In this document: piece by piece, positions 1-64,000 of the stretch
How the letters are laid out: each line of letters opens with the position of its first letter
Position numbering within the stretch: position 1 is the stretch's first letter
Source of the DNA: Stappia sp. WLB 29
GTDB lineage: Bacteria > Pseudomonadota > Alphaproteobacteria > Rhizobiales > Stappiaceae
Reading direction: 5' to 3'
Assembly (NCBI RefSeq): GCF_023507705.1
Contig: NZ_JALBGD010000002.1
Span: 372,001 to 436,000 of the forward strand
Length of the DNA: 64,000 bases
The notes under the pieces: model-generated
Seen by the model: only the letters and a program-made list of their open reading frames with translations
The model's database searches: none
Told to the model about the DNA's origin: nothing
Program-made: the position numbers and the translations under genes

Positions 1-423
1 ACAGCTCTCGTGACGGTGCAGGTGTTCACCCGCTACGTCGTGGGCATCTCGCTGTTCGGCATCGAGGAACTGGCGAGCTTCGTCGCCGTCTATCTCTATT
101 TTATCGGTGCATCACACGGCGCTTGGGAGCGTGGGCATATTTCAGCGAGCCTGGTCGAGCTCTTCCTGCCCGAAGGCAAGGCGCGCGCCGCTATGGCCGT
201 CTTTTCCAGCTTGGTGACTGTGGTCCTCTCGGGCTGGATGACGGTGTGGGCATTTCAGTACCTCGCCTTCACGATCAGACGCGGAACCATGTCGCTTGAG
301 ACCGGCATTCCGCTCGCCTGGGTGCATGGCGTGATGCCGCTCGGCCTTACTTTGATGACGCTCTATTTCGTGGTTGAGCTTCTCGACCGCTGGAACCTGC
401 TTCGCGGCAAGACAAGCCGATGA
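1..423 (+). CDS. TRAP transporter small permease (DctQ family), 5' end cut by the window
   Basis: Small membrane subunit of a tripartite ATP-independent periplasmic transporter; it pairs with the large permease to import an organic acid with sodium or proton. The frame is open from base 1 and no start is visible, so the first transmembrane helix lies outside the window. The visible part begins with the QVFTRYV block that follows helix 1 in this family, then the conserved acidic pair in GIEELASF and a GAWERGHI segment, and three more hydrophobic stretches. Its stop overlaps the next start by 4 bases (ATGA), so the two permeases are translationally coupled. The binding protein is presumably upstream. 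Substrate unknown. Confidence 0.85.
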   Translation, partial: TALVTVQVFTRYVVGISLFGIEELASFVAVYLYFIGASHGAWERGHISASLVELFLPEGKARAAMAVFSSLVTVVLSGWMTVWAFQYLAFTIRRGTMSLETGIPLAWVHGVMPLGLTLMTLYFVVELLDRWNLLRGKTSR

Positions 424-1727
424 GCCCGCTGATCCTCATCGATGCGCTGCTGCTGACGGTTTTGCTGATCATCGGTGTGCCAGTCCCACTCTGCTTTGCA
501 GGCGCGGTCTTGTTCCTAGTGTTGACGGGCGACTTCGGCAACGCCAGCTTCCTGGTCGGAGCCGGCTATGCAAAGCTCTCCTCGATCGTGTTGGTGGCGA
601 TTCCGCTCTACATCCTCGCCGGAGGGATCATGAGCCGCGGCGGCATTGCCGGCCGCCTCGTCGACCTTGCCGACACCGTGTTCGGGCGCATGCGCGGCGG
701 CCTCGGAATCGTCGTCATCATCGCGACCGCCATCTTCGGCGCCATATCGGGCATGGCCTCCTCGGCTGTGGCCGCGATCGGCACGATCATGATCCCTCGC
801 ATGGAAGAGCGAGGTTACGACCGTGCCTATGCAACTGCACTCGTTTCGGCCTCGGCCGTTCTGGCTTTGCTCATCCCGCCCAGCGCCTCAATGATCCTGT
901 TCGGCTGGGTCACAGGCACCTCAATCCTCGCCTGCTTCCTGGCACCTGTTGTGCCGGGTCTCCTGCTTTGCCTGTTGCTGGGAAGCTGGAACTACGTGCT
1001 GACGCGGCGCATGCCGCTCGCCGCTCCTGAAAAGGCAACCACTCGGCAGGTCATGCAAGAGTTTGCGCGGCGCACGAAACGGGCCGGCTTTGGTCTCGCC
1101 ATGCCTCTGATCATTCTCGGCTTTATCTACGGCGGCGTCACCACCCCGACCGAAGCGGCGGCCGTCGCCGTCGTCTACGCCATACCGATCTCGATCTACA
1201 TCTATCGCGACATGAACTGGTGCGACACGAGCGAGGTAATCTGGCGTGCCGGGCAGACGACAGGCGTGCTGATGGTGCTGATTTTCTTCGCCGCCATGCT
1301 CGGGCGCGTCTGGACGCTGGAGAATGTACCGCAGCAGATCATGGAGGGCTTTCTCCTAGTGAGCGAGAATCCGGTGATCCTGCTGCTGCTCGCCAACCTC
1401 TTCCTGATGATCGTCGGCATGTTCATGGAGGACGTCAGCGGCATCCTGCTCGCATCGCCGCTGCTCATGCCGGTCATGGTCCATGCTGGAGTCGATCCGA
1501 TCCAGTTTGCCGCGATCGTCGCCACCAATCTTGGTATGGGACTGATCACGCCACCGACCGCGCCGATCCTCTACTTCGCTGCCTTGATCGGCAAGGTGCC
1601 GTTGGCCAAGATGCTGACGCCGACGCTAGTCTTCGTATTCCTTGCCTATTTGCCCGTGGTTCTCTTGACGACCTTCGTACCCAGCCTCTCGTTGGCCCTG
1701 CCACGGCTCGTGCTGGGCGTTCCGTGA
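420..1727 (+). CDS. TRAP transporter large permease (DctM family)
   Basis: Twelve-helix-type transport subunit of 435 aa, normal for DctM. Family signatures are visible: GGIMSRGGIAGRLVDLAD near residues 60-78, SGMASSAVAAIGTIMIP near 105, LIPPSASMILFGWVTG near 150, GGVTTPTEAAAVAVVYA near 240 and GLITPPTAPILYF near 375. It starts inside the end of the small permease gene and is the last gene of this operon. Nothing in the fragment identifies the substrate. No convincing terminator follows; the next 600 bases hold a transposase remnant on the other strand. Confidence 0.93.
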   Translation: MSPLILIDALLLTVLLIIGVPVPLCFAGAVLFLVLTGDFGNASFLVGAGYAKLSSIVLVAIPLYILAGGIMSRGGIAGRLVDLADTVFGRMRGGLGIVVIIATAIFGAISGMASSAVAAIGTIMIPRMEERGYDRAYATALVSASAVLALLIPPSASMILFGWVTGTSILACFLAPVVPGLLLCLLLGSWNYVLTRRMPLAAPEKATTRQVMQEFARRTKRAGFGLAMPLIILGFIYGGVTTPTEAAAVAVVYAIPISIYIYRDMNWCDTSEVIWRAGQTTGVLMVLIFFAAMLGRVWTLENVPQQIMEGFLLVSENPVILLLLANLFLMIVGMFMEDVSGILLASPLLMPVMVHAGVDPIQFAAIVATNLGMGLITPPTAPILYFAALIGKVPLAKMLTPTLVFVFLAYLPVVLLTTFVPSLSLALPRLVLGVP

Positions 1728-1733
1728 CCCTCG

Positions 1734-2012
1734 CTATCTTATCATCAAAATGATCTCCCTTCTGCCAAACCGCTCTGAAAGGAACATGCGCGGGTTGACC
1801 TTGGCTGGGATCACTGCCTCTACACCGGCTGCCTCGATCTCCTTGCAGACAGCGTCGGCATCTTAGCCCCGATCAGCCAGGAAGGCCTCGATCCGGTCTC
1901 CAATCACACGGAACAGCGGAGCAAAGCCCTGCACATCGTGCACCTGTCCAGGCCTCAGCATGAAGCCGAGCGGGAGATCTCTGGCGTCGCATCTGGCTTG
2001 GAGCTCCGGCAT
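1734..2012 (-). pseudogene. IS5-family transposase remnant with internal stop
   Basis: Reading the minus strand in one frame gives a catalytic-core fragment typical of IS5-group DDE transposases: QARCDARDLPLGFMLRPGQ, then VHDVQGFAPLFR, then an LADRG*DADA block followed by AGVEAVIPAKVNPR. The star is a TAA at 1863-1865 where the family usually has tyrosine or phenylalanine in its D(R/K)(G/A)(Y/F)D motif. The upstream half of the gene is missing; the minus strand just beyond (about 2013-2080) encodes ILPPEHGRGCR in another frame, which resembles the N-terminal region of such transposases and suggests an internal deletion. No intact terminal inverted repeats were recognised. Confidence 0.75.
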
Positions 2013-2336
2013 CCACGACCATGTTCAGGCGGTAGAATCGCCCCCATCACGCCGATCCCCTCGTCCAAGGCTGCCTCCAAAAGCCGGCTTTGAATCAGCC
2101 GACCGAGCCCACGGTCAGGCTTAGTGCACGGAACCTAGATACCCTGGGGCGCCCGACAGCTAGGTCGCATAATCCATTAAGGGGATTCCCTTTTTATGGG
2201 AGGCATCTCGGTAACCGACCATTCCAACCCGTCGCAGATGCGAAGCAAGCGTCTGCGACAGGAGATTATTTCAGTTGCCGCTTTTTCCAGCTAGCGCCAC
2301 TGTCGCGCCCCCGGTCGCTGTTTCGCCGGCCCGTCA
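2013..2336. other. Intergenic debris between transposase remnant and copper cluster
   Basis: No gene seen. The first 70 bases look like the N-terminal scrap of the same transposase. At 2179-2195 there is AAGGG-GATT-CCCTT followed by a short T run, which could be a weak terminator for plus-strand transcription or part of an element end. The rest has stops in all frames and no recognisable motif. Confidence 0.4.
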
Positions 2337-2816
2337 TCAAGCGGCGGCGTAGTGGGAGAAGACGTCCGTACTGCCATTCCGACGGATCAGGAACACGTCG
2401 TATGCCTCGCGCTCGTTCTCCGGCCCCATGCCGGGCGATCCGTAGGGCATGCCGGGCACCGCGAGGCCCACCGCGTCAGGGCGCTCATCCAGCAGGCGGC
2501 GAATGTCGGCAACAGGGACGTGACCCTCGATCATGTAGCCCTCGACCCGCGCAGTATGGCAGGAGGCCATCTCCTGCGGGATGCCATTGTCCAGTTTGTA
2601 GCGCATGAGCGCGGTCCCGGCGCTGTGCTCGGTCGTGACCGAGAAACCATCGTTTTCCAGGATCTCGATCCAGGCCGAGCAGCAGCCGCAATTCGGATCC
2701 TTCATCACGTGGATCGCCGGTCCGGCGTCTTTCGCCTGGGTCCCCAAGGGCGATGCGGCCAGCAGTGCCGCTCCGCCGATCAGGAGAGCGCGGCGGGAGA
2801 AACTGTCTTCGATCAT
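2337..2816 (-). CDS. DUF411 metal-binding exported protein
   Basis: Periplasmic DUF411 protein, a family that recurs in copper and heavy-metal resistance clusters; molecular role not settled. I chose the start at 2816 (MIEDSFSRRALL, 159 aa) rather than the ATG at 2840 because AAGGA sits just upstream of 2816. Residues 6-28 form a signal with a double arginine (SFSRRALLIGGAALLA), possibly Tat-type. Then comes MKDPNCGCCSAWIE, a Cys-x-Cys-Cys metal site, ASCHTARVEGYMIEGHVP and GLAVPGMPYGSPGM with methionines suited to Cu(I). It is the last gene of the minus-strand copper segment, 39 bases after the ATPase gene. Confidence 0.88.
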   Translation of the reverse strand: MIEDSFSRRALLIGGAALLAASPLGTQAKDAGPAIHVMKDPNCGCCSAWIEILENDGFSVTTEHSAGTALMRYKLDNGIPQEMASCHTARVEGYMIEGHVPVADIRRLLDERPDAVGLAVPGMPYGSPGMGPENEREAYDVFLIRRNGSTDVFSHYAAA

Positions 2817-2855
2817 CTGATTTTCCTTCCGAGATTGCATGCGTGGACTGACAGG

Positions 2856-5189
<2,334 letters not shown>

Positions 5190-5256
5190 AGTCTGCCAGC
5201 CTTTCGATCTCTTATCTGAGCTTGCGGCCTCCAGCCGCTGGAAGGTCAAGCCCTTT

Positions 5257-5462
5257 TCATGAGTGGTCGGAAGCGCCTTTTTCAGGCCCCTTTCGAAGGG
5301 CCACCCAGAGCAGTGGCAACCCGGTCACAAGTCCGAGTCCGAGCACCGCCCAGGTCGCGCGGCCAAGGTCTCTGCTGACCGCCTCACCTCCGAAATGGGC
5401 GAGCAGGAAGCTTGCCGGGATGATCCCGCCAGTGTCGCGAGAATGATTGCGCGCAGGCCCAT
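5257..5462 (-). pseudogene. Broken C-terminal fragment of a VTT/DedA (TVP38-like) membrane protein
   Basis: An ATG at 5462 starts one base after the DUF302 stop and reads MGLRAIILATLAG; the continuation IIPASFLLAHFGGEA, then [19 protein letters not shown] and a stop at 5257 lie in another frame. The span (206 bases) fits 69 codons minus one base. The ATLAGIIPASF block followed by a last hydrophobic helix resembles the C-terminal end of TVP38/DedA-type (VTT) proteins, which are often found in mercury and copper clusters. Full proteins are over 200 aa, so this is both truncated and frameshifted. Family assignment is by eye and tentative. Confidence 0.5.
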
Positions 5463-5463
5463 C

Positions 5464-5739
5464 TCAGATCGCCGCGTCGGCCTTCGCCAGAAGGTCGCGC
5501 ACCTCGCGCGAGACGGCCGTCAAATCGGCGTTCTCGATTGCCTGATGCGCCATCTTCGGATTGCAGGCGTCGAGGATGCGACAGGTCGGCATCTCGCCAT
5601 CGAGCTTCTTCTTCATCGTCGCCTCGACGTCGATCTCGGTCAGGACACCGAAGCCATGGTCCGCCAGCGCCTTGCGCGTGCGGGCGTCGACATCGTCGAT
5701 ACCGGTATCCGGGATCATGCGATTGATCGTGGAGGCCAT
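5464..5739 (-). CDS. DUF302 protein with an internal in-frame deletion
   Basis: 91 aa where the family usually has about 125-135. The N-terminal half is typical ([19 protein letters not shown], then [17 protein letters not shown]). The sequence then jumps directly to [19 protein letters not shown], the normal C-terminal helix. The block between, which in relatives carries the LPCNV(I/V)(L/V)RE core strand and the DPVASMQA motif, is absent. The reading frame is kept, so the gene may still be translated, but the fold core is probably lost. It lies inside the copper segment, 16 bases after the 42-aa peptide gene. DUF302 proteins have no firm biochemical role. Confidence 0.75.
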
Positions 5740-5755
5740 TGAGAAGTCCCTTCAC

Positions 5756-5884
5756 TTATTTTCGAAGATATTTGATCAGCGCCGCTATGGCCAAAACCAC
5801 CAGCGCGAGGATCAGCAGTCCGAAGAGCCAGCCAAACCCCATTCCGAAACCCATTCCGGAGCCCATGTCGTTCCAGTTCATCAT
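5756..5884 (-). CDS. 42-aa membrane peptide of the copper cluster
   Basis: A short gene starting ATG at 5884 behind a near-perfect AGGAGG five bases upstream. The product begins MMNWNDMGSGMGFGMGFG, a Met/Gly-rich segment, followed by one strongly hydrophobic helix (about residues 19-37) and a basic IKYLRK tail. Methionine-rich extra-membrane segments suit Cu(I) binding, but no function is known to me. Position between the multicopper oxidase and DUF302 on the same strand suggests co-transcription. Confidence 0.7.
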   Translation of the reverse strand: MMNWNDMGSGMGFGMGFGWLFGLLILALVVLAIAALIKYLRK

Positions 5885-6008
5885 CTCATCCTCCTGATTT
5901 TCACCCGTAAGGTGTGCCTTTTGGCCGGCCCTCACGACAACATGGGGCAGGACAGCATAGGATCGGTACCGGGACGTCGGGGCGCCCTGTCCGGACGCCC
6001 CACCTGGG

Positions 6009-7529
6009 TCAGGCTGATGCCGTGACTGCGAACTCGGTCATCATGCCGGTCGCAAGGTGCGGCATGTGATGGCAATGCAGCATCCAGCGCGCAGCCTCGC
6101 CGGCGTCGAGGGCGACATCGACCATCGCCATCGGCGGCACGTGAACCGTGTCGCGCAGGGCCCCGGCGACGCGGCGCCCGTTCAGGCCGACGACCTGGAA
6201 CACATGCCCGTGCAGATGCATCGGGTGGGCCATCATCGACATGTTGTGGAACGACAGCTCGACCCGCTCGCCGCTGCGCGCGGCGACCGGCTGATGCTGG
6301 CCCCAGAGTGCCCCATTGATCGTCCAGACATAGGGCTGCATCGAGCCGCCCAGCATCAGCACATGGCTGCGGTCCACAGGTCGATCAGGCAGGGCATCGC
6401 GGGCAATAAGGCGCGCCTCCTGCGCAAGGCCGGTGTCGAAAGCGGGTGCTTCGGACTCCGCCATGGCATCCAGGCGCCGGACCTCGGCACCCTGCGTGGC
6501 AAGGATCAGGCCGGTGCGCTCCCGCGCCCCTTCGCGCAGGGCGAGAACCGGCCAGGAGCCGGTTTCCTTCGGCAGGTCGATCTCGATGTCCAGCCGCTGG
6601 CCCATCGCCAGCCCGAACCGCGTGCCCGGGACAGGCTGGACGGCGTGCCCGTCCACCGCGACAAGTCGCGCTTCTGCTCCACCGGTTTCGATCCAGAACA
6701 CCGTCGCCGCGGCGGCATTGATGACCCGAAGCCGGATGCGTCCGCCACGCTCGACCTGCACCACCTCGGGGTCCGACAGGGTCCGGTCGTTGGCGAGATA
6801 GGCGTCCCAGTCGTAATCGTTCAGGTCCATGGCCATGCCGCCCATCCGGCCGCCCACGCCCATCATCCCGCCCATACCGGACATGTTGCCCATCGGCATG
6901 CTGCCATGATTCATGCTCTGCATCGCCCCCATGCCTTCCATGGGCGCGCCTTGATCGGGCTGCGCAGAGGGACCGGCGCCATCGCCGACATGACCCCTGC
7001 TGATCTCCGCCAGCACTTCCTCGGGGGCCCTGAAGGAGAAGTCATGCAGGAACATCACGACCTCCTGCCGGTCGGCGGCGACGTCCTCGGCCGAGCGCAC
7101 GATCAGCGGCGCGGCCAGCAGTTGCATTTCCTGGGTAGGTACGTGGCTGTGCATCCAGTGTGTGCCCGGCCGCGCCTCGAAGTCGTAGGATCGGGTCTCG
7201 CCCGCCGCGAGTACCGGCATCGGCATGTCCGGCACGCCATCCTGAGCATTTGGCGGGATCTGGCCGTGCCAGTGGATTATTGTGCCCACGTCGAGATCGT
7301 TGGTCAGATCGACACGGAACTTCTGGCCGGGGTCGAGGACAAGCCCCTGACCGCCGGGGCCGGCAAGACCGAAGACCGTGGCTGCGCGCCCGTTAATGTC
7401 GAGCGTCCGGGTTGCAGCGGAGAGGCTGATTGGGGCCACGGTCTGCGCGAAGGCAAGACGGGGCATGTGTGCAGCGCCAATGGCGGCAGCACTTGCGGCG
7501 AGAAAGCCGCGTCGCGAAAGGGTGTTCAT
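6009..7529 (-). CDS. Tat-exported multicopper oxidase
   Basis: Periplasmic multicopper oxidase, 506 aa, expected to oxidise Cu(I) or other substrates while reducing oxygen to water. Residues 1-29 are a Tat signal (SRRGFLAASAAAIG). The four copper-ligand motifs are present: HWHG (86-89), HSH (127-129), HPMHLHGH and HCHHMPHLATGMM near the C-terminus. A methionine-rich insert (about 195-235, e.g. GMGAMQSMNHGSMPMGNM) resembles the labile-copper-binding loop of CueO/CopA-type oxidases. GAGGAG lies before the ATG, preceded by a small perfect hairpin CGGGAC-atcc-GTCCCG at 7541-7556. Expected to work with the copper ATPase downstream. Confidence 0.95.
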   Translation of the reverse strand: MNTLSRRGFLAASAAAIGAAHMPRLAFAQTVAPISLSAATRTLDINGRAATVFGLAGPGGQGLVLDPGQKFRVDLTNDLDVGTIIHWHGQIPPNAQDGVPDMPMPVLAAGETRSYDFEARPGTHWMHSHVPTQEMQLLAAPLIVRSAEDVAADRQEVVMFLHDFSFRAPEEVLAEISRGHVGDGAGPSAQPDQGAPMEGMGAMQSMNHGSMPMGNMSGMGGMMGVGGRMGGMAMDLNDYDWDAYLANDRTLSDPEVVQVERGGRIRLRVINAAAATVFWIETGGAEARLVAVDGHAVQPVPGTRFGLAMGQRLDIEIDLPKETGSWPVLALREGARERTGLILATQGAEVRRLDAMAESEAPAFDTGLAQEARLIARDALPDRPVDRSHVLMLGGSMQPYVWTINGALWGQHQPVAARSGERVELSFHNMSMMAHPMHLHGHVFQVVGLNGRRVAGALRDTVHVPPMAMVDVALDAGEAARWMLHCHHMPHLATGMMTEFAVTASA

Positions 7530-7601
7530 GGTCGTCTCCTCGGGACATCCGTCCCGTTCATCAATGCCGATGGGACGCCGCGGGCGTCGGCCCGGGCGCG
7601 A

Positions 7602-7958
7602 TCAGAGGAGACGGAATTTGGGAGGTCGTTCCTTCAGTCCTGGCGCATGGCCGACGTGGCTTGCCTCGGGCGGGAAGTCGTGTCGGGAAGGCACGTACTC
7701 TTGTCCGGCTTTCGCGCTCGGAAACGGCAGGAAGGCCGTGAAACCGGCACAGACGAACTCGCACATGCCGGTGTCGGCGATGCCGCAATGAAGCTGGTCA
7801 GCACAGGAGCGTTCGCCGTCACCGGTGACGTGCATCATCTCGCCGACATGAACTACATGATCCTGCCCGGCACTCATGCGCACGGCATGCGCCGGAGTCA
7901 TCGTTGTGACCACGGCGATCGCGAGCAAGGCGAACATAGTGACGAAGCGATCGATCAT
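7602..7958 (-). CDS. Small exported cysteine-containing protein of the copper cluster
   Basis: 118 aa with an N-terminal signal peptide (about residues 1-25, ending AHA). The mature part has four cysteines (SCADQLHC, MCEFVC) and several His and Met residues, and ends HAPGLKERPPKFRLL. I do not recognise a named domain. It is the first gene of the minus-strand copper segment, ahead of the multicopper oxidase, so a periplasmic copper role is a reasonable guess. The ribosome site before 7958 is weak. Confidence 0.65.
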   Translation of the reverse strand: MIDRFVTMFALLAIAVVTTMTPAHAVRMSAGQDHVVHVGEMMHVTGDGERSCADQLHCGIADTGMCEFVCAGFTAFLPFPSAKAGQEYVPSRHDFPPEASHVGHAPGLKERPPKFRLL

Positions 7959-8038
7959 CTTGTAGTAGATAGGCTCTGGTCACGATAATGTCCATTGGAT
8001 CGAGCCACTGGTGACTGCAGGGCGGCGCAGGGCCGTTC

Positions 8039-9010
8039 CTAGGACGCGGTCTGGCGCCGGGCAAGGCTCAGTCTTGTCTCCGACGGCCTGACGAGGCGAG
8101 TGAGGATGGCGCCTAGCACCCGCTCGTTCCCCAGATCCTGCATCGGCAGATGCGAGTGCCCGGCAAGGCCGATATCAGACAGCAGCAGCTCTTCAAGATG
8201 CAGTCCGGATGCCGCGCAGGCGGTTCTGCTCGTCTCGCGAAGCGCCTGCCACAGAAGGCTGGACCCGATGAAGTCGCCCCAAACGGCAAGAAGCGGCACG
8301 TCGGGAAAGTCCGGTACCTGCGGCAGGCCTGCCGGCTCGACGAGGCAGAGCGAAAGGGCCCCTCCTGTTGCCAGTCCCGAAAGCACCTGAAATGCCGTTG
8401 CCGAGCCGCTGCTGTGGGCGATGATGTGGCAGGGGCCGATGCGCCGGATCGCCTTTTCAAGAGCCGCTGCCGCGGCGCTTTCGGTGTCGGGCCAGCGCGG
8501 CGACCAGGCATAGGCCCCCTTGATGAAGTGATCCGTCGGAAATCGCTGCCCTGGATGCTCAGCTAGGCCGTCCGGCTGGCGGTGGCCGATGCGGAAGGTT
8601 TCCCAGGCGTCCTCGATGGAGCGCATGATCGGGCGCGACGCCCATACGCTTTCCAGAGCGCAGAACCCTGCTCTCCCTCGCTCGACCATGTCGACGACAT
8701 AGACCGGGTACCCGGCCTCCAGCAGAAGGCGCATCCAGCCCTTGCGTCCGTCGGGAGTGGTTTCCCAGACGGAGCCATTCATGCCTCCGCCATGGATCAG
8801 GAGCACCGGTTTCCCTGTCGCAGCTTCGGGGATCATGTACTGGACATACGCCCCCTCGATCGCGTAGCACCCGTTGGGGTCGTGCACGAATTCGGTGATC
8901 GTCTCGGTCAGGCGGATTGTCGTGCGGTCTTCGCCGGTTATCTCGGCGAGCCGGCCTCCCACATGGAAGCTGCCGAAATCGGCCAAGACGACCGCGGGGC
9001 TTTTCGTCAT
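8039..9010 (-). CDS. Alpha/beta hydrolase, coupled to a TRAP transporter
   Basis: 323 aa serine hydrolase of unknown substrate. The oxyanion region is VLLIHGGGMNGSVWE near residue 73, the nucleophile elbow reads IAHSSGSATAF (Ser in an H-S-S-G-S context near 190), an acidic position is likely in LAVWGDFIG and a His in LAGHSHLPMQD. There is no signal peptide. The start codon overlaps the stop of the large permease by one base (TGATG), so it is translated with the transporter; it probably opens an ester, lactone or amide of the imported compound. Confidence 0.88.
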   Translation of the reverse strand: MTKSPAVVLADFGSFHVGGRLAEITGEDRTTIRLTETITEFVHDPNGCYAIEGAYVQYMIPEAATGKPVLLIHGGGMNGSVWETTPDGRKGWMRLLLEAGYPVYVVDMVERGRAGFCALESVWASRPIMRSIEDAWETFRIGHRQPDGLAEHPGQRFPTDHFIKGAYAWSPRWPDTESAAAAALEKAIRRIGPCHIIAHSSGSATAFQVLSGLATGGALSLCLVEPAGLPQVPDFPDVPLLAVWGDFIGSSLLWQALRETSRTACAASGLHLEELLLSDIGLAGHSHLPMQDLGNERVLGAILTRLVRPSETRLSLARRQTAS

Positions 9011-10305
9011 CACAGCCACCAGAGCACCAGGCCGGGGCAGAAGATAAGGATCCCGGTCAGGATCAGTTCGATCACGACAAACGGGATGCAGCCCTTGAAG
9101 GCCTCTGAGATTCTGATGTCCGGATAGGCGCCCTTCACCACGAAGACATTGAGGCCGACCGGCGGCGTGATGACGCCGATTTCGGTCATCTTGGTGACGA
9201 GAATACCGAAGAGGACCGGATCGATACCGGCATCGGTGATGATCGGGAAGACGATCGGCATCATCAGCAGGATCATCGAGAGACCGTCGACCACGGCCCC
9301 GAGGAACAGAAACGGCAACAGCACGAGGATGAGCAGGACGGTCGGCGACACGTCCTGCATGGCCACCCAGGCCGCAAGATCCTGAGGAACCTGCGTGGCC
9401 GACAGGCCGAGGCTGAAAAGTCCGGCGCCGATGATCAGCGCGAAGATCGCGGCCGTGGAGACGGCCGTCTCGATGAAGCCGGAGACCAGTTGCCGGACGT
9501 TTCCGCGCAGGCGGAATAGGGCGATGACCAGCGCCATGGTCGCACCGACGCCGGCAGCTTCGGTCGGGGTGGCGACACCGGCATAGATCGATCCGATCAC
9601 GACAGCGAACAGCAGCCAGAGATCCCACGCCTTCAGCAGTGTCGTCCCGCGCCGCGTCCAGCCCTCCCGCGGCAACACTTGCGTGCTCTGGAAGCCGGAA
9701 TGAAACCGGGCGAGGAGATGCACCCCGACCATGTAGGCCGCGGCGGTCATGATCCCAGGCAGGATCGCGGCCAGCAGCAGATCGCTTAACCGCGTGCCGG
9801 TTGCGATGGAGTAGATGACGAGGACCCCGGAGGGCGGGATCAGGACCCCGAGCGTCCCGCCGGCAGCCACGGCCCCGGCGGCGAGCCTCTCGCTGTAGCC
9901 GAACCGGAGCATCTCCGGGATTGCGATCCGCCCGATGGTCGCGGCGGTCGCAACGCTTGTCCCGGACACGGTTGCGAACAGCGCGGAGGCCAGGATGGTG
10001 GTCATCGCAAGGCCGCCCCGGATGTGGCCGACCCAGGCCCGAGCCGCCTCGAACGCCCGGCGCGAAATGCCGGCCGAAAAGGCCAGGTGCCCCATCAGCA
10101 GGAAAAGCGGCACGATGATCAGGGTCAGCTCCGCCGTGAAGGCGAAGGGCTTGGAGCCGATCAGGAACAGGACTGATTGCCAGCTTCGTGCCAGGGCAAG
10201 ACCGGCCACTCCGGTCGCTCCGAGCGCGAAGGAAATCGGCGTTCCGATCAGAAGCAGCACGATGAGCATCCCGCCCATCAGGAGGGATATCTCGATCCCG
10301 GTCAT
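9010..10305 (-). CDS. TRAP transporter large permease (DctM family)
   Basis: 431 aa multi-helix permease. Signatures include FATVSGTSVATAATIGRIAIPE near 110-130, LGVLIPPSGVLVIYSIATG near 150, AGVATPTEAAGVGATMA near 255 and GVITPPVGLNVFVVKGAYPD near 375. It overlaps the small permease gene by 4 bases upstream and the hydrolase gene by 1 base downstream, so the block is a tightly coupled operon. Substrate unknown. Confidence 0.94.
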   Translation of the reverse strand: MTGIEISLLMGGMLIVLLLIGTPISFALGATGVAGLALARSWQSVLFLIGSKPFAFTAELTLIIVPLFLLMGHLAFSAGISRRAFEAARAWVGHIRGGLAMTTILASALFATVSGTSVATAATIGRIAIPEMLRFGYSERLAAGAVAAGGTLGVLIPPSGVLVIYSIATGTRLSDLLLAAILPGIMTAAAYMVGVHLLARFHSGFQSTQVLPREGWTRRGTTLLKAWDLWLLFAVVIGSIYAGVATPTEAAGVGATMALVIALFRLRGNVRQLVSGFIETAVSTAAIFALIIGAGLFSLGLSATQVPQDLAAWVAMQDVSPTVLLILVLLPFLFLGAVVDGLSMILLMMPIVFPIITDAGIDPVLFGILVTKMTEIGVITPPVGLNVFVVKGAYPDIRISEAFKGCIPFVVIELILTGILIFCPGLVLWWL

Positions 10306-10823
10306 TGGACGGTTCCTTCGCGATCCTGGACGTGTGCCGGATGGCCGCCCAGAAGCCGGATCAGTTCGACGAAAAGCTGCAGCGTGAGCAGGGACAATCC
10401 CACGGCGACTGCAATGCGGCTGGGCCAGACGGGAAAGGAGACGACCCCGAACGTCGTTTCGCCGGAGAGGAAGGACTTGCTGGCGGCGAGAGTCGTCAGC
10501 CATGCCAGGAAGCCGACATATCCCAGGCTGACGAGGGTGCTGAGTATCGCCGCGACATGGCGATATCGCGGGGTCAAGGAATCGGTCAGCAGCGTCACGA
10601 CGAAGTGGGCGCGTTTTGCTTCGGCTGCGGCAAGGCCGAGATAGATCAGCGTGACCAGAAGAAGCGTATTCAGTTCGGCTGCACCGGGAATGGTGTAGCT
10701 GACCGTTTTTCGTGCGATCACGTCGGGCGTGACGATGGCCATGATGGCAAGGATGCACAGGCCGCTGATCGAGCCGAGCGCGATATGCGCCCGGTCGATC
10801 CATCTCAAGGACAATCCCGTCAT
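10302..10823 (-). CDS. TRAP transporter small permease (DctQ family)
   Basis: 173 aa with four hydrophobic segments. I place the start at 10823 (MTGLSLRWIDRAH); a longer reading to 11003 would run through the end of the binding-protein gene. The acidic block PGAAELNTLLLVTLIYLGLAAAE is where DctQ proteins keep their conserved E. Only 8 bases separate it from the binding-protein stop, so unlike three other TRAP operons in this window there is no hairpin in this gap. Confidence 0.9.
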   Translation of the reverse strand: MTGLSLRWIDRAHIALGSISGLCILAIMAIVTPDVIARKTVSYTIPGAAELNTLLLVTLIYLGLAAAEAKRAHFVVTLLTDSLTPRYRHVAAILSTLVSLGYVGFLAWLTTLAASKSFLSGETTFGVVSFPVWPSRIAVAVGLSLLTLQLFVELIRLLGGHPAHVQDREGTVQ

Positions 10824-10831
10824 GTCAGGGG

Positions 10832-11920
10832 TCAGTTCGGCTCGGCTTGCAGGCGGTCGAAGCCGGGGGCGTAGTCGGAGCCGGGCTCCTTCTCGGCGAC
10901 AAGACGCCGAAACTCGTCGAACGTCGCCCTTGCCGGAATTCCTTTCGCTTCCAACTCGTCGATCCAGGTGTTCCAGACCGTCTCGCGGGTCTTCTCGCGC
11001 CATTCGGTGTCGACCTTCGGGCTGGTCCGAACGATCTTCAACTGCGGAGCCGCCTTGATCTTGTCGATTGCCGCTGCGATCGAAACGTCGGCAATCTCCA
11101 GATATTTCGCGGGCGCACCTGCCGCGACCTCGCTGATCACCGCGCGGTCTTTTTCGGACAGGCTGTCCCAGGTGTTCAGGTTGAATGCCAGCGTCACCGC
11201 CGCGTAGACGCCCAGCCGGCCGGCGTCGCCCGCATGGGTCGCAATGTCCTGCAGGCCGACAAGCGTGCTGACGTCGAAGGGGGCCGCTGAGAAACCGTCG
11301 ATGGCGCCGGACTTGAACGCCTGCACGCCGTCGCCCATTCCCATGGCGACCGGCGTTGCTCCCAGCATTTGCAGGACCTGGGCGACGCCTCCCGAAGCCC
11401 GAATGCGCATGCCCTTCAGGTCCTCGGTCGTCTCGATGGGCTTATTGGTCCAGAAGGCGTTTTCGGTCGCCACGAGCGAATAGGCGGGCGTCAGGTTCGC
11501 CGCCTTCCATTCCTGCGCCAGCGCGCCGCTCGACAAGCTGAGATCGGTGAAGGCGCGTGCCGCGGCATCGGCATTTTCGGTCACGAAGGGCAGCAGCAGG
11601 CCACCGGCCAGCGGCAGCATGTCGGTGTTGTAGACGGCGCCGCCCGTCCCCAGGTCCGCCGCGCCCGAACTCACGCCCGGAAAGACTTCAACAGGGCCCA
11701 GAAGCGAGCCGCCGTAGTTTCGTTCGAACTTGATGCGCCCCTCGGTCCTGGCTTCGACCTCGTCCATGAACCAGTCGTCCACTTGGACCCAGGTGAAGCT
11801 CTGGGGAAGGTAGGTCGCGTAGGTCAACGTGCGCGTTTCAGCCTGCGCTGCCCCGCTGGACAGGATCGCCACAAGGCCGGCCGCGATGGCTCGAGCCATC
11901 CTGGAAGTGACGTGTTTCAT
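10832..11920 (-). CDS. TRAP transporter substrate-binding protein (DctP family)
   Basis: 362 aa periplasmic binding protein. The start at 11920 (MKHVTSRMARAIA) is chosen over 11968 because GGGAGGAGG precedes it and because 11968 falls inside the first operator palindrome. A signal peptide ends at about residue 28 (SGAAQA). DctP features include the N-terminal strand TLTYATYLPQSF, GMRIRASGGVAQVLQMLGA near 170, where the Arg normally salt-bridges a carboxylate ligand, and the GDGVQAFKSGAIDGF motif near 190. A carboxylate ligand is likely. Divergent MarR gene 116 bases upstream. Confidence 0.93.
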   Translation of the reverse strand: MKHVTSRMARAIAAGLVAILSSGAAQAETRTLTYATYLPQSFTWVQVDDWFMDEVEARTEGRIKFERNYGGSLLGPVEVFPGVSSGAADLGTGGAVYNTDMLPLAGGLLLPFVTENADAAARAFTDLSLSSGALAQEWKAANLTPAYSLVATENAFWTNKPIETTEDLKGMRIRASGGVAQVLQMLGATPVAMGMGDGVQAFKSGAIDGFSAAPFDVSTLVGLQDIATHAGDAGRLGVYAAVTLAFNLNTWDSLSEKDRAVISEVAAGAPAKYLEIADVSIAAAIDKIKAAPQLKIVRTSPKVDTEWREKTRETVWNTWIDELEAKGIPARATFDEFRRLVAEKEPGSDYAPGFDRLQAEPN

Positions 11921-11962
11921 CGGGTTCCTCCTCCCTGTCTCCCGGATTGCCCGGATAATTAT

Positions 11963-11994
11963 TCCCATATGGGATCATAATTCCTCCCATATGG
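11963..11994. promoter_or_regulatory. Twin palindromic operators between MarR and TRAP genes
   Basis: A perfect 12-bp palindrome TCCCATATGGGA (11963-11974) is followed by a second copy of the core, CCATATGG (11987-11994). Centres are 22 bp apart, close to two helical turns, so two dimers could sit on the same DNA face. The site lies in the divergent gap, as expected for a MarR-family operator acting on both directions. Binding is inferred from position and symmetry only. Confidence 0.65.
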
Positions 11995-12035
11995 CAATAG
12001 TTGCGTCTTGACTTGCGACGGGAAAGCAGGATGCG

Positions 12036-12509
12036 ATGGCAGGCATGAACGTGAATGATTTCGTCAGCACCGCCAGTTTCCCGTGGGCGTTCCGCCTTGC
12101 CTATGTCGGCAACATGTTTCGCGAGCCGCTCCTGAAGGTCGTCGAGGAAAGGTGGAACCTCTCGCGGCCCGAGTGGACGGTTCTGCTTTGCGTGATGATC
12201 CGGGAAGGCATCATCTCGAAGGACATCTGGGAGCTGACGGGACAGCCTCGCAACTCAATCAGCCGGGGCGTCATCAGCCTCGAGAAACGCGGCCTCGTCC
12301 GGCGCACTCCCAGTACCCAGGACAAGCGTCAGGTAACGCTGCACCCGACCGCGGATGGAGCGCGCGTCTTCGCTGAAATCGAGCCGCTTTTCGTGGAAAG
12401 GGAGGGCGCGTATCTCTCCTGTCTGACCGGCGAGGAATTGCAGCAGTTCCAGGCGATTCTGATCAAGCTCTCGGATCATATTTCTTCCGTCGCGGAGCCT
12501 GCCGCGTGA
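12036..12509 (+). CDS. MarR-family transcriptional regulator
   Basis: 157 aa with a winged helix: ERWNLSRPEWTVLLCVM (about 37-53), recognition region ELTGQPRNSISRGVISLEKRGLVRR (about 68-92) and the wing with STQDKRQVTLHPTADG (about 94-109). A C-terminal dimer helix follows. It is divergent from the TRAP/hydrolase operon across the twin palindromes and most likely represses that operon and itself until a small-molecule ligand is present. Confidence 0.88.
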   Translation: MAGMNVNDFVSTASFPWAFRLAYVGNMFREPLLKVVEERWNLSRPEWTVLLCVMIREGIISKDIWELTGQPRNSISRGVISLEKRGLVRRTPSTQDKRQVTLHPTADGARVFAEIEPLFVEREGAYLSCLTGEELQQFQAILIKLSDHISSVAEPAA

Positions 12510-12962
12510 GGCTTGCACCTACAGGACACCGCAGTATTTTTCCTCGCAGAAGGCGCGTGCGGGCTGCATGTCGCTCGTGCACAACCTTGCGAGTTCTTCG
12601 AGCTCGCCGTTCCTGACAACGTCGACCATCGCAAAATGTTCGGCTCTGACCTTCTCCGGCAGGAACGGCAAGCCGACGGCGTCGGCGCTCCGGCCGGCAC
12701 GGATCCGGCCATCGTCGAGAAGCTTGCCGTCTTCATCGCGCTTGCCGGCCAGATCGGCTTTCTCACGACCTCTCTGGCATTCACCCCCGCGCTGACGGTG
12801 CTTGCGTCCCCTTCAGGTGGGAGCTGCCGCGCCAGGCAGCCCGTGACGAGTACGCCGTTCGGCGGCTTCAAGGGCAGCGAGGACAACTATCGCGGGCTTG
12901 TCGCGCGGGGCGTTTTGGCGCAAGCACCGGCCTGAGCGTGTGACCACATCTGGGGAATGGAT
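12510..12962. other. Gene-remnant region between marR and the kinase gene
   Basis: No intact gene is supported. The minus strand holds a regulator tail (separate entry). On the plus strand near 12840-12935 a frame reads VTSTPFGGFKGSEDN, which resembles the PFGG(F/V)K end of aldehyde dehydrogenases, but the rest of that frame has nothing of the family, so it is a scrap at most. The region looks like decayed catabolic and regulatory genes. Confidence 0.4.
12519..12680 (-). pseudogene. C-terminal remnant of a GntR/FCD-type regulator
   Basis: The minus strand reads FLPEKVRAEHFAMVDVVRNG, then ELEELARLCTSDMQPARAF and a TAG at 12519. This helical pattern (EHFAMVDVV followed by a His/Cys-type ligand-helix and PAR) matches the last two helices of FCD effector domains of GntR regulators. 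Upstream of about 12680 the frame no longer resembles the family and no DNA-binding domain is found, so only the tail survives. Assignment by eye. Confidence 0.5.
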
Positions 12963-14660
12963 ATGAAGAAGCTGATCAACGATCCCGCGAACGCCGTTGC
13001 AGAAATGGTTGCTGGCCTGGTTGCCACGCAGCCGGGACTGACCAGGATCGCCGGCCGGAACGTTGTGCTGCGCGCCGACCTGCCGGTGCCGGAGCAGCGC
13101 AAGGTCGCCATCATCTCCGGCGGCGGCAGCGGCCATGAGCCCGCCCATGCAGGCTATGTCGGCGCCGGCATGCTGACGGCCGCGGTGCTGGGCGACGTGT
13201 TCACCTCGCCGAGCGTCGATGCGGTGCTCGAAGCGATCCAGGCGACGGCGGGGCCGGCCGGCGCGCTTCTCATCGTCAAGAACTACACGGGCGACCGGCT
13301 CAATTTCGGCCTGGCGGCGGAGATTGCCCGCGCCGGCGGTATTCCGGTCGAGATCGTGGTCGTCGGGGACGACGCGGCGCTCGAGGGCATCGTCGCGCGC
13401 GAACGGCGGCGCGGCATCGCCGGCACGGTCCTTGTGCACAAGGTCGCGGGCGCTGTGGCGGAACAGGGCAGGGAGCTTGCCGTCGTCGCGCAGCTGGCCG
13501 CCCGTGCAGCCGATGCGGTTCGCTCCATGGGCGTTGCCCTCGGATCCTGCACACTGCCTTCGGCCAAGACTCCGAGCTTCACGCTCGGCGACGAGGAGGT
13601 CGAGTTCGGCCTCGGCATTCACGGCGAGATGGGCGCGCGTCGCTCCGCCATGCTGCCGGCAAACCGCATCGTGTCGGACATGCTCGACCGCCTCGTCGAG
13701 GATCTGGGTGAGCGGTCCCGCGAGCCGATCGGGCTCGTGGTCAACGGGCTCGGCGCGACGACACAGCTCGAACTGATGATCGTGGCTGGCAACGCGCTCG
13801 ACGATCTCTCCCGCCGCGGCGTGAAGGTCGCGCGCGTGTGGGCCGGCAATTTCATGACCGCGCTGGAGATGCCGGGCTGCTCCCTTTCGCTGATGCCGCT
13901 GGATGACGAACTTTCCGCGCTGATCGACCAGGAGACGGCGGCTCCGGCCTGGCCGGGACCGGGCGTGATCGCGCAGAAGACGGCGGTGGACCCGCCGGCC
14001 GCGGCCGACGACATCCTTGCCGGCGAGGTCGACGGCCCGGTTTCGGGCGCCGTGCGCAAGGCCATGCTGGCGATTGCCGAGGCGCTCGATGCGGCCGAGC
14101 AGAAGCTGACGGAGCTCGACAGCGTCGCAGGCGACGGCGATCTCGGCGCCAGTATGGTGCGCGGTGCCGTGGCGCTGCGCGGTGTCGCCGCCCAGCAGTT
14201 CTCGACGCCCTCGAAGGCCTTCGACGCGCTGGCGCTGGCGCTGCGGCGAGAGATAGCCGGCAGTTCCGGTCCCTTCTATGCGATTGCCCTGATGCGGATC
14301 GCAAGGCTGCTCGAGGGCGAGGCCGCACCGTCCGCCGATCTGTGGGGCAAGGCCTTGGCCGAGGCGGCCGAGGCCGTGTCTGCGACGGGTGGCGCAAAGC
14401 CCGGCGACCGGACGATGCTCGACGCGCTTTCAGGTGCGATCGAGGGATGGCACGCGGCGCGCGGCGAAGATCGCAATGGCCTCGAAGCGTTCGATGCAGC
14501 CGCTGCCGGCGCTGCTCAGGGCGCCCGGAGAACCGCCGAGATGACGCCGAAGCTCGGACGGGCAAGCTATCTGGGCGGACGTGTGCTCGGACACGCCGAT
14601 GCAGGCGCGACGGCGGTTGCGATCTGGATGGACGCGATCGCCAGGTCGCTTCGCGCCTGA
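12963..14660 (+). CDS. Dihydroxyacetone-kinase-type ketose kinase (DhaK-DhaL fusion)
   Basis: ATP-dependent kinase of the DAK family, 565 aa from the ATG at 12963, which has GGGG seven bases upstream (the in-frame ATG at 12957 is less well placed). The N-terminal DhaK-type half has SGGGSGHEPAHAGYVG (about 42-57) and VEFGLGIHGEMGA near 218, whose His normally binds the ketose covalently. The C-terminal DhaL-type half has DSVAGDGDLGASMVRGA near 385, whose aspartates hold Mg-ATP. Substrate could be dihydroxyacetone or a longer ketose such as erythrulose. It sits next to the MarR/TRAP/hydrolase operon and ends in a hairpin. Confidence 0.9.
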   Translation: MKKLINDPANAVAEMVAGLVATQPGLTRIAGRNVVLRADLPVPEQRKVAIISGGGSGHEPAHAGYVGAGMLTAAVLGDVFTSPSVDAVLEAIQATAGPAGALLIVKNYTGDRLNFGLAAEIARAGGIPVEIVVVGDDAALEGIVARERRRGIAGTVLVHKVAGAVAEQGRELAVVAQLAARAADAVRSMGVALGSCTLPSAKTPSFTLGDEEVEFGLGIHGEMGARRSAMLPANRIVSDMLDRLVEDLGERSREPIGLVVNGLGATTQLELMIVAGNALDDLSRRGVKVARVWAGNFMTALEMPGCSLSLMPLDDELSALIDQETAAPAWPGPGVIAQKTAVDPPAAADDILAGEVDGPVSGAVRKAMLAIAEALDAAEQKLTELDSVAGDGDLGASMVRGAVALRGVAAQQFSTPSKAFDALALALRREIAGSSGPFYAIALMRIARLLEGEAAPSADLWGKALAEAAEAVSATGGAKPGDRTMLDALSGAIEGWHAARGEDRNGLEAFDAAAAGAAQGARRTAEMTPKLGRASYLGGRVLGHADAGATAVAIWMDAIARSLRA

Positions 14661-14679
14661 GGCGGCGGCGCTGGCGCTC

Positions 14680-14705
14680 GCCCGGTCGCGGGAACGCGGC
14701 CGGGC
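14680..14705 (+). terminator. GC-rich hairpin after the kinase gene
   Basis: An 11-bp stem GCCCGGTCGCG / CGCGGCCGGGC with one T-G wobble and a GGAA loop begins 19 bases after the kinase stop. No T run follows, so it may act as an RNA-stabilising end or a weak terminator. Confidence 0.5.
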
Positions 14706-15008
14706 TGCTGCACCGCCACCACGTGCAGATGCCGCGTTCCGACCGCAACAGACTTAGGACGAATGGCCATCCGGCCTTCATCAAGGAGTTCGGGGACCAG
14801 TTCGCGGCGCTCGCCACCCCGCAATTCTGCGTGCGCGAGACGGGTCTGAAATGGGAACGCGGCGTCGGGGCGGGGCAGACTTGCGCGAAAAAATGGAGTC
14901 TTTCATTCATCTATAAGGATGTGCAATCGCACAACGGAACAGTGATGTTGATGTTTCTCCGTGCATTTCGGACTTTCCGGGAAGCGGGCGAGCCGAGGGA
15001 GAAAACGC
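14706..15008. other. Leader region of the formate dehydrogenase operon
   Basis: No complete gene. At 14768-14860 the plus strand has a stretch with strong codon bias (reads HPAFIKEFGDQFAALATPQF) that I cannot assign; it may be a coding remnant. At 14920-14933 there is a palindrome TGTGC-AATC-GCACA, 75 bases before fdsG, a candidate regulator site (LysR-type FdsR or FNR-like; not decidable here). No divergent regulator gene is present, unlike some fds operons. Confidence 0.4.
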
Positions 15009-15488
15009 ATGTCACTGCAATTGTCGTCACGACAGGTCGCGGAACGGACGCAGGCCGTCGTGGAGGACCTTGCTGAGCTCGAGGGGCCGCTGCTGCCGAT
15101 CCTGCACGAGGTGCAGAAGGAGTTCGGCTGCGTGCCGGAAGAGGCGCTGCGCACCATTGCAGAGGCACTCAATCTGAGCCGGGCCGAAGTGCACGGCGTT
15201 GCGAGTTTCTATCACGATTTCCGCAAGGTGCCGGCGGGCCGCCACGTGCTGAAGATCTGCCGGGCCGAGGCGTGCCAGTCGATGGGCGGCGATGCGCTCG
15301 CCGACGGGGTGCGCTCTGCGCTCGGCATCGACTGGCACGAGACGACGCCGGACGGGCGGGTCACGCTGGAGCCGGTCTATTGCCTCGGCCTGTGTTCCTG
15401 CGCGCCGGCGGCGATGCTCGACGGCGAACTGCACGGCCGGCTGGACGAGACCGCGATGGGCGAGTTGGTGAAGGAGACGGGCCGATGA
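15009..15488 (+). CDS. fdsG: NAD-dependent formate dehydrogenase gamma subunit
   Basis: 159 aa NuoE-like subunit of the cytoplasmic Mo formate dehydrogenase; carries a [2Fe-2S] cluster in electron transfer to the flavin subunit. I start at 15009 (MSLQLSSRQV) behind GAGGGAG; a longer frame from 14961 lacks a ribosome site. Cluster ligands are visible as CRAEACQSMGG (about 88-98) and CLGLCSCAPA (about 128-137). The stop overlaps fdsB by 4 bases. Confidence 0.95.
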   Translation: MSLQLSSRQVAERTQAVVEDLAELEGPLLPILHEVQKEFGCVPEEALRTIAEALNLSRAEVHGVASFYHDFRKVPAGRHVLKICRAEACQSMGGDALADGVRSALGIDWHETTPDGRVTLEPVYCLGLCSCAPAAMLDGELHGRLDETAMGELVKETGR

Positions 15489-17041
15489 CCCCGGTGATCT
15501 TCGTTCCCAGGGACTCCGCGGCGCTTGCCGTAGGCGCCGACCGTGTGGTCCGGGCGATCGCCCGCGAACTCTCCGCCCGCGGCCTTGAGGCCAGGATCGT
15601 CCGCAACGGCTCGCGCGGCATGCACTGGCTGGAGCCGCTCGTCGAGGTGCGCACCGCTCATGGCCGCGTCGCCTATGGCCCGATCACGGAAAAGGACGTG
15701 CCCGGCCTGTTCGACGCCGGGTTCCTGGACGGTGGCGATCATCCGCTGTTCCACGGCGAGACGAAGGAGATTCCCTTTCTCAAGGGCCAGACTCGGCTGA
15801 CCTTCGCCCGCGTCGGCGTCACCGATCCGCTGTCGCTGGAGGACTACCGCCACTACAAGGGCCTGCGCGGGTTGCAGAACGCCATTGCCATGGCGCCGGC
15901 GGAGATCGTCGCCACGGTCACCGACAGCGGCTTGCGCGGGCGCGGCGGCGCCGGCTTTCCCACCGGCATCAAGTGGAACACGGTGCTGAAGGCCGAGGCC
16001 GACCGCAAATATATCGTCTGCAATGCCGACGAGGGCGACAGCGGCACCTTCGCCGACCGGATGATCATGGAGGGCGATCCCTTCGTGCTGATCGAGGGCA
16101 TGGCGATTGCCGGCATCGCGACCGGGGCGACCAAGGGTTACATCTACACCCGCTCCGAATATCCGCATGCCATCGCCACCATGCGCGAGGCCATCGAGAT
16201 CGCCCGCCGGGAGGGCATTCTCGGCACCTCGGTGCTGGGCTCGCGCCACGCGTTCGACATGGAGGTGCGCGTCGGCGCCGGCGCCTATGTCTGTGGCGAG
16301 GAGACCTCGCTGCTCAACAGCCTGGAGGGCAAGCGCGGGGTCGTGCGGGCCAAGCCGCCGCTGCCGGCCTTGCGCGGCCTCTTCGGCCGGCCGACGGTGG
16401 TCAACAACGTGCTCTCGCTGGCCTCCGTGCCGGTGATCCTGGACCGGGGCGCGGCCTTCTATCGCGATTTCGGCGTCGGCCGCTCGCGTGGTACAATGCC
16501 GATCCAGCTTGCCGGCAACATCCGCCATGGCGGGCTCTACGAGACCGCCTTCGGCGTGACGCTCGGCGCTCTGGTCAACGAGATCGGCGGCGGCACGGCG
16601 AGCGGCCGTCCGGTGCGCGCGGTCCAGGTCGGCGGTCCGCTCGGCGCCTACTTTCCGCCCGCGCTGTTCGACACGCCGTTCGACTATGAAGCCTTCGCGG
16701 CGCAGGACGGCTTGATCGGCCATGCCGGCATCGTCGTCTTCGACGACACGGTCGACATGCTGAAGCAGGCGCGCTTCGCCATGGAGTTCTGCGCCATCGA
16801 GAGCTGCGGCAAATGCACGCCCTGCCGGATCGGCGCGGTGCGCGGTGTCGAGACGCTGGACAAGATCGCGGGCGGCGAGCGGCCCGAGGCGCAGGTCGAC
16901 CTGCTGAAGGACCTTTGCGACACGATGAAGGCCGGCTCGCTCTGCGCGCTCGGCGGCTTCACGCCCTATCCGGTCCTCAGCGCGCTGACCCATTTCCCTC
17001 AGGATTTCAGCCCCCGGCCGATGGCCGAAGCGGCGGAGTAG
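15485..17041 (+). CDS. fdsB: NAD-dependent formate dehydrogenase beta subunit (NADH/FMN site)
   Basis: 518 aa NuoF-like diaphorase subunit. The first 120 residues are a NuoE/thioredoxin-like extension. The FMN/NAD region has SGLRGRGGAGFPTGIKW near 140, NADEGDSGTFADR near 172 and GAGAYVCGEETSLLNSLEG near 263. The [4Fe-4S] ligands are in ESCGKCTPCR near 440. It passes electrons from the molybdenum subunit to NAD. Starts within the fdsG stop, ends 4 bases before fdsA. Confidence 0.96.
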   Translation: MTPVIFVPRDSAALAVGADRVVRAIARELSARGLEARIVRNGSRGMHWLEPLVEVRTAHGRVAYGPITEKDVPGLFDAGFLDGGDHPLFHGETKEIPFLKGQTRLTFARVGVTDPLSLEDYRHYKGLRGLQNAIAMAPAEIVATVTDSGLRGRGGAGFPTGIKWNTVLKAEADRKYIVCNADEGDSGTFADRMIMEGDPFVLIEGMAIAGIATGATKGYIYTRSEYPHAIATMREAIEIARREGILGTSVLGSRHAFDMEVRVGAGAYVCGEETSLLNSLEGKRGVVRAKPPLPALRGLFGRPTVVNNVLSLASVPVILDRGAAFYRDFGVGRSRGTMPIQLAGNIRHGGLYETAFGVTLGALVNEIGGGTASGRPVRAVQVGGPLGAYFPPALFDTPFDYEAFAAQDGLIGHAGIVVFDDTVDMLKQARFAMEFCAIESCGKCTPCRIGAVRGVETLDKIAGGERPEAQVDLLKDLCDTMKAGSLCALGGFTPYPVLSALTHFPQDFSPRPMAEAAE

Positions 17042-17045
17042 ACCG

Positions 17046-19916
17046 ATGACCCTGATCAAGGAAACCGACTACGGCACACCGGCCTCGACGTCGGACAAGA
17101 CCGTCACGCTGACCATCGACGGCTTCGAGGTCACCGTGCCGGAAGGCACGTCCGTGATGCGGGCCTCGATGGAGACCGGCATCCGGATCCCCAAGCTCTG
17201 CGCCACCGACATGGTCGATGCCTTCGGCTCCTGCCGGCTTTGCTTGGTGGAGATCGAGGGGCGGCGCGGCACGCCGGCCTCCTGCACCACGCCGGTGGAA
17301 CCGGGCATGGTGGTGCATACCCAGACCGGGCGGCTGAAGCAGCTGCGCCGCGGGGTGATGGAGCTCTACATCTCCGACCATCCGCTCGATTGCCTGACCT
17401 GCGCGGCCAATGGCGACTGCGAACTGCAGGACATGGCCGGCGTCGTCGGCCTGCGCGACGTGCGCTACGGCCATGACGGCGACAACCATGTCAAGGCGCG
17501 CGATGGCCTGGGCGAGGTCAACGCCCGCTGGATGCCGAAGGACGAGAGCAACCCGTATTTCACCTACGACCCGTCCAAATGCATCGTCTGCTCGCGCTGC
17601 GTCAGGGCCTGCGAGGAGGTGCAGGGCACCTTCGCGCTGACCATCGAGGGGCGCGGCTTCGACAGCCGCGTCTCGCCGGGCATGCACGAGGACTTCCTGT
17701 CCTCCGAATGCGTTTCGTGCGGCGCTTGCGTCCAGGCCTGCCCGACGGCGACCTTGCAGGAAAAGTCGGTGATCGAGATCGGCCAGCCGGAACATTCGGT
17801 GGTCACGACCTGCGCCTATTGCGGTGTCGGCTGCTCGTTCAAGGCGGAGATGCGCGGCGACGAGCTGGTGCGCATGGTGCCCTACAAGGACGGCAAGGCG
17901 AACCGCGGCCACAGCTGCGTCAAGGGACGCTTCGCCTATGGCTATGCCGCCCACAAGGACCGAATCCTGAGCCCCATGATCCGCGAGAAGATCACCGATC
18001 CCTGGCGGGAAGTGTCCTGGGAGGAGGCGCTGGGCTTCGCCGCGACGAAGCTGCGCGCCATCCAGTACGAGCTCGGCAAGGACGCCATCGGCGTCATCAC
18101 TTCCTCGCGTTGCACCAACGAGGAGACCTATCTGGTGCAGAAGCTGGCGCGCGCGGTGTTCGGCAACAACAACACCGATACCTGCGCCCGCGTCTGCCAC
18201 TCGCCGACCGGCTACGGCCTCGGCCAGACCTTCGGCACCTCCGCCGGCACCCAGGACTTCGACAGCGTCCAGCATGCCGATGTGGTCGTGGTGATCGGCG
18301 CCAATCCGACCGACGGACACCCGGTCTTCGCCTCGCGGCTGAAGAAACGGCTGCGCCAGGGGGCGAAGCTGATCGTCATCGATCCGCGCCGCATCGACCT
18401 GGTCAGGATGCCGCATGTGCAGGCGTCGCATCACTTGGCGCTGCGTCCGGGCACCAATGTGGCGGTGGTAACGGCGATGGCCCATGTCATCGTCACCGAA
18501 GGCCTGTTCGACGAGACCTTCATCCGCGAGCGCTGCGACTGGGACGAGTTCCAGGACTATGCGGAGTTCGTGTCCGACCCGAAGCACAGTCCGGAAGCGG
18601 TGGAGGCGCTGACCGGCGTCCCGGCGCAGGAGCTGCGCGCCGCGGCCCGGCTTTACGCTCGCGGCGGCAACGGCGCGATCTATTACGGCCTCGGCGTCAC
18701 CGAGCACAGCCAGGGCTCGACCACGGTCATCGGCATCGCCAACCTTGCCATGCTCACCGGCAATATCGGCCGGCCGGGCGTCGGCGTGAACCCGCTGCGC
18801 GGCCAGAACAACGTGCAGGGCTCCTGCGACATGGGCTCGTTCCCGCATGAGCTTCCCGGCTACCGCCATGTCAACGGGCGGGAGGTGCGCGACATCTTCG
18901 AAAAGCTGTGGGGCGTCGAGATCTCCGACGAGCCGGGCCTGCGCATTCCCAACATGCTGGATGCAGCGGTCGAGGGCACGTTCAAGGGGCTCTACTGCCA
19001 GGGCGAGGACATCCTGCAGTCGGATCCCGACACGCGCCATGTCTCGGCCGGCCTTGCGGCGATGGACTGCGTCATCGTCCACGACCTGTTCCTCAACGAG
19101 ACGGCCAACTACGCCCATGTCTTCCTGCCGGGCTCGACCTTCCTGGAGAAGGACGGGACCTTCACCAACGCGGAACGTCGGATCAACCGGGTCCGCAAGG
19201 TGATGGCGCCGAGGAACGGCTATGCGGACTGGGAAGTGACCCAGATGCTGGCCAATGCGATGGGCGCCAACTGGTCCTACACCCACCCCTCGCAGATCAT
19301 GGACGAGATCGCCGCGACGACGCCGAGCTTTGCCAATGTCTCCTACGAGATGCTGGACAAGAAGGGTTCGGTGCAGTGGCCGTGCAACGACAAGACGCCG
19401 GACGGCTCGCCGATCATGCATGTCGACGGTTTCGTGCGGGGCAGGGGCCGGTTCATCCGCACCGACTACGTGGCGACGGACGAGAAGACCGGGCCGCGCT
19501 TCCCGCTCCTGCTCACCACGGGCCGCATCCTGTCGCAGTACAATGTCGGCGCACAGACCCGGCGCACCGCCAATGTGGTCTGGCATGCGGAGGACGTGCT
19601 GGAGATCCATCCGCACGATGCGGAGACGCGCGGCGTCAAGGACGGCGACTGGGTGAAGCTCGCCAGCCGCTCGGGCGAGACGGCCTTGCGGGCGCAGATC
19701 ACCGACCGCGTGTCGCCGGGCGTCGTCTACACCACGTTCCATCACCCGACGACACAGGCCAACGTGATCACCACCGACTATTCCGACTGGGCGACCAACT
19801 GCCCGGAATACAAGGTGACGGCGGTGCAGGTGATGCCGTCCAACGGCCCGACCGACTGGCAGGAGAAATACGAGGAATTCTCGACCCTGTCGCGGCGGAT
19901 CGAGGCTGCCGAGTAG
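17046..19916 (+). CDS. fdsA: NAD-dependent formate dehydrogenase alpha subunit (molybdenum catalytic)
   Basis: 956 aa catalytic subunit oxidising formate to CO2 at a bis-MGD molybdenum site. N-terminal 2Fe-2S ligands (CATDM, SCRLC), then NuoG-type DCLTCAANGDCELQ, two [4Fe-4S] sets (CIVCSRCVRAC and CVSCGACVQACPT) and the proximal cluster CAYCGVGC near 258. The metal-binding residue is cysteine (C384 in TCARVCHSPTG), not selenocysteine, and the next residue is the catalytic His. The C-terminal molybdopterin-binding domain has GRILSQYNVGAQTRRT. Full length; oxygen-tolerant Fds enzymes have this composition. Confidence 0.96.
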   Translation: MTLIKETDYGTPASTSDKTVTLTIDGFEVTVPEGTSVMRASMETGIRIPKLCATDMVDAFGSCRLCLVEIEGRRGTPASCTTPVEPGMVVHTQTGRLKQLRRGVMELYISDHPLDCLTCAANGDCELQDMAGVVGLRDVRYGHDGDNHVKARDGLGEVNARWMPKDESNPYFTYDPSKCIVCSRCVRACEEVQGTFALTIEGRGFDSRVSPGMHEDFLSSECVSCGACVQACPTATLQEKSVIEIGQPEHSVVTTCAYCGVGCSFKAEMRGDELVRMVPYKDGKANRGHSCVKGRFAYGYAAHKDRILSPMIREKITDPWREVSWEEALGFAATKLRAIQYELGKDAIGVITSSRCTNEETYLVQKLARAVFGNNNTDTCARVCHSPTGYGLGQTFGTSAGTQDFDSVQHADVVVVIGANPTDGHPVFASRLKKRLRQGAKLIVIDPRRIDLVRMPHVQASHHLALRPGTNVAVVTAMAHVIVTEGLFDETFIRERCDWDEFQDYAEFVSDPKHSPEAVEALTGVPAQELRAAARLYARGGNGAIYYGLGVTEHSQGSTTVIGIANLAMLTGNIGRPGVGVNPLRGQNNVQGSCDMGSFPHELPGYRHVNGREVRDIFEKLWGVEISDEPGLRIPNMLDAAVEGTFKGLYCQGEDILQSDPDTRHVSAGLAAMDCVIVHDLFLNETANYAHVFLPGSTFLEKDGTFTNAERRINRVRKVMAPRNGYADWEVTQMLANAMGANWSYTHPSQIMDEIAATTPSFANVSYEMLDKKGSVQWPCNDKTPDGSPIMHVDGFVRGRGRFIRTDYVATDEKTGPRFPLLLTTGRILSQYNVGAQTRRTANVVWHAEDVLEIHPHDAETRGVKDGDWVKLASRSGETALRAQITDRVSPGVVYTTFHHPTTQANVITTDYSDWATNCPEYKVTAVQVMPSNGPTDWQEKYEEFSTLSRRIEAAE

Positions 19917-19920
19917 CCGC

Positions 19921-20736
19921 ATGGTCACCCATCGCCCCGCCTCCGGCACCGCCTATCGCAACGGCCGCTTCTCCGCCTCCACCAGGGAGCTTGCGGAGGA
20001 GGTGGCGGTGGCGATCAGCTATAACGGCACGTCCCATGCCGTGCTGATGGCAACACCGGCCGATCTGGAGGATCTCGCCTACGGCTTCTCGCTCACGGAA
20101 GGGCTGGTCGCCTCGGTGGCGGAGGTCGAGGAGGTCGCCGCGGTCGATTGCGGCCGCGGCCTCGACCTGCAGGTCAGTCTTGCCGGCGATGCCAGCGCGC
20201 GGCTCGGCGAGCGGCGCCGGTCGATGGCCGGGCCGGTCGGCTGCGGGCTGTGCGGGATCGAAAGCCTGGAGGCGGCGATGCGCCAGATCGCATCCGTTTC
20301 CGCCGAGGTTCGGCTCGCGCCGGCCGAGGTGTCGCGTGCTGTTGCCGCGATGGCCAAGGCGCAGGCGCTGAACCTGCGCACCCGTGCCGTCCACGCTGCG
20401 GGCTTTTGGCAGAGCGAGCGCGGGCTCGTTCTGGTGCGCGAGGATGTCGGCCGGCACAATGCGCTCGACAAGCTGATCGGCGCGGCGGCGCGGGCCGGCA
20501 TCGACATGGCGACGGGGGCCATCGTCCTCACCAGCCGGTTGTCCATCGAACTGGTGCAGAAGACGGCGGTCGCCGGCTGCGGCATCCTCGTCGCGGTCTC
20601 CGCGCCCACCGCCCTTGCCGTCGACGAAGCCGAGGCCGCCGGCATCACCCTCGCGGCCGTCGCGCGCGGCGACGAATTCGAACTCTTCACGCATCCGCAA
20701 AGGATCATCGGGGGAAGCCTCAAAGATGTCGCCTGA
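19921..20736 (+). CDS. fdhD: Formate dehydrogenase sulfurtransferase FdhD (FdsC)
   Basis: 271 aa accessory protein that moves sulfur from a cysteine desulfurase to the molybdenum cofactor of the alpha subunit. The hallmark pair of cysteines is in GCGLCGIE (about 103-110); further blocks AYGFSLTEGLV near 58 and REDVGRHNALDKLIGA near 176 are conserved. It lies 4 bases after fdsA and overlaps fdsD by 11 bases. Confidence 0.95.
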   Translation: MVTHRPASGTAYRNGRFSASTRELAEEVAVAISYNGTSHAVLMATPADLEDLAYGFSLTEGLVASVAEVEEVAAVDCGRGLDLQVSLAGDASARLGERRRSMAGPVGCGLCGIESLEAAMRQIASVSAEVRLAPAEVSRAVAAMAKAQALNLRTRAVHAAGFWQSERGLVLVREDVGRHNALDKLIGAAARAGIDMATGAIVLTSRLSIELVQKTAVAGCGILVAVSAPTALAVDEAEAAGITLAAVARGDEFELFTHPQRIIGGSLKDVA

Positions 20737-20950
20737 CAAACTGACCTACATGGCCAACCAGATCGGCGGCTTCTTCCGGACCCGCCCGCATGACGAGGCG
20801 GTGGCCGGGATCGCCGACCACATCAGCAAGTTCTGGGAGCCGCGCATGCGCAACCAGCTCTTCGCCATGCTGGAGGCGGGCGGTGCCGGCTTCGATCCGC
20901 TGGTGGTCGAGGCAGCTCCCGCCATCCGCAAGCCGAAGCAGGCCGCCTGA
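20726..20950 (+). CDS. fdsD: Formate dehydrogenase delta subunit
   Basis: 74 aa small subunit of the Fds enzyme, reading [17 protein letters not shown], then [20 protein letters not shown], the family signature. Needed for stability or activity of Fds complexes in other alphaproteobacteria. The ATG lies inside the end of fdhD, so translation is coupled. Last gene of the operon. Confidence 0.93.
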
Positions 20951-21078
20951 GCGGCGCCCCTGTCGCATCGATTTTCGCCCTCCGGATTTCGCTCCCTCAA
21001 AAGACCTCCTATAAGGGCGGCGCCGAGGCGGCTCGCAAGGCTGGCCTGCGGCGCTTGAGCGGCAAGGGGAGTAGAGGC

Positions 21079-21534
21079 GTGACCACGATCTATGTCGATG
21101 CGGATGCCTGTCCGGTGAAGGACGAGGTGGAACGCGTCGCGAGCCGGCTCGATGTGCCGGTCGTGCTCGTGTGCAACGGCGGCCTGCGCCCATCCTCCAA
21201 CCGCTTGATATCCTTAAAGGTCGTTGCCGAAGGCCCGGACGAGGCCGACAAGTGGATCGCCGAGCAATGCGGTCCGGGCGATGTGGTGGTGACCGCCGAC
21301 CTGCCGCTTGCCGACCGCTGCGTGAAAGCGGGGGCGCATGTGCTGCAGCACGACGGCCAGATTCTCGATACGGCCAATATCGGCGGCCGGCTCGCGACCC
21401 GTGACCTGATGCAGGACATTCGCGCCGCCGATCCCTTCCATCAGGGCGGCGGGCGTTCCTTCTCCAAGGCCGACCGCTCCCGCTTCCTGCAATCGCTCGA
21501 CCGGCTGACCCGGCGCGCACTCAACGGCGCCTGA
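21079..21534 (+). CDS. DUF188 (YaiI/YqxD family) protein
   Basis: 151 aa member of the widely conserved UPF0178/YaiI family, likely related to PIN-type nucleases; no established substrate. Starts GTG at 21079 behind AGGGGAG and begins [16 protein letters not shown]. The family pattern [20 protein letters not shown] and [14 protein letters not shown] is intact. It stands alone between the fds operon and a convergent LysR gene (8 bases between stops). Confidence 0.92.
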
Positions 21535-21542
21535 CGGCCGCC

Positions 21543-22475
21543 TTAGTCGCCATCGGTCTCTGGCGATTGCTGCCGGCAGACCTGGATCACCTGATCGCGC
21601 AGCCAGACATGGGCCGGCGACAGGTGGGTGCTCTTGTGCCACATCATCTGGATGTCGAGCGGCGGCAGGTCGATCGGCGGCGAGAAGGTGACGAGGTCGA
21701 ATTTCGCGGTGAACAGCCGGGCGAGACGCTCGGGCATGGTCGCGACAAGGTCCGAACGCTCCAGCAGGAACGGCACGCCGACGAAGTCCGGTTTGGAGAT
21801 CGCCACCCGGCGCACCAGGTTCAGCTTGGCCAGGGATTCGTCCAGCACGGCGCGGTACATGGTCGCCTCGGCCGGCTCGATGGCGACATGGTCGAGATTG
21901 CAGAAGCCGGCCAGAGTCAGGTCGCCGGAAATCGCCGGATTGCCGCGCCTGGCAAGGCACACCATCTTGTCGGAAAACATCCTGCGCGAGATCAGGTCGC
22001 CCGGCGCATCGGGAAAATAGGATACCGTCAGGTCGACGCTGCCCTCTCCGAAGACGCGCGCGAGACGAAACGGGTCCGGCCCGACGATGCGCAGCCGCAC
22101 CTCCGGTGCGAGGTCCCGGAACCGCTGCTGCAGCGAGGGGATCAGGATCGCGTCGATATAGTCGGTCAGGATCAGCGTGAAGGTGCGGCGCGAGCGCAGC
22201 GGATCGAAGCCGCCGCTGTCGTCGACCAGACCTTCCATCTCGCGGATCAGGATCTGCGCCCGTTCGTGCAGGCCGCGCGCCACGTCGGTCAGGACGTGCT
22301 TGTTGCCCTGGCGGATCAGCAGCGGATCGTCGAAGATCGCGCGCAGGCGCTTCAACGTCATGCTCATCGCCGGCTGGCTCATGCCGAGCCGGTTCGCAGC
22401 CTGGCTGACATGCCGGTCGCGCAGCAGGGCGTCGAGCGCCCGCAGGTCCTTCAGGCTGTAGTCGGGGCCAGCCAT
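21543..22475 (-). CDS. LysR-family transcriptional regulator
   Basis: 310 aa. The N-terminal winged helix has ALDALLRDRHVSQAANRLGM and SQPAMSMTLKRLRAIFDDPL (about 13-52); the remainder is the periplasmic-binding-protein-like effector domain, NodD/NahR-like in its LTDYIDAILIPSLQQRF segment. It is divergent from the cupin/hydrolase/TRAP operon with 165 bases between, so it probably activates that operon. Confidence 0.93.
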   Translation of the reverse strand: MAGPDYSLKDLRALDALLRDRHVSQAANRLGMSQPAMSMTLKRLRAIFDDPLLIRQGNKHVLTDVARGLHERAQILIREMEGLVDDSGGFDPLRSRRTFTLILTDYIDAILIPSLQQRFRDLAPEVRLRIVGPDPFRLARVFGEGSVDLTVSYFPDAPGDLISRRMFSDKMVCLARRGNPAISGDLTLAGFCNLDHVAIEPAEATMYRAVLDESLAKLNLVRRVAISKPDFVGVPFLLERSDLVATMPERLARLFTAKFDLVTFSPPIDLPPLDIQMMWHKSTHLSPAHVWLRDQVIQVCRQQSPETDGD

Positions 22476-22491
22476 TTCATACTCTTCAGCT

Positions 22492-22506
22492 ATTCGGAAA
22501 TCGAAT
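22492..22506. promoter_or_regulatory. Candidate LysR operator (ATTCG-N5-CGAAT)
   Basis: Perfect inverted repeat ATTCG-GAAAT-CGAAT, containing a T-N11-A LysR-type core, 17 bases upstream of the LysR start and about 135 bases before the cupin start. Fits an autoregulatory and activating site. Inferred from symmetry and position. Confidence 0.5.
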
Positions 22507-22640
22507 GAAACATATCAAGGCAAGCCGATTGCTGCAAACGATCCCCTCGCGCCATTCTCCATCGTGATAGTTCTCCGTAGTTGCACGGAGGGCAAAACCG
22601 GCAGCGCCGGTTATCACGCAACCAGGCCAGGGAGGTCGTA

Positions 22641-23192
22641 ATGGCTTTGAAGACGATCCGCGTCACCCGTGAGGAGATGCGCAAGCGCGTTGCCCTTTTC
22701 TCCGAACTCAAGGGGTTCGACGGCGGACTGCCGGACAGCAATCATCCCGAGTGCAAGCGCACGCTGTACAACGTCGTCGGCTTCCAGCCGCCGGAGGGAT
22801 CCGATGTCGCGACGACCTCGCCGGTCGGCGCACAGGCTGCGGAAAACGCATCGATCAAGATCTCCGAGGGCTTCAATCTCGGCTATTGCCACGCCAAGCC
22901 CGGCAAGGGACCGATGATGCACAACCACGATACCAACGAGACCTTCATTCCGATGACCGGCCGTTGGCGCTGTTCGTGGGAAGTCGATGGCCAGGTCGAG
23001 GCCTTCGAGCTCGGCCCGCACGACGTCATCTCGTTTCCTCCGGGCGTCCAGCGCCGCTTCGAGAACATCACCTTCGACGAGCCGGACAAGGAGCATCTGC
23101 TGATGTTCGTCATCGGCGGCAACCAGCCGAAGGCCGAGTTCTCGCCGGGTGCCATGGACGAGTTGCGCGAGCGGGGCCTGCTGGAAAGCTGA
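22641..23192 (+). CDS. Cupin-domain protein of a TRAP-linked catabolic operon
   Basis: 183 aa, start ATG at 22641 behind GGGAGG. A single cupin fold is seen: motif 1 HNHDTNETFIPMTGRWRCSW (about 94-113) with two His and one Glu metal ligands, and motif 2 with FPPGVQRRFENIT near 135. The protein could be a metal-dependent isomerase or dioxygenase-like enzyme, or a sensor; substrate unknown. Stop overlaps the next ATG by one base. Confidence 0.85.
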   Translation: MALKTIRVTREEMRKRVALFSELKGFDGGLPDSNHPECKRTLYNVVGFQPPEGSDVATTSPVGAQAAENASIKISEGFNLGYCHAKPGKGPMMHNHDTNETFIPMTGRWRCSWEVDGQVEAFELGPHDVISFPPGVQRRFENITFDEPDKEHLLMFVIGGNQPKAEFSPGAMDELRERGLLES

Positions 23193-23983
23193 TGGCCTCT
23201 GGCGCAAACCTGACGGGAAGGCCGCTTGCCGCGCTGGACGCGGCTTTTCCCAGGACGCAGGGCGCGAACGGTGCCCTGTCGTTTCGCCGGTCCGCTTCGC
23301 CGGCGGGCCGGCCCGTGATCCTGTTGCCGGGCGCGAGCGGCACTTCGGAGTTCTTCTGCCTTGCCGCGCCGCTGCTGGCGGCCGGCGGCGTGGATCCGGT
23401 GCTGGTCGACTATCCCGGCACGCTCGCCCCGCGCGAGCTTGCCCGGCGAACCGAGCGCCTGGCGCGGGATCTCGGCCTTGCGGCGCCTGTCGCCTTGGGC
23501 TGTTCCTACAGCGCCTGGTGGCTGCAGCATGCGGCCACGGACGGGCCGTTCGACGCGCTGATCCTGTGCAACGGCTTCGTCGAGGCAGAGGATCTCAAGC
23601 CGCATCCGCTGTTCGACCATGCTGCGATTGCGGCAACGCCAGCGGCAGGCTTGCGCGAGGAGTGGCGCGAGCGCGCGGCATCCGCACCGCCGGCGATGCT
23701 GTCCGAGCTTCTGCTGCAGGCCATGACGGGATGGCTGGCGGCGGAGGACCTGAAGGGCCGCCTGCTGGAGGTGACCTCGTCGCTGCCGGTGCCCCCGGGC
23801 GAGCGTTTCGCCGGTCCGGTGACGGTGGTCGACTGCCATGACGATCCGATTGTCGGCGAGCGGGCCAGGGCCCTGTTCCGCGAGAGCTGGCCGGTCGCCG
23901 CTCACCGGGAAATTTCCGGTGGACACTATCCTTATGTCAACGCCCCGGAGGAGTTTGCACGCACCGTGCTGGCAGCCATCTGA
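23192..23983 (+). CDS. Alpha/beta hydrolase
   Basis: 263 aa. Strand and loop VILLPGASGTSEFF near 42, nucleophile region ALGCSYSAWWLQHAA with Ser in a G-C-S-Y-S context near 105, acidic VVDCHDDPI near 218 and His in SGGHYPYVNAPEEF near 246 give a plausible triad. No signal peptide. Coupled by TGATG to the cupin gene and followed 25 bases later by the TRAP binding protein. Confidence 0.85.
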   Translation: MASGANLTGRPLAALDAAFPRTQGANGALSFRRSASPAGRPVILLPGASGTSEFFCLAAPLLAAGGVDPVLVDYPGTLAPRELARRTERLARDLGLAAPVALGCSYSAWWLQHAATDGPFDALILCNGFVEAEDLKPHPLFDHAAIAATPAAGLREEWRERAASAPPAMLSELLLQAMTGWLAAEDLKGRLLEVTSSLPVPPGERFAGPVTVVDCHDDPIVGERARALFRESWPVAAHREISGGHYPYVNAPEEFARTVLAAI

Positions 23984-24008
23984 GGCAGGAATACCTGGGA
24001 GGGAAAAA

Positions 24009-25085
24009 ATGAAACTGGGCACGTGGATCAAGGGGTTCGGCGGGAGCGTGTGCGCTGCGGCGCTGCTGCTTGCCGGCACGTTCGGGGCGCAGGCGGACAG
24101 CTTCCTGCTGCGCATGGGCGGCGGCCACACGACCGGCCTGACCTATATCGCCACCTATGACACGTTCTTCGCCGACGAGGTGCAGAAGCGGGTCAAGCAG
24201 CGTACGGGGCACGACATCCGCTTCATCAAGGCCTGGGGCGGCAGCGTCGCCAAGGTCGACGGCGCCGTCGAGGCGGTGCAGCGCGGCACGCTCGACATCG
24301 GCCTGTCGCCCATCGGCTTCGAGCAGTCGCGGGCGGCGCTTTTGAACTACAGCGCCATGGTCCCCTTCACCACATCCGATCCGGTGCTGCAGGGGCGGGT
24401 CGCCTCGCGCATGCTTGCCGAGGTGCCGAGCCTGCAGGAGAGCATGGAGCCTTACAACGCCCATATCCTGTCGATGATGGTCACCGAGGCCTACGGCCTT
24501 GCCACCAGCTTCGACTGGACGACCATCGACGAGCTCCGCGGCCGGCGCATCGCCATGGCCGGCACCAACGCGCCGCTGTTCGTGCCGATCGGCGCCGCGC
24601 CGGTCAATCTCGGCATCGGAGAGCACTACCAGGCGATGCAGACGGGCCTTGCCGAAGGCAGCCTGTTCTTCATCTCCGGCATGGAAGCCTTCCAGCTCAA
24701 GGAAGTGTCCTCGACCTTCACCCGGACCGGCTTCGGCTCGCTGGCGACCTTCGTCTCCTTCATGAACAAGGACACCCGCGCGCGGCTGCCCGAGGACGTA
24801 GTGGCGATCATCGACGAGGTTGCGGCCGAGGCGGCGGTGATCGTCGCCGAGCGCAGTGCCGAGCGCGACCGCCAACTCGCCGAGAAGCTTGCGGCCGAGG
24901 GCATCACCGTGCGCGATCTCTCCGACGAGCAGCGGGCCCGCTGGGCACGGGCGGTGACCGACATTCCGGTCACCTCGATTGCCGGCCTGGAAGATCGCGG
25001 CTATCCCACCGCGGAGGTGCTGAGGACCTATATCCGGATCCTCGGCGAGGAAGGCTATACCTTCCCGACGGACTACCAGTTCTAA
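24009..25085 (+). CDS. TRAP transporter substrate-binding protein (DctP-like)
   Basis: 358 aa exported binding protein; signal peptide to about residue 29 (GTFGAQA), start behind GGGAGGGAAA. It is divergent from classical DctP: the ligand region reads LRGRRIAMAGTNAPLFVPIGA near 177, where an Arg still could contact a carboxylate. Conserved block GSVAKVDGAVEAVQRGTLDIGL near 78. Followed by an intercistronic hairpin and the permeases. Confidence 0.88.
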   Translation: MKLGTWIKGFGGSVCAAALLLAGTFGAQADSFLLRMGGGHTTGLTYIATYDTFFADEVQKRVKQRTGHDIRFIKAWGGSVAKVDGAVEAVQRGTLDIGLSPIGFEQSRAALLNYSAMVPFTTSDPVLQGRVASRMLAEVPSLQESMEPYNAHILSMMVTEAYGLATSFDWTTIDELRGRRIAMAGTNAPLFVPIGAAPVNLGIGEHYQAMQTGLAEGSLFFISGMEAFQLKEVSSTFTRTGFGSLATFVSFMNKDTRARLPEDVVAIIDEVAAEAAVIVAERSAERDRQLAEKLAAEGITVRDLSDEQRARWARAVTDIPVTSIAGLEDRGYPTAEVLRTYIRILGEEGYTFPTDYQF

Positions 25086-25091
25086 GTGAGG

Positions 25092-25127
25092 CGAAGCCGG
25101 CCGGGCGCCACGTCCGGCCCGCTTTCG
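25092..25127 (+). other. Hairpin between TRAP binding protein and small permease genes
   Basis: Core stem GGCCGG / CCGGCC (25099-25104 with 25114-25119), extended inward by G-T and C-G pairs and outward by CGAAGC with GCTTTCG. It starts 7 bases after the binding-protein stop, as at 31501 and 36807 in two other TRAP operons. Likely slows 3' decay or partly terminates, giving excess binding protein. Confidence 0.6.
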
Positions 25128-25159
25128 TCTTGTGCCGTCCGTCCAACCGGTGGAAAGAC

Positions 25160-25642
25160 ATGGAACGCTTCATCAATCGGGCGGCGAGCCTGCTGGCGGA
25201 TCTCGGCAGCCTCGTCGTCTATCTCTGTGCCGGGCTCATCGTCTATGACGTGTGCGCCCGCCTTGCCTTCGGGCGACCCTTCGCCGGCACGGCCGATCTC
25301 GTCGCCATCGCGCTGGTCCTCGTCACCTTCCTGCAGGCGATGAAGGCGCTGCTGCAGGACCGGCTGCTGCAGATGACGCTGCTTTTGGAAAAGCTGCCGG
25401 GCGCGGTGCTGAAGCTTGCCGTGACGCTGGCCAATCTGGTCGGCGCGGGGCTGTTCCTGTGCCTTGCCGCGATCTCCGTCGAACCCATCGAGCAGGCCTA
25501 CCGGACCCGCGAGTTCTTCGGCACCGATGCGTTCCGCGTCACCGCTTGGCCGGTGCGCCTCGCGGTCGCGCTGCTGTGGTGCATGCTGGCGGTCGCCTTC
25601 CTGAGCAAGGCCCGCACCACCTTCATGAGGAGCACGCGATGA
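25160..25642 (+). CDS. TRAP transporter small permease (DctQ family)
   Basis: 160 aa, four hydrophobic segments. Begins MERFINRAASLLADLG, with GTADLVAIALVLVTFLQAM near 48 where DctQ proteins keep an acidic residue in helix 2. The stop overlaps the large permease by 4 bases. Pairs with the adjacent DctM and binding protein. Confidence 0.9.
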   Translation: MERFINRAASLLADLGSLVVYLCAGLIVYDVCARLAFGRPFAGTADLVAIALVLVTFLQAMKALLQDRLLQMTLLLEKLPGAVLKLAVTLANLVGAGLFLCLAAISVEPIEQAYRTREFFGTDAFRVTAWPVRLAVALLWCMLAVAFLSKARTTFMRSTR

Positions 25643-26943
25643 TCGAACAGACCGCGGTCATCGCCCTTGGCCTCATCTTCGTGCTGGCGCTGGCGGGCGT
25701 GCATATCGCGCTGGCCTTTCTCATCGGCTCCACCGTCGGGCTCTACCTGCTGTTCCAGGACTGGTGGATGACGCTCGGCCTGTTGCAGCAGACGGCCTTC
25801 GACGGCATTCGCGACTACAATCTGATGGTGATCCCGCTGTTTGCGGTGATGGGCCTGCTGATCGCCCGCTCGGGCGCGGCGACAGACCTCTTCTCCGCCG
25901 CCAATCGCACGTTCTCCCGCGTGCCGGCGCGTCTTGCGGTGGCAACGGTTGCGGGCAACGCCTTCTTTGCGGCGGTGACCGGCGTCGGCGTCGCGGCGGC
26001 CGCCACCTTCAGCCACATCGCCTATCCCTCGATGCAGGCGGCCGGCTATCGCCGCAGCTTCGCCGCCGGCTGCATCGCCGGCTCCTCGGTGCTGGGCCTC
26101 CTGATCCCGCCGTCGGTCTTCATGATCGTCTGGGCGATTCTGACGGAGCAGTCCATCGGCCGGCTGTTCGCCGCCGGCGTCCTGCCGGGCATCGCGCTGG
26201 CCGTGCTCTTCGCGCTCTACTGCGTGGTGCGGGCGATCCGCAATCCGCAGATCGTGCAAGCCGAGACCGCCATCGCGCCGGACAGCGCGCCGCGGCCCGA
26301 TCCGGTCGGCATCTTCGGCATCCTGGCGATCATCGTCGTCACGCTCGGCGGCATCTGGGGCGGCTTCTTCACCCCGACGGAAGGAAGCGCCGTCGGCCTT
26401 GCCGGCGCGCTTCTGCTCTCCCTCGCAAAGGGCATGAGCCGGGGCGCCATCGTCGAGGCGACCCGCGAGGCGGGCATGGTGGTCACGCCGATCATGCTGC
26501 TGTTGCTGGGCGCGGCGATGTATTCGAAGCTGCTGGCGCTTGCCGGCATCCCGCAGGTGGTGGGCATGCTGTTCGAGACGATGGAGCTCGGGCCTACCGG
26601 CACGGTTCTGGTGATGGCGGCGATCTGGCTGGTGCTCGGCTGCTTCGTCGACAGCATCTCGATCATGCTGCTGACCGTGCCGCTGTTCTGGCCCATCGCG
26701 CAGGCGATGGGCATCGATGCGGTGGTCTTCGCCATCGTCGGCATCCTGGTGATCGAGGCCGGCGTGCTGACGCCGCCCTTCGGCATCGGCGCCTTCGTGG
26801 TGCTGGCGGCGATCCCGGACAGGGAGCTGCGCCTCTCCGAGGTGTTCCGCGGCCTTGCACCCTACTGGATCATGATCCTCGGCATCGCCGTCGCGGTCTA
26901 TGTGTTCCCGCCGCTGGCGACCCTGGTGCCCTCGCTGCTTTGA
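25639..26943 (+). CDS. TRAP transporter large permease (DctM family)
   Basis: 434 aa. Signatures: AVTGVGVAAAATFSHIAYPS near 110-130, LGLLIPPSVFMIVWAILTE near 152, GGFFTPTEGSAVGLAGALL near 242 and GVLTPPFGIGAFVVLAA near 374. Last gene of the LysR-linked operon, directly followed by a strong hairpin. Confidence 0.94.
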   Translation: MIEQTAVIALGLIFVLALAGVHIALAFLIGSTVGLYLLFQDWWMTLGLLQQTAFDGIRDYNLMVIPLFAVMGLLIARSGAATDLFSAANRTFSRVPARLAVATVAGNAFFAAVTGVGVAAAATFSHIAYPSMQAAGYRRSFAAGCIAGSSVLGLLIPPSVFMIVWAILTEQSIGRLFAAGVLPGIALAVLFALYCVVRAIRNPQIVQAETAIAPDSAPRPDPVGIFGILAIIVVTLGGIWGGFFTPTEGSAVGLAGALLLSLAKGMSRGAIVEATREAGMVVTPIMLLLLGAAMYSKLLALAGIPQVVGMLFETMELGPTGTVLVMAAIWLVLGCFVDSISIMLLTVPLFWPIAQAMGIDAVVFAIVGILVIEAGVLTPPFGIGAFVVLAAIPDRELRLSEVFRGLAPYWIMILGIAVAVYVFPPLATLVPSLL

Positions 26944-26947
26944 CGTC

Positions 26948-26978
26948 GCGGCGCGGCGGTAAACGACCGCCGCGCCGC
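26948..26978. terminator. Bidirectional hairpin terminator between convergent operons
   Basis: Perfect 13-bp stem GCGGCGCGGCGGT / ACCGCCGCGCCGC with a 5-base loop AAACG. On the plus strand it is followed by AGGTTTTCT. It separates the plus-strand TRAP operon (stop at 26943) from the minus-strand catabolic operon (stop at 26992), so it can serve both. Confidence 0.85.
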
Positions 26979-26991
26979 AGGTTTTCTCCCG

Positions 26992-27840
26992 TCAGCTGTC
27001 GTAGGCGATGACGGTCTGCCGCTGGGCTCCGAGTTTTTCCACCGACAGCTCCACCACATCGCCCTCGCGCAGGAAGCGCGGCGGGGTGAAGCCGAGGCCG
27101 ACGCCTTCCGGCGTGCCGGTGGCGATGATGTCGCCGGGCATCAGCCGCATGAAGCGCGACATGTAGGAGATGATCGTGGCGACGCCGAAGATCATGTCCG
27201 AGGTCGAGCTGTCCTGCATCGTCTCGCCATTGACCGACAGGGTGAGGGCGAGATCCTGCGGGTCGCCGACCTCGTCCGGCGTCACCAGCCAGGGGCCGAG
27301 CGGGCCGAAATTCGGGGCCGACTTGCCCTTGATCCACTGGCCGCCGCGCTCGATCTGGAAGGCGCGCTCGCTGACATCGTTGACCGTGCAATAGCCGGCG
27401 ACATGGGAGAGGGCACCGGCTTCCTCGACATGCTCGCAGACCCGGCCGATGACGATGCCGAGCTCCACTTCCCAGTCGGTCTTGACCGAGCCTTTCGGCA
27501 GGATGATCGGGTCGTTCGGCCCGCAGATGCAGGACGTCGCCTTGGAGAAGAGCACCGGCTCGGCCGGCTCCGGATTGTTGGTCTCGCGGGCATGGCGGGT
27601 ATAGTTCAGCCCGACCGCGAAGAAATTGCGCGCCGCACCGACGCACGGACCGATGCGGGTGCCGGCCGGCACTTCGGGCAGCGCGGCAAGGTCGGTGCCC
27701 TTGAGCCGGTCCAACGTCTCGCAGGAGAGCGTTTCCGGCGTGAAATCGTCGATCAGGCCGGAAAGATCGCGGATCGTGCCGGCCGCGTCGAGGCAACCGG
27801 GCTTTTCCGCGCCCGCCGGTCCAAAGCGGAGAAACTTCAT
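26992..27840 (-). CDS. Fumarylacetoacetate hydrolase family protein
   Basis: 282 aa with an N-terminal extension and the FAH catalytic fold: GLNYTRHARETN near 77, FSKATSCICGPNDPI near 97, the metal-ligand block DWEVELGIVIGR near 122, YCTVNDVSERAFQ near 149 and the C-terminal GDIIATGTPEGVGLGF near 235. Members hydrolyse C-C bonds of acylpyruvates or related diketo acids, or lyse ureidoglycolate. AAAGGA precedes the start. Last gene of the GntR-linked operon. Confidence 0.92.
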   Translation of the reverse strand: MKFLRFGPAGAEKPGCLDAAGTIRDLSGLIDDFTPETLSCETLDRLKGTDLAALPEVPAGTRIGPCVGAARNFFAVGLNYTRHARETNNPEPAEPVLFSKATSCICGPNDPIILPKGSVKTDWEVELGIVIGRVCEHVEEAGALSHVAGYCTVNDVSERAFQIERGGQWIKGKSAPNFGPLGPWLVTPDEVGDPQDLALTLSVNGETMQDSSTSDMIFGVATIISYMSRFMRLMPGDIIATGTPEGVGLGFTPPRFLREGDVVELSVEKLGAQRQTVIAYDS

Positions 27841-27877
27841 GGGTCGTCCTTTCGGGTCTTGAAACGGGATGCGCCGC

Positions 27878-29482
27878 TCAGGCCGGGCGCAGGATCATGT
27901 CGGCGGCCTTTTCGGCGATCATCACCACGGGCGTTGCCGTATTGCCGGAGACGATGCGGGGCATGATCGAGGCATCGACCACCCTCAGGCCCGCCAGGCC
28001 GCGCAGACGCAACTGCGGGTCGACCACCGCCCGCTCGTCGCCGCCCATCCGGCAGGTTCCGACGGGGTGGAAGATGGTCGTGCCGATGTCGCCCGCCGCG
28101 TGGATCAGCTCGGCATCGGAGACGATCTCCGCGCCCGGCAGGGCTTCTTTCGGCGTATATTTGCGCAGGGCCGGCATGGTCATCAGCTTTCGGGCATGCA
28201 GCAACGAGCGGCGGGCGATCTCGCGGTCGCCGGCGGTGTTCAGATAGCGCGGCGCGATCTGCGGCGGGTCGTCCGGCCTGCCGGACATGTGCACGCTGCC
28301 CCGGCTTTCGGGGCGCAGATTGCACACCGACACTGTGACCGCCGGATAGGGGTGCAGCGGCTCGCCGAGCCGGTCGGTGGACAGCGGCTGGATGTGGTAT
28401 TCCAGATCCGGCGTTGCCTGGTCCGGGCCGCTGCGGGTGAAGATGCCGAGCTGGCTCGGCGCCATCGACAGCGGGCCCGAGCGGCGCCACAGATATTCCG
28501 CCGCCATCGAGATCTTGCCGGTCAGCGAGTTGGCGATCTGGTTCAGCGTCAGCGCGTTCTCGACGCGGAACACCATGCGCAGCTGCAGGTGGTCCTGCAG
28601 GTTCTCGCCGACCTCCTCCATATGCTGCACGACATCGATGCCGGCTTCCTTCAGGCGCGCGCCCTGGCCGATGCCGGAGCGTTCCAGCAGCACCGGCGAG
28701 TGGATCGCGCCCGCGGCCAGCAGCACCTCGCCGCGCGTGCGCGCTTCGCCCCGCCTGTTTCCGCGGGAAAAGGCGACGCCGACGGCGCGCCCGTCCTCAA
28801 TGAGAATGCGCTCCACCTCGGCATGGGTGACGAGGCGCAGGTTGGGGCGTTTCAAGGCCGGCTTCAGGAAGGCGCGGGCGGCGCTCCAGCGCCGGCCGTT
28901 CTTCTGGTTGACCTCGAAATAGCCGGCGCCCTCGTTGTCGCCGGCGTTGAAGTCGGTGCTGCGGGGAATGCCCATTTCCGCCGCCGCCGCCTGCACGTCC
29001 TCCAGCAACTGCCATTTAAGCCGCTGGCGCGCGACCTTCCATTCGCCGCCCTCGCGGTGCAGCCGACCGTCGCCGCCCGGCCGGTCTTCCGAGCGCAGGA
29101 AGTGCGGCACCACGTCCTCCCAGCTCCAGCCGGTGTTGCCGAGCGCGGCCCAGCCGTCGTAGTCGGCGGCCTGTCCGCGCATGGAGATCATGCCGTTGAT
29201 GGAGCTGCAGCCGCCCAGCACCTTGCCGCGCGGATAGGCGAGGGAGCGGCCGTTCAGACCGTCCTCGGGCTGGGTGCGCAGCATCCAGTCGGTGCGCGGG
29301 TTGCCCATGCAGTAGAGATAGCCGACCGGGATGTGGATCCAGGGATAGGTGTCGCGGCCGCCGGCTTCCAGCAGCAGGACGCGGGTGCGCGGGTCTTCGC
29401 TCAGGCGGTTGGCGAGCACGCATCCGGCGGTTCCCGCGCCGATGATGATGTAGTCGTAGTCGCCGTCGAGGGTGGACGTCAT
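27878..29482 (-). CDS. GMC-family FAD oxidoreductase (choline-dehydrogenase type)
   Basis: 534 aa flavoenzyme oxidising an alcohol. FAD-binding [19 protein letters not shown] (about 11-29) and VLLLEAGG near 36; GMC signature 1 [20 protein letters not shown] near 84; signature 2 near 253 ([17 protein letters not shown]); C-terminal HPVGTCRMG near 463 with catalytic His, and VVDASIMP near 493. Cytoplasmic, with no signal peptide. The product may be processed by the neighbouring hydrolase. Confidence 0.93.
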
Positions 29483-29524
29483 GAAGGTATCCGAAGGGGC
29501 TGTGTTGGAGGCGAGCGGCCGGCG

Positions 29525-30853
29525 TCAGTAGAGGGCGATGCCGGGGAAGAGGATCAGGATCGCCACCGCCAGGACCTGCAGGCAGATGAAGGGCACCAGC
29601 GAGCGGAAGATCTCGCCGAGCGATATCTCCGGCGGGGTCACGCTCTTGAGGTAGAAGGCGGCCGGTCCGAAGGGCGGCGTCAGGAACGACACCTGCATGT
29701 TCATGGCGAAGAGCACGCCGAACCACACCGGGTCATAGCCGAGGCCGATCACGATCGGGACGAAGATCGGCATGGTCAGCAGCGCGATGCCGACCCAGTC
29801 CAGGAACATGCCCAGCACGAAGAGGATGACCATCATCAGCAGGATGATGACGGTGGGCGAGTCCGAGACGCCGGTGATCAGCGAGGAGATGAAACGGATG
29901 CCGCCCATCAGGTTGTAGACGCCGACCAGCGCGCTGGCGCCGATGCCGATCCACATGATCATGCCGACGGTGGCCAGCGTGTGCATCGCCGCGTCGAGCA
30001 GCATGGAGAAGGAGAACTCGCGCCGCAGGATCGTCGAGACGATGACGCCGGCAACGCCGATGGCAGAGGCCTCCGTCACCGAGGCGATGCCGCCGTAGAT
30101 CGAGCCGAGCACCACCGAGACGACGAGAATGGGCAGGACGAGGCCGCGCAGCAGGGGCAGCATCTCGGAGAAGGACGGGCGGTCTTCCGGTGGCGGCGGG
30201 GCGACCGTGGGATCGGTGTAGGAGCGGAAGAGGATATAGGCGATGTAGAGGCCGGCCAGCATGAAGCCCGGCACGAAGGCGGCGGTGAACAGTTCGCCGA
30301 CGGACACGTTGGCAGTCAGGCCGTAGATGATCAGCACGATGGAGGGCGGCACCATGGTGCCGAGCGCACCGCCGGCGCACACGACGCCGATGGCCAGATG
30401 CTTGTCGTATCCGAGGCGCAGCATCTGCGGCAGCGCGACGAGGCCGAGCAGCACGATCTCGCCGCCGATGATGCCGCTCATCGCCGCCAGGATCACCGCG
30501 ACGAAGACGGTCTGCACCGCGACCCCGCCGCGCAGGCGGCCGCCGACCAGCTTCATGGCGTCGAACAGATCCCGCGCAATGCCGGAGCGGTCGAGGATCG
30601 CCGCCATCAGCACGAACATCGGCACGGAGACGAAGACGAAGGAGGAGACGAAGGAATAGACGCGGCTGGTGATCAGAGGCACCGCATTGGGGCCGAACCA
30701 GCCGATGGCGAAGACGAGCGCCACCAGCAGGGTGACCAGCGCCAGCGGCATGCCGGTGAGCAGAAGGGCCACCAGCAGGGCGAACAGGACCAGCGTGCCG
30801 TATTCGATGCCGAGCGCCTTCAGGTTCAGGCCGAGATCGAGAAGGTCAAGCAT
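29525..30853 (-). CDS. TRAP transporter large permease (DctM family)
   Basis: 442 aa permease with AMSGIIGGEIVLLGLVALPQM near 120, GTMVPPSIVLIIYGLTANV near 158, GGIASVTEASAIGVAGV near 260 (the usual PTEA is VTEA here) and SFLTPPFGPAAFYLKSV near 390. The SGIIGGE and VTEA variants place it in the subgroup often called mannitol/chloroaromatic or dicarboxylate-like; substrate unresolved. Overlaps the small permease gene by 8 bases. Confidence 0.93.
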   Translation of the reverse strand: MLDLLDLGLNLKALGIEYGTLVLFALLVALLLTGMPLALVTLLVALVFAIGWFGPNAVPLITSRVYSFVSSFVFVSVPMFVLMAAILDRSGIARDLFDAMKLVGGRLRGGVAVQTVFVAVILAAMSGIIGGEIVLLGLVALPQMLRLGYDKHLAIGVVCAGGALGTMVPPSIVLIIYGLTANVSVGELFTAAFVPGFMLAGLYIAYILFRSYTDPTVAPPPPEDRPSFSEMLPLLRGLVLPILVVSVVLGSIYGGIASVTEASAIGVAGVIVSTILRREFSFSMLLDAAMHTLATVGMIMWIGIGASALVGVYNLMGGIRFISSLITGVSDSPTVIILLMMVILFVLGMFLDWVGIALLTMPIFVPIVIGLGYDPVWFGVLFAMNMQVSFLTPPFGPAAFYLKSVTPPEISLGEIFRSLVPFICLQVLAVAILILFPGIALY

Positions 30854-31445
30854 CGTCGTGCCTCTCAGGCCTTGCGAGGCCGCGCAGGTAATTGAAGGTG
30901 AGGACCAGGAACTGGAGGCTCATCGTCACCAGGACGGCGAACAGGAAAACTTTCAGGACCGCCGGGGCGGGCGAGTTCCAGGCGCTGCCGCTTGTTTCCA
31001 GCGCGAAGCTGCCGTCGGGGCGATAAATCGCCTTCCGCGCCATCAGCCAGGCGGCCCAGGCGAAGGATAGGCTGGCGCCGAGGCAGGCGAGGGAGATCAG
31101 CACGTCGAGCAGGTTGCGCAGGCGCGGGCCGACGAGGTCGTAGATCAGCACGACACGGATGTGGCTGTTGCGCGCGACGCAGTAGAGGCCGCCGAAGATG
31201 AAGGTGAGGGCGCTGAGGAAGGTCGTCGTCTCGTGGGCCCAGGTGGTCGGCGAGTTGAAGACGTAGCGCAGGAAGATCTCCAGCACGAGCACGGCCATCG
31301 CAACGATGATGCCGACGGCGAAAAGCCGTGCGATCCGGGTGATGGCCCAGCCGAGCCGCCCGGCTTCCGGCAGGTGTTCGAGCCGCCTTGCGGGGGCACC
31401 GGCGATGCCGGCTATGTCTGGACGCGGGTCCGGGGCTTCGGACAT
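30846..31445 (-). CDS. TRAP transporter small permease (DctQ family)
   Basis: 199 aa, longer than usual because of a 35-residue polar N-terminus before the first helix. The ATG at 31445 is taken; a longer frame upstream would enter the hairpin. Conserved EIFLRYVFNSPTTWAHETTTF near 62 with the acidic residue of helix 2, and ARNSHIRVVLIYD near 93. About 100 bases, including a stable hairpin, separate it from the binding-protein gene. Confidence 0.9.
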   Translation of the reverse strand: MSEAPDPRPDIAGIAGAPARRLEHLPEAGRLGWAITRIARLFAVGIIVAMAVLVLEIFLRYVFNSPTTWAHETTTFLSALTFIFGGLYCVARNSHIRVVLIYDLVGPRLRNLLDVLISLACLGASLSFAWAAWLMARKAIYRPDGSFALETSGSAWNSPAPAVLKVFLFAVLVTMSLQFLVLTFNYLRGLARPERHDDA

Positions 31446-31500
31446 GGGGAGCCACTCCGGTCTGGGGCGCGGTGCTGTCGGGTGTTCTTGGGCAAAAGGC

Positions 31501-31525
31501 CCGGGCGCACGGGATGTGCGCCCGG
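31501..31525 (-). other. Hairpin between TRAP binding protein and small permease genes
   Basis: Perfect 10-bp stem CCGGGCGCAC / GTGCGCCCGG with a 5-base loop. In the direction of transcription it is followed by GCCTTTTGCC, so it can partly terminate. It lies 18 bases after the binding-protein stop. Confidence 0.7.
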
Positions 31526-31543
31526 GGGGCATGCGGGCCTGGC

Positions 31544-32560
31544 TCAGTTCAGCAGGCCCTGGCTTTCCAGGTAGGTGGTCAGCGTGTCGTAGACCTTGCG
31601 GGCGTTGTCCGAACGCTCGGCGATCTTGGCCCACTGATCCATGGCGATGGTGCGGAACCGGGCCCGCTCGTCCGCCGGCCAGTTGTGGACGGTGATGTTC
31701 GGATCGGCGGTGGCTTCCGCATAGGTCTTCAGGTCGTTCATCGACAGGATGGCGACCGAATCCTGCGCGAAGTCGCGCACCGAGACGGTGAGGATCGCCT
31801 GCAGGTCGGCCGGCAGGGCGTTCCACTTCTCGAGGTTCATCGACACCTCGACCAGCGGCATGGAGTGGAAGCCGGGATAGACGGGATGCGGGGCGACCTT
31901 GTGCAGGCCCTGCTGGTGATTGGTCGAGAACACGGTGGAGTCCGCGGCATCGATCACGCCCTTGTCGAGCGCGGTATAGACCTCCGAATAGGGAAGGTTA
32001 ACCGGCACCGCGCCGGCGGCGGCGAAGACTTCCTGGATCAGGCCTTCCGGAGCGCGGACCTTCAGGCCCTTGAGGTCGTCGACCCCGTCGAGCGGACGGG
32101 CGGAGACGAACCCTTCCAGGCCCGTCGTGGTGGCGCCGATGAAGCGCAGGCCGTAGGGGCCTTCCAGCTCGTTCATCAGCTCGTGGCCGCCACCATAGTT
32201 GATGAAGCGGAACATCTCGTCGGGCGACGACCAGGCGCCGATCGGGTTGGCGATCAGGCCGAAGGCCGGGTCCTTGCCGGAGAAGTAGCTGACATCGGTG
32301 ATATGGCCGTCGAGAATGCCGGAGCCGACGGCGTCCTGGGTCTCGTTGTATTCGACCACGGCGCCGACCGGCAGCAGTTCGATGACGAGGCGGCCGCCCG
32401 ACATTTCCTTCACCCGTTCGGTCCAGGCCTGCTGGATGGCGAAGTTCGGGTTGCCGGCCGGGTCGACCGACTGGAACGTGAACTCGAACTCCTGCGCCAG
32501 GGCACCGGTGCCGGCCAGCATGCCGGTGGCCAGGATGGCGGTTGCAAGCATCTTTCTCAT
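31544..32560 (-). CDS. TRAP transporter substrate-binding protein (DctP family)
   Basis: 338 aa. Start at 32560 (MRKMLATAIL) has GGGAGGAAAA upstream; the in-frame ATG at 32584 does not. Signal peptide to about residue 22 (GALAQ). Ligand region LKGLKVRAPEGLIQEVFAAAGA near 150 has the conserved Arg for a carboxylate, followed by PYSEVYTALDKGVIDAAD near 178. First transport gene after the hydroxyacid dehydrogenase, 84 bases downstream of it. Confidence 0.93.
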   Translation of the reverse strand: MRKMLATAILATGMLAGTGALAQEFEFTFQSVDPAGNPNFAIQQAWTERVKEMSGGRLVIELLPVGAVVEYNETQDAVGSGILDGHITDVSYFSGKDPAFGLIANPIGAWSSPDEMFRFINYGGGHELMNELEGPYGLRFIGATTTGLEGFVSARPLDGVDDLKGLKVRAPEGLIQEVFAAAGAVPVNLPYSEVYTALDKGVIDAADSTVFSTNHQQGLHKVAPHPVYPGFHSMPLVEVSMNLEKWNALPADLQAILTVSVRDFAQDSVAILSMNDLKTYAEATADPNITVHNWPADERARFRTIAMDQWAKIAERSDNARKVYDTLTTYLESQGLLN

Positions 32561-32644
32561 GGTTTTCCTCCCAGGGGCGGACATGTTTGTCTGATCCCAT
32601 GTCCTAGGATCGTGTCGCAGGTGTTTCCCGCGAAGTCTGCCACG

Positions 32645-33682
32645 TCAGGCGACGCCGCTCAGCGAGGTCGTGACCGGCGAATTCACCAGGTTGCGCAGCC
32701 GTCCCTCGCGCAGAAACTGCATGGCCGTCTCCACCGACAGGCGGCGGGCGTCGGCAACGCTTTCCGGGCTGGACCAGGCGGCATGCGGGGTGACGAACAG
32801 ACGTTCCCCGACGATAGGGTCGGCGCCGTTCGCATAGGCGCGGGCGATGGCATCCGCAGGCGAGGGCGGCTCGACCGGCAGCACGTCTATACCCGCTCCC
32901 GCGATAGTGCCGTTGCGCAGGGCCTCCAGCAGCGCATCCATGTCGATGATGGCGCCGCGGGCGGTGTTGATCAGCACTGCATGCGGCTGCATCTGCGCCA
33001 GCCGCTCCGCATTGATCATCTTCAGCGTCTGCGGCGTCAGCGGGCAGTGCAGGCTGACCACGTCCGCCTGCGCCAGCAGCTCCTCCAGACGGTCGCAGCG
33101 GTCGACACCGGCAGCGATCTCCGTGCCGCGCGAGACCAGCGGGTCATAGGCGAGCACGCGCATGCCGAAGGCCTTGGCCCGCAGCGCCGCGGCGATGCCG
33201 ATGCGGCCCAGCCCGACGACGCCGAAGGTCTTGCCTCTCAGGCGGGCGAGCAGCGGGGCGCGGGCATGGTCGAAGCCGTCCTGTGGCGAGGCCATCAGGT
33301 TGCGGTGATAGGAGCCGATGCCGCGGCGCAGGGTCAGCATCAGGGCGATGGCGTGGTCGGCCACCTCGCTGGTGCCGTAGTCGGGGGTGTTGCAGACCGG
33401 GATGCCGGCCGCGGCGGCCGCGTCCAGGTCGATATGGTCGAAGCCGACGCCGGCCCGCACGATGATGCGGCAGCGCTCCAGCCTTGCGATCATCTCGCGC
33501 GTCACCGGCATCTCGTGCCACACCACCATTGCGTCGCAGCCGCGCAGCACCACGTCCGGCAGCCGGTCGAAGCTACGCTCCCGATGGATGTCCCAGTCGA
33601 CCTCCTCGCCCGCCGTCGCCCTCTCGATCAGGGCGTCGTCCGGGTACTGGGCGTCGGGGGTCAGCAGGCGTAGGCGGGACAT
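32645..33682 (-). CDS. D-isomer-specific 2-hydroxyacid dehydrogenase family protein
   Basis: 345 aa NAD(P)-dependent dehydrogenase. Substrate-binding RAGVGFDHIDLDAAAA near 75; Rossmann motif GVVGLGRIGIAAALRAKAFG near 150; catalytic Arg in INTARGAIIDMDAL near 232, Glu in IDVLPVEPPSP near 258 and His in FVTPHAAWSSPES near 290. The His context is HAAW rather than the common HxAx(Y/F). Start at 33682 behind AGAGG. Probably first gene of the operon that continues with TRAP, GMC and FAH-family genes. Confidence 0.9.
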   Translation of the reverse strand: MSRLRLLTPDAQYPDDALIERATAGEEVDWDIHRERSFDRLPDVVLRGCDAMVVWHEMPVTREMIARLERCRIIVRAGVGFDHIDLDAAAAAGIPVCNTPDYGTSEVADHAIALMLTLRRGIGSYHRNLMASPQDGFDHARAPLLARLRGKTFGVVGLGRIGIAAALRAKAFGMRVLAYDPLVSRGTEIAAGVDRCDRLEELLAQADVVSLHCPLTPQTLKMINAERLAQMQPHAVLINTARGAIIDMDALLEALRNGTIAGAGIDVLPVEPPSPADAIARAYANGADPIVGERLFVTPHAAWSSPESVADARRLSVETAMQFLREGRLRNLVNSPVTTSLSGVA

Positions 33683-33731
33683 GGGGAACCTCTTGGAGTT
33701 CTCGGTACGCAATTGGCGATTGACGTTTCCA

Positions 33732-33747
33732 TTCTAGAATTCTAGAA
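33732..33747. promoter_or_regulatory. Tandem palindromic operator of the GntR regulator
   Basis: TTCTAGAATTCTAGAA is a perfect 16-bp palindrome made of two overlapping ATTCTAGAAT units (33731-33740 and 33739-33748). It is AT-rich in a GC-rich genome and lies 50 bases from the dehydrogenase start and about 107 bases from the GntR start. Symmetry and place suit a GntR dimer pair repressing both directions. Confidence 0.65.
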
Positions 33748-33853
33748 TTTCATGGAATGTCAAACGGTTTTTATCGCGCTTGAAAAAGTCCGGAATTCGG
33801 GTGATTTCAGGCTTGTTCGTCCGCGCTGGGACTGCCGCCGGACCGGGAAGGAG

Positions 33854-34582
33854 ATGCCCTTGTCACTCACTCAGGAGGCCTGCGAGCGGCTGCGCGATGC
33901 GATCGTGTCGGGCAAGTTCGAGTTCGGCGAACGGCTCTCGGAAGAGCAGATCGCCCGGGCACTGGGCATGAGCAAGGCGCCGGTGCGCGCGGCCTTCATG
34001 GACCTGCGCGACATGGGGCTGGTCACCATCGTGCCGCAGGCCGGCACCTATGTGGTCACGCCCTCGCGGCAGGATGTTGCGGAGATGAGCCGCTTCCGCG
34101 CGATGCTCGAGCGCGAGGCGCTGCAGGATGCGCTGGCGCGCGATCCCGATGCGCTGGTACACCGGCTGAACGGGGCGATCTCCCAGATGCAGCACGCCAT
34201 CGACGTGGGCGAGTGGTGGCTCTACAGCCGCGCCGACAGCGCCTATCACCGGGTCATCCTGCAGATGGCCGGCAACCGCTACCTGGAAAAGGCCTACGAC
34301 CTCACCGCGACGGCGCTGGAGGCGCTGCGCGCAAGGCTGCAGTCGGGCGAGGGCAATTTCTGGAGCCGGTCCTTCTCCGAGCATGTAGAGATGCGCGACC
34401 TCATCGTGCGGCGCGAGTTCGATGCGGCGCATGCCCTGCTGCAGGAGCATATCCTGGTGATCAACCGCTCGCTCGCCCTGCCGGAGAACGGGCTGCAGGC
34501 CGGCCCTTCCGCGCGGCAGAAGGGCAAGCGGCGCTCGGACGAGGAGTGCCTGGCGGCGCTGTCCGCCCCCGTACTTCCCTAG
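33854..34582 (+). CDS. GntR-family regulator with FCD effector domain
   Basis: 242 aa; start at 33854 behind GGGAAGGAG. Winged helix: LRDAIVSGKFEFGERLSEEQ, then IARALGMSKAPVRAAFMDL (about 13-52) and LVTIVPQAGTYVV. The FCD domain follows, with DSAYHRVILQMAGNRYLEKA near 150 and HVEMRDLIVRREFDAAHALL near 195, whose His residues normally hold a metal and carboxylate ligand. Divergent from the dehydrogenase/TRAP/GMC/FAH operon. Confidence 0.92.
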   Translation: MPLSLTQEACERLRDAIVSGKFEFGERLSEEQIARALGMSKAPVRAAFMDLRDMGLVTIVPQAGTYVVTPSRQDVAEMSRFRAMLEREALQDALARDPDALVHRLNGAISQMQHAIDVGEWWLYSRADSAYHRVILQMAGNRYLEKAYDLTATALEALRARLQSGEGNFWSRSFSEHVEMRDLIVRREFDAAHALLQEHILVINRSLALPENGLQAGPSARQKGKRRSDEECLAALSAPVLP

Positions 34583-34613
34583 GTCGGCGCTGCCGTAGGG
34601 CGACTGCGCCGTC

Positions 34614-35534
34614 TCAGCCGGCGGCCGGCGTGTCCGCGATCGCGTATTTGTCGATCATCGCTTCCAGATAGGCGATCGCCTCCGCGCCCTTGAGGGCGTC
34701 GCCCCACAGGCGTTCGGCGATGGATTCGTGCAGCGTCATCGCCTCGGCGGCCGAGGTGATCAAGGCAACGCCGAGGCGCACGTTCGGCTGTTCGCCGAGC
34801 CGGAACGGGCTGATCGCCAGCACCGAGCGGTTGGGCTGTCGGAAGATCTGGAAGCTCGTCGCCGGCACCGGGCCGCGCACGATGCCGATCTGGATGCCGA
34901 TGGGCTGGTCGCGCAGCATCGCCAGCAGATACTCCGCCTCGCGCCGTGCCATCAGCCGGCGGCGTTCCGCCGTTTCCGGCGGCAGGTCGTGGCGGCCGAT
35001 CAGCCCGTGCAGCAGGAACCGCTCCAGGTCGGCCGAGGAGATCAGGCTGACGATCAGCGGCCGGCGCAGGCGGAAGGCGTCCTTTCGCGCATGCAGGATC
35101 TCCAGCAGCCGCTCCACCGCCTCGGCGGCCTCGCCCGCAGGGTCCGTGCCTTCGGGAATCGATTCGAGCAGCACTTCCTTGAGGATCTCGTCGTAGCCGT
35201 CGGAGGTGAGCAGGTAGGACATCGGGCTGAACAGGCCGATGATCTGCTGGCACTCGTCCTCCAGCTGGCGCATGCGCTCGAAGAAGCCGATGGACGTGCT
35301 GACATATTCCACGCCGACGCCGAGCAGGCTCGGCAGCGACACGCCGAGTTCGTCGGCGATGGAGGTCAGCATCTCGATCTTGCGAATCTCGCCCTTTTCG
35401 GCCCGGTAGAGGGCAGCCCGAGAAATGCCGAGCTTCTCCGCCAGCGCCTCCGGCGTCAGCCCCTTGCCGAGGCGATAGGCCCTCAGCCTTGCGCCGATAT
35501 CGCTGAAACGGATGGTGTCGTCGTCCTGGGTCAA
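34614..35534 (-). CDS. XRE-family regulator with C-terminal effector domain
   Basis: 306 aa, apparently starting TTG at 35534 (no ATG or GTG in frame nearby). Helix-turn-helix at about 13-65: IGARLRAYRLGKGLTPEALA, then EKLGISRAALYRAEKGEIRK. The remaining 230 residues form an effector region I do not recognise by name. It is divergent from the TRAP/pyr operon and is its most likely regulator, so the effector may be orotate or dihydroorotate. Convergent with the GntR gene. Confidence 0.85.
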   Translation of the reverse strand: MTQDDDTIRFSDIGARLRAYRLGKGLTPEALAEKLGISRAALYRAEKGEIRKIEMLTSIADELGVSLPSLLGVGVEYVSTSIGFFERMRQLEDECQQIIGLFSPMSYLLTSDGYDEILKEVLLESIPEGTDPAGEAAEAVERLLEILHARKDAFRLRRPLIVSLISSADLERFLLHGLIGRHDLPPETAERRRLMARREAEYLLAMLRDQPIGIQIGIVRGPVPATSFQIFRQPNRSVLAISPFRLGEQPNVRLGVALITSAAEAMTLHESIAERLWGDALKGAEAIAYLEAMIDKYAIADTPAAG

Positions 35535-35623
35535 AAGGGTGTCCCGTGGGCTGGGAGCAGGCGATGCCGGCGCGAGGCCGGATGACCGTTGCAGTGTTCA
35601 ATTCCTGGCATGATAATCAGTTC

Positions 35624-35657
35624 TTGGACGAATTGTCCAATTGTCTCATTTTTGAGA
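35624..35657. promoter_or_regulatory. Two inverted repeats upstream of the orotate-type operon
   Basis: TTGGAC-N5-GTCCAA (35624-35640) is followed directly by TCTCA-TTTT-TGAGA (35644-35657). They lie about 90 bases after the XRE start on one side and 112 bases before the binding-protein start on the other. The first is a plausible XRE operator; TTGACA at 35664-35669 could be a -35 element for the operon. Confidence 0.55.
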
Positions 35658-35768
35658 TGAGTCGTTGACAGCATCCGGATCGCTCAATACGCTGTTCTCT
35701 TCCGCGCCTGTATCGCGCCAAGAAACAAAAGCGTATCCAGTGCCTGTTAGCCTTAGAGGTGGAGCCCT

Positions 35769-36791
35769 ATGACACATACTGTTCGCAAACTGGCCGCAAC
35801 GGCCGTTCTCGCCGTTGCCGGTGTCGCCTTCTCGACCGGTGCCTTCGCGGCGGATTTCGTCGCCAAGATCGGCCATCTGGAGTCGACCCAGCAGTCCCGC
35901 CACGTGCACCTCGAGAAGGTTGCGGCACTGGTCGCCGAGCGCACCAACGGCGCCGTCGAGTTCCAGATCTTCCCGCAGGGCCAGCTCGGCCAGCAGCGCG
36001 AGATGACCGAGGGCGTGCAGCTCGGCTCGCTTGAGGCGACCGTCGCTCCGGCTGCCTTCCTCGGCGGCTTCAACCCGGTCGTGTCGATCCTCGACATTCC
36101 CTTCCTGCTGCCGGAAGACGATGCCAAGGCCCAGGAACTGCGTTCGGGCACCTTCGGCAAGGCGCTTTGCGAGTCCTTCGAAAGCCGCGGCGTCGAGTGC
36201 CTGATGCTCTGGCCGAACGGCCGGAAGAACTTCTCCTCCAGCAAGCCGCTCGCCTCCATGGAAGACTTCTCCGGCCAGAAGTTCCGCGTGATGGATTCCA
36301 GCATCCTGATCGAGCAGTTCAAGGCCGTCGGCGCCTCCGCCATCGCGCTGCCCTTCGGCGAGCTCTACACCTCGCTGCAGACCGGCGTCGTCGATGCCCA
36401 GGAGAACCCGCTCGACACCATCCGCGCCATGAAGTTCTACGAGGTGCAGAAGTACCTGGTGCTCTCCAACCACGGCGCGATGGAGGACGTGATCCTCTTC
36501 AATCCGACCTTCTGGGCCAGCCTGCCGGAAGAGTACCGCACCATCATCACCGACGCCTTCGCCGAGGTCGTCCCGGACTTGATCGCCCACAAGAAGGCCT
36601 CGGTCGCCTCCTCGCTGGAAGAGATCAAGGCTGCCGGCGTCGAGGTGCGCGAGCTCTCCGCCGAGGAGAAGGCCGCGTTCCGCGAGACCATGTACCCGGC
36701 TGCCCGTAACGCCTACATCCAGGGCGCGGGCGAGGAAGGCCTCGAGCTGGTGAACCTGTACGAACAGGAATACGCCGCGGTTACCAAGTAA
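35769..36791 (+). CDS. TRAP binding protein, candidate orotate/dihydroorotate receptor
   Basis: 340 aa DctP protein with a signal peptide to about residue 28 (STGAFAA); start behind GAGGTGG. Ligand region FSGQKFRVMDSSILIEQFKA near 170 has the conserved Arg that binds a carboxylate, followed by PFGELYTSLQTGVVDAQENP near 197. Orotate, dihydroorotate and carbamoyl-aspartate all carry such a carboxylate. Family membership is certain; the ligand is inferred from the downstream genes. Confidence 0.92.
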   Translation: MTHTVRKLAATAVLAVAGVAFSTGAFAADFVAKIGHLESTQQSRHVHLEKVAALVAERTNGAVEFQIFPQGQLGQQREMTEGVQLGSLEATVAPAAFLGGFNPVVSILDIPFLLPEDDAKAQELRSGTFGKALCESFESRGVECLMLWPNGRKNFSSSKPLASMEDFSGQKFRVMDSSILIEQFKAVGASAIALPFGELYTSLQTGVVDAQENPLDTIRAMKFYEVQKYLVLSNHGAMEDVILFNPTFWASLPEEYRTIITDAFAEVVPDLIAHKKASVASSLEEIKAAGVEVRELSAEEKAAFRETMYPAARNAYIQGAGEEGLELVNLYEQEYAAVTK

Positions 36792-36806
36792 TCGTCGGCG
36801 GTGCCC

Positions 36807-36832
36807 GCGGGCGCGGCCCGGACCGCGCCCGC
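36807..36832 (+). other. Hairpin-rich spacer between binding protein and small permease genes
   Basis: Perfect 10-bp stem GCGGGCGCGG / CCGCGCCCGC with loop CCCGGA, 15 bases after the binding-protein stop and followed by CTCTTTACC. More hairpins follow in the same 265-base spacer (36792-37056): CCTGCCG/CGGCAGG and GCGGGC/GCCCGC. The spacer has no gene. It probably sets a high binding-protein to permease ratio. Confidence 0.7.
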
Positions 36833-37056
36833 AGGCTCTTTACCTGCCGCTTCGTCCGGCAGGGCGGGCCCGGACAAAGCCCGCACAGTCTTCCGCCTGC
36901 GGTGTTGCAGCGGGCGGATGCCACCCGGCCCGTACCGGCCGGCGTCAGTACAGACCTGAATGTCCGCGCGGCTCGGACCGCGCCCGCAAGCTTCCTCCCG
37001 ACCACCGTCCGGTGGCGGACGGGACGGACCATGCGGCGGATGTCTGGAGCAGATCT

Positions 37057-37560
37057 ATGCGCAGTGCTCTTTCGGTCCTGCGCACCGTCGAACGGTGCGC
37101 ACTCGTTTCGATTTTCCTGGCGATGGCGGGGCTCTACTTCGTCAATGTCGTCGTTCGCGCCTCGGGCAGCCCCCTTGCCTCCAGCCTCGGCTGGATCGAG
37201 GAGGCGGTCCGGTTGATGAACCTCTACCTGGTCTTCCTCGCCCTCGGCTACGCGCTCGAGATCGGCCGGCACGTCGCCGTCGATACCTGGCGGTCTCGCA
37301 TCGCCGAGGCGACCCGCCTGCCGGTCCAGCGCATCATCGATGCCGTCGGTTTCCTCTTTTCGCTCTATCTCGTCTGGCTCGCCTGGAAGATGACGCTGTT
37401 CGTCTTCGGCTCCGGCCAAAAAAGCCCGACGCTGGGCCTCGAGATGGGTTGGATCTATGTCGCGCCCCTGGTCGGCTTCGGGCTGCTTGCCCTGCGCTAC
37501 CTGCTGAGCTTCCTCGGGCTGATCGACCGCACGCCGGCACGGGAGGCCGACGAGGCATGA
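37057..37560 (+). CDS. TRAP transporter small permease (DctQ family)
   Basis: 167 aa with four hydrophobic segments, starting ATG at 37057 (MRSALSVLRTVERCAL) behind GGAGC. Conserved GWIEEAVRLMNLYLVFLAL near 45 with the acidic pair of helix 2, and EIGRHVAVDTW near 69. Four-base overlap with the large permease. Confidence 0.9.
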   Translation: MRSALSVLRTVERCALVSIFLAMAGLYFVNVVVRASGSPLASSLGWIEEAVRLMNLYLVFLALGYALEIGRHVAVDTWRSRIAEATRLPVQRIIDAVGFLFSLYLVWLAWKMTLFVFGSGQKSPTLGLEMGWIYVAPLVGFGLLALRYLLSFLGLIDRTPAREADEA

Positions 37561-38843
37561 TTCTCCTCTTCCTCATCGTTGCGCTGGCCGTCGTGCTGCT
37601 GATCGCGGGCTTCGAGATGTTTCTCGTGCTCGGCGTGCCGGCCCTCTTGATCAAGCAGTTCTTCTACGGCTCCCTGCCGGATCCGGTCGTGGTGCAGAAG
37701 ATTCTCGGCGGCATCAACCATTCGACGCTGCTCGCCATTCCCTTCTTCATCCTGGCGGCGGAGCTGATGGGCGAGGGCCAGATCGCCCGCCGCCTCACCA
37801 GCCTCGTCCAGTCGCTGCTCGGCCATCGCAAGGGCGGCATCGGCTACACCATCGTCGGCGGCTCGATGGCCTTCGGCTCCGTGTCCGGCTCGGCGCCGGC
37901 GACGGTGGCGGCGATGGGCCGGCTGGTCTATCCGGAAATGCGCAAGGCCGGCTTCAGCGACAAGTTCTCGCTCGGCCTCATCGCCTCCAGCGCCGAGACG
38001 GCGTTGCTGATCCCGCCGTCGATCACCTTCATCATCTACGGCTGGATGACCGGCACCTCGGTCGCGCGCCTGTTCGTCGCCGGCATGGCGGTCGGCGTGG
38101 TGCTCGGCCTCGTCTTCGCCATCATGGTCGCCGTCGAGGCGCGCCGCGCCGGGGTTTCGGCCGGCGAGCGCACCTCCTGGGGCGACCGTTTGCGCGCCGT
38201 CGCGCATTCGGGCTGGGCGCTCGGCATGCCGGCGATCATCCTCGGCGGCATCTATTCGGGCGTCTTCACCCCGACCGAGGCCGCCGCCGTCAGCGTCGTC
38301 TACGCCATCTTCGTGGAGATGGTCGTGTTCCGCGAGCTGACCCTGGCGAAGCTGTTCAAGGTGACCGAGCGGGCGGCCGTGTCCACCGCCATCATCTTCA
38401 TCCTGCTGGCGCTCGGCGGCCTGCTCTCCTACTTCATCACGCTGGCGCAGATCCCGGGGCAGATCCTGGAGTTCCTGGCCGCCGTCGATGCGGGGCCGAT
38501 CGTCTTCCTGCTGGTGGTCAACGTCGTCTTCCTGATCGCGGGCATGTTCATCGACCCGAATTCGGCGCTGCTGATCCTCGTGCCGCCGCTCTATCCGGTG
38601 GCGATGGCGATGGGCATCGACCCGGTGCATTTCGGCATGATCGTCACGCTCAACATCTCCGCCGGCATGATCACGCCACCCTTCGGGCTCGACCTGTTCG
38701 TGGCGTCCTCGACGCTCGGCAAGCCGGTGATGACGATCATTTCCGGCATCTGGCCCTTCGTGATCGCCAATCTCGTGGCCCTCGGGATCATCACCTACAT
38801 CCCGTCGATCTCCACCTTCCTGCCCAATCTGGTGTTCGGATGA
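37557..38843 (+). CDS. TRAP transporter large permease (DctM family)
   Basis: 428 aa. Signatures: GSVSGSAPATVAAMGRLVYPEM near 102, ALLIPPSITFIIYGWMTG near 147, SGVFTPTEAAAVSVVYAIF near 236 and GMITPPFGLDLFVASS near 366. Its ATG lies in the stop of the small permease and its own stop overlaps the PyrK-like start (ATGA), tying transport directly to the enzymes. Confidence 0.94.
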   Translation: MILLFLIVALAVVLLIAGFEMFLVLGVPALLIKQFFYGSLPDPVVVQKILGGINHSTLLAIPFFILAAELMGEGQIARRLTSLVQSLLGHRKGGIGYTIVGGSMAFGSVSGSAPATVAAMGRLVYPEMRKAGFSDKFSLGLIASSAETALLIPPSITFIIYGWMTGTSVARLFVAGMAVGVVLGLVFAIMVAVEARRAGVSAGERTSWGDRLRAVAHSGWALGMPAIILGGIYSGVFTPTEAAAVSVVYAIFVEMVVFRELTLAKLFKVTERAAVSTAIIFILLALGGLLSYFITLAQIPGQILEFLAAVDAGPIVFLLVVNVVFLIAGMFIDPNSALLILVPPLYPVAMAMGIDPVHFGMIVTLNISAGMITPPFGLDLFVASSTLGKPVMTIISGIWPFVIANLVALGIITYIPSISTFLPNLVFG

Positions 38844-39691
38844 CCAGCGTTCTGACAAGACCCGCGTCCGCTGCCGGCGGACGGGCGCAACCCGTCGTCT
38901 TCGAGCGGGGCCTCGCCGTGCTCTCCAACGACCCGGTCAACGGCGAGTACATGCGCCTCGTCCTGGCGGCCCCGCGCGAGATGCTCGATCTGTGCCGTGC
39001 CGGCCAGTTCTTCAACCTGCTGTGCCCGGCGCTCGGCGGCGAGACGCCCTATCTGCGCCGGCCGATGAGCATCTACGGCTTCTATCCCGAGCGCGGCGAG
39101 TTGCACTTCCTCTACAAGGTGGCGGGGGCCGGCACCCGGGCGCTGGCGCAGCTGCGCGAGGGCGATGCGCTCAACGTCATGGGCCCGCTCGGCCAGGGCT
39201 TCCGCATCGACGACGACTGGCAGCGGCTGGTGCTCGTCGCCCGCGGCGTCGGCCTTGCAACGCTGGCGCCGCTGGCGCTGGAGGCCAACCGCCTCGGCCG
39301 CCATCTCACCGCGATCTGCAGCGCCCGCCATCCGGACCTGCTGATGTCCATCGACTATTTCCGCGAGCTGGGGGCCGAGATCATCCCGGTCACCGACGCG
39401 GAAGGCACCTCGTCGCTCGAGCATCTGGAACAGGTGATCGAGGAGAGGGTCGCAGGTCCCGGCATCGATGCCTTCTACACCTGCGGCTCCAACCGCCTGC
39501 TGACCCTGTTGCAGCGCATCGGCAAGCGCCACGGCATTCCCGGCGAGATCGCGCTGGAGCAGCAGATGGCCTGCGGCCTCGGCATGTGCCACTGCTGCGT
39601 CCGGCCGTTCCGCAAGGGCGACAAGACCGTGCAGCTGCGCGTGTGCCGCGAAGGCCCCGTCTTCGATATCCAGGAGGCCATGCCATGGTAG
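38840..39691 (+). CDS. pyrK: PyrK-like electron-transfer subunit of dihydroorotate dehydrogenase
   Basis: 283 aa ferredoxin-reductase-like subunit that links NAD(H) to the PyrD flavin. FAD motif YLRRPMSIYGFYPE near 72; GPLGQGFRI near 114; NAD site LVLVARGVGLATLAPLALEA near 130; [2Fe-2S] ligands ACGLGMCHCCVRPF near 250, then CREGPVF. This is the PyrK pattern. It overlaps the DctM stop by 4 bases and pyrD by 7, so the PyrD-PyrK pair is made together with a transporter. That is unlike a biosynthetic setting and suggests NADH-driven orotate reduction. Confidence 0.9.
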   Translation: MTSVLTRPASAAGGRAQPVVFERGLAVLSNDPVNGEYMRLVLAAPREMLDLCRAGQFFNLLCPALGGETPYLRRPMSIYGFYPERGELHFLYKVAGAGTRALAQLREGDALNVMGPLGQGFRIDDDWQRLVLVARGVGLATLAPLALEANRLGRHLTAICSARHPDLLMSIDYFRELGAEIIPVTDAEGTSSLEHLEQVIEERVAGPGIDAFYTCGSNRLLTLLQRIGKRHGIPGEIALEQQMACGLGMCHCCVRPFRKGDKTVQLRVCREGPVFDIQEAMPW

Positions 39692-40629
39692 ACCTGTCCG
39701 TCGACATCGCCGGCCTGACGCTGAAGAACCCGATCATGCCCGCTTCGGGCACCTTCTCCGAGGAACTGGCGGAGGTCTTCGACATCGAGTGCCTCGGCGC
39801 CCATGTCACCAAGACGATCACCCGGGGCCTGCGCGACGGCAATCCGACGCCGCGCGTGTGCGAGGTCGGCTCGTCGATGCTCAATTCCATCGGCATCCCG
39901 AGCAAGGGCGTTAGCGCCTTCCTCGACAAGGTGGTGCCGTTCTACCGCGCCTACGAGACGCCGCTGGTCGTGTCGATCTCCGGCAACACGGCGGACGAAT
40001 TCGCCCGCCTGTGCTCGGAAGTGACGGTGGAGGGCGTTGCCGCCATCGAGGTCAACATCTCCTGTCCGAACATCGAGGAAGACGGCAAGGCCTTTGCCAT
40101 CCGTCCCTCCTCGACCTACGACGTGATGCGCAAGCTGCGCGCGGCGACGCATCTGCCGCTGTGGGCCAAGCTGACGCCCAACACCGGCGAGACGCCGGAA
40201 GTGGCGCGCGCGGCGCAGGAAGGCGGCGCCGACGCGCTGGTCGTCGCCAACACGCTGCTGGCCATGGCCATCGACATCCGCACCCGGCGGCCGAAGCTCG
40301 GCAACCTGATGGGCGGCCTGTCGGGCCCCTCGCTGAAGCCCATCGCCCTGCGGATGGCCTATCAGTGCGCCAAGTCGACGACGATCCCGGTGATCGGCTG
40401 CGGCGGCATCTCCACCGCCGAGGACGTGATCGAGTTCCTCATCGCCGGTGCCACCGCCGTGCAGGTGGGCACCGCCACCTTCATCAATCCGACCGCGATG
40501 GTCACCGTCATCGCCGAGCTGGAGCGCTATCTGGAGCGCGAGAAGCTGTCGTCCGTCCGCGACCTGATCGGCACGCTGATCGACGAGGAGCAGAAGGAGG
40601 GCGTCGTGTTCATGGAGGCGGCGCCGTGA
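39685..40629 (+). CDS. pyrD: Dihydroorotate dehydrogenase, class 1B-like catalytic subunit
   Basis: 314 aa FMN enzyme interconverting dihydroorotate and orotate. Visible: NPIMPASGTF near 15, KTITRGLRDGNPTPR near 43, catalytic base C127 in VNISCPN (cysteine marks class 1, serine would mark class 2), KLTPN near 159, GLSGPSLKPIALRM near 205 and the FMN phosphate site GCGGISTAEDVIEFLIAGA near 235. SD AGGAGG lies inside pyrK. In this operon the reverse reaction (orotate to dihydroorotate with NADH) is the likely direction; that is inference. Confidence 0.93.
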   Translation: MVDLSVDIAGLTLKNPIMPASGTFSEELAEVFDIECLGAHVTKTITRGLRDGNPTPRVCEVGSSMLNSIGIPSKGVSAFLDKVVPFYRAYETPLVVSISGNTADEFARLCSEVTVEGVAAIEVNISCPNIEEDGKAFAIRPSSTYDVMRKLRAATHLPLWAKLTPNTGETPEVARAAQEGGADALVVANTLLAMAIDIRTRRPKLGNLMGGLSGPSLKPIALRMAYQCAKSTTIPVIGCGGISTAEDVIEFLIAGATAVQVGTATFINPTAMVTVIAELERYLEREKLSSVRDLIGTLIDEEQKEGVVFMEAAP

Positions 40630-41909
40630 CCGCGCTGAGGAAGTCCGGGGCCTACGACCGCGCGGAGGAACTGCGCCTTGCCGGCTTCCTCTTCGACGAG
40701 ATCGCGCGCATGTCGCCGGACGTGGAGGGCGTCAGCCGTCCGGCCTTTTCCGACATCGAGACGAAGACGCTGTCCTTCCTGGAGGACTTCGCCCGCCGCG
40801 AGGGGCTGGAGGTCTGGTACGACGCCGGGCTCAACGCCAATTTCTGCCTGCCGGGCGACCGCGACGCCGAGCGCTACACGGTCATCGGCTCGCATGTCGA
40901 CAGCGTCCCCTTCGGCGGCAATTTCGACGGCCTTGCCGGTGTCGTCGCCGGCCTGCTGTGCCTGGTGCGGGCGCGGCGCGAGGGGCGCAAGTTCGCTTTC
41001 CCGGTGCATGTGCTTGCCATGCGCGGCGAGGAAAGCGCCTGGTTCGGCCCGTGCTACATCGGCTCCAAGGCGCTGACCGGCACGCTGTCCGCCTCCGATC
41101 TCGCCGCCCGCCACAAGGGCGACGGCCGCACGCTCGATGCGCATATGGAAGCCATCGGCATCGACATGGCGCCGGTGCGCGCCGGCAAGCCCTTGATCGA
41201 CCTGTCGCGGATCGAGGCCTATCTCGAGGTGCATATCGAGCAGGGGCCGCTGCTGATCGGCAAGGCGGTCCCGGCCGCCGTGGTCTCGGGCATCCGTGGC
41301 AACATCCGCTACCGCTCCCTGCGCTGCGTCGGCGAGGCCGGCCATTCCGGCGCCGTGCCGCGCGCCTTCCGCCGCGATCCGGTGCTGGCCATGGCCGACC
41401 TCCTGGTGCGGCTCGACGAAAGCTGGGCAACGATTCTCGCCAAGGGCGACGACCTGGTGCTGACCAGCGGCATCGTCGGCACCGACCCGGATAAGCACGC
41501 GATGACGCGCATTCCCGACCAGGTGTCCTTCAGTCTCGACATCCGCAGCCAGAGCGCGCGGGTGCTGGACGAGATGCGCGACCTGCTGAAGACGGAGATG
41601 GCGCAGATCGAGCGGGACCGGAAAGTGCGCTTCGAGCTCGACGAGGAGTTGCGCGTTGCCCCCGCCCTGTGCGATGCCGATCTCGTCGCGCGCCTGAGCA
41701 AGGCCATGGAGACAGTCGGCCAGGAGCCGTTCGTGATGGCGAGCGGCGGCGGACACGATGCGGCGGTCTTCTCGGCCGCCGGCGTGCCGGCCGGCATGGT
41801 CTTCGTGCGCAATCGCAACGGCTCGCACAATCCGCAGGAGGCGATGGAGCTGCCCGATCTCCTTTCCGCCACCGATATCGTCCATCAATATCTTATGGTT
41901 GCGCCATGA
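40626..41909 (+). CDS. M20-type Zn amidohydrolase, candidate carbamoyl-aspartate hydrolase
   Basis: 427 aa, GTG start overlapping the pyrD stop (GTGA). Belongs to the hydantoinase/carbamoylase (AmaB/allantoate amidohydrolase) group of M20: metal ligands in [15 protein letters not shown] near 91, the Glu pair in [15 protein letters not shown] near 134, HIEQGPLL near 205, [16 protein letters not shown] near 237 and [17 protein letters not shown] near 375. Relatives cleave N-carbamoyl amino acids to amino acid, CO2 and ammonia. Between PyrD and PyrC the natural substrate is N-carbamoyl-L-aspartate (ureidosuccinate). Substrate is inferred. Confidence 0.85.
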
Positions 41910-42955
41910 CACAGCTGACGATCCGGACGCCCGACGACTGGCATCTCCACCTGCGCGACGGGGCGATGCTCGCCGGCGTCCTGCCGCACAGCTCCGCCGA
42001 TTTCGCGCGTGCGATCATCATGCCGAACCTGGTGCCGCCGGTGGTCACCACCGCCCATGCGGAAGCCTATCGCCAGCGCATCCTCGCCGCCCTTCCCGAG
42101 GGGCACGACTTCACGCCGCTCATGGTGCTCTACCTGACCGAGGACACCGAGGCGGACGATGTCGAGGCCGGTTTCCGGAGCGGCCTCGTCAAGGCGGTGA
42201 AGCTCTATCCGGCCGGCGCCACCACCAATTCGCATGGCGGCGTGCGCGACTTTTCCAAGGTCATCCCGGTGCTGGAGCGCATGGCCGAGATCGGCCTGCC
42301 GCTCTGCGTGCATGGCGAGGTGACGGATCCTGCCGTGGACATCTTCGATCGCGAGGCGGTGTTCCTGGAAACGGTGCTCGATCCGCTGCGCCGGCGCGTT
42401 CCGGGCCTGCGCGTCGTGCTGGAGCATGTGACGACGCGCAACGGCGTCGAGTATGTGCGCTCGCAGGAGAAGGATCTGGCCGCGACGATCACGGTTCATC
42501 ACCTGATGATCAACCGCAATGCGATCTTCGCCGGCGGCATCCGCCCGCACTACTACTGCCTGCCCGTCGCCAAGCGCGAGGAACACCGGCTGGCGCTGCG
42601 CGAGGCCGCGACCTCGGGCGACGCGCGCTTCTTCCTCGGCACCGATTCGGCGCCGCATGTGGATCCGGCGAAGGAATGCGGTTGCGGCTGCGCCGGCATC
42701 TTCACCGCGCCGAACGCGATGGCCTGCCTTGCCCATGTCTTCGAGGAGGAGGGCGCGCTCGACAAGCTCGAGGCCTTCGCCTCGCTCAACGGACCGGCCT
42801 TCTACCGTCTGCCGCCGAACGAGGGCCGGCTCGTCCTGGAAAAGCGCGAGGCGCCGGTCCCGGTGCCGGACAAGGTGGTGACCGGCGACGGCACGGTCAC
42901 GGTTTTCGACCCCATGGTGCCGGTCCGCTGGACGGTCGCGGCCCGCAGGTCGTAA
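41906..42955 (+). CDS. pyrC: Dihydroorotase, E. coli-type (class II)
   Basis: 349 aa binuclear zinc cyclic amidase. Ligands all present: H13 and H15 (WHLHLRDG), carboxylated K99 ([12 protein letters not shown]), H136 (LCVHGEV), H174 (LEHVTT) and D247 (LGTDSAPH). It opens dihydroorotate to N-carbamoyl-L-aspartate in the catabolic direction. ATGA overlap with the amidohydrolase gene. A GCCGGC/GCCGGC hairpin (42958-42975) follows the stop. Enzyme identity is firm; catabolic use is inferred from the operon. Confidence 0.94.
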
Positions 42956-43003
42956 GGGCCGGCGGCCAAGCCGGCGAAAAAATCTTCTTCAAGGGAGAGC
43001 GTG

Positions 43004-43318
43004 ATGTTCATTGAGGTTGCGAATGGTCTGACCGAGCACAGCGCGAGCGTGCGGAGCTTCGAGGCGTGCGCGCGCGAGGCCCGTGCCCGCATCGCCGGCG
43101 AGCCGGAGCATGCTGTCGCCTGGCTGCTGGTGTCGCGCGCGGCCCAGGCTTTCGTCGATGCCTATGACGACCAGCCGCTGACGCTCGACGTCGCCGGCCA
43201 GGCGCTGGAGCAGTTCCGTGATCTGCTGCAGACGCTCGAGACCGCCTATGCGGGCGGCTCCGCCGAAGCGAAGGTCGAGGCGCTGAACAAGATCGCGCTG
43301 CGTCTCAACGCGATGTGA
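43004..43318 (+). CDS. Uncharacterised 104-aa protein after pyrC
   Basis: Starts ATG at 43004 (MFIEVANGLTEHSASV) with AAGGGAG upstream. Mostly helical and soluble by composition (RSFEACAREARARIAGEPEH, later AKVEALNKIALRLNAM). I do not recognise the family. It follows the pyrC gene after 48 bases and a small hairpin and ends at a strong terminator, so it may be the last gene of that operon or an independent gene. Confidence 0.65.
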   Translation: MFIEVANGLTEHSASVRSFEACAREARARIAGEPEHAVAWLLVSRAAQAFVDAYDDQPLTLDVAGQALEQFRDLLQTLETAYAGGSAEAKVEALNKIALRLNAM

Positions 43319-43326
43319 TTGGAGCC

Positions 43327-43349
43327 GGGCCGGCCGCTCGCGCCGGCCC
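43327..43349. terminator. Bidirectional hairpin between convergent genes
   Basis: Perfect 8-bp stem GGGCCGGC / GCCGGCCC with a 7-base loop, followed on the plus strand by GATCTCTTGCGTTTC. Lies between the 104-aa gene and the convergent membrane-protein gene. Confidence 0.7.
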
Positions 43350-43375
43350 GATCTCTTGCGTTTCGAAACTGCGGA

Positions 43376-44350
43376 TCAGGGACGGCCGTCGGCGGCGGAG
43401 GTCGCCCCGGACGGCGTCTTCGCGCGCTGCTGCCGCTTGCCTGCCGGGCGCAGGAAATACTCGCTCGCCAACAGGGTCGGCAGGCCGAGCGCCAGCGGCA
43501 CCAGGAAATACACCAGGCGGAATACGAGCAGCGCGCCGACGGCTTCCGCGCCGGGCTGCAGATAGAGCACGGTCGCCTCCAGCACGCCCAAGCCGCCCGG
43601 TACGTGGCTGATCAGGGAGGCGAGGATGCCGATCACATAGATCGCCGCCACCTCGAGATAGTTCACCTCCGACGTTGCCGCGAGCAGCTGGTGCAGGCAG
43701 GCGGCGACGCAGGCATAGTTGGCCGTGCCCGCCGCGACCTGGCCGAGGGCGAGCGGCAGGGGCGGCAGTTTCACCGACCATTTGTGCAGCGTCAGTTCCC
43801 TCCGCATGACGGCGGACAGCACGACATAGGCGACCGGCAGGGAGAGGCAGACGATCGCCATGCCCTTCAACTCCGGCCCGTCGACGCCCATCAGCCCTTC
43901 GGCGGTCGAGGGATAGAGCAGGAGGGCGATGCCGCCCATCGTCGCCAGTCCCAGTCCCACGGTGATGCCGCAGAACAGGATCACCTTGGCGACATCCCCG
44001 ACACCGAGGCCCCAGCGCGCATAGAAGCGGTAGCGGATGGCGCCGCTGGACAGGGCCGCGACCCCGACATTGTGGCCGATGGACAGGGCGGTGAAGGAGG
44101 CGAGCGCCGTGCGGTGCCAGGCGAGCGGCTTGCCGGCATAGCGGACGGCCAGCCAGTCGAAAAAGGTGAGGCAAAGATAGGACGCTGCGGCAAAGGCGAA
44201 GGCGCGGGCAAGATACGTGGCCGGAATGGTACGGACGGACTCCAGGATCTCGTCGAGCGAATATTGGCTCAGCGTCCGGTAGAGCAGATAGGTCGCGATG
44301 CCGATCGCCACGACGATCACGAGCCGAAGAAGCAACTTGTAGAACGACAT
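43376..44350 (-). CDS. YbhN/LPG-synthase-type integral membrane protein
   Basis: 324 aa, about eight hydrophobic segments, in the UPF0104 / lysylphosphatidylglycerol synthase transmembrane family. Recognisable blocks: SIGHNVGVAALSSGAIRYRF near 90, FFDWLAVRYAG near 63 and SHVPGGLGVLEATVLYLQPG near 248. It lacks the C-terminal aminoacyl-transferase domain of MprF, so it is the flippase-like half only; relatives are annotated without a defined substrate. Confidence 0.85.
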   Translation of the reverse strand: MSFYKLLLRLVIVVAIGIATYLLYRTLSQYSLDEILESVRTIPATYLARAFAFAAASYLCLTFFDWLAVRYAGKPLAWHRTALASFTALSIGHNVGVAALSSGAIRYRFYARWGLGVGDVAKVILFCGITVGLGLATMGGIALLLYPSTAEGLMGVDGPELKGMAIVCLSLPVAYVVLSAVMRRELTLHKWSVKLPPLPLALGQVAAGTANYACVAACLHQLLAATSEVNYLEVAAIYVIGILASLISHVPGGLGVLEATVLYLQPGAEAVGALLVFRLVYFLVPLALGLPTLLASEYFLRPAGKRQQRAKTPSGATSAADGRP

Positions 44351-44546
44351 TCGTCTCTCTTTCTGGCCGGGCCCCCGTCAACTCGACCCGACCCGATCCG
44401 GCCCGGCGCGAGCGGGGCGGCGGCCCTGCCGCGCGCCCCTTGCGCATCTTTTCCCCTCCCCGGATGGCGAAGGGGAAAAGCCGCATGTCCCGCCGGCGAG
44501 CCGATCACATGCCCGCCGGGCCGATGACCGGCAGGTCCGGGGACGG

Positions 44547-45044
44547 TCAGGCCGCCTTGGCGCGCTGGTTGGCCGAAGCGTCGGCGAGCTTGGTCAGGTT
44601 CTCGTCGGTCTTCGCCTCTTCCTTCAAGGTGTCCTGGAGCAGCTTGGCCGCATCCTTGAGGCCCAGCTCGTTGGCCCAGCGGTGCAGCGTGCCGTAGCGG
44701 GTGATCTCGTAGTGCTCGACCGCCTGCGCGGACGAAATCAGGCCGGCATCCAGGGCAGGGGTGCCCTTGAACTCGTCGATGATCTCCTCGCCTTCCGCGA
44801 TGATGCCTTCGATCGCATCGCAGGTCTTGCCGCGCGGGGCCTTGCCGAGGATCTCGAACACCTGCTGCAGGCGCTCGACGTGACCTTCGGTCTCCTCGCG
44901 GTGCTTCTCGAAGGCCTTCTTCAGATCTTCGGACTGCGCCGCGCGCTGCATCTTCGGCAGCGTCTTCAGGATCTTGCGCTCGGCGTAGTAGATGTCCTTG
45001 AGGGTGTCGTGGAACAGGTCTTCGAGGGTCTTTTCCTTGGCCAT
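44547..45044 (-). CDS. DUF892 (YciE-like) ferritin-fold stress protein
   Basis: 165 aa four-helix protein of the YciE/YciF family. MAKEKTLEDLFHDTLKDIYY is the usual start; metal-site carboxylates and His appear in YAERKILKTLP near 20, EGHVERLQQVFEILG near 53 and QAVEHYEITRYGTL near 107. Family members are induced by osmotic and general stress; their substrate is unknown. A GGAAC-N16-CGTT promoter lies 50 bases before the start. Confidence 0.92.
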   Translation of the reverse strand: MAKEKTLEDLFHDTLKDIYYAERKILKTLPKMQRAAQSEDLKKAFEKHREETEGHVERLQQVFEILGKAPRGKTCDAIEGIIAEGEEIIDEFKGTPALDAGLISSAQAVEHYEITRYGTLHRWANELGLKDAAKLLQDTLKEEAKTDENLTKLADASANQRAKAA

Positions 45045-45093
45045 GTCAATGTCCCTTTCGTGAGTTGGTCACCGCCGGGCGGTGCGGTGTGCG

Positions 45094-45118
45094 AACGTCT
45101 CGCCGCGATGTTTGTTCC
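45094..45118 (-). promoter_or_regulatory. EcfG-type promoter of the DUF892 gene
   Basis: On the minus strand GGAAC (45114-45118), 16-base spacer, CGTT (45094-45097), 50 bases before the ATG. Exact match to the general-stress sigma (EcfG) consensus of alphaproteobacteria. Confidence 0.8.
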
Positions 45119-45166
45119 CTCCGTGCCCAGTGCATCTGCGGCTGCAAGGAACCGGCGGGGCGAAAC

Positions 45167-45191
45167 GGAACATCCGCAGGAGACAGGTGTT
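45167..45191 (+). promoter_or_regulatory. EcfG-type promoter of the PRC-barrel gene
   Basis: GGAAC (45167-45171), 16-base spacer, TGTT (45188-45191), 67 bases before the ATG. Divergent from the DUF892 promoter in the same 213-base gap. Confidence 0.7.
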
Positions 45192-45257
45192 GGCAGGGCA
45201 GACCGGGAGGCGCGGCGATGCCGTGCGCCGGGAAAAGCCACACCAAGGAGGTAACGA

Positions 45258-46229
45258 ATGACCCGCTACGCAACCAAGACCGCCGGCGTGCTGCTCGCCG
45301 CCACCGCGCTGTCGCTGCTGCCTCATGCAGCGCTCGCCCAGCAGGGCGCTGCGCCGGCAGGTCAGGAGCAGCAGATGCGCCAGCAGGGCCAGGGGCAGAA
45401 CGCCACTGGTCAGAATGCCGCCGGCCGGCAGGCGACTGCCCAGATGGCGAGCCAGTGCCAGGCGCGCCTTGAACAGTCGGCCGAGCGCATGCGCGAGGAT
45501 CAGTTCTGGCTGACGGGCTGGGGCGCCGGTTACGGCACGCAACCGGTCGGCACGCCCACCGCCGCCCCGGACGGCGCCGCGCGTCCGGGCGCCGAGACGC
45601 CGGCTTCGCCCACGGGGGTGCGCGAGCCTATGGCCGGCGATCCGCGCGGCACGGTGGAAGGCGCCTATTCGCCGCGCGAGCAGATCCGCACGCTCTACTT
45701 CGCCGCCCATATCCTGTCCCAACGCGGCGAGCAGGAAGGCTGCGACTATGTCGCCGGCCAGCTCGATGCGGTCTACGACGACTACACGAGCCAGCTCACC
45801 TCGGCCGGCGTCGAGCCGGGAGCCGTGACCGACTGGCGCCAGGAACAGCTCGCTCTCGCGCAGCCGATCGATCAGGTCGAAGGCATGCAGTCCTACCGCA
45901 TCGACAACCTGACCGGCACCGACGTGCGCAATGTCGAGGACGAGAATCTCGGCAGCGTGCATGACGTGATCCTCGACCCGGCATCCGGCACCGTGTCCTA
46001 CATTCTGGTCGCGCGCGGCGGCTTCCTGGGTCTCGGCGAGGAATATGTGGCGGTTCCCTGGGAGCGCCTGCATGCGACGCCGGGCCTCGAGACCATCGTG
46101 CTGACGCTCAGCCAGGAGGAACTGGAACAGGCGCCGACCATCGAGCCCGACGAGTTCCGCAATTCCGAGATGAGGCAGGACGCCCGTGGGCCGGTCGACG
46201 AATTCTGGTCGGGCATGGACGCGCGCTGA
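45258..46229 (+). CDS. Exported PRC-barrel domain protein
   Basis: 323 aa with a signal peptide to about residue 28 (LPHAALAQ), then a Gln/Ala/Gly-rich low-complexity stretch (about 30-65), a linker rich in Pro and Ala, and a C-terminal PRC-barrel (about 210-280: LTGTDVRNVEDENLGSVHDV, then LDPASGTVSYILVARGGFLG and YVAVPWERL). PRC barrels bind proteins or small ligands; secreted forms are common among alphaproteobacterial stress genes. SD AAGGAGG precedes the start. Confidence 0.88.
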   Translation: MTRYATKTAGVLLAATALSLLPHAALAQQGAAPAGQEQQMRQQGQGQNATGQNAAGRQATAQMASQCQARLEQSAERMREDQFWLTGWGAGYGTQPVGTPTAAPDGAARPGAETPASPTGVREPMAGDPRGTVEGAYSPREQIRTLYFAAHILSQRGEQEGCDYVAGQLDAVYDDYTSQLTSAGVEPGAVTDWRQEQLALAQPIDQVEGMQSYRIDNLTGTDVRNVEDENLGSVHDVILDPASGTVSYILVARGGFLGLGEEYVAVPWERLHATPGLETIVLTLSQEELEQAPTIEPDEFRNSEMRQDARGPVDEFWSGMDAR

Positions 46230-46260
46230 CCGGGCAGGATGCAGCATTGCGAAGGGTTCG

Positions 46261-46286
46261 GGGCCGCGGCAGCAACGTCGCGGCCC
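46261..46286 (+). terminator. Hairpin terminator after the PRC-barrel gene
   Basis: Perfect 8-bp stem GGGCCGCG / CGCGGCCC with a 10-base loop, followed by TTGCCGTTTTG. Located 32 bases after the stop and upstream of the next EcfG-type promoter. Confidence 0.65.
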
Positions 46287-46351
46287 TTGCCGTTTTGTGC
46301 CCGCGCCCGATCGCCGCAGAACAGGGCTTGGCAAAAAATGCAGGGAGGCGA

Positions 46352-46376
46352 GGAACATCCGGTGGCCCGGTCTGTT
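46352..46376 (+). promoter_or_regulatory. EcfG-type promoter of the GMC dehydrogenase operon
   Basis: GGAAC (46352-46356), 16-base spacer, TGTT (46373-46376), 30 bases before the GTG start at 46406. Confidence 0.7.
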
Positions 46377-46405
46377 CGGACAGGGCAGCAACCTGGAGGG
46401 CATCC

Positions 46406-47140
46406 GTGACGCATTACACGCGGCGACAGACGCTGAGACTGATGTTGATGGCGGGCACGGCCCTTGCGGCTTCGCGCGTGCTCGCCGCCGAATACGGGCG
46501 CGGGGCGGGCATGCCCTGGTCGCCGATGTCGGGGGAGGTCCCCTATTACGGCACCGGCGCGGACCGCTTCTTCAGCCGTGACGAGCGGCTGGCGGTCGCC
46601 GCGATCTGCGCAAGGCTGATCCCCAGCGACGAGGACGGGCCGGGCGCAACCGAGGCTGATGTCGTCACCTTCATCGACCGACAGATGGCCGGCTTCTACG
46701 GCCGCGCCCAGCACTGGTACATGCAGGGGCCGTTCGCGGAAGGCACGTCGACGCAGGGCTACCAGAGCGAACATCCGCCGGCGATGCTCTATCGCCTCGC
46801 CCTTGCCGAGCTCGACGATTACTGCCGGTCGCAGCGCGGCGGCGCCTTCGCCGAACTGTCCGAGGAGGACCAGGACGCGGTCCTCACCGGGCTCGACGAG
46901 GGCGAGATCGCGTTCGAGCGCGTGTCCGCCAAGACCTTCTTCGACCTCGTCCTGGAAAACACCGTCGAGGGCTTCTTCGCCGACCCGCTCTATGGCGGCA
47001 ACCGCGACATGGTCGGCTGGCGCTATGTCGGCTTTCCCGGCACCCGCTACGACTATCGCGACTTCGTCGGCCACAACGGCGCCGCCATTCCGCTCGAGCC
47101 CGTCAGCCTGCAAGGGCGTCCGGGCTGGTCGCAGCCCTGA
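46406..47140 (+). CDS. Gluconate 2-dehydrogenase subunit 3 family protein
   Basis: 244 aa small subunit of a periplasmic membrane-linked GMC dehydrogenase. The start is GTG at 46406 with GGAGGG six bases upstream; a longer frame would include the promoter. N-terminal Tat-like signal TRRQTLRLMLMAGTALAASR exports the folded complex. The body has FSRDERLAVAAICARLIPSD near 51 and DPLYGGNRDMVGWRYVGFPG near 193, which is the family signature. First gene of a three-gene enzyme operon. Confidence 0.9.
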   Translation: MTHYTRRQTLRLMLMAGTALAASRVLAAEYGRGAGMPWSPMSGEVPYYGTGADRFFSRDERLAVAAICARLIPSDEDGPGATEADVVTFIDRQMAGFYGRAQHWYMQGPFAEGTSTQGYQSEHPPAMLYRLALAELDDYCRSQRGGAFAELSEEDQDAVLTGLDEGEIAFERVSAKTFFDLVLENTVEGFFADPLYGGNRDMVGWRYVGFPGTRYDYRDFVGHNGAAIPLEPVSLQGRPGWSQP

Positions 47141-47163
47141 CCGAAACAGCCAGAGGGAGACCC

Positions 47164-48924
47164 ATGACCAAGCACCTTCCGCGCGTCGACGTGGTTCTGG
47201 TCGGATTCGGCTGGACCGGGGCGATCTTCGCCGAAAAGCTCACGGCCGCCGGCCTCGACGTGCTGGCGCTGGAGCGCGGGCCCTGGCGCGACACGCCGTC
47301 CGACTTCGCCACCACCTTCGCGCAGGACGAGCTGCGCTACTACTGGCGGCACGGCATGTTCCAGGAGGCCTCGCAGGACACCCTGACCTTCCGCAACAAC
47401 AGCGCCCAGACGGCGCTGCCGATGCGGCGCTGGGGCTCGTTCCTGCCCGGCAACGGCGTCGGCGGGGCCGGCGTCCACTGGAACGGCCAGACCTATCGCT
47501 TTCTTCCCTCCGACTTCGTCGCGCGCAGCCACAACGAGGAGCGCTACGGTCCGCTGCCCGCGGACATGACGGTGCAGGACTACGGCGTCACCTACGAGGA
47601 GCTGGAGCCGCATTTCGACTATTTCGAGAAGATCTGCGGCATCTGCGGCCAGGCCGGCAACGTCAACGGCGAGACCATCGAGGGCGGTAATCCTTTCGAG
47701 GGCATGCGCAGCGACCAGTATCCCAACCCGCCGATGCGCATGACCTTCTCGCAGGATCGTTTCGCGGCCTCCGCCCGGGCTCTGGGGCTCAATCCCTTTC
47801 CCGTCCCGTCCGCCAACATGTCGCGCGCCTATGTCAATCCGCTGGGGTTGCAGATGGCGCCCTGCACCTATTGCGGCTTTTGCGAAAAGCACGGCTGCGG
47901 CAACTATTCCAAGGCCTCGCCGCAGACGACGATCATCCCGGTCCTGATGCGCCGGCCGAATTTCGGCCTGCGGACCAATTCCGAGGTGCTGTCGGTGGAA
48001 AAGACCCCCGACGGCAAGCACGCGACCGGCGTCACCTATGTGGACACCAGCGGCGAGGTCTGGTTCCAGCCGGCCGACATCGTCATCCTGTGCGCCTATC
48101 CGCTGCAGAACACGCGTTTGCTGCTGCTGTCGGAGATCGGCGCGCCCTACGACCCGCGCACCGGCGAAGGCGTCGTCGGCAAGAACTACTGTTACCAGGT
48201 CATGTCCTCGGCGACGGTGTTCTTCGAGGACGAATACACCAACGGCTTCGTCGGCGCGGGCGCGCTCGGCATGGTCGTCGACGACTACAACGGCGACAAT
48301 TTCGACCATTCCGGACTCGGCTTCATCGGCGGCGGCTATATCGCCTGCGGCACCACCAATGCCCGGCCGATCGAGAGCCATCCGGTGCCGGAGGACGTGC
48401 CGCGCTGGGGCTCGGCCTGGAAGAAGGCGGTGAGGGAGAACTTCCTGAAGACCACCAGCGTCGGCGTGCATGGTGCCTCGATGGCCCATCGCAGCAACTA
48501 TCTCGATCTCGACCCGACCTACAAGGATGTATGGGGCCGCCCGCTTCTGCGGATGACCTACGATTTCACGCTCAACGACCGGCGGCTCACCGAGCACCTG
48601 ACGCCGGTTGCCGAGGAGATCGCCCGCGGCATGGGCGGCGCGCATGTGAAGGTCAACGCCCGCCGCGGTTCCTACGACAGCAAGCCCTATCAGACCACGC
48701 ACAACACGGGAGGCACCATCATGGGGACCGATCCGGCAAGCAGCGTCGTCAACCGCTACGGCCAGAGCTGGGACCTGCCGAACCTGTTCGTAACCGGCGC
48801 CGGGCTCTTCCCGCAAAACGCCGGCTACAACCCGACCGGTACGGTGGGGGCGCTCGCCTATTGGTCGGTCGATGCCATCATCAATCAATATCTGCCGGAT
48901 CCCGGCCCCCTGGTGCGCCCATGA
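47164..48924 (+). CDS. GMC flavoprotein dehydrogenase, gluconate 2-dehydrogenase-type large subunit
   Basis: 586 aa FAD subunit with no signal of its own, expected to be co-exported with subunit 3. FAD site VVLVGFGWTGAIFAEKL near 10; LPGNGVGGAGVHWNGQTYRF near 97; CTYCGFCEKHGCGNYSKASP near 237 with four Cys typical of this subgroup; C-terminal HNTGGTIMGTDP near 514 with catalytic His, and NAGYNPTGTVGALAYWSVD. It oxidises a sugar acid or polyol and passes electrons to the cytochrome c encoded next (4-base overlap). Confidence 0.92.
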   Translation: MTKHLPRVDVVLVGFGWTGAIFAEKLTAAGLDVLALERGPWRDTPSDFATTFAQDELRYYWRHGMFQEASQDTLTFRNNSAQTALPMRRWGSFLPGNGVGGAGVHWNGQTYRFLPSDFVARSHNEERYGPLPADMTVQDYGVTYEELEPHFDYFEKICGICGQAGNVNGETIEGGNPFEGMRSDQYPNPPMRMTFSQDRFAASARALGLNPFPVPSANMSRAYVNPLGLQMAPCTYCGFCEKHGCGNYSKASPQTTIIPVLMRRPNFGLRTNSEVLSVEKTPDGKHATGVTYVDTSGEVWFQPADIVILCAYPLQNTRLLLLSEIGAPYDPRTGEGVVGKNYCYQVMSSATVFFEDEYTNGFVGAGALGMVVDDYNGDNFDHSGLGFIGGGYIACGTTNARPIESHPVPEDVPRWGSAWKKAVRENFLKTTSVGVHGASMAHRSNYLDLDPTYKDVWGRPLLRMTYDFTLNDRRLTEHLTPVAEEIARGMGGAHVKVNARRGSYDSKPYQTTHNTGGTIMGTDPASSVVNRYGQSWDLPNLFVTGAGLFPQNAGYNPTGTVGALAYWSVDAIINQYLPDPGPLVRP

Positions 48925-50162
48925 GCCGGCTTCGCAATGCCTTGCTGGCGGGCACCTTCGCCGGCGCGCTGGGCCTCGGAATCGCTCCTGCGGCACTGGC
49001 GCAGGAACTCTCCTTCTCGCAGGTGGAGCGCGGCCGCTACCTTGCGACCGCCAGCGACTGCGTCGCCTGCCACACCGATATCGAGGAGGGCGGCAAACGC
49101 TATGCCGGCGGGCGCGGGCTGGAAACGCCGTTCGGCACGATCTATTCGAGCAATCTGACGCCGGACGAGGCGACGGGCCTCGGCCGCTGGAGCCGCGACG
49201 AGTTCTACCGTGCGCTCAACGAGGGGATCAGCCGGGACGGGTCGCATCTCTATCCGGCCATGCCCTATCCGCATTTCACCAAGATGTCCCGGGAGGACGC
49301 GGATGCGATCTTCGCCTATCTGCGCACGCTGGAACCGGTGACGGCGGAGATTCCGGAGAACGCGCTGCCCTTCCCGCTCAGCATCCGCATGTCGGTGGCT
49401 GGCTGGAAGCTGCTGTTCTTCGACAAGGAGGGCTTCGCGGTTGATCCGGACCAGTCGGAGGAATGGAACCGCGGCCGCTACCTCGTCGATGCGCTGGCCC
49501 ATTGCGGCGCCTGCCACACGGGCAAGAACCTGCTGGGCGCCGACAAGGAGGACGAATACCTGCGCGGGGGAACCCTCGACAACTGGTACGCCCCCAACAT
49601 TCGCGGCGGCGTCAACGGCGGCCTTGCCGACTGGGAGGCGGAGGACATCGTCCGCTTCCTCGGCGAGGGCCGCTCGCGCCACACCGCGCCGATGCAGCGC
49701 ATGGGCGAGGTCGTCGGCCTGTCCACCCAGCATCTGCGGGACGAGGACCTGATGGCGATCGCGGTCTATCTCAAGAGCCTCGACGACGCCCCGCGCGAGG
49801 AGGCCGAGACCCCGTCGCAGGCGCGTTTCGAGACCGGCGAGGCGATCTATTTCGACAATTGCGCGGCTTGCCACTCGGCCGACCGCTCGGGCGTTCCCTA
49901 CATCTTCGCCCCGCTGGACAGCTCCAACAAGGTGACGGCCGAGGATCCTTCCACGGCCATCCGCATCATCCTCGGCGGCGCGCGGGCGCAACAGACGGAG
50001 GCGGTGCCCAGCCAGATCGCGATGCCGCCTTTCGCCTGGAAACTGACCGACCAGCAGGTGGCCGATGTCGTCACCTATCTGCGCGCGGCCTCCGATCGCA
50101 AGGCCGGACCCGTCTCGGCCGGCGAGGTCGAGGACATGCGCGCCCATCTCCAGGAGAAATGA
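48921..50162 (+). CDS. Tri-haem cytochrome c subunit of the GMC dehydrogenase
   Basis: 413 aa exported cytochrome with a signal peptide to about residue 28 (APAALAQ). Three haem sites: CVACH near 47, CGACH near 195 and CAACH near 315; methionine ligands are likely in AMPYPHF, PMQRMGEV and AMPPFAWKL. Layout matches the three-haem subunit of alcohol and gluconate dehydrogenases, which delivers electrons to ubiquinone or the oxidase. Confidence 0.93.
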   Translation: MSRLRNALLAGTFAGALGLGIAPAALAQELSFSQVERGRYLATASDCVACHTDIEEGGKRYAGGRGLETPFGTIYSSNLTPDEATGLGRWSRDEFYRALNEGISRDGSHLYPAMPYPHFTKMSREDADAIFAYLRTLEPVTAEIPENALPFPLSIRMSVAGWKLLFFDKEGFAVDPDQSEEWNRGRYLVDALAHCGACHTGKNLLGADKEDEYLRGGTLDNWYAPNIRGGVNGGLADWEAEDIVRFLGEGRSRHTAPMQRMGEVVGLSTQHLRDEDLMAIAVYLKSLDDAPREEAETPSQARFETGEAIYFDNCAACHSADRSGVPYIFAPLDSSNKVTAEDPSTAIRIILGGARAQQTEAVPSQIAMPPFAWKLTDQQVADVVTYLRAASDRKAGPVSAGEVEDMRAHLQEK

Positions 50163-50171
50163 GGACATGCG

Positions 50172-50699
50172 ATGATCCGGCAGTTCCCCGTCCCGGCGCT
50201 TTGCGCGTCCGCTCTCGCCCTGCTGCTGGCCGCCCCCGCGGCGGCGCAGACGCTCTATCTCGGCGAGCATGAAATCGACACCGCGGATCGCGGCCAGATC
50301 CGCGCGGCCATCGAGCGCTGCGCCTCCCTTGCTGCGGACGCACCGGATGCGCAGCAGGCGGCAGGCTTTACCCGCGGTTCGGAAAATCCCGTGGCGTCGC
50401 CGGCGGCACCTGCCGGCGAGCAGATGCGGCAGGCCGCGTCCCCGGAAGACCCGTCTTCAGAAGAAGCACCGGCAGAGGTGCCCGCCGACCGGGGTGCCCT
50501 GTCGCTGTCGGTCGATGCGCTCGCCTCGTCCGGCGAGGGAAGCGCTGCGTCCGGGGAAGGGGGCGGCAGCGGCACCCGCCCGCCCGGCAGGTCGGCAGAC
50601 TCGGGCGAAAGCGGAGACGGAGCGGGCGATGCCGGCACAGGCGACGATCTGGCCTCCGTCACCTTGCAGGCCTGCAAGGAAGCCGGCCTCGTCTATTGA
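50172..50699 (+). CDS. Exported low-complexity protein after the cytochrome gene
   Basis: 175 aa. Signal peptide to about residue 25 (APAAAAQ), a short structured start (TLYLGEHEIDTADRGQIRAA with a nearby Cys), then about 100 residues rich in Ala, Ser, Gly, Pro and Glu, and a C-terminal ASVTLQACKEAGLVY with a second Cys. The two cysteines could pair. I do not recognise the family. It is 9 bases after the cytochrome gene and ends at a strong hairpin. Confidence 0.7.
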   Translation: MIRQFPVPALCASALALLLAAPAAAQTLYLGEHEIDTADRGQIRAAIERCASLAADAPDAQQAAGFTRGSENPVASPAAPAGEQMRQAASPEDPSSEEAPAEVPADRGALSLSVDALASSGEGSAASGEGGGSGTRPPGRSADSGESGDGAGDAGTGDDLASVTLQACKEAGLVY

Positions 50700-50719
50700 C
50701 GCGGGCCGGTATTGATGTG

Positions 50720-50751
50720 GACCGGCGGGCTTCAGGCTCCGCCCGCCGGTC
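50720..50751. terminator. Bidirectional hairpin terminator
   Basis: Perfect 11-bp stem GACCGGCGGGC / GCCCGCCGGTC with a 10-base loop between convergent genes; it touches the stop codon of the minus-strand gene at 50750. Confidence 0.8.
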
Positions 50752-50959
50752 ACGCGAGGATCCTCATGACGAGGACAAGCACGACGAAGCCGACAAGTCC
50801 GGAGAGGAAGATGATGCGCCTGCGGCGCGTGCGCAGGATGATCTCGCCCTGGCGCGCGTCCTCGGCCGAGATCGTCGGGGCCTCCGTCTCGCTCGTGTGC
50901 GGTCGGCCGGAGATTTTTTCTTCTGCTGCTTCCTGACGCGGCTTGCGGTCGGGGCTCAT
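50750..50959 (-). CDS. 69-aa single-pass membrane protein
   Basis: Starts ATG at 50959 (MSPDRKPRQEAAEEKIS) behind AGGAGA. A polar, charged N-terminal 45 residues ending RTRRRR, then one hydrophobic helix (about 50-66) at the very C-terminus, so it is probably tail-anchored or N-in. No family recognised. Last gene of a four-gene minus-strand run of small proteins. Confidence 0.65.
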   Translation of the reverse strand: MSPDRKPRQEAAEEKISGRPHTSETEAPTISAEDARQGEIILRTRRRRIIFLSGLVGFVVLVLVMRILA

Positions 50960-50985
50960 GGCGTTCTCCTGTCTTGCTCTTCGCG

Positions 50986-51513
50986 TCAGTCCGCGCCCTG
51001 ACCGCCGGCCGGCGCCTCGCGCCCCAATGCGCGATAGGACGGCAGCACCGGTGCGTCGTCGGCAGGCGGATCGGCTTCCAGGCGCTCGATCAGTTCGCGC
51101 ATCTCGCCGATCTCGCGCACCTGCGCCTCGATGATCTCGTCCGCCAGCCGGCGCACCCGCGGGTCGCGGATATTGGCGCGCTCGCTGGTCAGGATGGCGA
51201 TGGAATGGTGAGGGATCATCGCCTTCATGTAGCTGACGTCGTCGACCGTCGCCTGGCTGCGGACCAGCCAGAGCGACAGCGCGAAGACGCCGGCGGCAAG
51301 GACCAGGATCGCGGCGTTGAGCTGCTTGCGCGGATACATCGGCCACATGAAGCCCATCATCACTACGGCCATCACCGCGCCCATCAGCAGGGCCATCCAG
51401 GTGCGCGTCTGGCTGTAGGCGATGTGGTCGAGCGCGTAGGTGTTCAGGTACATCAGGACGAACATGACCACCGTCGACGTGGCGATCATTGCAAGAAACC
51501 GGCGATAGGACAT
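50986..51513 (-). CDS. DUF305 membrane protein
   Basis: 175 aa with three or four N-terminal hydrophobic segments (about 8-105) and a DUF305 domain carrying YMKAMIPHHSIAILTSER near 113. The M-x2-HH motif of DUF305 is thought to bind metal, often copper. The protein ends in a Pro/Ala-rich tail. Lies 26 bases upstream of the 69-aa gene on the same strand. Confidence 0.85.
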   Translation of the reverse strand: MSYRRFLAMIATSTVVMFVLMYLNTYALDHIAYSQTRTWMALLMGAVMAVVMMGFMWPMYPRKQLNAAILVLAAGVFALSLWLVRSQATVDDVSYMKAMIPHHSIAILTSERANIRDPRVRRLADEIIEAQVREIGEMRELIERLEADPPADDAPVLPSYRALGREAPAGGQGAD

Positions 51514-51549
51514 GCGTGCTCCCTGAAGGTTGTGCGTGCCGGCGCCGGC

Positions 51550-51759
51550 TCACTCCTGCCCCAGCAGGCATAGCCCGGTGCCGATGGCGCCGATGCCGGT
51601 GCTGGCGGCGAAGCCCCACAGCACCATCGCTGCGGCCAGCGGTTCGCGGGTGAAAAGGTCCAGCTCACCGACCGACTGGAGATAGCCGACAGCAACGGCG
51701 CATCCGGCAAGGAGGCCGGTCGTCAGGTTGACGAGGAGAAATCGGTTGAGCCGGGTCAT
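51550..51759 (-). CDS. 69-aa two-helix membrane protein
   Basis: MTRLNRFLLVNLTTGLLAGC starts the first helix; a second helix spans about 43-65 (MVLWGFAASTGIGAIGTG). Small conserved-looking hydrophobic protein of unknown role. A possible GGAAC-N16-GGTT element (51768-51792) lies very close to the start, so it is uncertain; the gene may instead be transcribed from the promoter at 52026. Confidence 0.65.
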   Translation of the reverse strand: MTRLNRFLLVNLTTGLLAGCAVAVGYLQSVGELDLFTREPLAAAMVLWGFAASTGIGAIGTGLCLLGQE

Positions 51760-51783
51760 GCAGGACGAACCGATCCGGCGGGC

Positions 51784-51975
51784 TTATGTTCCGCGACCAT
51801 CCTCCGGACGATCCTCTGCCCGTGCTGCCGTCGGGGCAGGGCGCGTGGCCGTCGCCTCGTCGGCAGCCGGGTAGGCGGCATCGCGGAGCGTGCGCCGGCG
51901 CTGGCGGTGCAGGGCGTAGTCGCGGGCCCAGCCGGGCAGCAGTTCGGCCATCAGGCCTTGCAGTCGGTTCCACAT
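51784..51975 (-). CDS. Uncharacterised 63-aa basic protein
   Basis: Starts ATG at 51975 (MWNRLQGLMAELLPGWARDY) behind AGGAGGG. An amphipathic N-terminal helix is followed by a basic segment RQRRRTLRD and an Ala/Glu-rich tail. Not recognised. A GGAAC-N16-TGTT promoter ends 27 bases before the start, which supports it as a real, stress-induced gene and the first of the small-protein run. Confidence 0.55.
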   Translation of the reverse strand: MWNRLQGLMAELLPGWARDYALHRQRRRTLRDAAYPAADEATATRPAPTAARAEDRPEDGRGT

Positions 51976-52001
51976 GGGTCGGCCCTCCTGTTCTTCCCCC
52001 C

Positions 52002-52026
52002 AACACCGCAGCGGCCCGCCTGTTCC
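52002..52026 (-). promoter_or_regulatory. EcfG-type promoter of the small-protein operon
   Basis: Minus strand GGAAC (52022-52026), 16-base spacer, TGTT (52002-52005). Back-to-back with the Ku promoter in a 138-base gap. Confidence 0.65.
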
Positions 52027-52043
52027 CGGGAAAAGTGCCGGAG

Positions 52044-52069
52044 GGAACACGGACCCGCTTCGGCGCGTT
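52044..52069 (+). promoter_or_regulatory. EcfG-type promoter of the first Ku gene
   Basis: GGAAC (52044-52048), 17-base spacer, CGTT (52066-52069), 45 bases before the Ku ATG. Exact consensus. Confidence 0.8.
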
Positions 52070-52113
52070 CGGTTGCTTTGGTCTGTCTTGGCAAAGGGGG
52101 AGGGAAGAACGGC

Positions 52114-52962
52114 ATGGCACCGCGCAGCTTCTGGAAGGGCTATCTGCGGCTTTCGCTCGTCACCTGCCGGGTGGCGATGATGCCGGCCACCACCACGGGC
52201 AAGAAGATCCGCTTCCACACGCTGAACCGCGCCACCGGCAACCGGGTCGAGAGCCGCTATGTCGACGAGAAGACCGGCAAGCCGGTGCGCGAGCAGGACC
52301 AGCGGCGCGGCTATCCCATCTCCGAGGACAAGCTGATCGTGATGGAGGACGAGGAGCTCGACGCGGTGGCGCTCGAGAGCACCCGCATGATCGACATCGA
52401 GACCTTCGTCCCGCGCGAGGATATCGGCTGGATCTATCTCGACGACGCCCATTACCTGACGCCGGACGACAAGATCGCCGGGGAGGCCTTCGCCGTCATC
52501 CGCGAGGCGATGGCCGCCACCGGCACGGTCGGCATCGCCCGGCTGGTGCTCTATCGCCGCGAGCGGGCGGTGACGCTGGAGCCGCGCGGCAAGGGCATCG
52601 TCGTGTGGACCCTGCGCTACGGCGACGAGGTCCGCGAGGCGGAGGACTATTTCGCCGACATCGACACGTCGCGGCCCGAGCCGAAGGCGCTGAAGCTGAT
52701 CGGCAAGCTGATCGAGGAGCGTACGGCCGAGTGGTCCGGCGAGATGGTCAAGGATCCGGTGCAGAAGCGCCTCAAGGCGATCATCGCGGTGAAGAAGCGC
52801 AAGCAGAAGCCGAAGGCTCCCCGCCGGTCGGCGAAGCAGGCCGAGAGCGAAGCCTCCGACGAGGCGTCCGGCAACGTGGTGTCGATCATGGACGCCCTGC
52901 GCAAGAGCGTTGCGGCGGAAAAGGCTTCGGACAAGAAGTCAACCGGCAAATCCCGCCGCTAG
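52114..52962 (+). CDS. ku: Ku protein, DNA double-strand-break end binding (copy 1)
   Basis: 282 aa bacterial Ku that encircles broken ends and recruits LigD for end joining. Begins MAPRSFWKGYLRLSLVTCRV; conserved SRYVDEKTGKPVREQDQRRG near 48 and the core RLVLYRRERAVTLEPRGKGI near 148. The C-terminal 35 residues are Lys/Arg-rich, typical of DNA-binding tails. Its TAG shares the bases CTAG with the stop of the convergent ligD. Confidence 0.94.
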   Translation: MAPRSFWKGYLRLSLVTCRVAMMPATTTGKKIRFHTLNRATGNRVESRYVDEKTGKPVREQDQRRGYPISEDKLIVMEDEELDAVALESTRMIDIETFVPREDIGWIYLDDAHYLTPDDKIAGEAFAVIREAMAATGTVGIARLVLYRRERAVTLEPRGKGIVVWTLRYGDEVREAEDYFADIDTSRPEPKALKLIGKLIEERTAEWSGEMVKDPVQKRLKAIIAVKKRKQKPKAPRRSAKQAESEASDEASGNVVSIMDALRKSVAAEKASDKKSTGKSRR

Positions 52963-55388
52963 CCTTTGCGTTTTTTGCCCGCCTTCGGGTTCAGCACTGC
53001 TTCCGCCTTGCGGAAATCCGCCCAGGGGTCCTCGGCCAGGCTGTCGAGCCGGGCCATGGCGTTGACCACTGTGAAATGGCCTGAGCCGATGGACGGGTCG
53101 AGCTCGTCCCACGCCAAGGGCATGGCGACGGTCGCGCCGTCGCGGGCGCGGGACGAATAGGGGGCGATGGCGGTGTTGTTGCGCCCGTTGCGCAGGTAGT
53201 CGACGAAGATCCGCCCCTTGCGTGCCGCCTTGGTCGACCTGGCGATGAAAAGCTCCGGATCGTCCGCCTCCATCGCATCGGCAATGTCGCGGGCAAAGCC
53301 CTTCACCTCGTCCCAGCCCGCCTTCGGCTTCAAGGGCGCGACCACATGCAGGCCCTTTCCGCCGGTCGTCTTGACGAAGGGCACGAGCCCCGCATCCTGC
53401 AGCCGGTCCCGCACCTGGCGGGCGGCGTCCAGCATCACCGGCCAGTCGACGCCATCGCCCGGATCGAGGTCGATCACCATCTGGTCGGGCCGCTCCAGAT
53501 CGTCCAGCGAGGCCTGCCAGGGATGGATCTCCAGCGCCGCGCCCTGGACGAGGCCGATCAGCCCGTCCAGCGAGTCGATGGCGATCAGGCTGTCGCCCTC
53601 GTCGCCGAGCGGGTCCTGCCGGGTCAGGATCTCGCCGTTCATGCCTTTCCAGGCATGTTTCTGGAAGAAGCATTTCTGCGCCGTTCCGCGCGGACAGCGC
53701 AGCAGGGCGAGCGGCCGCGAGACGACCAGCGGCGCCATGAAGCGCCAGACTTGCGTGTAATAGTCGGCAAGCCCTTCCTTGGTCACGCCGGCATCGGCCC
53801 AGTAGACCCGGTCGGGATGGGTCAGCCTGACGCTCGGTCGCGGCTGCGCCGGGGGATCGTCCTTGCCCGCCGGCGCCTCGCGGGTGACGTCGCGCGCGGG
53901 TTTGTCCTCGCGCAGGCCCCGGAAGGAGGCATGGCGCACGCGCCGGTCCGCCGTCCACGTGCGGAACTCGACCTCGGCGACCAGCTCCGGCTTGACGAAG
54001 CGGACACCGCGCCGGGCGGTGGCGTCGAGCCGCCCGGCAAAGGGCGAGGTCTTGCGCTCGATCGCATGCAGCCGCTGGTAGAGATCCTCGGCCACCGCCC
54101 GGGAAAAGCCGGTGCCGACCCGCCCGGCATGGCGCAGCTTGCCGTCCGCATGGACGCCGAGCACCAGCGAGCCGATGGCCTCGTCCGACACGGAGGAGGG
54201 CACATAGCCGGCGATCACCATTTCCTGCCGCTCGCCGCATTTCGACTTGATCCAGTCCTTGCTGCGGCCGGAGCGATAGCTGCCGGAGGCGCGCTTGGAG
54301 ATGACGCCTTCCAGGCTCAGCCGGCAGGCATGGCGCAGCACCATCTCGCCGTCTTCCTCGAAATGCTCGCTGTAGCGCAGCACCTCCGGCGCCTTGTCCA
54401 GCAGCGGTTCCAGCGCGGCCTTGCGCGCGTCGAGGCGCATGCCGGTGAGGTCGCGACCGTCGAGATGGAGAAGATCGAAGGCGACATAGACGAAACGGTC
54501 CGTGCGCCCGGCGCTGAGATCGGCCTGCAGCGCGGAAAAATCCGAGGCCCCGCCGGAAGCCTCGACCACCAGCTCGCCATCCAGCACGGCCTGCTGCACG
54601 GGCAGGCCGGCCAGCGCCTCGACCACATCGGGCCCGAACCGCTCCGTCCAGTCGAGGCCGCTGCGGGTCAGCAGCACCGCCTTGCCGGCCTCGATCCGCG
54701 CCTGCAGCCGGTAGCCGTCGAACTTGATCTCGTGGATCCAGCCCTTGCCCGTCGGCGCATGCCGTTTCAGCGTCGCCAGCTGCGGCGGCACGAAGTCCGG
54801 CAACTTCGCCTTCTTCGAGCCCTTGAGGGGCGCGGCGGGTTTTTCCCGGTCGGCGGTCTCCGCCGTGCCGTCCTCGTCCAGGATATCGGGCTCGTCCTCG
54901 TCCCGTGCGTGTTCGTCCTCGCTCTTGATCAGCAGCCAGTTGTTGCGCTTTTCCCGGCCCTTGCGGGCCATGCGCACCAAGTGCCACCGGCCTTTCAGCT
55001 TGTCGCCCGACAGCGTGAATTCCAGATGCCCCTTGGCGAGGCCCTTCTCCGCATCGCCTTCGGGCGTCCAGCTGCCCTTGTCCCAGATCGTCACCGTGCC
55101 GGCGCCGTATTCGCCCTTCGGGATCGTGCCTTCGAAACTGCCATAGGCCAGCGGGTGGTCCTCCACCTCCACGGCAAGGCGCTTGACGCCGGCGACGAGG
55201 CTTGGCCCCCGCGTGACCGCCCAGCTCTTGTAGACCCCGCCCAGTTCCAGCCGCAGGTCGTAGTGCAGCCGCCGGGCGTGATGCTCCTGGACGACGAAGC
55301 TGTGCGTCGCGCCTCCCTTGGACGCCTCTCCTTTGGGCTCCGGCGTCGCGGCGAAATCCCGTTTGCGGCGATAGGTTTCGAGAGACAT
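52959..55388 (-). CDS. ligD: Multifunctional non-homologous end-joining DNA ligase LigD
   Basis: 809 aa in the order phosphoesterase-ligase-polymerase. N-terminal 3'-phosphoesterase: FVVQEHHARRLHYDLRLELG near 31. Ligase: adenylated Lys in EIKFDGYRLQARI near 224, with GELVVEASGG near 271. C-terminal primase-like polymerase: LTHPDRVYWADAGVTKEGLA near 530 and metal site VIDLDPGDGVDW near 645. Full length for the Pseudomonas-type arrangement. It lies 3 bases downstream of the second ku gene on the same strand. Confidence 0.96.
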   Translation of the reverse strand: MSLETYRRKRDFAATPEPKGEASKGGATHSFVVQEHHARRLHYDLRLELGGVYKSWAVTRGPSLVAGVKRLAVEVEDHPLAYGSFEGTIPKGEYGAGTVTIWDKGSWTPEGDAEKGLAKGHLEFTLSGDKLKGRWHLVRMARKGREKRNNWLLIKSEDEHARDEDEPDILDEDGTAETADREKPAAPLKGSKKAKLPDFVPPQLATLKRHAPTGKGWIHEIKFDGYRLQARIEAGKAVLLTRSGLDWTERFGPDVVEALAGLPVQQAVLDGELVVEASGGASDFSALQADLSAGRTDRFVYVAFDLLHLDGRDLTGMRLDARKAALEPLLDKAPEVLRYSEHFEEDGEMVLRHACRLSLEGVISKRASGSYRSGRSKDWIKSKCGERQEMVIAGYVPSSVSDEAIGSLVLGVHADGKLRHAGRVGTGFSRAVAEDLYQRLHAIERKTSPFAGRLDATARRGVRFVKPELVAEVEFRTWTADRRVRHASFRGLREDKPARDVTREAPAGKDDPPAQPRPSVRLTHPDRVYWADAGVTKEGLADYYTQVWRFMAPLVVSRPLALLRCPRGTAQKCFFQKHAWKGMNGEILTRQDPLGDEGDSLIAIDSLDGLIGLVQGAALEIHPWQASLDDLERPDQMVIDLDPGDGVDWPVMLDAARQVRDRLQDAGLVPFVKTTGGKGLHVVAPLKPKAGWDEVKGFARDIADAMEADDPELFIARSTKAARKGRIFVDYLRNGRNNTAIAPYSSRARDGATVAMPLAWDELDPSIGSGHFTVVNAMARLDSLAEDPWADFRKAEAVLNPKAGKKRKG

Positions 55389-55391
55389 GGG

Positions 55392-56255
55392 TCAGCCCGC
55401 CTTGCGCCTTTGCGGGGCGGCGCGTTTCGCTCCGCTCTTCTTTTCCGGCTTCTTCCGGCCGGCCGTCTTCTTCTGCTTGTCGGCGGCGGCCGCGCTTTCG
55501 CGCAGCGCCTCCATCAGATCGACCACCTTGCCCTTGGCTTCTGACCTGGGCTTCGGGATCTCGCGCCCCTCGGCCTTGGCCTTGACCAGCTCCGCAAGGG
55601 CCGCGTCGTAGCGGTCGTCGAAGGCGGCGGGATCGAAACTGCCGGTCTTGGTCTCGATGATGTGCTTTGCCAGCGAGCGCATCTCGCCCTTGATGGTGAC
55701 GTCGGGGAGGTCGTCGAACACTTCCTCCGCCGCCCGCACCTCGTAATCGAAATGCAGCGTATGGCCGAGCAACCCGCAGCCGCGCGGACGGATCAGCATG
55801 GAGCGAACCCGCCGGAACAGCACCGCCCGGGCCAGCGCTGCGACCTTCCTGGCGCGCATGCCCTCGCGGATCAGCGCAAAAGCCTCCTCGTCCGCCTCGT
55901 CCGCGGGCTTGAGGAAATAAGGCTTGTCGAAATAGACCGTGTCGACGTCGTCGCAGGCGATGAACTCGCAGATCTCCAGCGTCTTGTCGCCCTTCGGCAC
56001 TGCGCCGGCAATGTCGTCCGGCTCCAGCATCACATAGGTGTCCTTGGCCGTTTCGTAGCCCTTGACCTGCTCGTCGCGCTCCACCGGCTTGCCGGTCGCC
56101 TCGTCGACGAACTCCCGGCGCAGGCGGTTGCCGCTCCTGCGGTTCACATAGTGGAAGGAGATGCGCTCGGACGTGGTCGCGGCGGAATAGAGCGCGACGC
56201 CGCAGGACAGCTCGCCGACGCTCAGATGCCCTTTCCAGATGGCCCGTGCCGTCAT
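55392..56255 (-). CDS. ku: Ku protein (copy 2)
   Basis: 287 aa, start at 56255 (MTARAIWKGHLSVGELSCGV). Conserved RREFVDEATGKPVERDEQVK near 46 and RAVLFRRVRSMLIRPRGCGL near 146; Lys-rich C-terminal tail (EKKSGAKRAAPQRRKAG). Clearly diverged from copy 1, so not a recent duplication; paired Ku proteins in rhizobia may form heterodimers. Immediately upstream of ligD and 46 bases after otsA, all on one strand. Confidence 0.94.
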   Translation of the reverse strand: MTARAIWKGHLSVGELSCGVALYSAATTSERISFHYVNRRSGNRLRREFVDEATGKPVERDEQVKGYETAKDTYVMLEPDDIAGAVPKGDKTLEICEFIACDDVDTVYFDKPYFLKPADEADEEAFALIREGMRARKVAALARAVLFRRVRSMLIRPRGCGLLGHTLHFDYEVRAAEEVFDDLPDVTIKGEMRSLAKHIIETKTGSFDPAAFDDRYDAALAELVKAKAEGREIPKPRSEAKGKVVDLMEALRESAAAADKQKKTAGRKKPEKKSGAKRAAPQRRKAG

Positions 56256-56301
56256 GCGCTGTCTCCTCCCCCTCTTGGTCCGCTCTCGGGTCCGCTCGGC
56301 C

Positions 56302-57828
56302 TTACGACGGCGCCTGCTGCGGGCGTGCGGCGCTGCCTGTCGCCCCGCTGAGGGCGGCGAGGAACGCCTCCTGCCAGGCGCGGGCATCGTGCCGCATGAC
56401 ATGGTCGAGCAGGGCTTCGTGCCGGCGCCGGCGTTCGGCCAGGGGCATGGTCAGCGCCCGGTAGAGCGTTCGTGCCATCTCGTCGGTGTCGTAGGGGTTG
56501 ACGAGCAGCGCCTCGTGCATCTCCTCGGCCGCACCGGCAAAGCGCGACAGGACGAGGACACCGGGGTTCTCCGGATCCTGCGCCGCCACGTATTCCTTGG
56601 CGACCAGGTTCATGCCGTCGCGCAAGGGGGTGACGAAGCCGACCTGGCTGCCGCGCATCAGGGGCGCGAGCTTGGCGCGGTCGACGCTCCGGTGGATGTA
56701 GCGGATCGGCGTCCAGTTGAAATCGGCGAGCCGGCCGTTGATCGCGCCGACCAGCGCCTCCAACTCGGCGCGGATGTCGCCATAGGCGCCCACTTTCTCG
56801 CGGGTCGGCGGGGCGACCTGCAGGTAGGTCACCGACTTTTCCAGCTCCGGATGCTGCGCCATCAGCCGGTCGAAGGCCTTCAGCCGCTCCGGCAGGCCCT
56901 TGGAATAGTCGAGCCGGTCGACGCCGATGATCTGGCGCCGGCCGAGCACCTGCCGGCGCATCAGGTCGATCTGCACCTCGTCGTCCGCCTCGCGGGTCAT
57001 GGCGGCAAAGCCCTGCGCGTCGATGCCGATGGGGAAGCGGTCGACCGTCACCGTGCGGGTTCCGACGCGGAACCGGGTGTCGTCCAGCTGCACGGCCGAG
57101 CTGCGCTCGGCGAGATAGGCCTTGAGGTTGCCCGCATCCGCCTGGGTCTGGAAGCCGATCACGTCGTAGTCCAGCAGCGCCTCGACCAGCTCGGCATGGT
57201 TGGGCGAGGCCACCAGGATGTCGGGCGGGGGGAAGGGGATGTGCAGGAAGAAGCCGATCCGCTGGCGGCAACCGGCCCTGCGCAGGCAGCGGGCGAGCGG
57301 GATCAGGTGATAGTCGTGCACCCAGACGAGATCGCCGTCCTTCAGGAAGGGCATCAGTTGCCGCGCGAAGGTCTCGTTGACCCGCTGGTAGCTCTCGTAG
57401 AAGGCCGGCCGGTAGTCCACGAGGTCGAGCCGGTAGTGGAAGAGCGGCCACAAAACGCTGTTGGCATAGCCGAGATAGTAGCCGGCAACATCCTTCGGCG
57501 ACAGCGGCACCGTCACCTGCTCGGCCGGGCCGACCCGCTCCACCTGCACCTCGCCCCCGGTGACGCCGTCGGGCGCTCCGTTCCAGCCGAACCAGATGCC
57601 GTCGCGCTCCTTCAGCGTTTCGGCGAGCCCCACCGCCAGGCCGCCGGCCTGGCCGGTGTTGCGCAGGTTGGCGACGCGGTTGGAGACGACGACCAGCCGG
57701 CCGGTCTCCGCATCGCCGCCGATCTCCTCCAGATGCGCGGAGGCGTCCGGCGTGGCGGCCGTGCCTGCCAGGGCCACGGGAATGTCGCTCGGGGGAACGG
57801 GAGATGGAGGGCTCGACAATTGGGTCAT
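56302..57828 (-). CDS. otsA: Trehalose-6-phosphate synthase
   Basis: 508 aa GT20 enzyme joining UDP-glucose and glucose-6-phosphate. Start at 57828 (MTQLSSPPSP) rather than 57876, because the -10 element of the promoter covers 57876. A 50-residue extension precedes LVVVSNRVANL; then GLAVGLAETL near 63, VWVHDYHLIPLARCLR near 146, FFLHIPFPPPDIL near 171, GVDRLDYSKGLPERLKAF near 280 and GMNLVAKEYVAAQ near 385, all GT20 signatures. No otsB phosphatase is adjacent. Heads a run otsA-ku-ligD under an EcfG-type promoter. Confidence 0.95.
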   Translation of the reverse strand: MTQLSSPPSPVPPSDIPVALAGTAATPDASAHLEEIGGDAETGRLVVVSNRVANLRNTGQAGGLAVGLAETLKERDGIWFGWNGAPDGVTGGEVQVERVGPAEQVTVPLSPKDVAGYYLGYANSVLWPLFHYRLDLVDYRPAFYESYQRVNETFARQLMPFLKDGDLVWVHDYHLIPLARCLRRAGCRQRIGFFLHIPFPPPDILVASPNHAELVEALLDYDVIGFQTQADAGNLKAYLAERSSAVQLDDTRFRVGTRTVTVDRFPIGIDAQGFAAMTREADDEVQIDLMRRQVLGRRQIIGVDRLDYSKGLPERLKAFDRLMAQHPELEKSVTYLQVAPPTREKVGAYGDIRAELEALVGAINGRLADFNWTPIRYIHRSVDRAKLAPLMRGSQVGFVTPLRDGMNLVAKEYVAAQDPENPGVLVLSRFAGAAEEMHEALLVNPYDTDEMARTLYRALTMPLAERRRRHEALLDHVMRHDARAWQEAFLAALSGATGSAARPQQAPS

Positions 57829-57874
57829 GGCGCGAAGCTTCCTGCTGAGCTGGCGGATGTCCGGTCGTATGACC

Positions 57875-57900
57875 AACGCGGCCGGCGGCCGATTTGTTCC
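57875..57900 (-). promoter_or_regulatory. EcfG-type promoter of otsA-ku-ligD
   Basis: Minus strand GGAAC (57896-57900), 17-base spacer, CGTT (57875-57878), 47 bases before the otsA start. Exact consensus. Confidence 0.8.
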
Positions 57901-57930
57901 GCCCGCAGGCCGGGTCCGGCCGGGTCCGTT

Positions 57931-58563
57931 TCAGGTCTCGCCGGGATAGGCGCTGCCCTTCAGCAGGCGCGCCAGATGGGCGGTGTTGCGCGCCAGCGTG
58001 GCGGCGGTGGACGTCACCTTGTCCGGGACGGTCTCGAGGTCCTGGAAGTCGACCGACCCCATCGCCTCTCCCACCCAGTAGGCGACGGCGTTGGGCGCCA
58101 GGGTGAAGCCGACGTCGTTGAGCGCCTGGTAGAGTTCGGCCGAGACATGATGCGCGCCGTCCTCGTTGCCGACCACGGCGACCGCCGCCACGCGGCCATA
58201 GGAGACCATCCGTCCCTGGTCGTCGGTTTCCGACAGGAACGCGTCCATCCGCTCCAGAGCGCGCTTGCACACGCTGGAGGGCTGGCCGAGCCAGATCGGC
58301 GTGCCGAGGATCAGGATGTCGGCGGCGAGGATGCGCCGGCGCAGGTCCGGCCAGGCATCGCCTTCGCCCTCGTCCGAGGTGACGCCGGGCTTGATGTCGT
58401 GGTCGGCGAGGCGGACGATTTCGCCCTCGACGCCGTGGCGGGCCAGCGCGTCCAGCACCAGCTGCAACATGCTCCGGGTGGACGAGGCGCCGCCGGCGGA
58501 GGTCTTCAGCGTGGCGTTGAGGGCGATCGCCGTCAGCTTTCCGGGGTCCTTGCGGTCGGCCAT
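57931..58563 (-). CDS. NADPH-dependent FMN reductase / flavodoxin-like protein
   Basis: 210 aa flavodoxin-fold protein. LTAIALNATLKTSAGGASST near 10 is the phosphate-binding loop, ILILGTPIWLGQPSSVCKRA near 83 contacts the flavin ring, and VAVVGNEDGAHHVSAELYQA near 128 is typical of the family. Probably reduces quinones or a metal substrate in stress. One base after the upstream zinc-ribbon gene, so co-transcribed. Confidence 0.88.
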   Translation of the reverse strand: MADRKDPGKLTAIALNATLKTSAGGASSTRSMLQLVLDALARHGVEGEIVRLADHDIKPGVTSDEGEGDAWPDLRRRILAADILILGTPIWLGQPSSVCKRALERMDAFLSETDDQGRMVSYGRVAAVAVVGNEDGAHHVSAELYQALNDVGFTLAPNAVAYWVGEAMGSVDFQDLETVPDKVTSTAATLARNTAHLARLLKGSAYPGET

Positions 58564-58564
58564 G

Positions 58565-58801
58565 TCACGGGGCTCTGTCCGTCAGCTCGGTCGCCCCCTC
58601 GTGGGCTGCGCAATGGGCGCAGCAATAGATCGTGTCGCCCTGCTCGACGCCGTGGCCGATCACCCGGCAGCCGCAATGCGCGCAGGTCGGCGCGAGCGTC
58701 TGGATGGCGCATTCGAAGCTGTCGAAGACGTAGGTTTCGCCCGCCATCGTCACTTCGAAGGACTTGTCGTAGTCGTTTCCGCATTGGTGGCATGTGCCCA
58801 T
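58565..58801 (-). CDS. Small zinc-ribbon / prokaryotic metallothionein-like protein
   Basis: 78 aa with nine cysteines: CHQCG at the start, SFECAIQTLAPTCAHCGCR in the middle and CCAHCAAHEG near the end, plus several His. Fits a small double treble-clef or metallothionein-type protein. Start at 58801 behind AAAGGAG. A GGAAC-N16-TGTT element lies 34 bases upstream. Metal storage or a redox-sensing role is possible. Confidence 0.75.
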   Translation of the reverse strand: MGTCHQCGNDYDKSFEVTMAGETYVFDSFECAIQTLAPTCAHCGCRVIGHGVEQGDTIYCCAHCAAHEGATELTDRAP

Positions 58802-58834
58802 GGGGGGACTCCTTTCCGGTCTTGTCGCCTCCCG

Positions 58835-58859
58835 AACAGGCAGGAGCCGCCGAGGTTCC
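58835..58859 (-). promoter_or_regulatory. EcfG-type promoter of the zinc-ribbon/FMN-reductase operon
   Basis: Minus strand GGAAC (58855-58859), 16-base spacer, TGTT (58835-58838). Confidence 0.65.
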
Positions 58860-58919
58860 GGAAAGCTGCAAAAATCCTCATCCGCCGAAACGAGCCCAAA
58901 ACGAGGAAGACCGGCGGAC

Positions 58920-58945
58920 GGAACATTGCCCGCCCTTTCCGGGTT
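58920..58945 (+). promoter_or_regulatory. Candidate EcfG-type promoter of the acidic-protein gene
   Basis: GGAAC (58920-58924), 17-base spacer, GGTT (58942-58945), 90 bases before the ATG at 59035. The first -10 base differs from consensus. Confidence 0.5.
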
Positions 58946-59034
58946 GAACGGGGGAAGTTGAACGGGGGGAAGAGTTCCGGCGCGTGACTGCCTGCCGGAC
59001 TGTTCCTTCGCCAACAGCCTTGAGGAGACACGAA

Positions 59035-59340
59035 ATGGATCCGCTGAAGAAACCCGACCGTTCGGCGCAACGAGAGGAAACGCGCGAGGAGGGGCCGCAG
59101 CTGGAACAGCAGGATTGGGACGCGCTGGAAGGCGAGGCGCCCTTCACGGGCCGGGTGCCGGCGGACGCAAACGGGCGGCCGCTTCCCGAGCTGCCGCTTG
59201 CCGAGCCGGATGGCGAGCTGCCCGGCGAGGAGGCCGACAACCCGTACCAGCGCAGCGACGAGGCGCTGCCGGACGACGACGCAGAGGCGGTGATCCGCCG
59301 CAATCCGTCGCGGGAAGGCGGGCGTTTCGACGAGGTGTAG
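59035..59340 (+). CDS. Uncharacterised acidic 101-aa protein
   Basis: Start at 59035 (MDPLKKPDRSAQREETREE) behind GAGGAG. Strongly acidic and Pro/Glu/Asp-rich throughout (ELPLAEPDGELPGEEADNPY, ALPDDDAEAVIRRNP), so probably disordered; no cysteines, no membrane segment. Not recognised. It sits between divergent stress promoters. Confidence 0.65.
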   Translation: MDPLKKPDRSAQREETREEGPQLEQQDWDALEGEAPFTGRVPADANGRPLPELPLAEPDGELPGEEADNPYQRSDEALPDDDAEAVIRRNPSREGGRFDEV

Positions 59341-59362
59341 GCGAATGCGCGGCCGCTTCGAT

Positions 59363-59388
59363 GGAACAACCCGGCCGGTCGCGGCGTT
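59363..59388 (+). promoter_or_regulatory. EcfG-type promoter of the 24-aa peptide gene
   Basis: GGAAC (59363-59367), 17-base spacer, CGTT (59385-59388), 33 bases before the GTG at 59421. Exact consensus. Confidence 0.75.
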
Positions 59389-59420
59389 GAGAGGGCAGTT
59401 CAGCAACGAGGAGAAAGTCC

Positions 59421-59495
59421 GTGCACAACATCATTTATATCGTCGGCCTCGTCGTGGTCGTGGTCGCCATTCTTTCCTTCCTCGGCTTCGGCTGA
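59421..59495 (+). CDS. 24-aa hydrophobic membrane peptide
   Basis: GTG start with AGGAG ten bases upstream. The peptide begins MHNIIYIVGLVVVVVAIL and ends SFLGFG, one transmembrane helix with almost no flanks. Too short for ordinary gene finding. An exact EcfG-type promoter, a ribosome site and a following small membrane-protein gene support that it is expressed. Role unknown. Confidence 0.65.
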   Translation: MHNIIYIVGLVVVVVAILSFLGFG

Positions 59496-59570
59496 GGTCG
59501 GCGCTGCCCGCGACCCACCGGGAGCGTCATGATCCCGTCGACACATGATCATCAACGCAAAGGACACAGG

Positions 59571-59843
59571 ATGGCCGAGAACCGGAACAAACGAACCGAA
59601 CCGCTCGAAGTGGCGCCGGGCAGGGCGCGTCAGGGAACGGGCTCGCCCCGCATCCTGATCCTGCTGGTGGTGTCGCTCGTGCTGGCGCTGCTCGCCTGGT
59701 GGGGGCTCGACATCTACCGGGAAGCGGCGCTCGCTCCCGAGGAGCAGACCGAAGAACTGACCGGCGGCGAGCGCTACGAGCCGTCTTCGCCGGTCTTGCC
59801 GGACGAGACGTTGAGACGCGAACCGGAGGGCGCGACCGAATAG
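59571..59843 (+). CDS. 90-aa single-pass membrane protein
   Basis: Start at 59571 (MAENRNKRTEPLEVAPGRAR) behind AAAGGA; a start at 59529 lacks a site. One hydrophobic helix (about 27-46: LILLVVSLVLALLAWWGLDI) and an acidic, Pro-rich exterior tail (EEQTEELTGGERYEPSSP). Not recognised. Lies 75 bases after the 24-aa peptide and may share its promoter. Confidence 0.65.
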   Translation: MAENRNKRTEPLEVAPGRARQGTGSPRILILLVVSLVLALLAWWGLDIYREAALAPEEQTEELTGGERYEPSSPVLPDETLRREPEGATE

Positions 59844-59906
59844 GTCGGGCCTTCTCGGTTCGCGGGCGGCGGGTTGCCGGAGGGGGCGAGGTTTTCAAGG
59901 CCTGCC

Positions 59907-60185
59907 CTATATCTTTGCTCCCCACACCCCGATGATATTGCGAACGCGGCGCACGCCGCCGACCTCCAGAGCGATCTGCGAACATCTGGCGATCTCTTCG
60001 GTGCTGGCAACTGTCCCGGCCAGCGTAATGCCACCGTGATCGGCGGTCACCATCACGTCCGAGGCGTCGACGGTGCCGTCGTTCGCCAGCGCCGAGGCGA
60101 CCTGAGCCTCCAGCTCCGCGGCGGGCGAGGGGTCGGAAAGAAATTCGGGGGGCTCGCCGAAAAACCGCCTGTCCTTGTGAACCAT
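59907..60185 (-). CDS. BON-domain protein
   Basis: 92 aa with a single BON fold: ELEAQVASALANDGTVDASD, then MVTADHGGITLAGTVASTEE and EVGGVRRVRNIIGVWG. No signal peptide. BON domains bind membranes or hydrophobic ligands and are common in osmotic-stress proteins. Start at 60185 behind AGGAGG; second gene after the DUF3008 gene. Confidence 0.88.
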   Translation of the reverse strand: MVHKDRRFFGEPPEFLSDPSPAAELEAQVASALANDGTVDASDVMVTADHGGITLAGTVASTEEIARCSQIALEVGGVRRVRNIIGVWGAKI

Positions 60186-60207
60186 GTCCGCCTCCTGTGA
60201 CCTGGGC

Positions 60208-60396
60208 CTACGACTTGGACGCATGTTCGGGCTTGCCCTTGCGGGAAGTGGAGGCCAGCTCCTCGAGTTCCTTCTCGGTCATGGACTCCATCATTTCCCT
60301 GGAGGCCCCCTTCAGGTCGCTCTTGTCGGTCTCGCCGCGTTTCGCCGACAGGGCGGCGCCGGCGGCTTTCTGCTGGGACTTGGATTTTGCGGGCAT
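60208..60396 (-). CDS. DUF3008 family protein
   Basis: 62 aa, Lys/Ser/Ala-rich: MPAKSKSQQKAAGAALSAKR, then GETDKSDLKGASREMMESMT and EKELEELASTSRKGKP. This pattern is typical of DUF3008, small conserved proteins of unknown function in alphaproteobacteria. SD GGGAGAG precedes the ATG, with an EcfG-type element 35 bases upstream. Confidence 0.85.
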   Translation of the reverse strand: MPAKSKSQQKAAGAALSAKRGETDKSDLKGASREMMESMTEKELEELASTSRKGKPEHASKS

Positions 60397-60430
60397 CTTT
60401 TCTCTCCCATCCGGTTGTCTCAGCCCCTTC

Positions 60431-60455
60431 AACTGTCGGCGCCTGCGAATGTTCC
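60431..60455 (-). promoter_or_regulatory. Candidate EcfG-type promoter of DUF3008-BON
   Basis: Minus strand GGAAC (60451-60455), 16-base spacer, AGTT (60431-60434). One base off consensus. Confidence 0.55.
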
Positions 60456-60623
60456 CTCCGGTCCTGCGCGAACATTTGGCGCGCCCGGCAGTTGTGCTCC
60501 CGAACCAGAATCGCAAACCGGGGACGCCGCAATGACCATCATCGCCAGTTGGCTGCCAGGAACGGGGACGCCGAACGACCGGGCCAGGGACCGGCCTGCG
60601 AACCGGAGGAGGGCGGCTTGCCG

Positions 60624-61724
60624 ATGACCGTGCAATCCTCACCTGCCACCCTCGGCACCTTCACCCAGCGGCTGGTCGCCGTCAGCCTCGTCATCGTCGC
60701 CGCGCTGACCCTGTGGCAGCTGCGCAGCCTGCTGCTCCTGGTCTTTGCCGCCATCCTGTTCGCTGTCGTCCTGCGCAGCCTCGCCGACCTCCTCGCGCGG
60801 CCGACGGGCCTTGGCGAGGGGTGGTCCTTCGTCGTCGCCACAGCGGCGGCGGTTGTCGCGGTGGCCGTGTTCGTCACCATGCTCGGCGCCCAGCTGCAGG
60901 CGCAGCTGCTCGAGCTGTGGGACCGTCTGCCGGAACTGTTGGCGCCGGTGGAGACCTGGCTCGGCAGCGGCGATGTCGGCGAATGGCTGGTCGAGCGGGC
61001 GGAGGCCATGGTCTCGGAAGGGGCGGTGATGAGCCGGATCGCCGGCTTGTCCGGCTGGGCCGCCACGCTCCTTGCCAATGTGCTTCTGGTTGCGGCGGCC
61101 GGGCTCTATATCGGCTTTCGGCCCGGGATGTATCGCGGCGGCGTGCTCGCGCTGTTTCCCCGCCGGGCGCGGCCGGCGGCGGGCGCGACCATGGATGCGC
61201 TGGGCAGCGCGCTGCAGCGCTGGCTGATGGGCCAGCTGGCCTCGATGGTGGTGGTCGGCACGCTGACGTTTCTCGGCCTGTGGGTCATCGGCCTTGAGGC
61301 GTCGCTGGCCCTGGCCTTCATCGCCGGCCTTCTCGAGTTCATTCCGTTCTTCGGCCCGGTCCTTGCCACGGTGCCGGCGCTCGCCCTGGCGCTGGGCGTG
61401 GACACCACGACCGCGATCTGGGTGCTGCTGCTCTATCTCGGGATCCAGCAGTTCGAGGGTAATGTGCTCAACCCCCTGATCCAGCAGCAGGCCGTCTCGT
61501 TGCCCCCCGCCGTGACGATGTTCGCGCTGCTGGCCTTCGGCGTCCTGTTCGGACCCTTGGGGGTCCTGCTTGCAACGCCGCTCGCCGTCGTCTGCCTGGT
61601 CGTGGTCAAGCAGATCTGGACCGGCCGGGTCTTGGGCGAGCCCGTCTCGCTGCCGGGAAAAGATCGCGTGCGGCGGGAACAAGCCGGGCCGGCGCAGGTT
61701 ATGCAGCAGGAGACAGCGCCATGA
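60624..61724 (+). CDS. AI-2E transporter family (PerM/YdiK-like) permease
   Basis: 366 aa with about eight transmembrane segments and a central soluble region (about 95-150) where the family has an amphipathic loop (LWDRLPELLAPVETWLGSGD). Conserved end block: ALAFIAGLLEFIPFFGPVLA near 230, QQFEGNVLNPLIQQQAVSLP near 275 and GVLLATPLAVV near 315. The family exports diverse ions or signals; the AI-2 name is historical. SD GGAGGAGG. Confidence 0.9.
   Translation: MTVQSSPATLGTFTQRLVAVSLVIVAALTLWQLRSLLLLVFAAILFAVVLRSLADLLARPTGLGEGWSFVVATAAAVVAVAVFVTMLGAQLQAQLLELWDRLPELLAPVETWLGSGDVGEWLVERAEAMVSEGAVMSRIAGLSGWAATLLANVLLVAAAGLYIGFRPGMYRGGVLALFPRRARPAAGATMDALGSALQRWLMGQLASMVVVGTLTFLGLWVIGLEASLALAFIAGLLEFIPFFGPVLATVPALALALGVDTTTAIWVLLLYLGIQQFEGNVLNPLIQQQAVSLPPAVTMFALLAFGVLFGPLGVLLATPLAVVCLVVVKQIWTGRVLGEPVSLPGKDRVRREQAGPAQVMQQETAP
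61676..61700 (+). promoter_or_regulatory. Candidate EcfG-type promoter of the NepR-domain gene
   Basis: GGAAC (61676-61680), 16-base spacer, GGTT (61697-61700), within the end of the permease gene and 21 bases before the ATG at 61721. Confidence 0.55.
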
Positions 61725-62239
61725 GCATGCGAAATTCGTGTCAGGAAAATCCCCGTCCCGAGCCGGGGCCGACACCGGCGCCGACGCCCTTTCCGCCGCC
61801 GCCCGTGCGCGAGCCGGATCCCGGGCGGCTGCCGGACGAGGATCCCTTGCCCAATCCGGACGAAACCGATAGCCCGCCGCAGCATGCACGAGATGCCTGG
61901 AAAGAGCGGGGCGATAGGCCCGCTTGGTCGGGCAAGGTGTATTATGACTTGCTCGCCAAGGCTGCGGCGGGGGCGGGACGAGGCGCCGGGAACGAGGCGC
62001 AGGAATGCAGGACCGACATGACCTTTGGCAACGACGATAAAGCCGGCAAGACGACACGCCGGCCCCACCAGCCCAGTCCGCTGGGCGGGCGCTATTTCGC
62101 CGACCTTTTGAAAAACGTCGAAAACGAGCCCGTGCCGGACCGGCTTCTCGATCTTGCGCATCAGCTGGAGCAAGCGCTGGCTGAGCGGCACGGCAAGCGC
62201 GGCGGCAAACCGGAAAACGGCGACCCCGACAAGGGGTGA
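61721..62239 (+). CDS. Proline-rich protein in frame with a C-terminal NepR anti-sigma domain
   Basis: 172 aa as read. Residues 10-55 are Pro/Asp-rich (EPGPTPAPTPFPPPPVREPD). Residues 121-155 carry the NepR core: LGGRYFADLLKNVENEPVPD followed by RLLDLAHQLEQAL. NepR proteins bind EcfG sigma factors until phosphorylated PhyR removes them. An internal ATG at 62018 (residue 100) with AGGA upstream would give a 73-aa protein, the usual NepR size. The linker (about 60-99) has intergenic-like codon use, so either two genes have fused by loss of a stop or the NepR gene starts at 62018. No phyR, ecfG or kinase gene is adjacent. Confidence 0.65.
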   Translation: MSMRNSCQENPRPEPGPTPAPTPFPPPPVREPDPGRLPDEDPLPNPDETDSPPQHARDAWKERGDRPAWSGKVYYDLLAKAAAGAGRGAGNEAQECRTDMTFGNDDKAGKTTRRPHQPSPLGGRYFADLLKNVENEPVPDRLLDLAHQLEQALAERHGKRGGKPENGDPDKG

Positions 62240-62308
62240 CGACGTAGCAAGACGGGTACCGGAACGGGCTCGCAGGCCCGTTTCCTCGCTGTGCCCGTCG
62301 CAGGTTCG

Positions 62309-62333
62309 GGAACAATCCGGCCGGAACGGCGTT
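62309..62333 (+). promoter_or_regulatory. EcfG-type promoter of ctaG
   Basis: GGAAC (62309-62313), 16-base spacer, CGTT (62330-62333), 29 bases before the ctaG ATG. Exact consensus. Confidence 0.75.
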
Positions 62334-62361
62334 TCGGTTTCGACCGCGAGGGGGAACCGAT

Positions 62362-63090
62362 ATGCCAGACGTCTATTGCGGACCGGCGCCAGCGCCGCAG
62401 ACCCTGCTCTTTGCCTGGAACTTCGACTTGGTCGCCATCGCGCTCTGCGCGGCGATCCTCGGGGCCCATGCCGCTTCCGGCCGGCGGGACGGCCGGTCGC
62501 TGGCCTTCGCCGGCACCGGCGTGCTGGCGCTGCTGTTTCTCTCCCCGCTCTGCGCCCTCACCGTTTCGCTGTTTTCCGCCCGTGTCGCCCATCATGCGCT
62601 GCTGATCGGCGTTGCCGCGCCGTTGCTGGCGCTGGCCTTTCGCAGCGTCCGTCTTCTCGCGCCCGCCTTGCCGCTCGGCGTGCTGACCGTGCTCAACGCG
62701 CTGCTGCTGTGGTTCTGGCACGTGCCGCAGGTCTATGACGTCGCCATCGTCGGCGCATTGCCCTACTGGACCATGCAGCTCAGCCTGCTTTTCGCCGCCT
62801 TCGCCCTGTGGCGCGGGGTGCTCGCGCCGACCGCACATCCCGGATCCGCGCTGTTCGCCCTGCTTGCGACCATGGTGCAGATGGGCATGCTCGGCGCGCT
62901 GCTCACCTTCGCTCGCACGCCGCTCTATGCGGCGCATTCGCTCACCACGCAGCCTTTCGGCCTCTCGCCGCTGGCGGACCAGCAGCTCGCGGGCCTGATC
63001 ATGTGGGTTCCCGCCTCGCTGCCCTATCTGGTGGCCGCGCTCCTGCTGCTCTCGGCGCAGCTGGCGCCCGCCTCGCGGCGCGTGCGCTGA
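62362..63090 (+). CDS. ctaG: Cytochrome c oxidase assembly protein, caa3-type CtaG family
   Basis: 242 aa polytopic membrane protein with six to seven helices. Family marks: FLSPLCALTVSLFSARVAHH near 56-75, VLNALLLWFWHVPQVYDVAI near 111 and LADQQLAGLIMWVPASLPYL near 200. It is the caa3_CtaG family (not the unrelated Cox11 CtaG). No oxidase subunit genes are near. TGATG overlap couples it to the next gene. Confidence 0.88.
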   Translation: MPDVYCGPAPAPQTLLFAWNFDLVAIALCAAILGAHAASGRRDGRSLAFAGTGVLALLFLSPLCALTVSLFSARVAHHALLIGVAAPLLALAFRSVRLLAPALPLGVLTVLNALLLWFWHVPQVYDVAIVGALPYWTMQLSLLFAAFALWRGVLAPTAHPGSALFALLATMVQMGMLGALLTFARTPLYAAHSLTTQPFGLSPLADQQLAGLIMWVPASLPYLVAALLLLSAQLAPASRRVR

Positions 63091-63584
63091 TGTTGTGGGT
63101 CAAGGCGCTGCACATCGCCGCCATCGCCGTCTGGGTCGCCGGGCTGGTCTGCCTGCCGGGGCTCTATCTGCGCCGCGCTCATGTCCGTGACGAGACCGCC
63201 TTCAACACGCTGCACGTCACCGTGCGGTTCCTCTATGTGGCGATCGTCTCGCCGGCGGCCTTCGTCGCCGTCGGCAGCGGCACCGCGCTGGTGTTCCTGC
63301 GGCAGACCTTCGATGCGTGGTTCCAGCTCAAGCTCGCCTTCGTCGCGGTCCTGGTCGCGCTGCACGTCCTTGCCGGGACCGTCATCATCGGGCTGTTCCG
63401 GCGGGGCAGTGCCTATCCGCTCTGGCGAGGGATGATCGCCACGACGGCCGTCTCGGTCACGGCTGCCGCGATCCTCGTCGTGGTGCTCGCCAAGCCGGAC
63501 TTTGCGGACCTGCTGCCGCCGATCCTGTCCGAGCCCGGCGGGCTCCGGCGTCTTGCCGGCGCGCTCAGTCCTTTTCGGAGATGA
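63090..63584 (+). CDS. CopD/HemJ-like four-helix membrane protein
   Basis: 164 aa. MLWVKALHIAAIAVWVAGLV with a His in helix 1, later TLHVTVRFLYVAIVSPAAFV and LHVLAGTVIIGLF, a pattern of four helices with conserved His residues as in CopD and UPF0093 (HemJ) proteins, which may bind haem or copper. Role uncertain. Coupled to ctaG; its end overlaps the convergent DUF2231 gene by 20 bases. Confidence 0.75.
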   Translation: MLWVKALHIAAIAVWVAGLVCLPGLYLRRAHVRDETAFNTLHVTVRFLYVAIVSPAAFVAVGSGTALVFLRQTFDAWFQLKLAFVAVLVALHVLAGTVIIGLFRRGSAYPLWRGMIATTAVSVTAAAILVVVLAKPDFADLLPPILSEPGGLRRLAGALSPFRR

Positions 63585-64000
63585 TGAGGCCGATGCCGTG
63601 ATCGAACACGAGTTTGCCGCCATGCCAGCCCGCCAGCCCGGTGAAGACGCTGGCCAGCACCGACAGCATCAGGCCTTGCGGCAGCACCGCGTCGGGGTCG
63701 GTCAGCCGCAGGCCCCAATTGGTGCCGGCGGTTGCGATCAGCATCATCGCGGCCACGGCATGGGTCCAGCTCGCCACGCGGATGCGGATGCCGGACACCA
63801 GCAGCAGCTCGGCGGTTCCGACAAGTCCTGCCCCCACGCCGGCGAAGAAGGCGATGCCCGCCGACCACAGGCCGGCACGCAGCCAGAACGGATCGCCCGA
63901 CCACCAGTAGAACACGTCGCAGCCCAGCGTCGCGACGACCAGGGCGATGGGAAAATGCACGCTCATGGCATGCAGCGGGTGCCCCGCAACGGCAACGGTG
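63565..64000 (-). CDS. DUF2231 membrane protein, 5' end cut by the window
   Basis: The frame stays open to the window edge, so the start is outside. It reads GHPLHAMSVHFPIALV at the visible beginning, the hallmark of DUF2231, then four hydrophobic helices and a conserved HAVAAMMLIATAGTNWGLR, ending HGIGLIISEKD. DUF2231 proteins are predicted redox or haem-related membrane proteins of unknown function. Internal ATG at 63966 is not the start. Confidence 0.85.
   Translation of the reverse strand, partial: TVAVAGHPLHAMSVHFPIALVVATLGCDVFYWWSGDPFWLRAGLWSAGIAFFAGVGAGLVGTAELLLVSGIRIRVASWTHAVAAMMLIATAGTNWGLRLTDPDAVLPQGLMLSVLASVFTGLAGWHGGKLVFDHGIGLIISEKD

Follow-up and report, generated by a model that had tools for sequence, protein, structure and literature searches.

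In a window of 64,000 nt from the marine bacterium Stappia sp. WLB 29 (contig NZ_JALBGD010000002.1, positions 372,001–436,000, forward strand), we identified a locus that is likely an inducible operon for the uptake and degradation of the pyrimidine precursor orotate. Its gene identities and conserved linkage, the close match of one product to an orotate-bound substrate-binding protein (SBP) and a palindrome in front of the operon are established by sequence comparison. In the pathway that we propose, a TRAP system would import orotate, and PyrD–PyrK would use NADH to reduce it to L-dihydroorotate. The ring would then be opened to N-carbamoyl-L-aspartate by PyrC, an enzyme that in Stappia probably takes part in de novo synthesis as well, and an M20-family hydrolase would convert this product to L-aspartate, CO2 and NH3. 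The XRE-family protein would control the operon via one palindrome upstream of dctP.

Open reading frames and start positions in the window give a divergent XRE gene followed by dctP-dctQ-dctM-pyrK-pyrD-M20-pyrC and a small open reading frame. From dctQ through pyrC, successive genes overlap by 4, 4, 7, 4 and 4 bases. Both the tightly overlapping run with its divergent regulator and the 4- to 7-base overlaps had been noted in a preliminary description of this DNA, and the coordinates and profile families bear them out.

34614..35534, minus strand: XRE-family regulator (HTH_31/HTH_3; start codon uncertain)
35644..35657, no strand: palindrome TCTCATTTTTGAGA, predicted operator of the XRE regulator (intergenic conservation)
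35665..35670, plus strand: TTGACA, possible −35 box of a dctP promoter (from sequence; promoter role putative)
35769..36791, plus strand: dctP, TRAP substrate-binding protein, probably for orotate (PF03480; PDB 4NN3 match)
37012..37560 (alternative start 37057), plus strand: dctQ, TRAP small permease (PF04290)
37557..38843, plus strand: dctM, TRAP large permease (PF06808; TIGR00786 over cut-off)
38840..39691, plus strand: pyrK-like FAD/[2Fe-2S] NAD-linked electron-transfer subunit (PF10418; 5ksw_B, 1ep1_B)
39685..40629, plus strand: pyrD, class 1B-like dihydroorotate dehydrogenase, proposed orotate reductase (NF005574, 359 bits; 1ep1_A)
40626..41909, plus strand: M20 carbamoylase-family hydrolase, proposed N-carbamoyl-L-aspartate amidohydrolase (ureidosuccinase) (TIGR01879; 3n5f)
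41906..42955, plus strand: pyrC, type II dihydroorotase (TIGR00856, 424 bits; 4lfy/1xge)
43004..43318, plus strand: small open reading frame, 104-residue helical protein with no family match, accompanying the operon

Transport protein and enzymes

An orotate SBP was reportedly described by Vetting in 2015. The window DctP aligns with PDB entry 4NN3 over residues 12–340 (459 bits, E 9e-137, 63% identity), a close full-length match that places it among the 4NN3-type orotate-binding TRAP SBPs. 4NN3 is a TRAP SBP of Maridesulfovibrio salexigens; according to a passage of PMC11668362, its crystal contains orotic acid, and a lysine replaces a conserved arginine. Lys153 of DctP, which we tentatively map to that lysine, is invariant in 13 of 13 alignment rows. 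Orthologues of other genera are 56–67% identical to the operon DctP, and a further DctP encoded in the window is only 20% identical to it. From this alignment, the operon DctP probably binds orotate, in support of the orotate import proposed in the preliminary description.

The PyrK-like protein contains the Fe-S domain PF10418 (over cut-off), and every NCBIfam PyrK model stays below its cut-off. Its best PDB chains are 5ksw_B and 1ep1_B, and its cysteines, which we take to be [2Fe-2S] ligands, align with those of 1ep1_B. PyrD scores over cut-off with NF005574 (359 bits) and matches 1ep1_A with 246 bits, with the SCPN motif, presumably that of the catalytic cysteine, aligned. The two genes adjoin, and the pair falls into class 1B of the dihydroorotate dehydrogenases. 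The Lactococcus class 1B PyrD–PyrK (1ep1), a biosynthetic enzyme, has the two-subunit family and the SCPN motif in common with the Stappia pair. Unlike it, the Stappia pair stands beside a separate quinone-type (class 2) PyrD, which lies at C33:276816 and is the second pyrD that had been sought elsewhere in the genome. Likewise, all 14 operon genomes that we checked have a second PF01180 gene outside the operon, and it scores higher than the operon copy. Both observations rule out that the operon PyrD is the sole, biosynthetic copy, and we infer that PyrDK works in the direction of orotate reduction.

For comparison with other genomes, we used 80 named DctP loci and 39 fetched M20 loci; we refer to pyrK-pyrD-M20 as the core, and the 68 of the 80 DctP loci that contain it are the core loci. 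The M20 protein scores 254 bits with TIGR01879 (over cut-off), and by both sequence and predicted fold its best PDB match is the L-carbamoylase 3n5f. H90, D101, E135, E136, H203 and H401, which we assign as the metal site, are invariant in 21 of 21 rows, placing the enzyme in the hydantoinase/carbamoylase family. Going by gene linkage only, its substrate would be N-carbamoyl-L-aspartate, making it a candidate ureidosuccinase (EC 3.5.1.7). pyrK and pyrD adjoin the M20 gene in all 19 loci with an M20 identity of at least 55% (rounded), in 4 of 9 loci at 45–50% and in none of 11 at 44% or below. This gradation, together with the core in 68 of the 80 DctP loci, rules out chance neighbours. In a comparison aimed at substrate-specific residues, positions such as R397 and K164 set a 17-member clade apart from the other sequences. 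Counting against the catabolic reading, the pyrKD-linked M20 enzymes are not monophyletic on the tree (3 changes), although monophyly is not rejected (AU p 0.11).

PyrC scores over cut-off with the dihydroorotase equivalog TIGR00856 (424 bits) and, aligned to 4lfy, has the motifs of type II dihydroorotases that we take to be metal-site residues. A second pyrC, which had been named beforehand as a check on the catabolic reading, is present in name only: the copy linked to pyrB has lost both histidines of the HxH motif, a later histidine and an aspartate, and looks inactive from its sequence. No PRK09060-type dihydroorotase over cut-off was found in the Stappia genome, and the operon PyrC is, judged by sequence, the only intact dihydroorotase found there. 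Because the pyrB-linked copy has lost metal ligands and no PRK09060-type enzyme was found, the operon PyrC probably also serves pyrimidine synthesis. Of the catabolic reading as first put forward, import, a PyrDK accompanied by another PyrD and conserved enzyme linkage are supported; the check for second copies splits, with a second pyrD present and no intact second pyrC found. If PyrC is the only intact dihydroorotase, a switch responding to orotate only would cut off synthesis, except where basal or internal expression supplied the enzyme. Two further points count against catabolism: M20 would draw carbamoyl-aspartate away from synthesis, and 35 of the 68 core loci yielded no pyrC.

Regulator, palindrome and small protein

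A relative of the XRE regulator (at least 45%) occurs in 68 of the 80 named DctP loci. Of 52 intergenic regions between the XRE gene and dctP, 38 contain the palindrome TCTCA-N4-TGAGA, against a mean of 0.005 after shuffling. It has a single exact copy in the whole Stappia genome (G000); within the window alone, one match is found with a mismatch allowed, no more than expected by chance (mean 1.10). All six ABC-type loci have it at two places, one in front of pyrK and the other next to the XRE gene. These observations make it a probable operator of the XRE protein, which would bind it and mediate induction of the operon by orotate. Against this assignment, 14 of the 52 XRE/dctP intergenic regions lack the palindrome, as do 12 of 19 additional core loci that were scanned and the MFS loci L068, L071 and L072. 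Also against it, three other operon genomes contain 8 copies each, and one copy occurs in a genome without an M20 match (G116). The possible −35 box TTGACA starts 7 bases past the palindrome, and the word CGTTGACA is found in 12 of the 52 intergenic regions.

A relative of the small protein (tblastn E 1e-3) is found in 54 of the 68 core loci and in none of the 12 non-core loci, three of which are short contigs. Its structure model is helical (pLDDT 90.8); no family profile matched it, and a PDB fold search gave no match at E 0.001 or better. Scattered weak Pfam matches were judged to be due to chance.

Distribution and alternative functions

The operon is common in Alphaproteobacteria. The core is present in 68 of the 80 named DctP loci and 23 of the 39 M20 loci, and the transporter genes beside it vary (TRAP, ABC or MFS in the DctP and M20 loci). 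The remaining 12 DctP loci, 3 of them on short contigs, lack the core and count against the catabolic reading; a search turned up an orthologous M20 in only 1 of these 12 genomes. Profiling of 20 neighbour proteins at 9 of the 12 (L111, L115, L116, L127, L135, L145, L158, L164 and L165; L107, L126 and L146 were left out) revealed no common theme and no pyrimidine gene, and we discarded another coherent pathway at these loci. Of the 68 core loci, 56 have pyrE (54 at a stricter score), often as the last gene of the operon; the window operon does not contain it. The pyrK-pyrD-M20-pyrC-XRE stretch is present at 99% or more in all 53 matching Klebsiella plasmid records. One such plasmid, examined gene by gene, additionally has an MFS gene and encodes a small-protein relative; its XRE protein is 44% identical. 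On a 4.4-kb contig of a Desulfobulbaceae MAG, we found M20 (66%), PyrC (69%) and PyrE (76%); the contig may be a mis-binned alphaproteobacterial piece.

We count for orotate degradation the 4NN3 match, the linkage of the core with varied transporters, the second PF01180 gene, the palindrome, the Klebsiella plasmids and also pyrE, the substrate of which is orotate. PyrE also fits a scavenging of orotate for nucleotide synthesis. In that case the transporter would supply PyrE, PyrC would act de novo, and PyrDK and M20 would keep intermediates in balance or remove them instead of supporting growth. In favour of this, in 9 of 14 genomes the pyrE with the highest score is the one at the operon, no intact dihydroorotase other than PyrC was found in Stappia, and some DctP relatives lack the catabolic core. 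Scavenging, however, needs neither an NAD-linked PyrDK beside a quinone-type enzyme nor a carbamoylase, and it is precisely pyrK-pyrD-M20 that is most constant, while the window operon has no pyrE. In addition, the set is carried on plasmids of Klebsiella, a host whose own chromosome has pyrB, pyrC, pyrD and pyrE. We therefore regard scavenging as improbable.

Slightly less probable still is that these enzymes break down a related compound such as dihydroorotate, N-carbamoyl-aspartate, a substituted orotate or a hydantoin. To judge by family and chain names, the M20 carbamoylases include enzymes for many ureido acids, and the specificity of PyrD and PyrC is read from family and motif. Nevertheless, the crystal of 4NN3 holds orotic acid (as given in that passage of PMC11668362), PyrE has orotate as the common substrate, and PyrC matches the dihydroorotase equivalog rather than hydantoinases, which Stappia encodes elsewhere.

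Within orotate degradation, we lean slightly towards a broader picture. Here the operon would belong to a mobile, locally regulated regulon with exchangeable transporters that extends from marine Alphaproteobacteria to Klebsiella plasmids and includes the first gene for ureidosuccinase. Since it holds the only intact dihydroorotase of Stappia, orotate would decide whether this one enzyme runs in the synthetic or the degradative direction.

Relation to known pathways

Reductive fermentation of orotate is known from 1950s biochemistry of the strict anaerobe Clostridium (Zymobacterium) oroticum. The proposed chemistry is alike (orotate to dihydroorotate to carbamoyl-aspartate to aspartate, CO2 and NH3), whereas the Stappia-type set has a transporter, a regulator and a probable operator and is found mostly in Alphaproteobacteria. 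The reductive uracil pathway (PreA, dihydropyrimidinase and β-ureidopropionase) follows the same three-step logic of reduction, ring opening and decarbamoylation. Its type of cluster is separate in Stappia (C23:20829–30696; D-hydantoinase, M20 and PreA), and the window uses the dihydroorotate dehydrogenase and dihydroorotase families instead. We rejected the uracil (Pre/Pyd) pathway for the window, given that PreA lies in the C23 cluster and the window PyrD scores 145 bits with the PreA model NF006183 (cut-off 335).

A search of titles and abstract starts, with most subscription journals outside its scope, returned among the matches listed no description of such an operon, no gene cluster for the C. 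oroticum pathway and no match for 'ureidosuccinase' and related terms. The mutant-fitness table of PMC10041152 names dihydroorotase and pyrE of Ruegeria and makes no mention of orotate degradation. The earlier claim of novelty holds in that no published description was found, but it is tempered by the commonness of the operon in Alphaproteobacteria, by a related set on Klebsiella plasmids and by earlier knowledge of an orotate-binding TRAP protein; the gene-level description is apparently new. If the proposal is correct, it would provide a gene-level basis for reductive orotate breakdown, familiar from 1950s enzymology, as well as a candidate gene for ureidosuccinase, and orotate would be a nutrient common enough for dedicated transporters and a local regulator. 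The chemistry would hardly surprise specialists; new to them would be how widespread it is and that Klebsiella plasmids carry it. The biosynthetic labels given to such pyrD, pyrK and pyrC genes may mislead annotators.

Gene set and the putative orotate-binding protein

Most likely, the operon serves to take up orotate and break it down reductively, a reading that we favour with good though not full confidence. The preliminary description had proposed orotate import, reduction, ring opening and decarbamoylation to aspartate, CO2 and ammonia; what M20 acts on, which way PyrDK runs and whether the operon is inducible are inferences. The operon is part of a 4.75 Mb genome (G000, 99.9% complete), and the closest named match to its DctP among those listed is from Stappia indica (99%), which places the genome in Stappia.

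G000, contig C12, 372001–436000: the window.

ORFs and family profiles confirmed all the genes and overlaps previously named in the window. An additional 104-aa ORF (43004–43318), within the extent first described but unnamed there, is part of the operon set. PyrD is class 1B-like with an SCPN motif that aligns with Lactococcus PyrD, PyrK is a divergent relative of its Lactococcus counterpart, and PyrC belongs to the type II dihydroorotases and keeps its motifs intact. M20 is nearest to L-N-carbamoylase by both sequence and predicted fold (pLDDT 87.1; best structure match, 3n5f).

DctP shares 63% identity with 4NN3 and matches it at 459 bits, the next PDB chain scoring 170 bits. An excerpt of PMC11668362 gives 4NN3 as a Maridesulfovibrio salexigens protein with orotic acid bound, and an excerpt of the review PMC5812351 includes orotic acid among TRAP ligands. 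Among single clues to the substrate, this match is the strongest.

Two further observations concern the window.

43004–43318: small helical protein without known family, which accompanies the operon across transporter types.
31544–33712 (−) and 33752–34582 (+): second TRAP region with an unrelated DctP (20% identity), an adjoining GntR/FCD regulator and, by our own reading, a D-2-hydroxyacid dehydrogenase; probably another uptake and catabolic unit.

Distribution of the pyrK-pyrD-M20 core

Within 397 genomes of the window's order, M20 finds a match at E 1e-80 or better in 51, its own genome counted. Apart from its own, 69 places were listed, of which we fetched 39, mostly the best ones; pyrK and pyrD adjoin M20 in 23 of these, and 14 of the 23 carry a TRAP system. 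Among profiled loci, L050 and L055 have ABC transporter genes next to the core, and L068 and L071 an MFS gene. The ABC transporter cluster of ABC variants also contains a nucleoside phosphorylase-like gene (L050:5858–6673 and L211:2364–3131).

In a tree of 37 M20 proteins, computed without the near-identical L047–L049 and the other M20 of G000 (a very long branch in a first quick tree), the window M20 falls within a clade of 17 members, all pyrKD-linked (100/100). The 21 pyrKD-linked proteins need three changes in this tree, and a single clade for all of them is not rejected (AU p 0.11).

Named genomes yielded 174 confirmed DctP relatives; we examined the best 80 loci, and the core is present at 68. 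Counted on pieces with at least 45% identity, eight of these carry pyrC only, 31 pyrE only, 25 both and four neither. The remaining 12 lack the core, three of them being very short contigs (L107, L116, L126). An M20 orthologue (66%) occurs in one of the 12 genomes and in one control genome; the others searched have no M20 relative, or none above 43%. DctP relatives can thus occur where the degradation core is missing, an argument against every DctP being strictly catabolic. One Desulfobulbaceae MAG has dctPQM on a short contig (L116) and M20-pyrC-pyrE on another (L196); this set may reflect transfer or mis-binning.

Searching 72,556 plasmids with M20 returned 73 records, 53 from Klebsiella, with 46% identity where listed. 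The one Klebsiella plasmid opened (L210; NZ_CP069904.1, 229058–244278) carries MFS, pyrK, pyrD, M20, pyrC, XRE and small-protein genes, and lacY and lacZ are close by. Compared with the window, its proteins show identities of 44% (PyrK), 54% (PyrD), 46% (M20), 54% (PyrC) and 44% (XRE), and the MFS protein shares 67–69% identity with its counterparts in L071 and L068. The small protein, missed by plain tblastn, matches profile A4 with 97% probability. All 53 matching records are from Klebsiella and carry the pyrK-to-XRE stretch at 99% or higher; none of 20,395 E. coli records has it. Milk is rich in orotate. As milk or mastitis milk is the named source of nine of the 53 Klebsiella records, whose sampling is uneven, a connection to milk orotate is suggestive. 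The ABC and TRAP forms also sit on plasmids of Agrobacterium and Nitratireductor.

A candidate operator

The palindrome TCTCA-N4-TGAGA is present in 38 of 52 XRE/dctP intergenic regions (51 named loci plus the window; single-base shuffle mean, 0.005), a count made on the discovery set itself and on many related genomes, so that the 38 are not independent events. G000 and its congeners G300 and G146 each have a single copy, at the operon in every case; the reversed control pattern is also found once in G000, but not in G300 or G146. The palindrome is less exclusive in other genomes, with eight copies each in G040, G145 and G302, two in G366 and one in G207. Of two family members that the M20 search (E 1e-80 or better) did not pick up, G116 has one copy and G041 none.

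All six ABC-type loci, which lay outside the discovery set, contain the palindrome twice, with one copy preceding pyrK and the other next to the XRE gene. It was not found in MFS loci L068, L071 and L072, TRAP loci L060–L063 or the L210 stretch. Scanned whole, 7 of 19 further core loci contain it, as do 0 of nine coreless loci.

Operon PyrC and pyrimidine synthesis

A separate biosynthetic pyr set, proposed earlier as a check, exists in part: pyrB and a second pyrD are present, whereas the only second pyrC is an inactive-looking pyrB-linked copy. Every one of the 14 operon-bearing genomes checked has another PF01180 gene that outscores the operon PyrD; that of G000 is of the quinone type.

G000, contig C37, 3278: PyrB, followed by a type I 'PyrC'.
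G000, contig C37, 4279–5493 (locus L005, 1501–2715): pyrB-linked 'PyrC', named dihydroorotase by NF006558 (equivalog, 663 bits).

In G000, the genome in which it was inspected, the pyrB-linked protein has GVT where hydantoinases of the same genome show HVH; a later His is replaced by S, and the (S/T)DH motif has G instead of Asp. We take these positions to be metal ligands. In the PRK09060-type comparison enzymes, which are taken to be active, the first His is Q, so one substitution alone would not decide the matter. From its residues, the protein looks like an inactive PyrC' despite the family model's name. The other two relatives in G000 are dihydropyrimidinases.

Using profile cut-offs in 18 genomes, we found a PRK09060-type dihydroorotase without type II PyrC in six, type II PyrC without PRK09060 in 11, and neither in one (G122, 94% complete). 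All four genomes checked from the window's genus have one type II PyrC, located at the operon. Given this survey and the residues lost from the pyrB-linked copy, synthesis very probably also depends on the operon PyrC. In Stappia, PyrC would have to stay at hand for synthesis while M20 is kept from wasting carbamoyl-aspartate; an internal promoter or basal expression could possibly achieve this. The top-scoring pyrE of G000 is away from the operon (contig C6); in 9 of 14 genomes checked, the best pyrE is at the operon (in G207, at just 78 bits).
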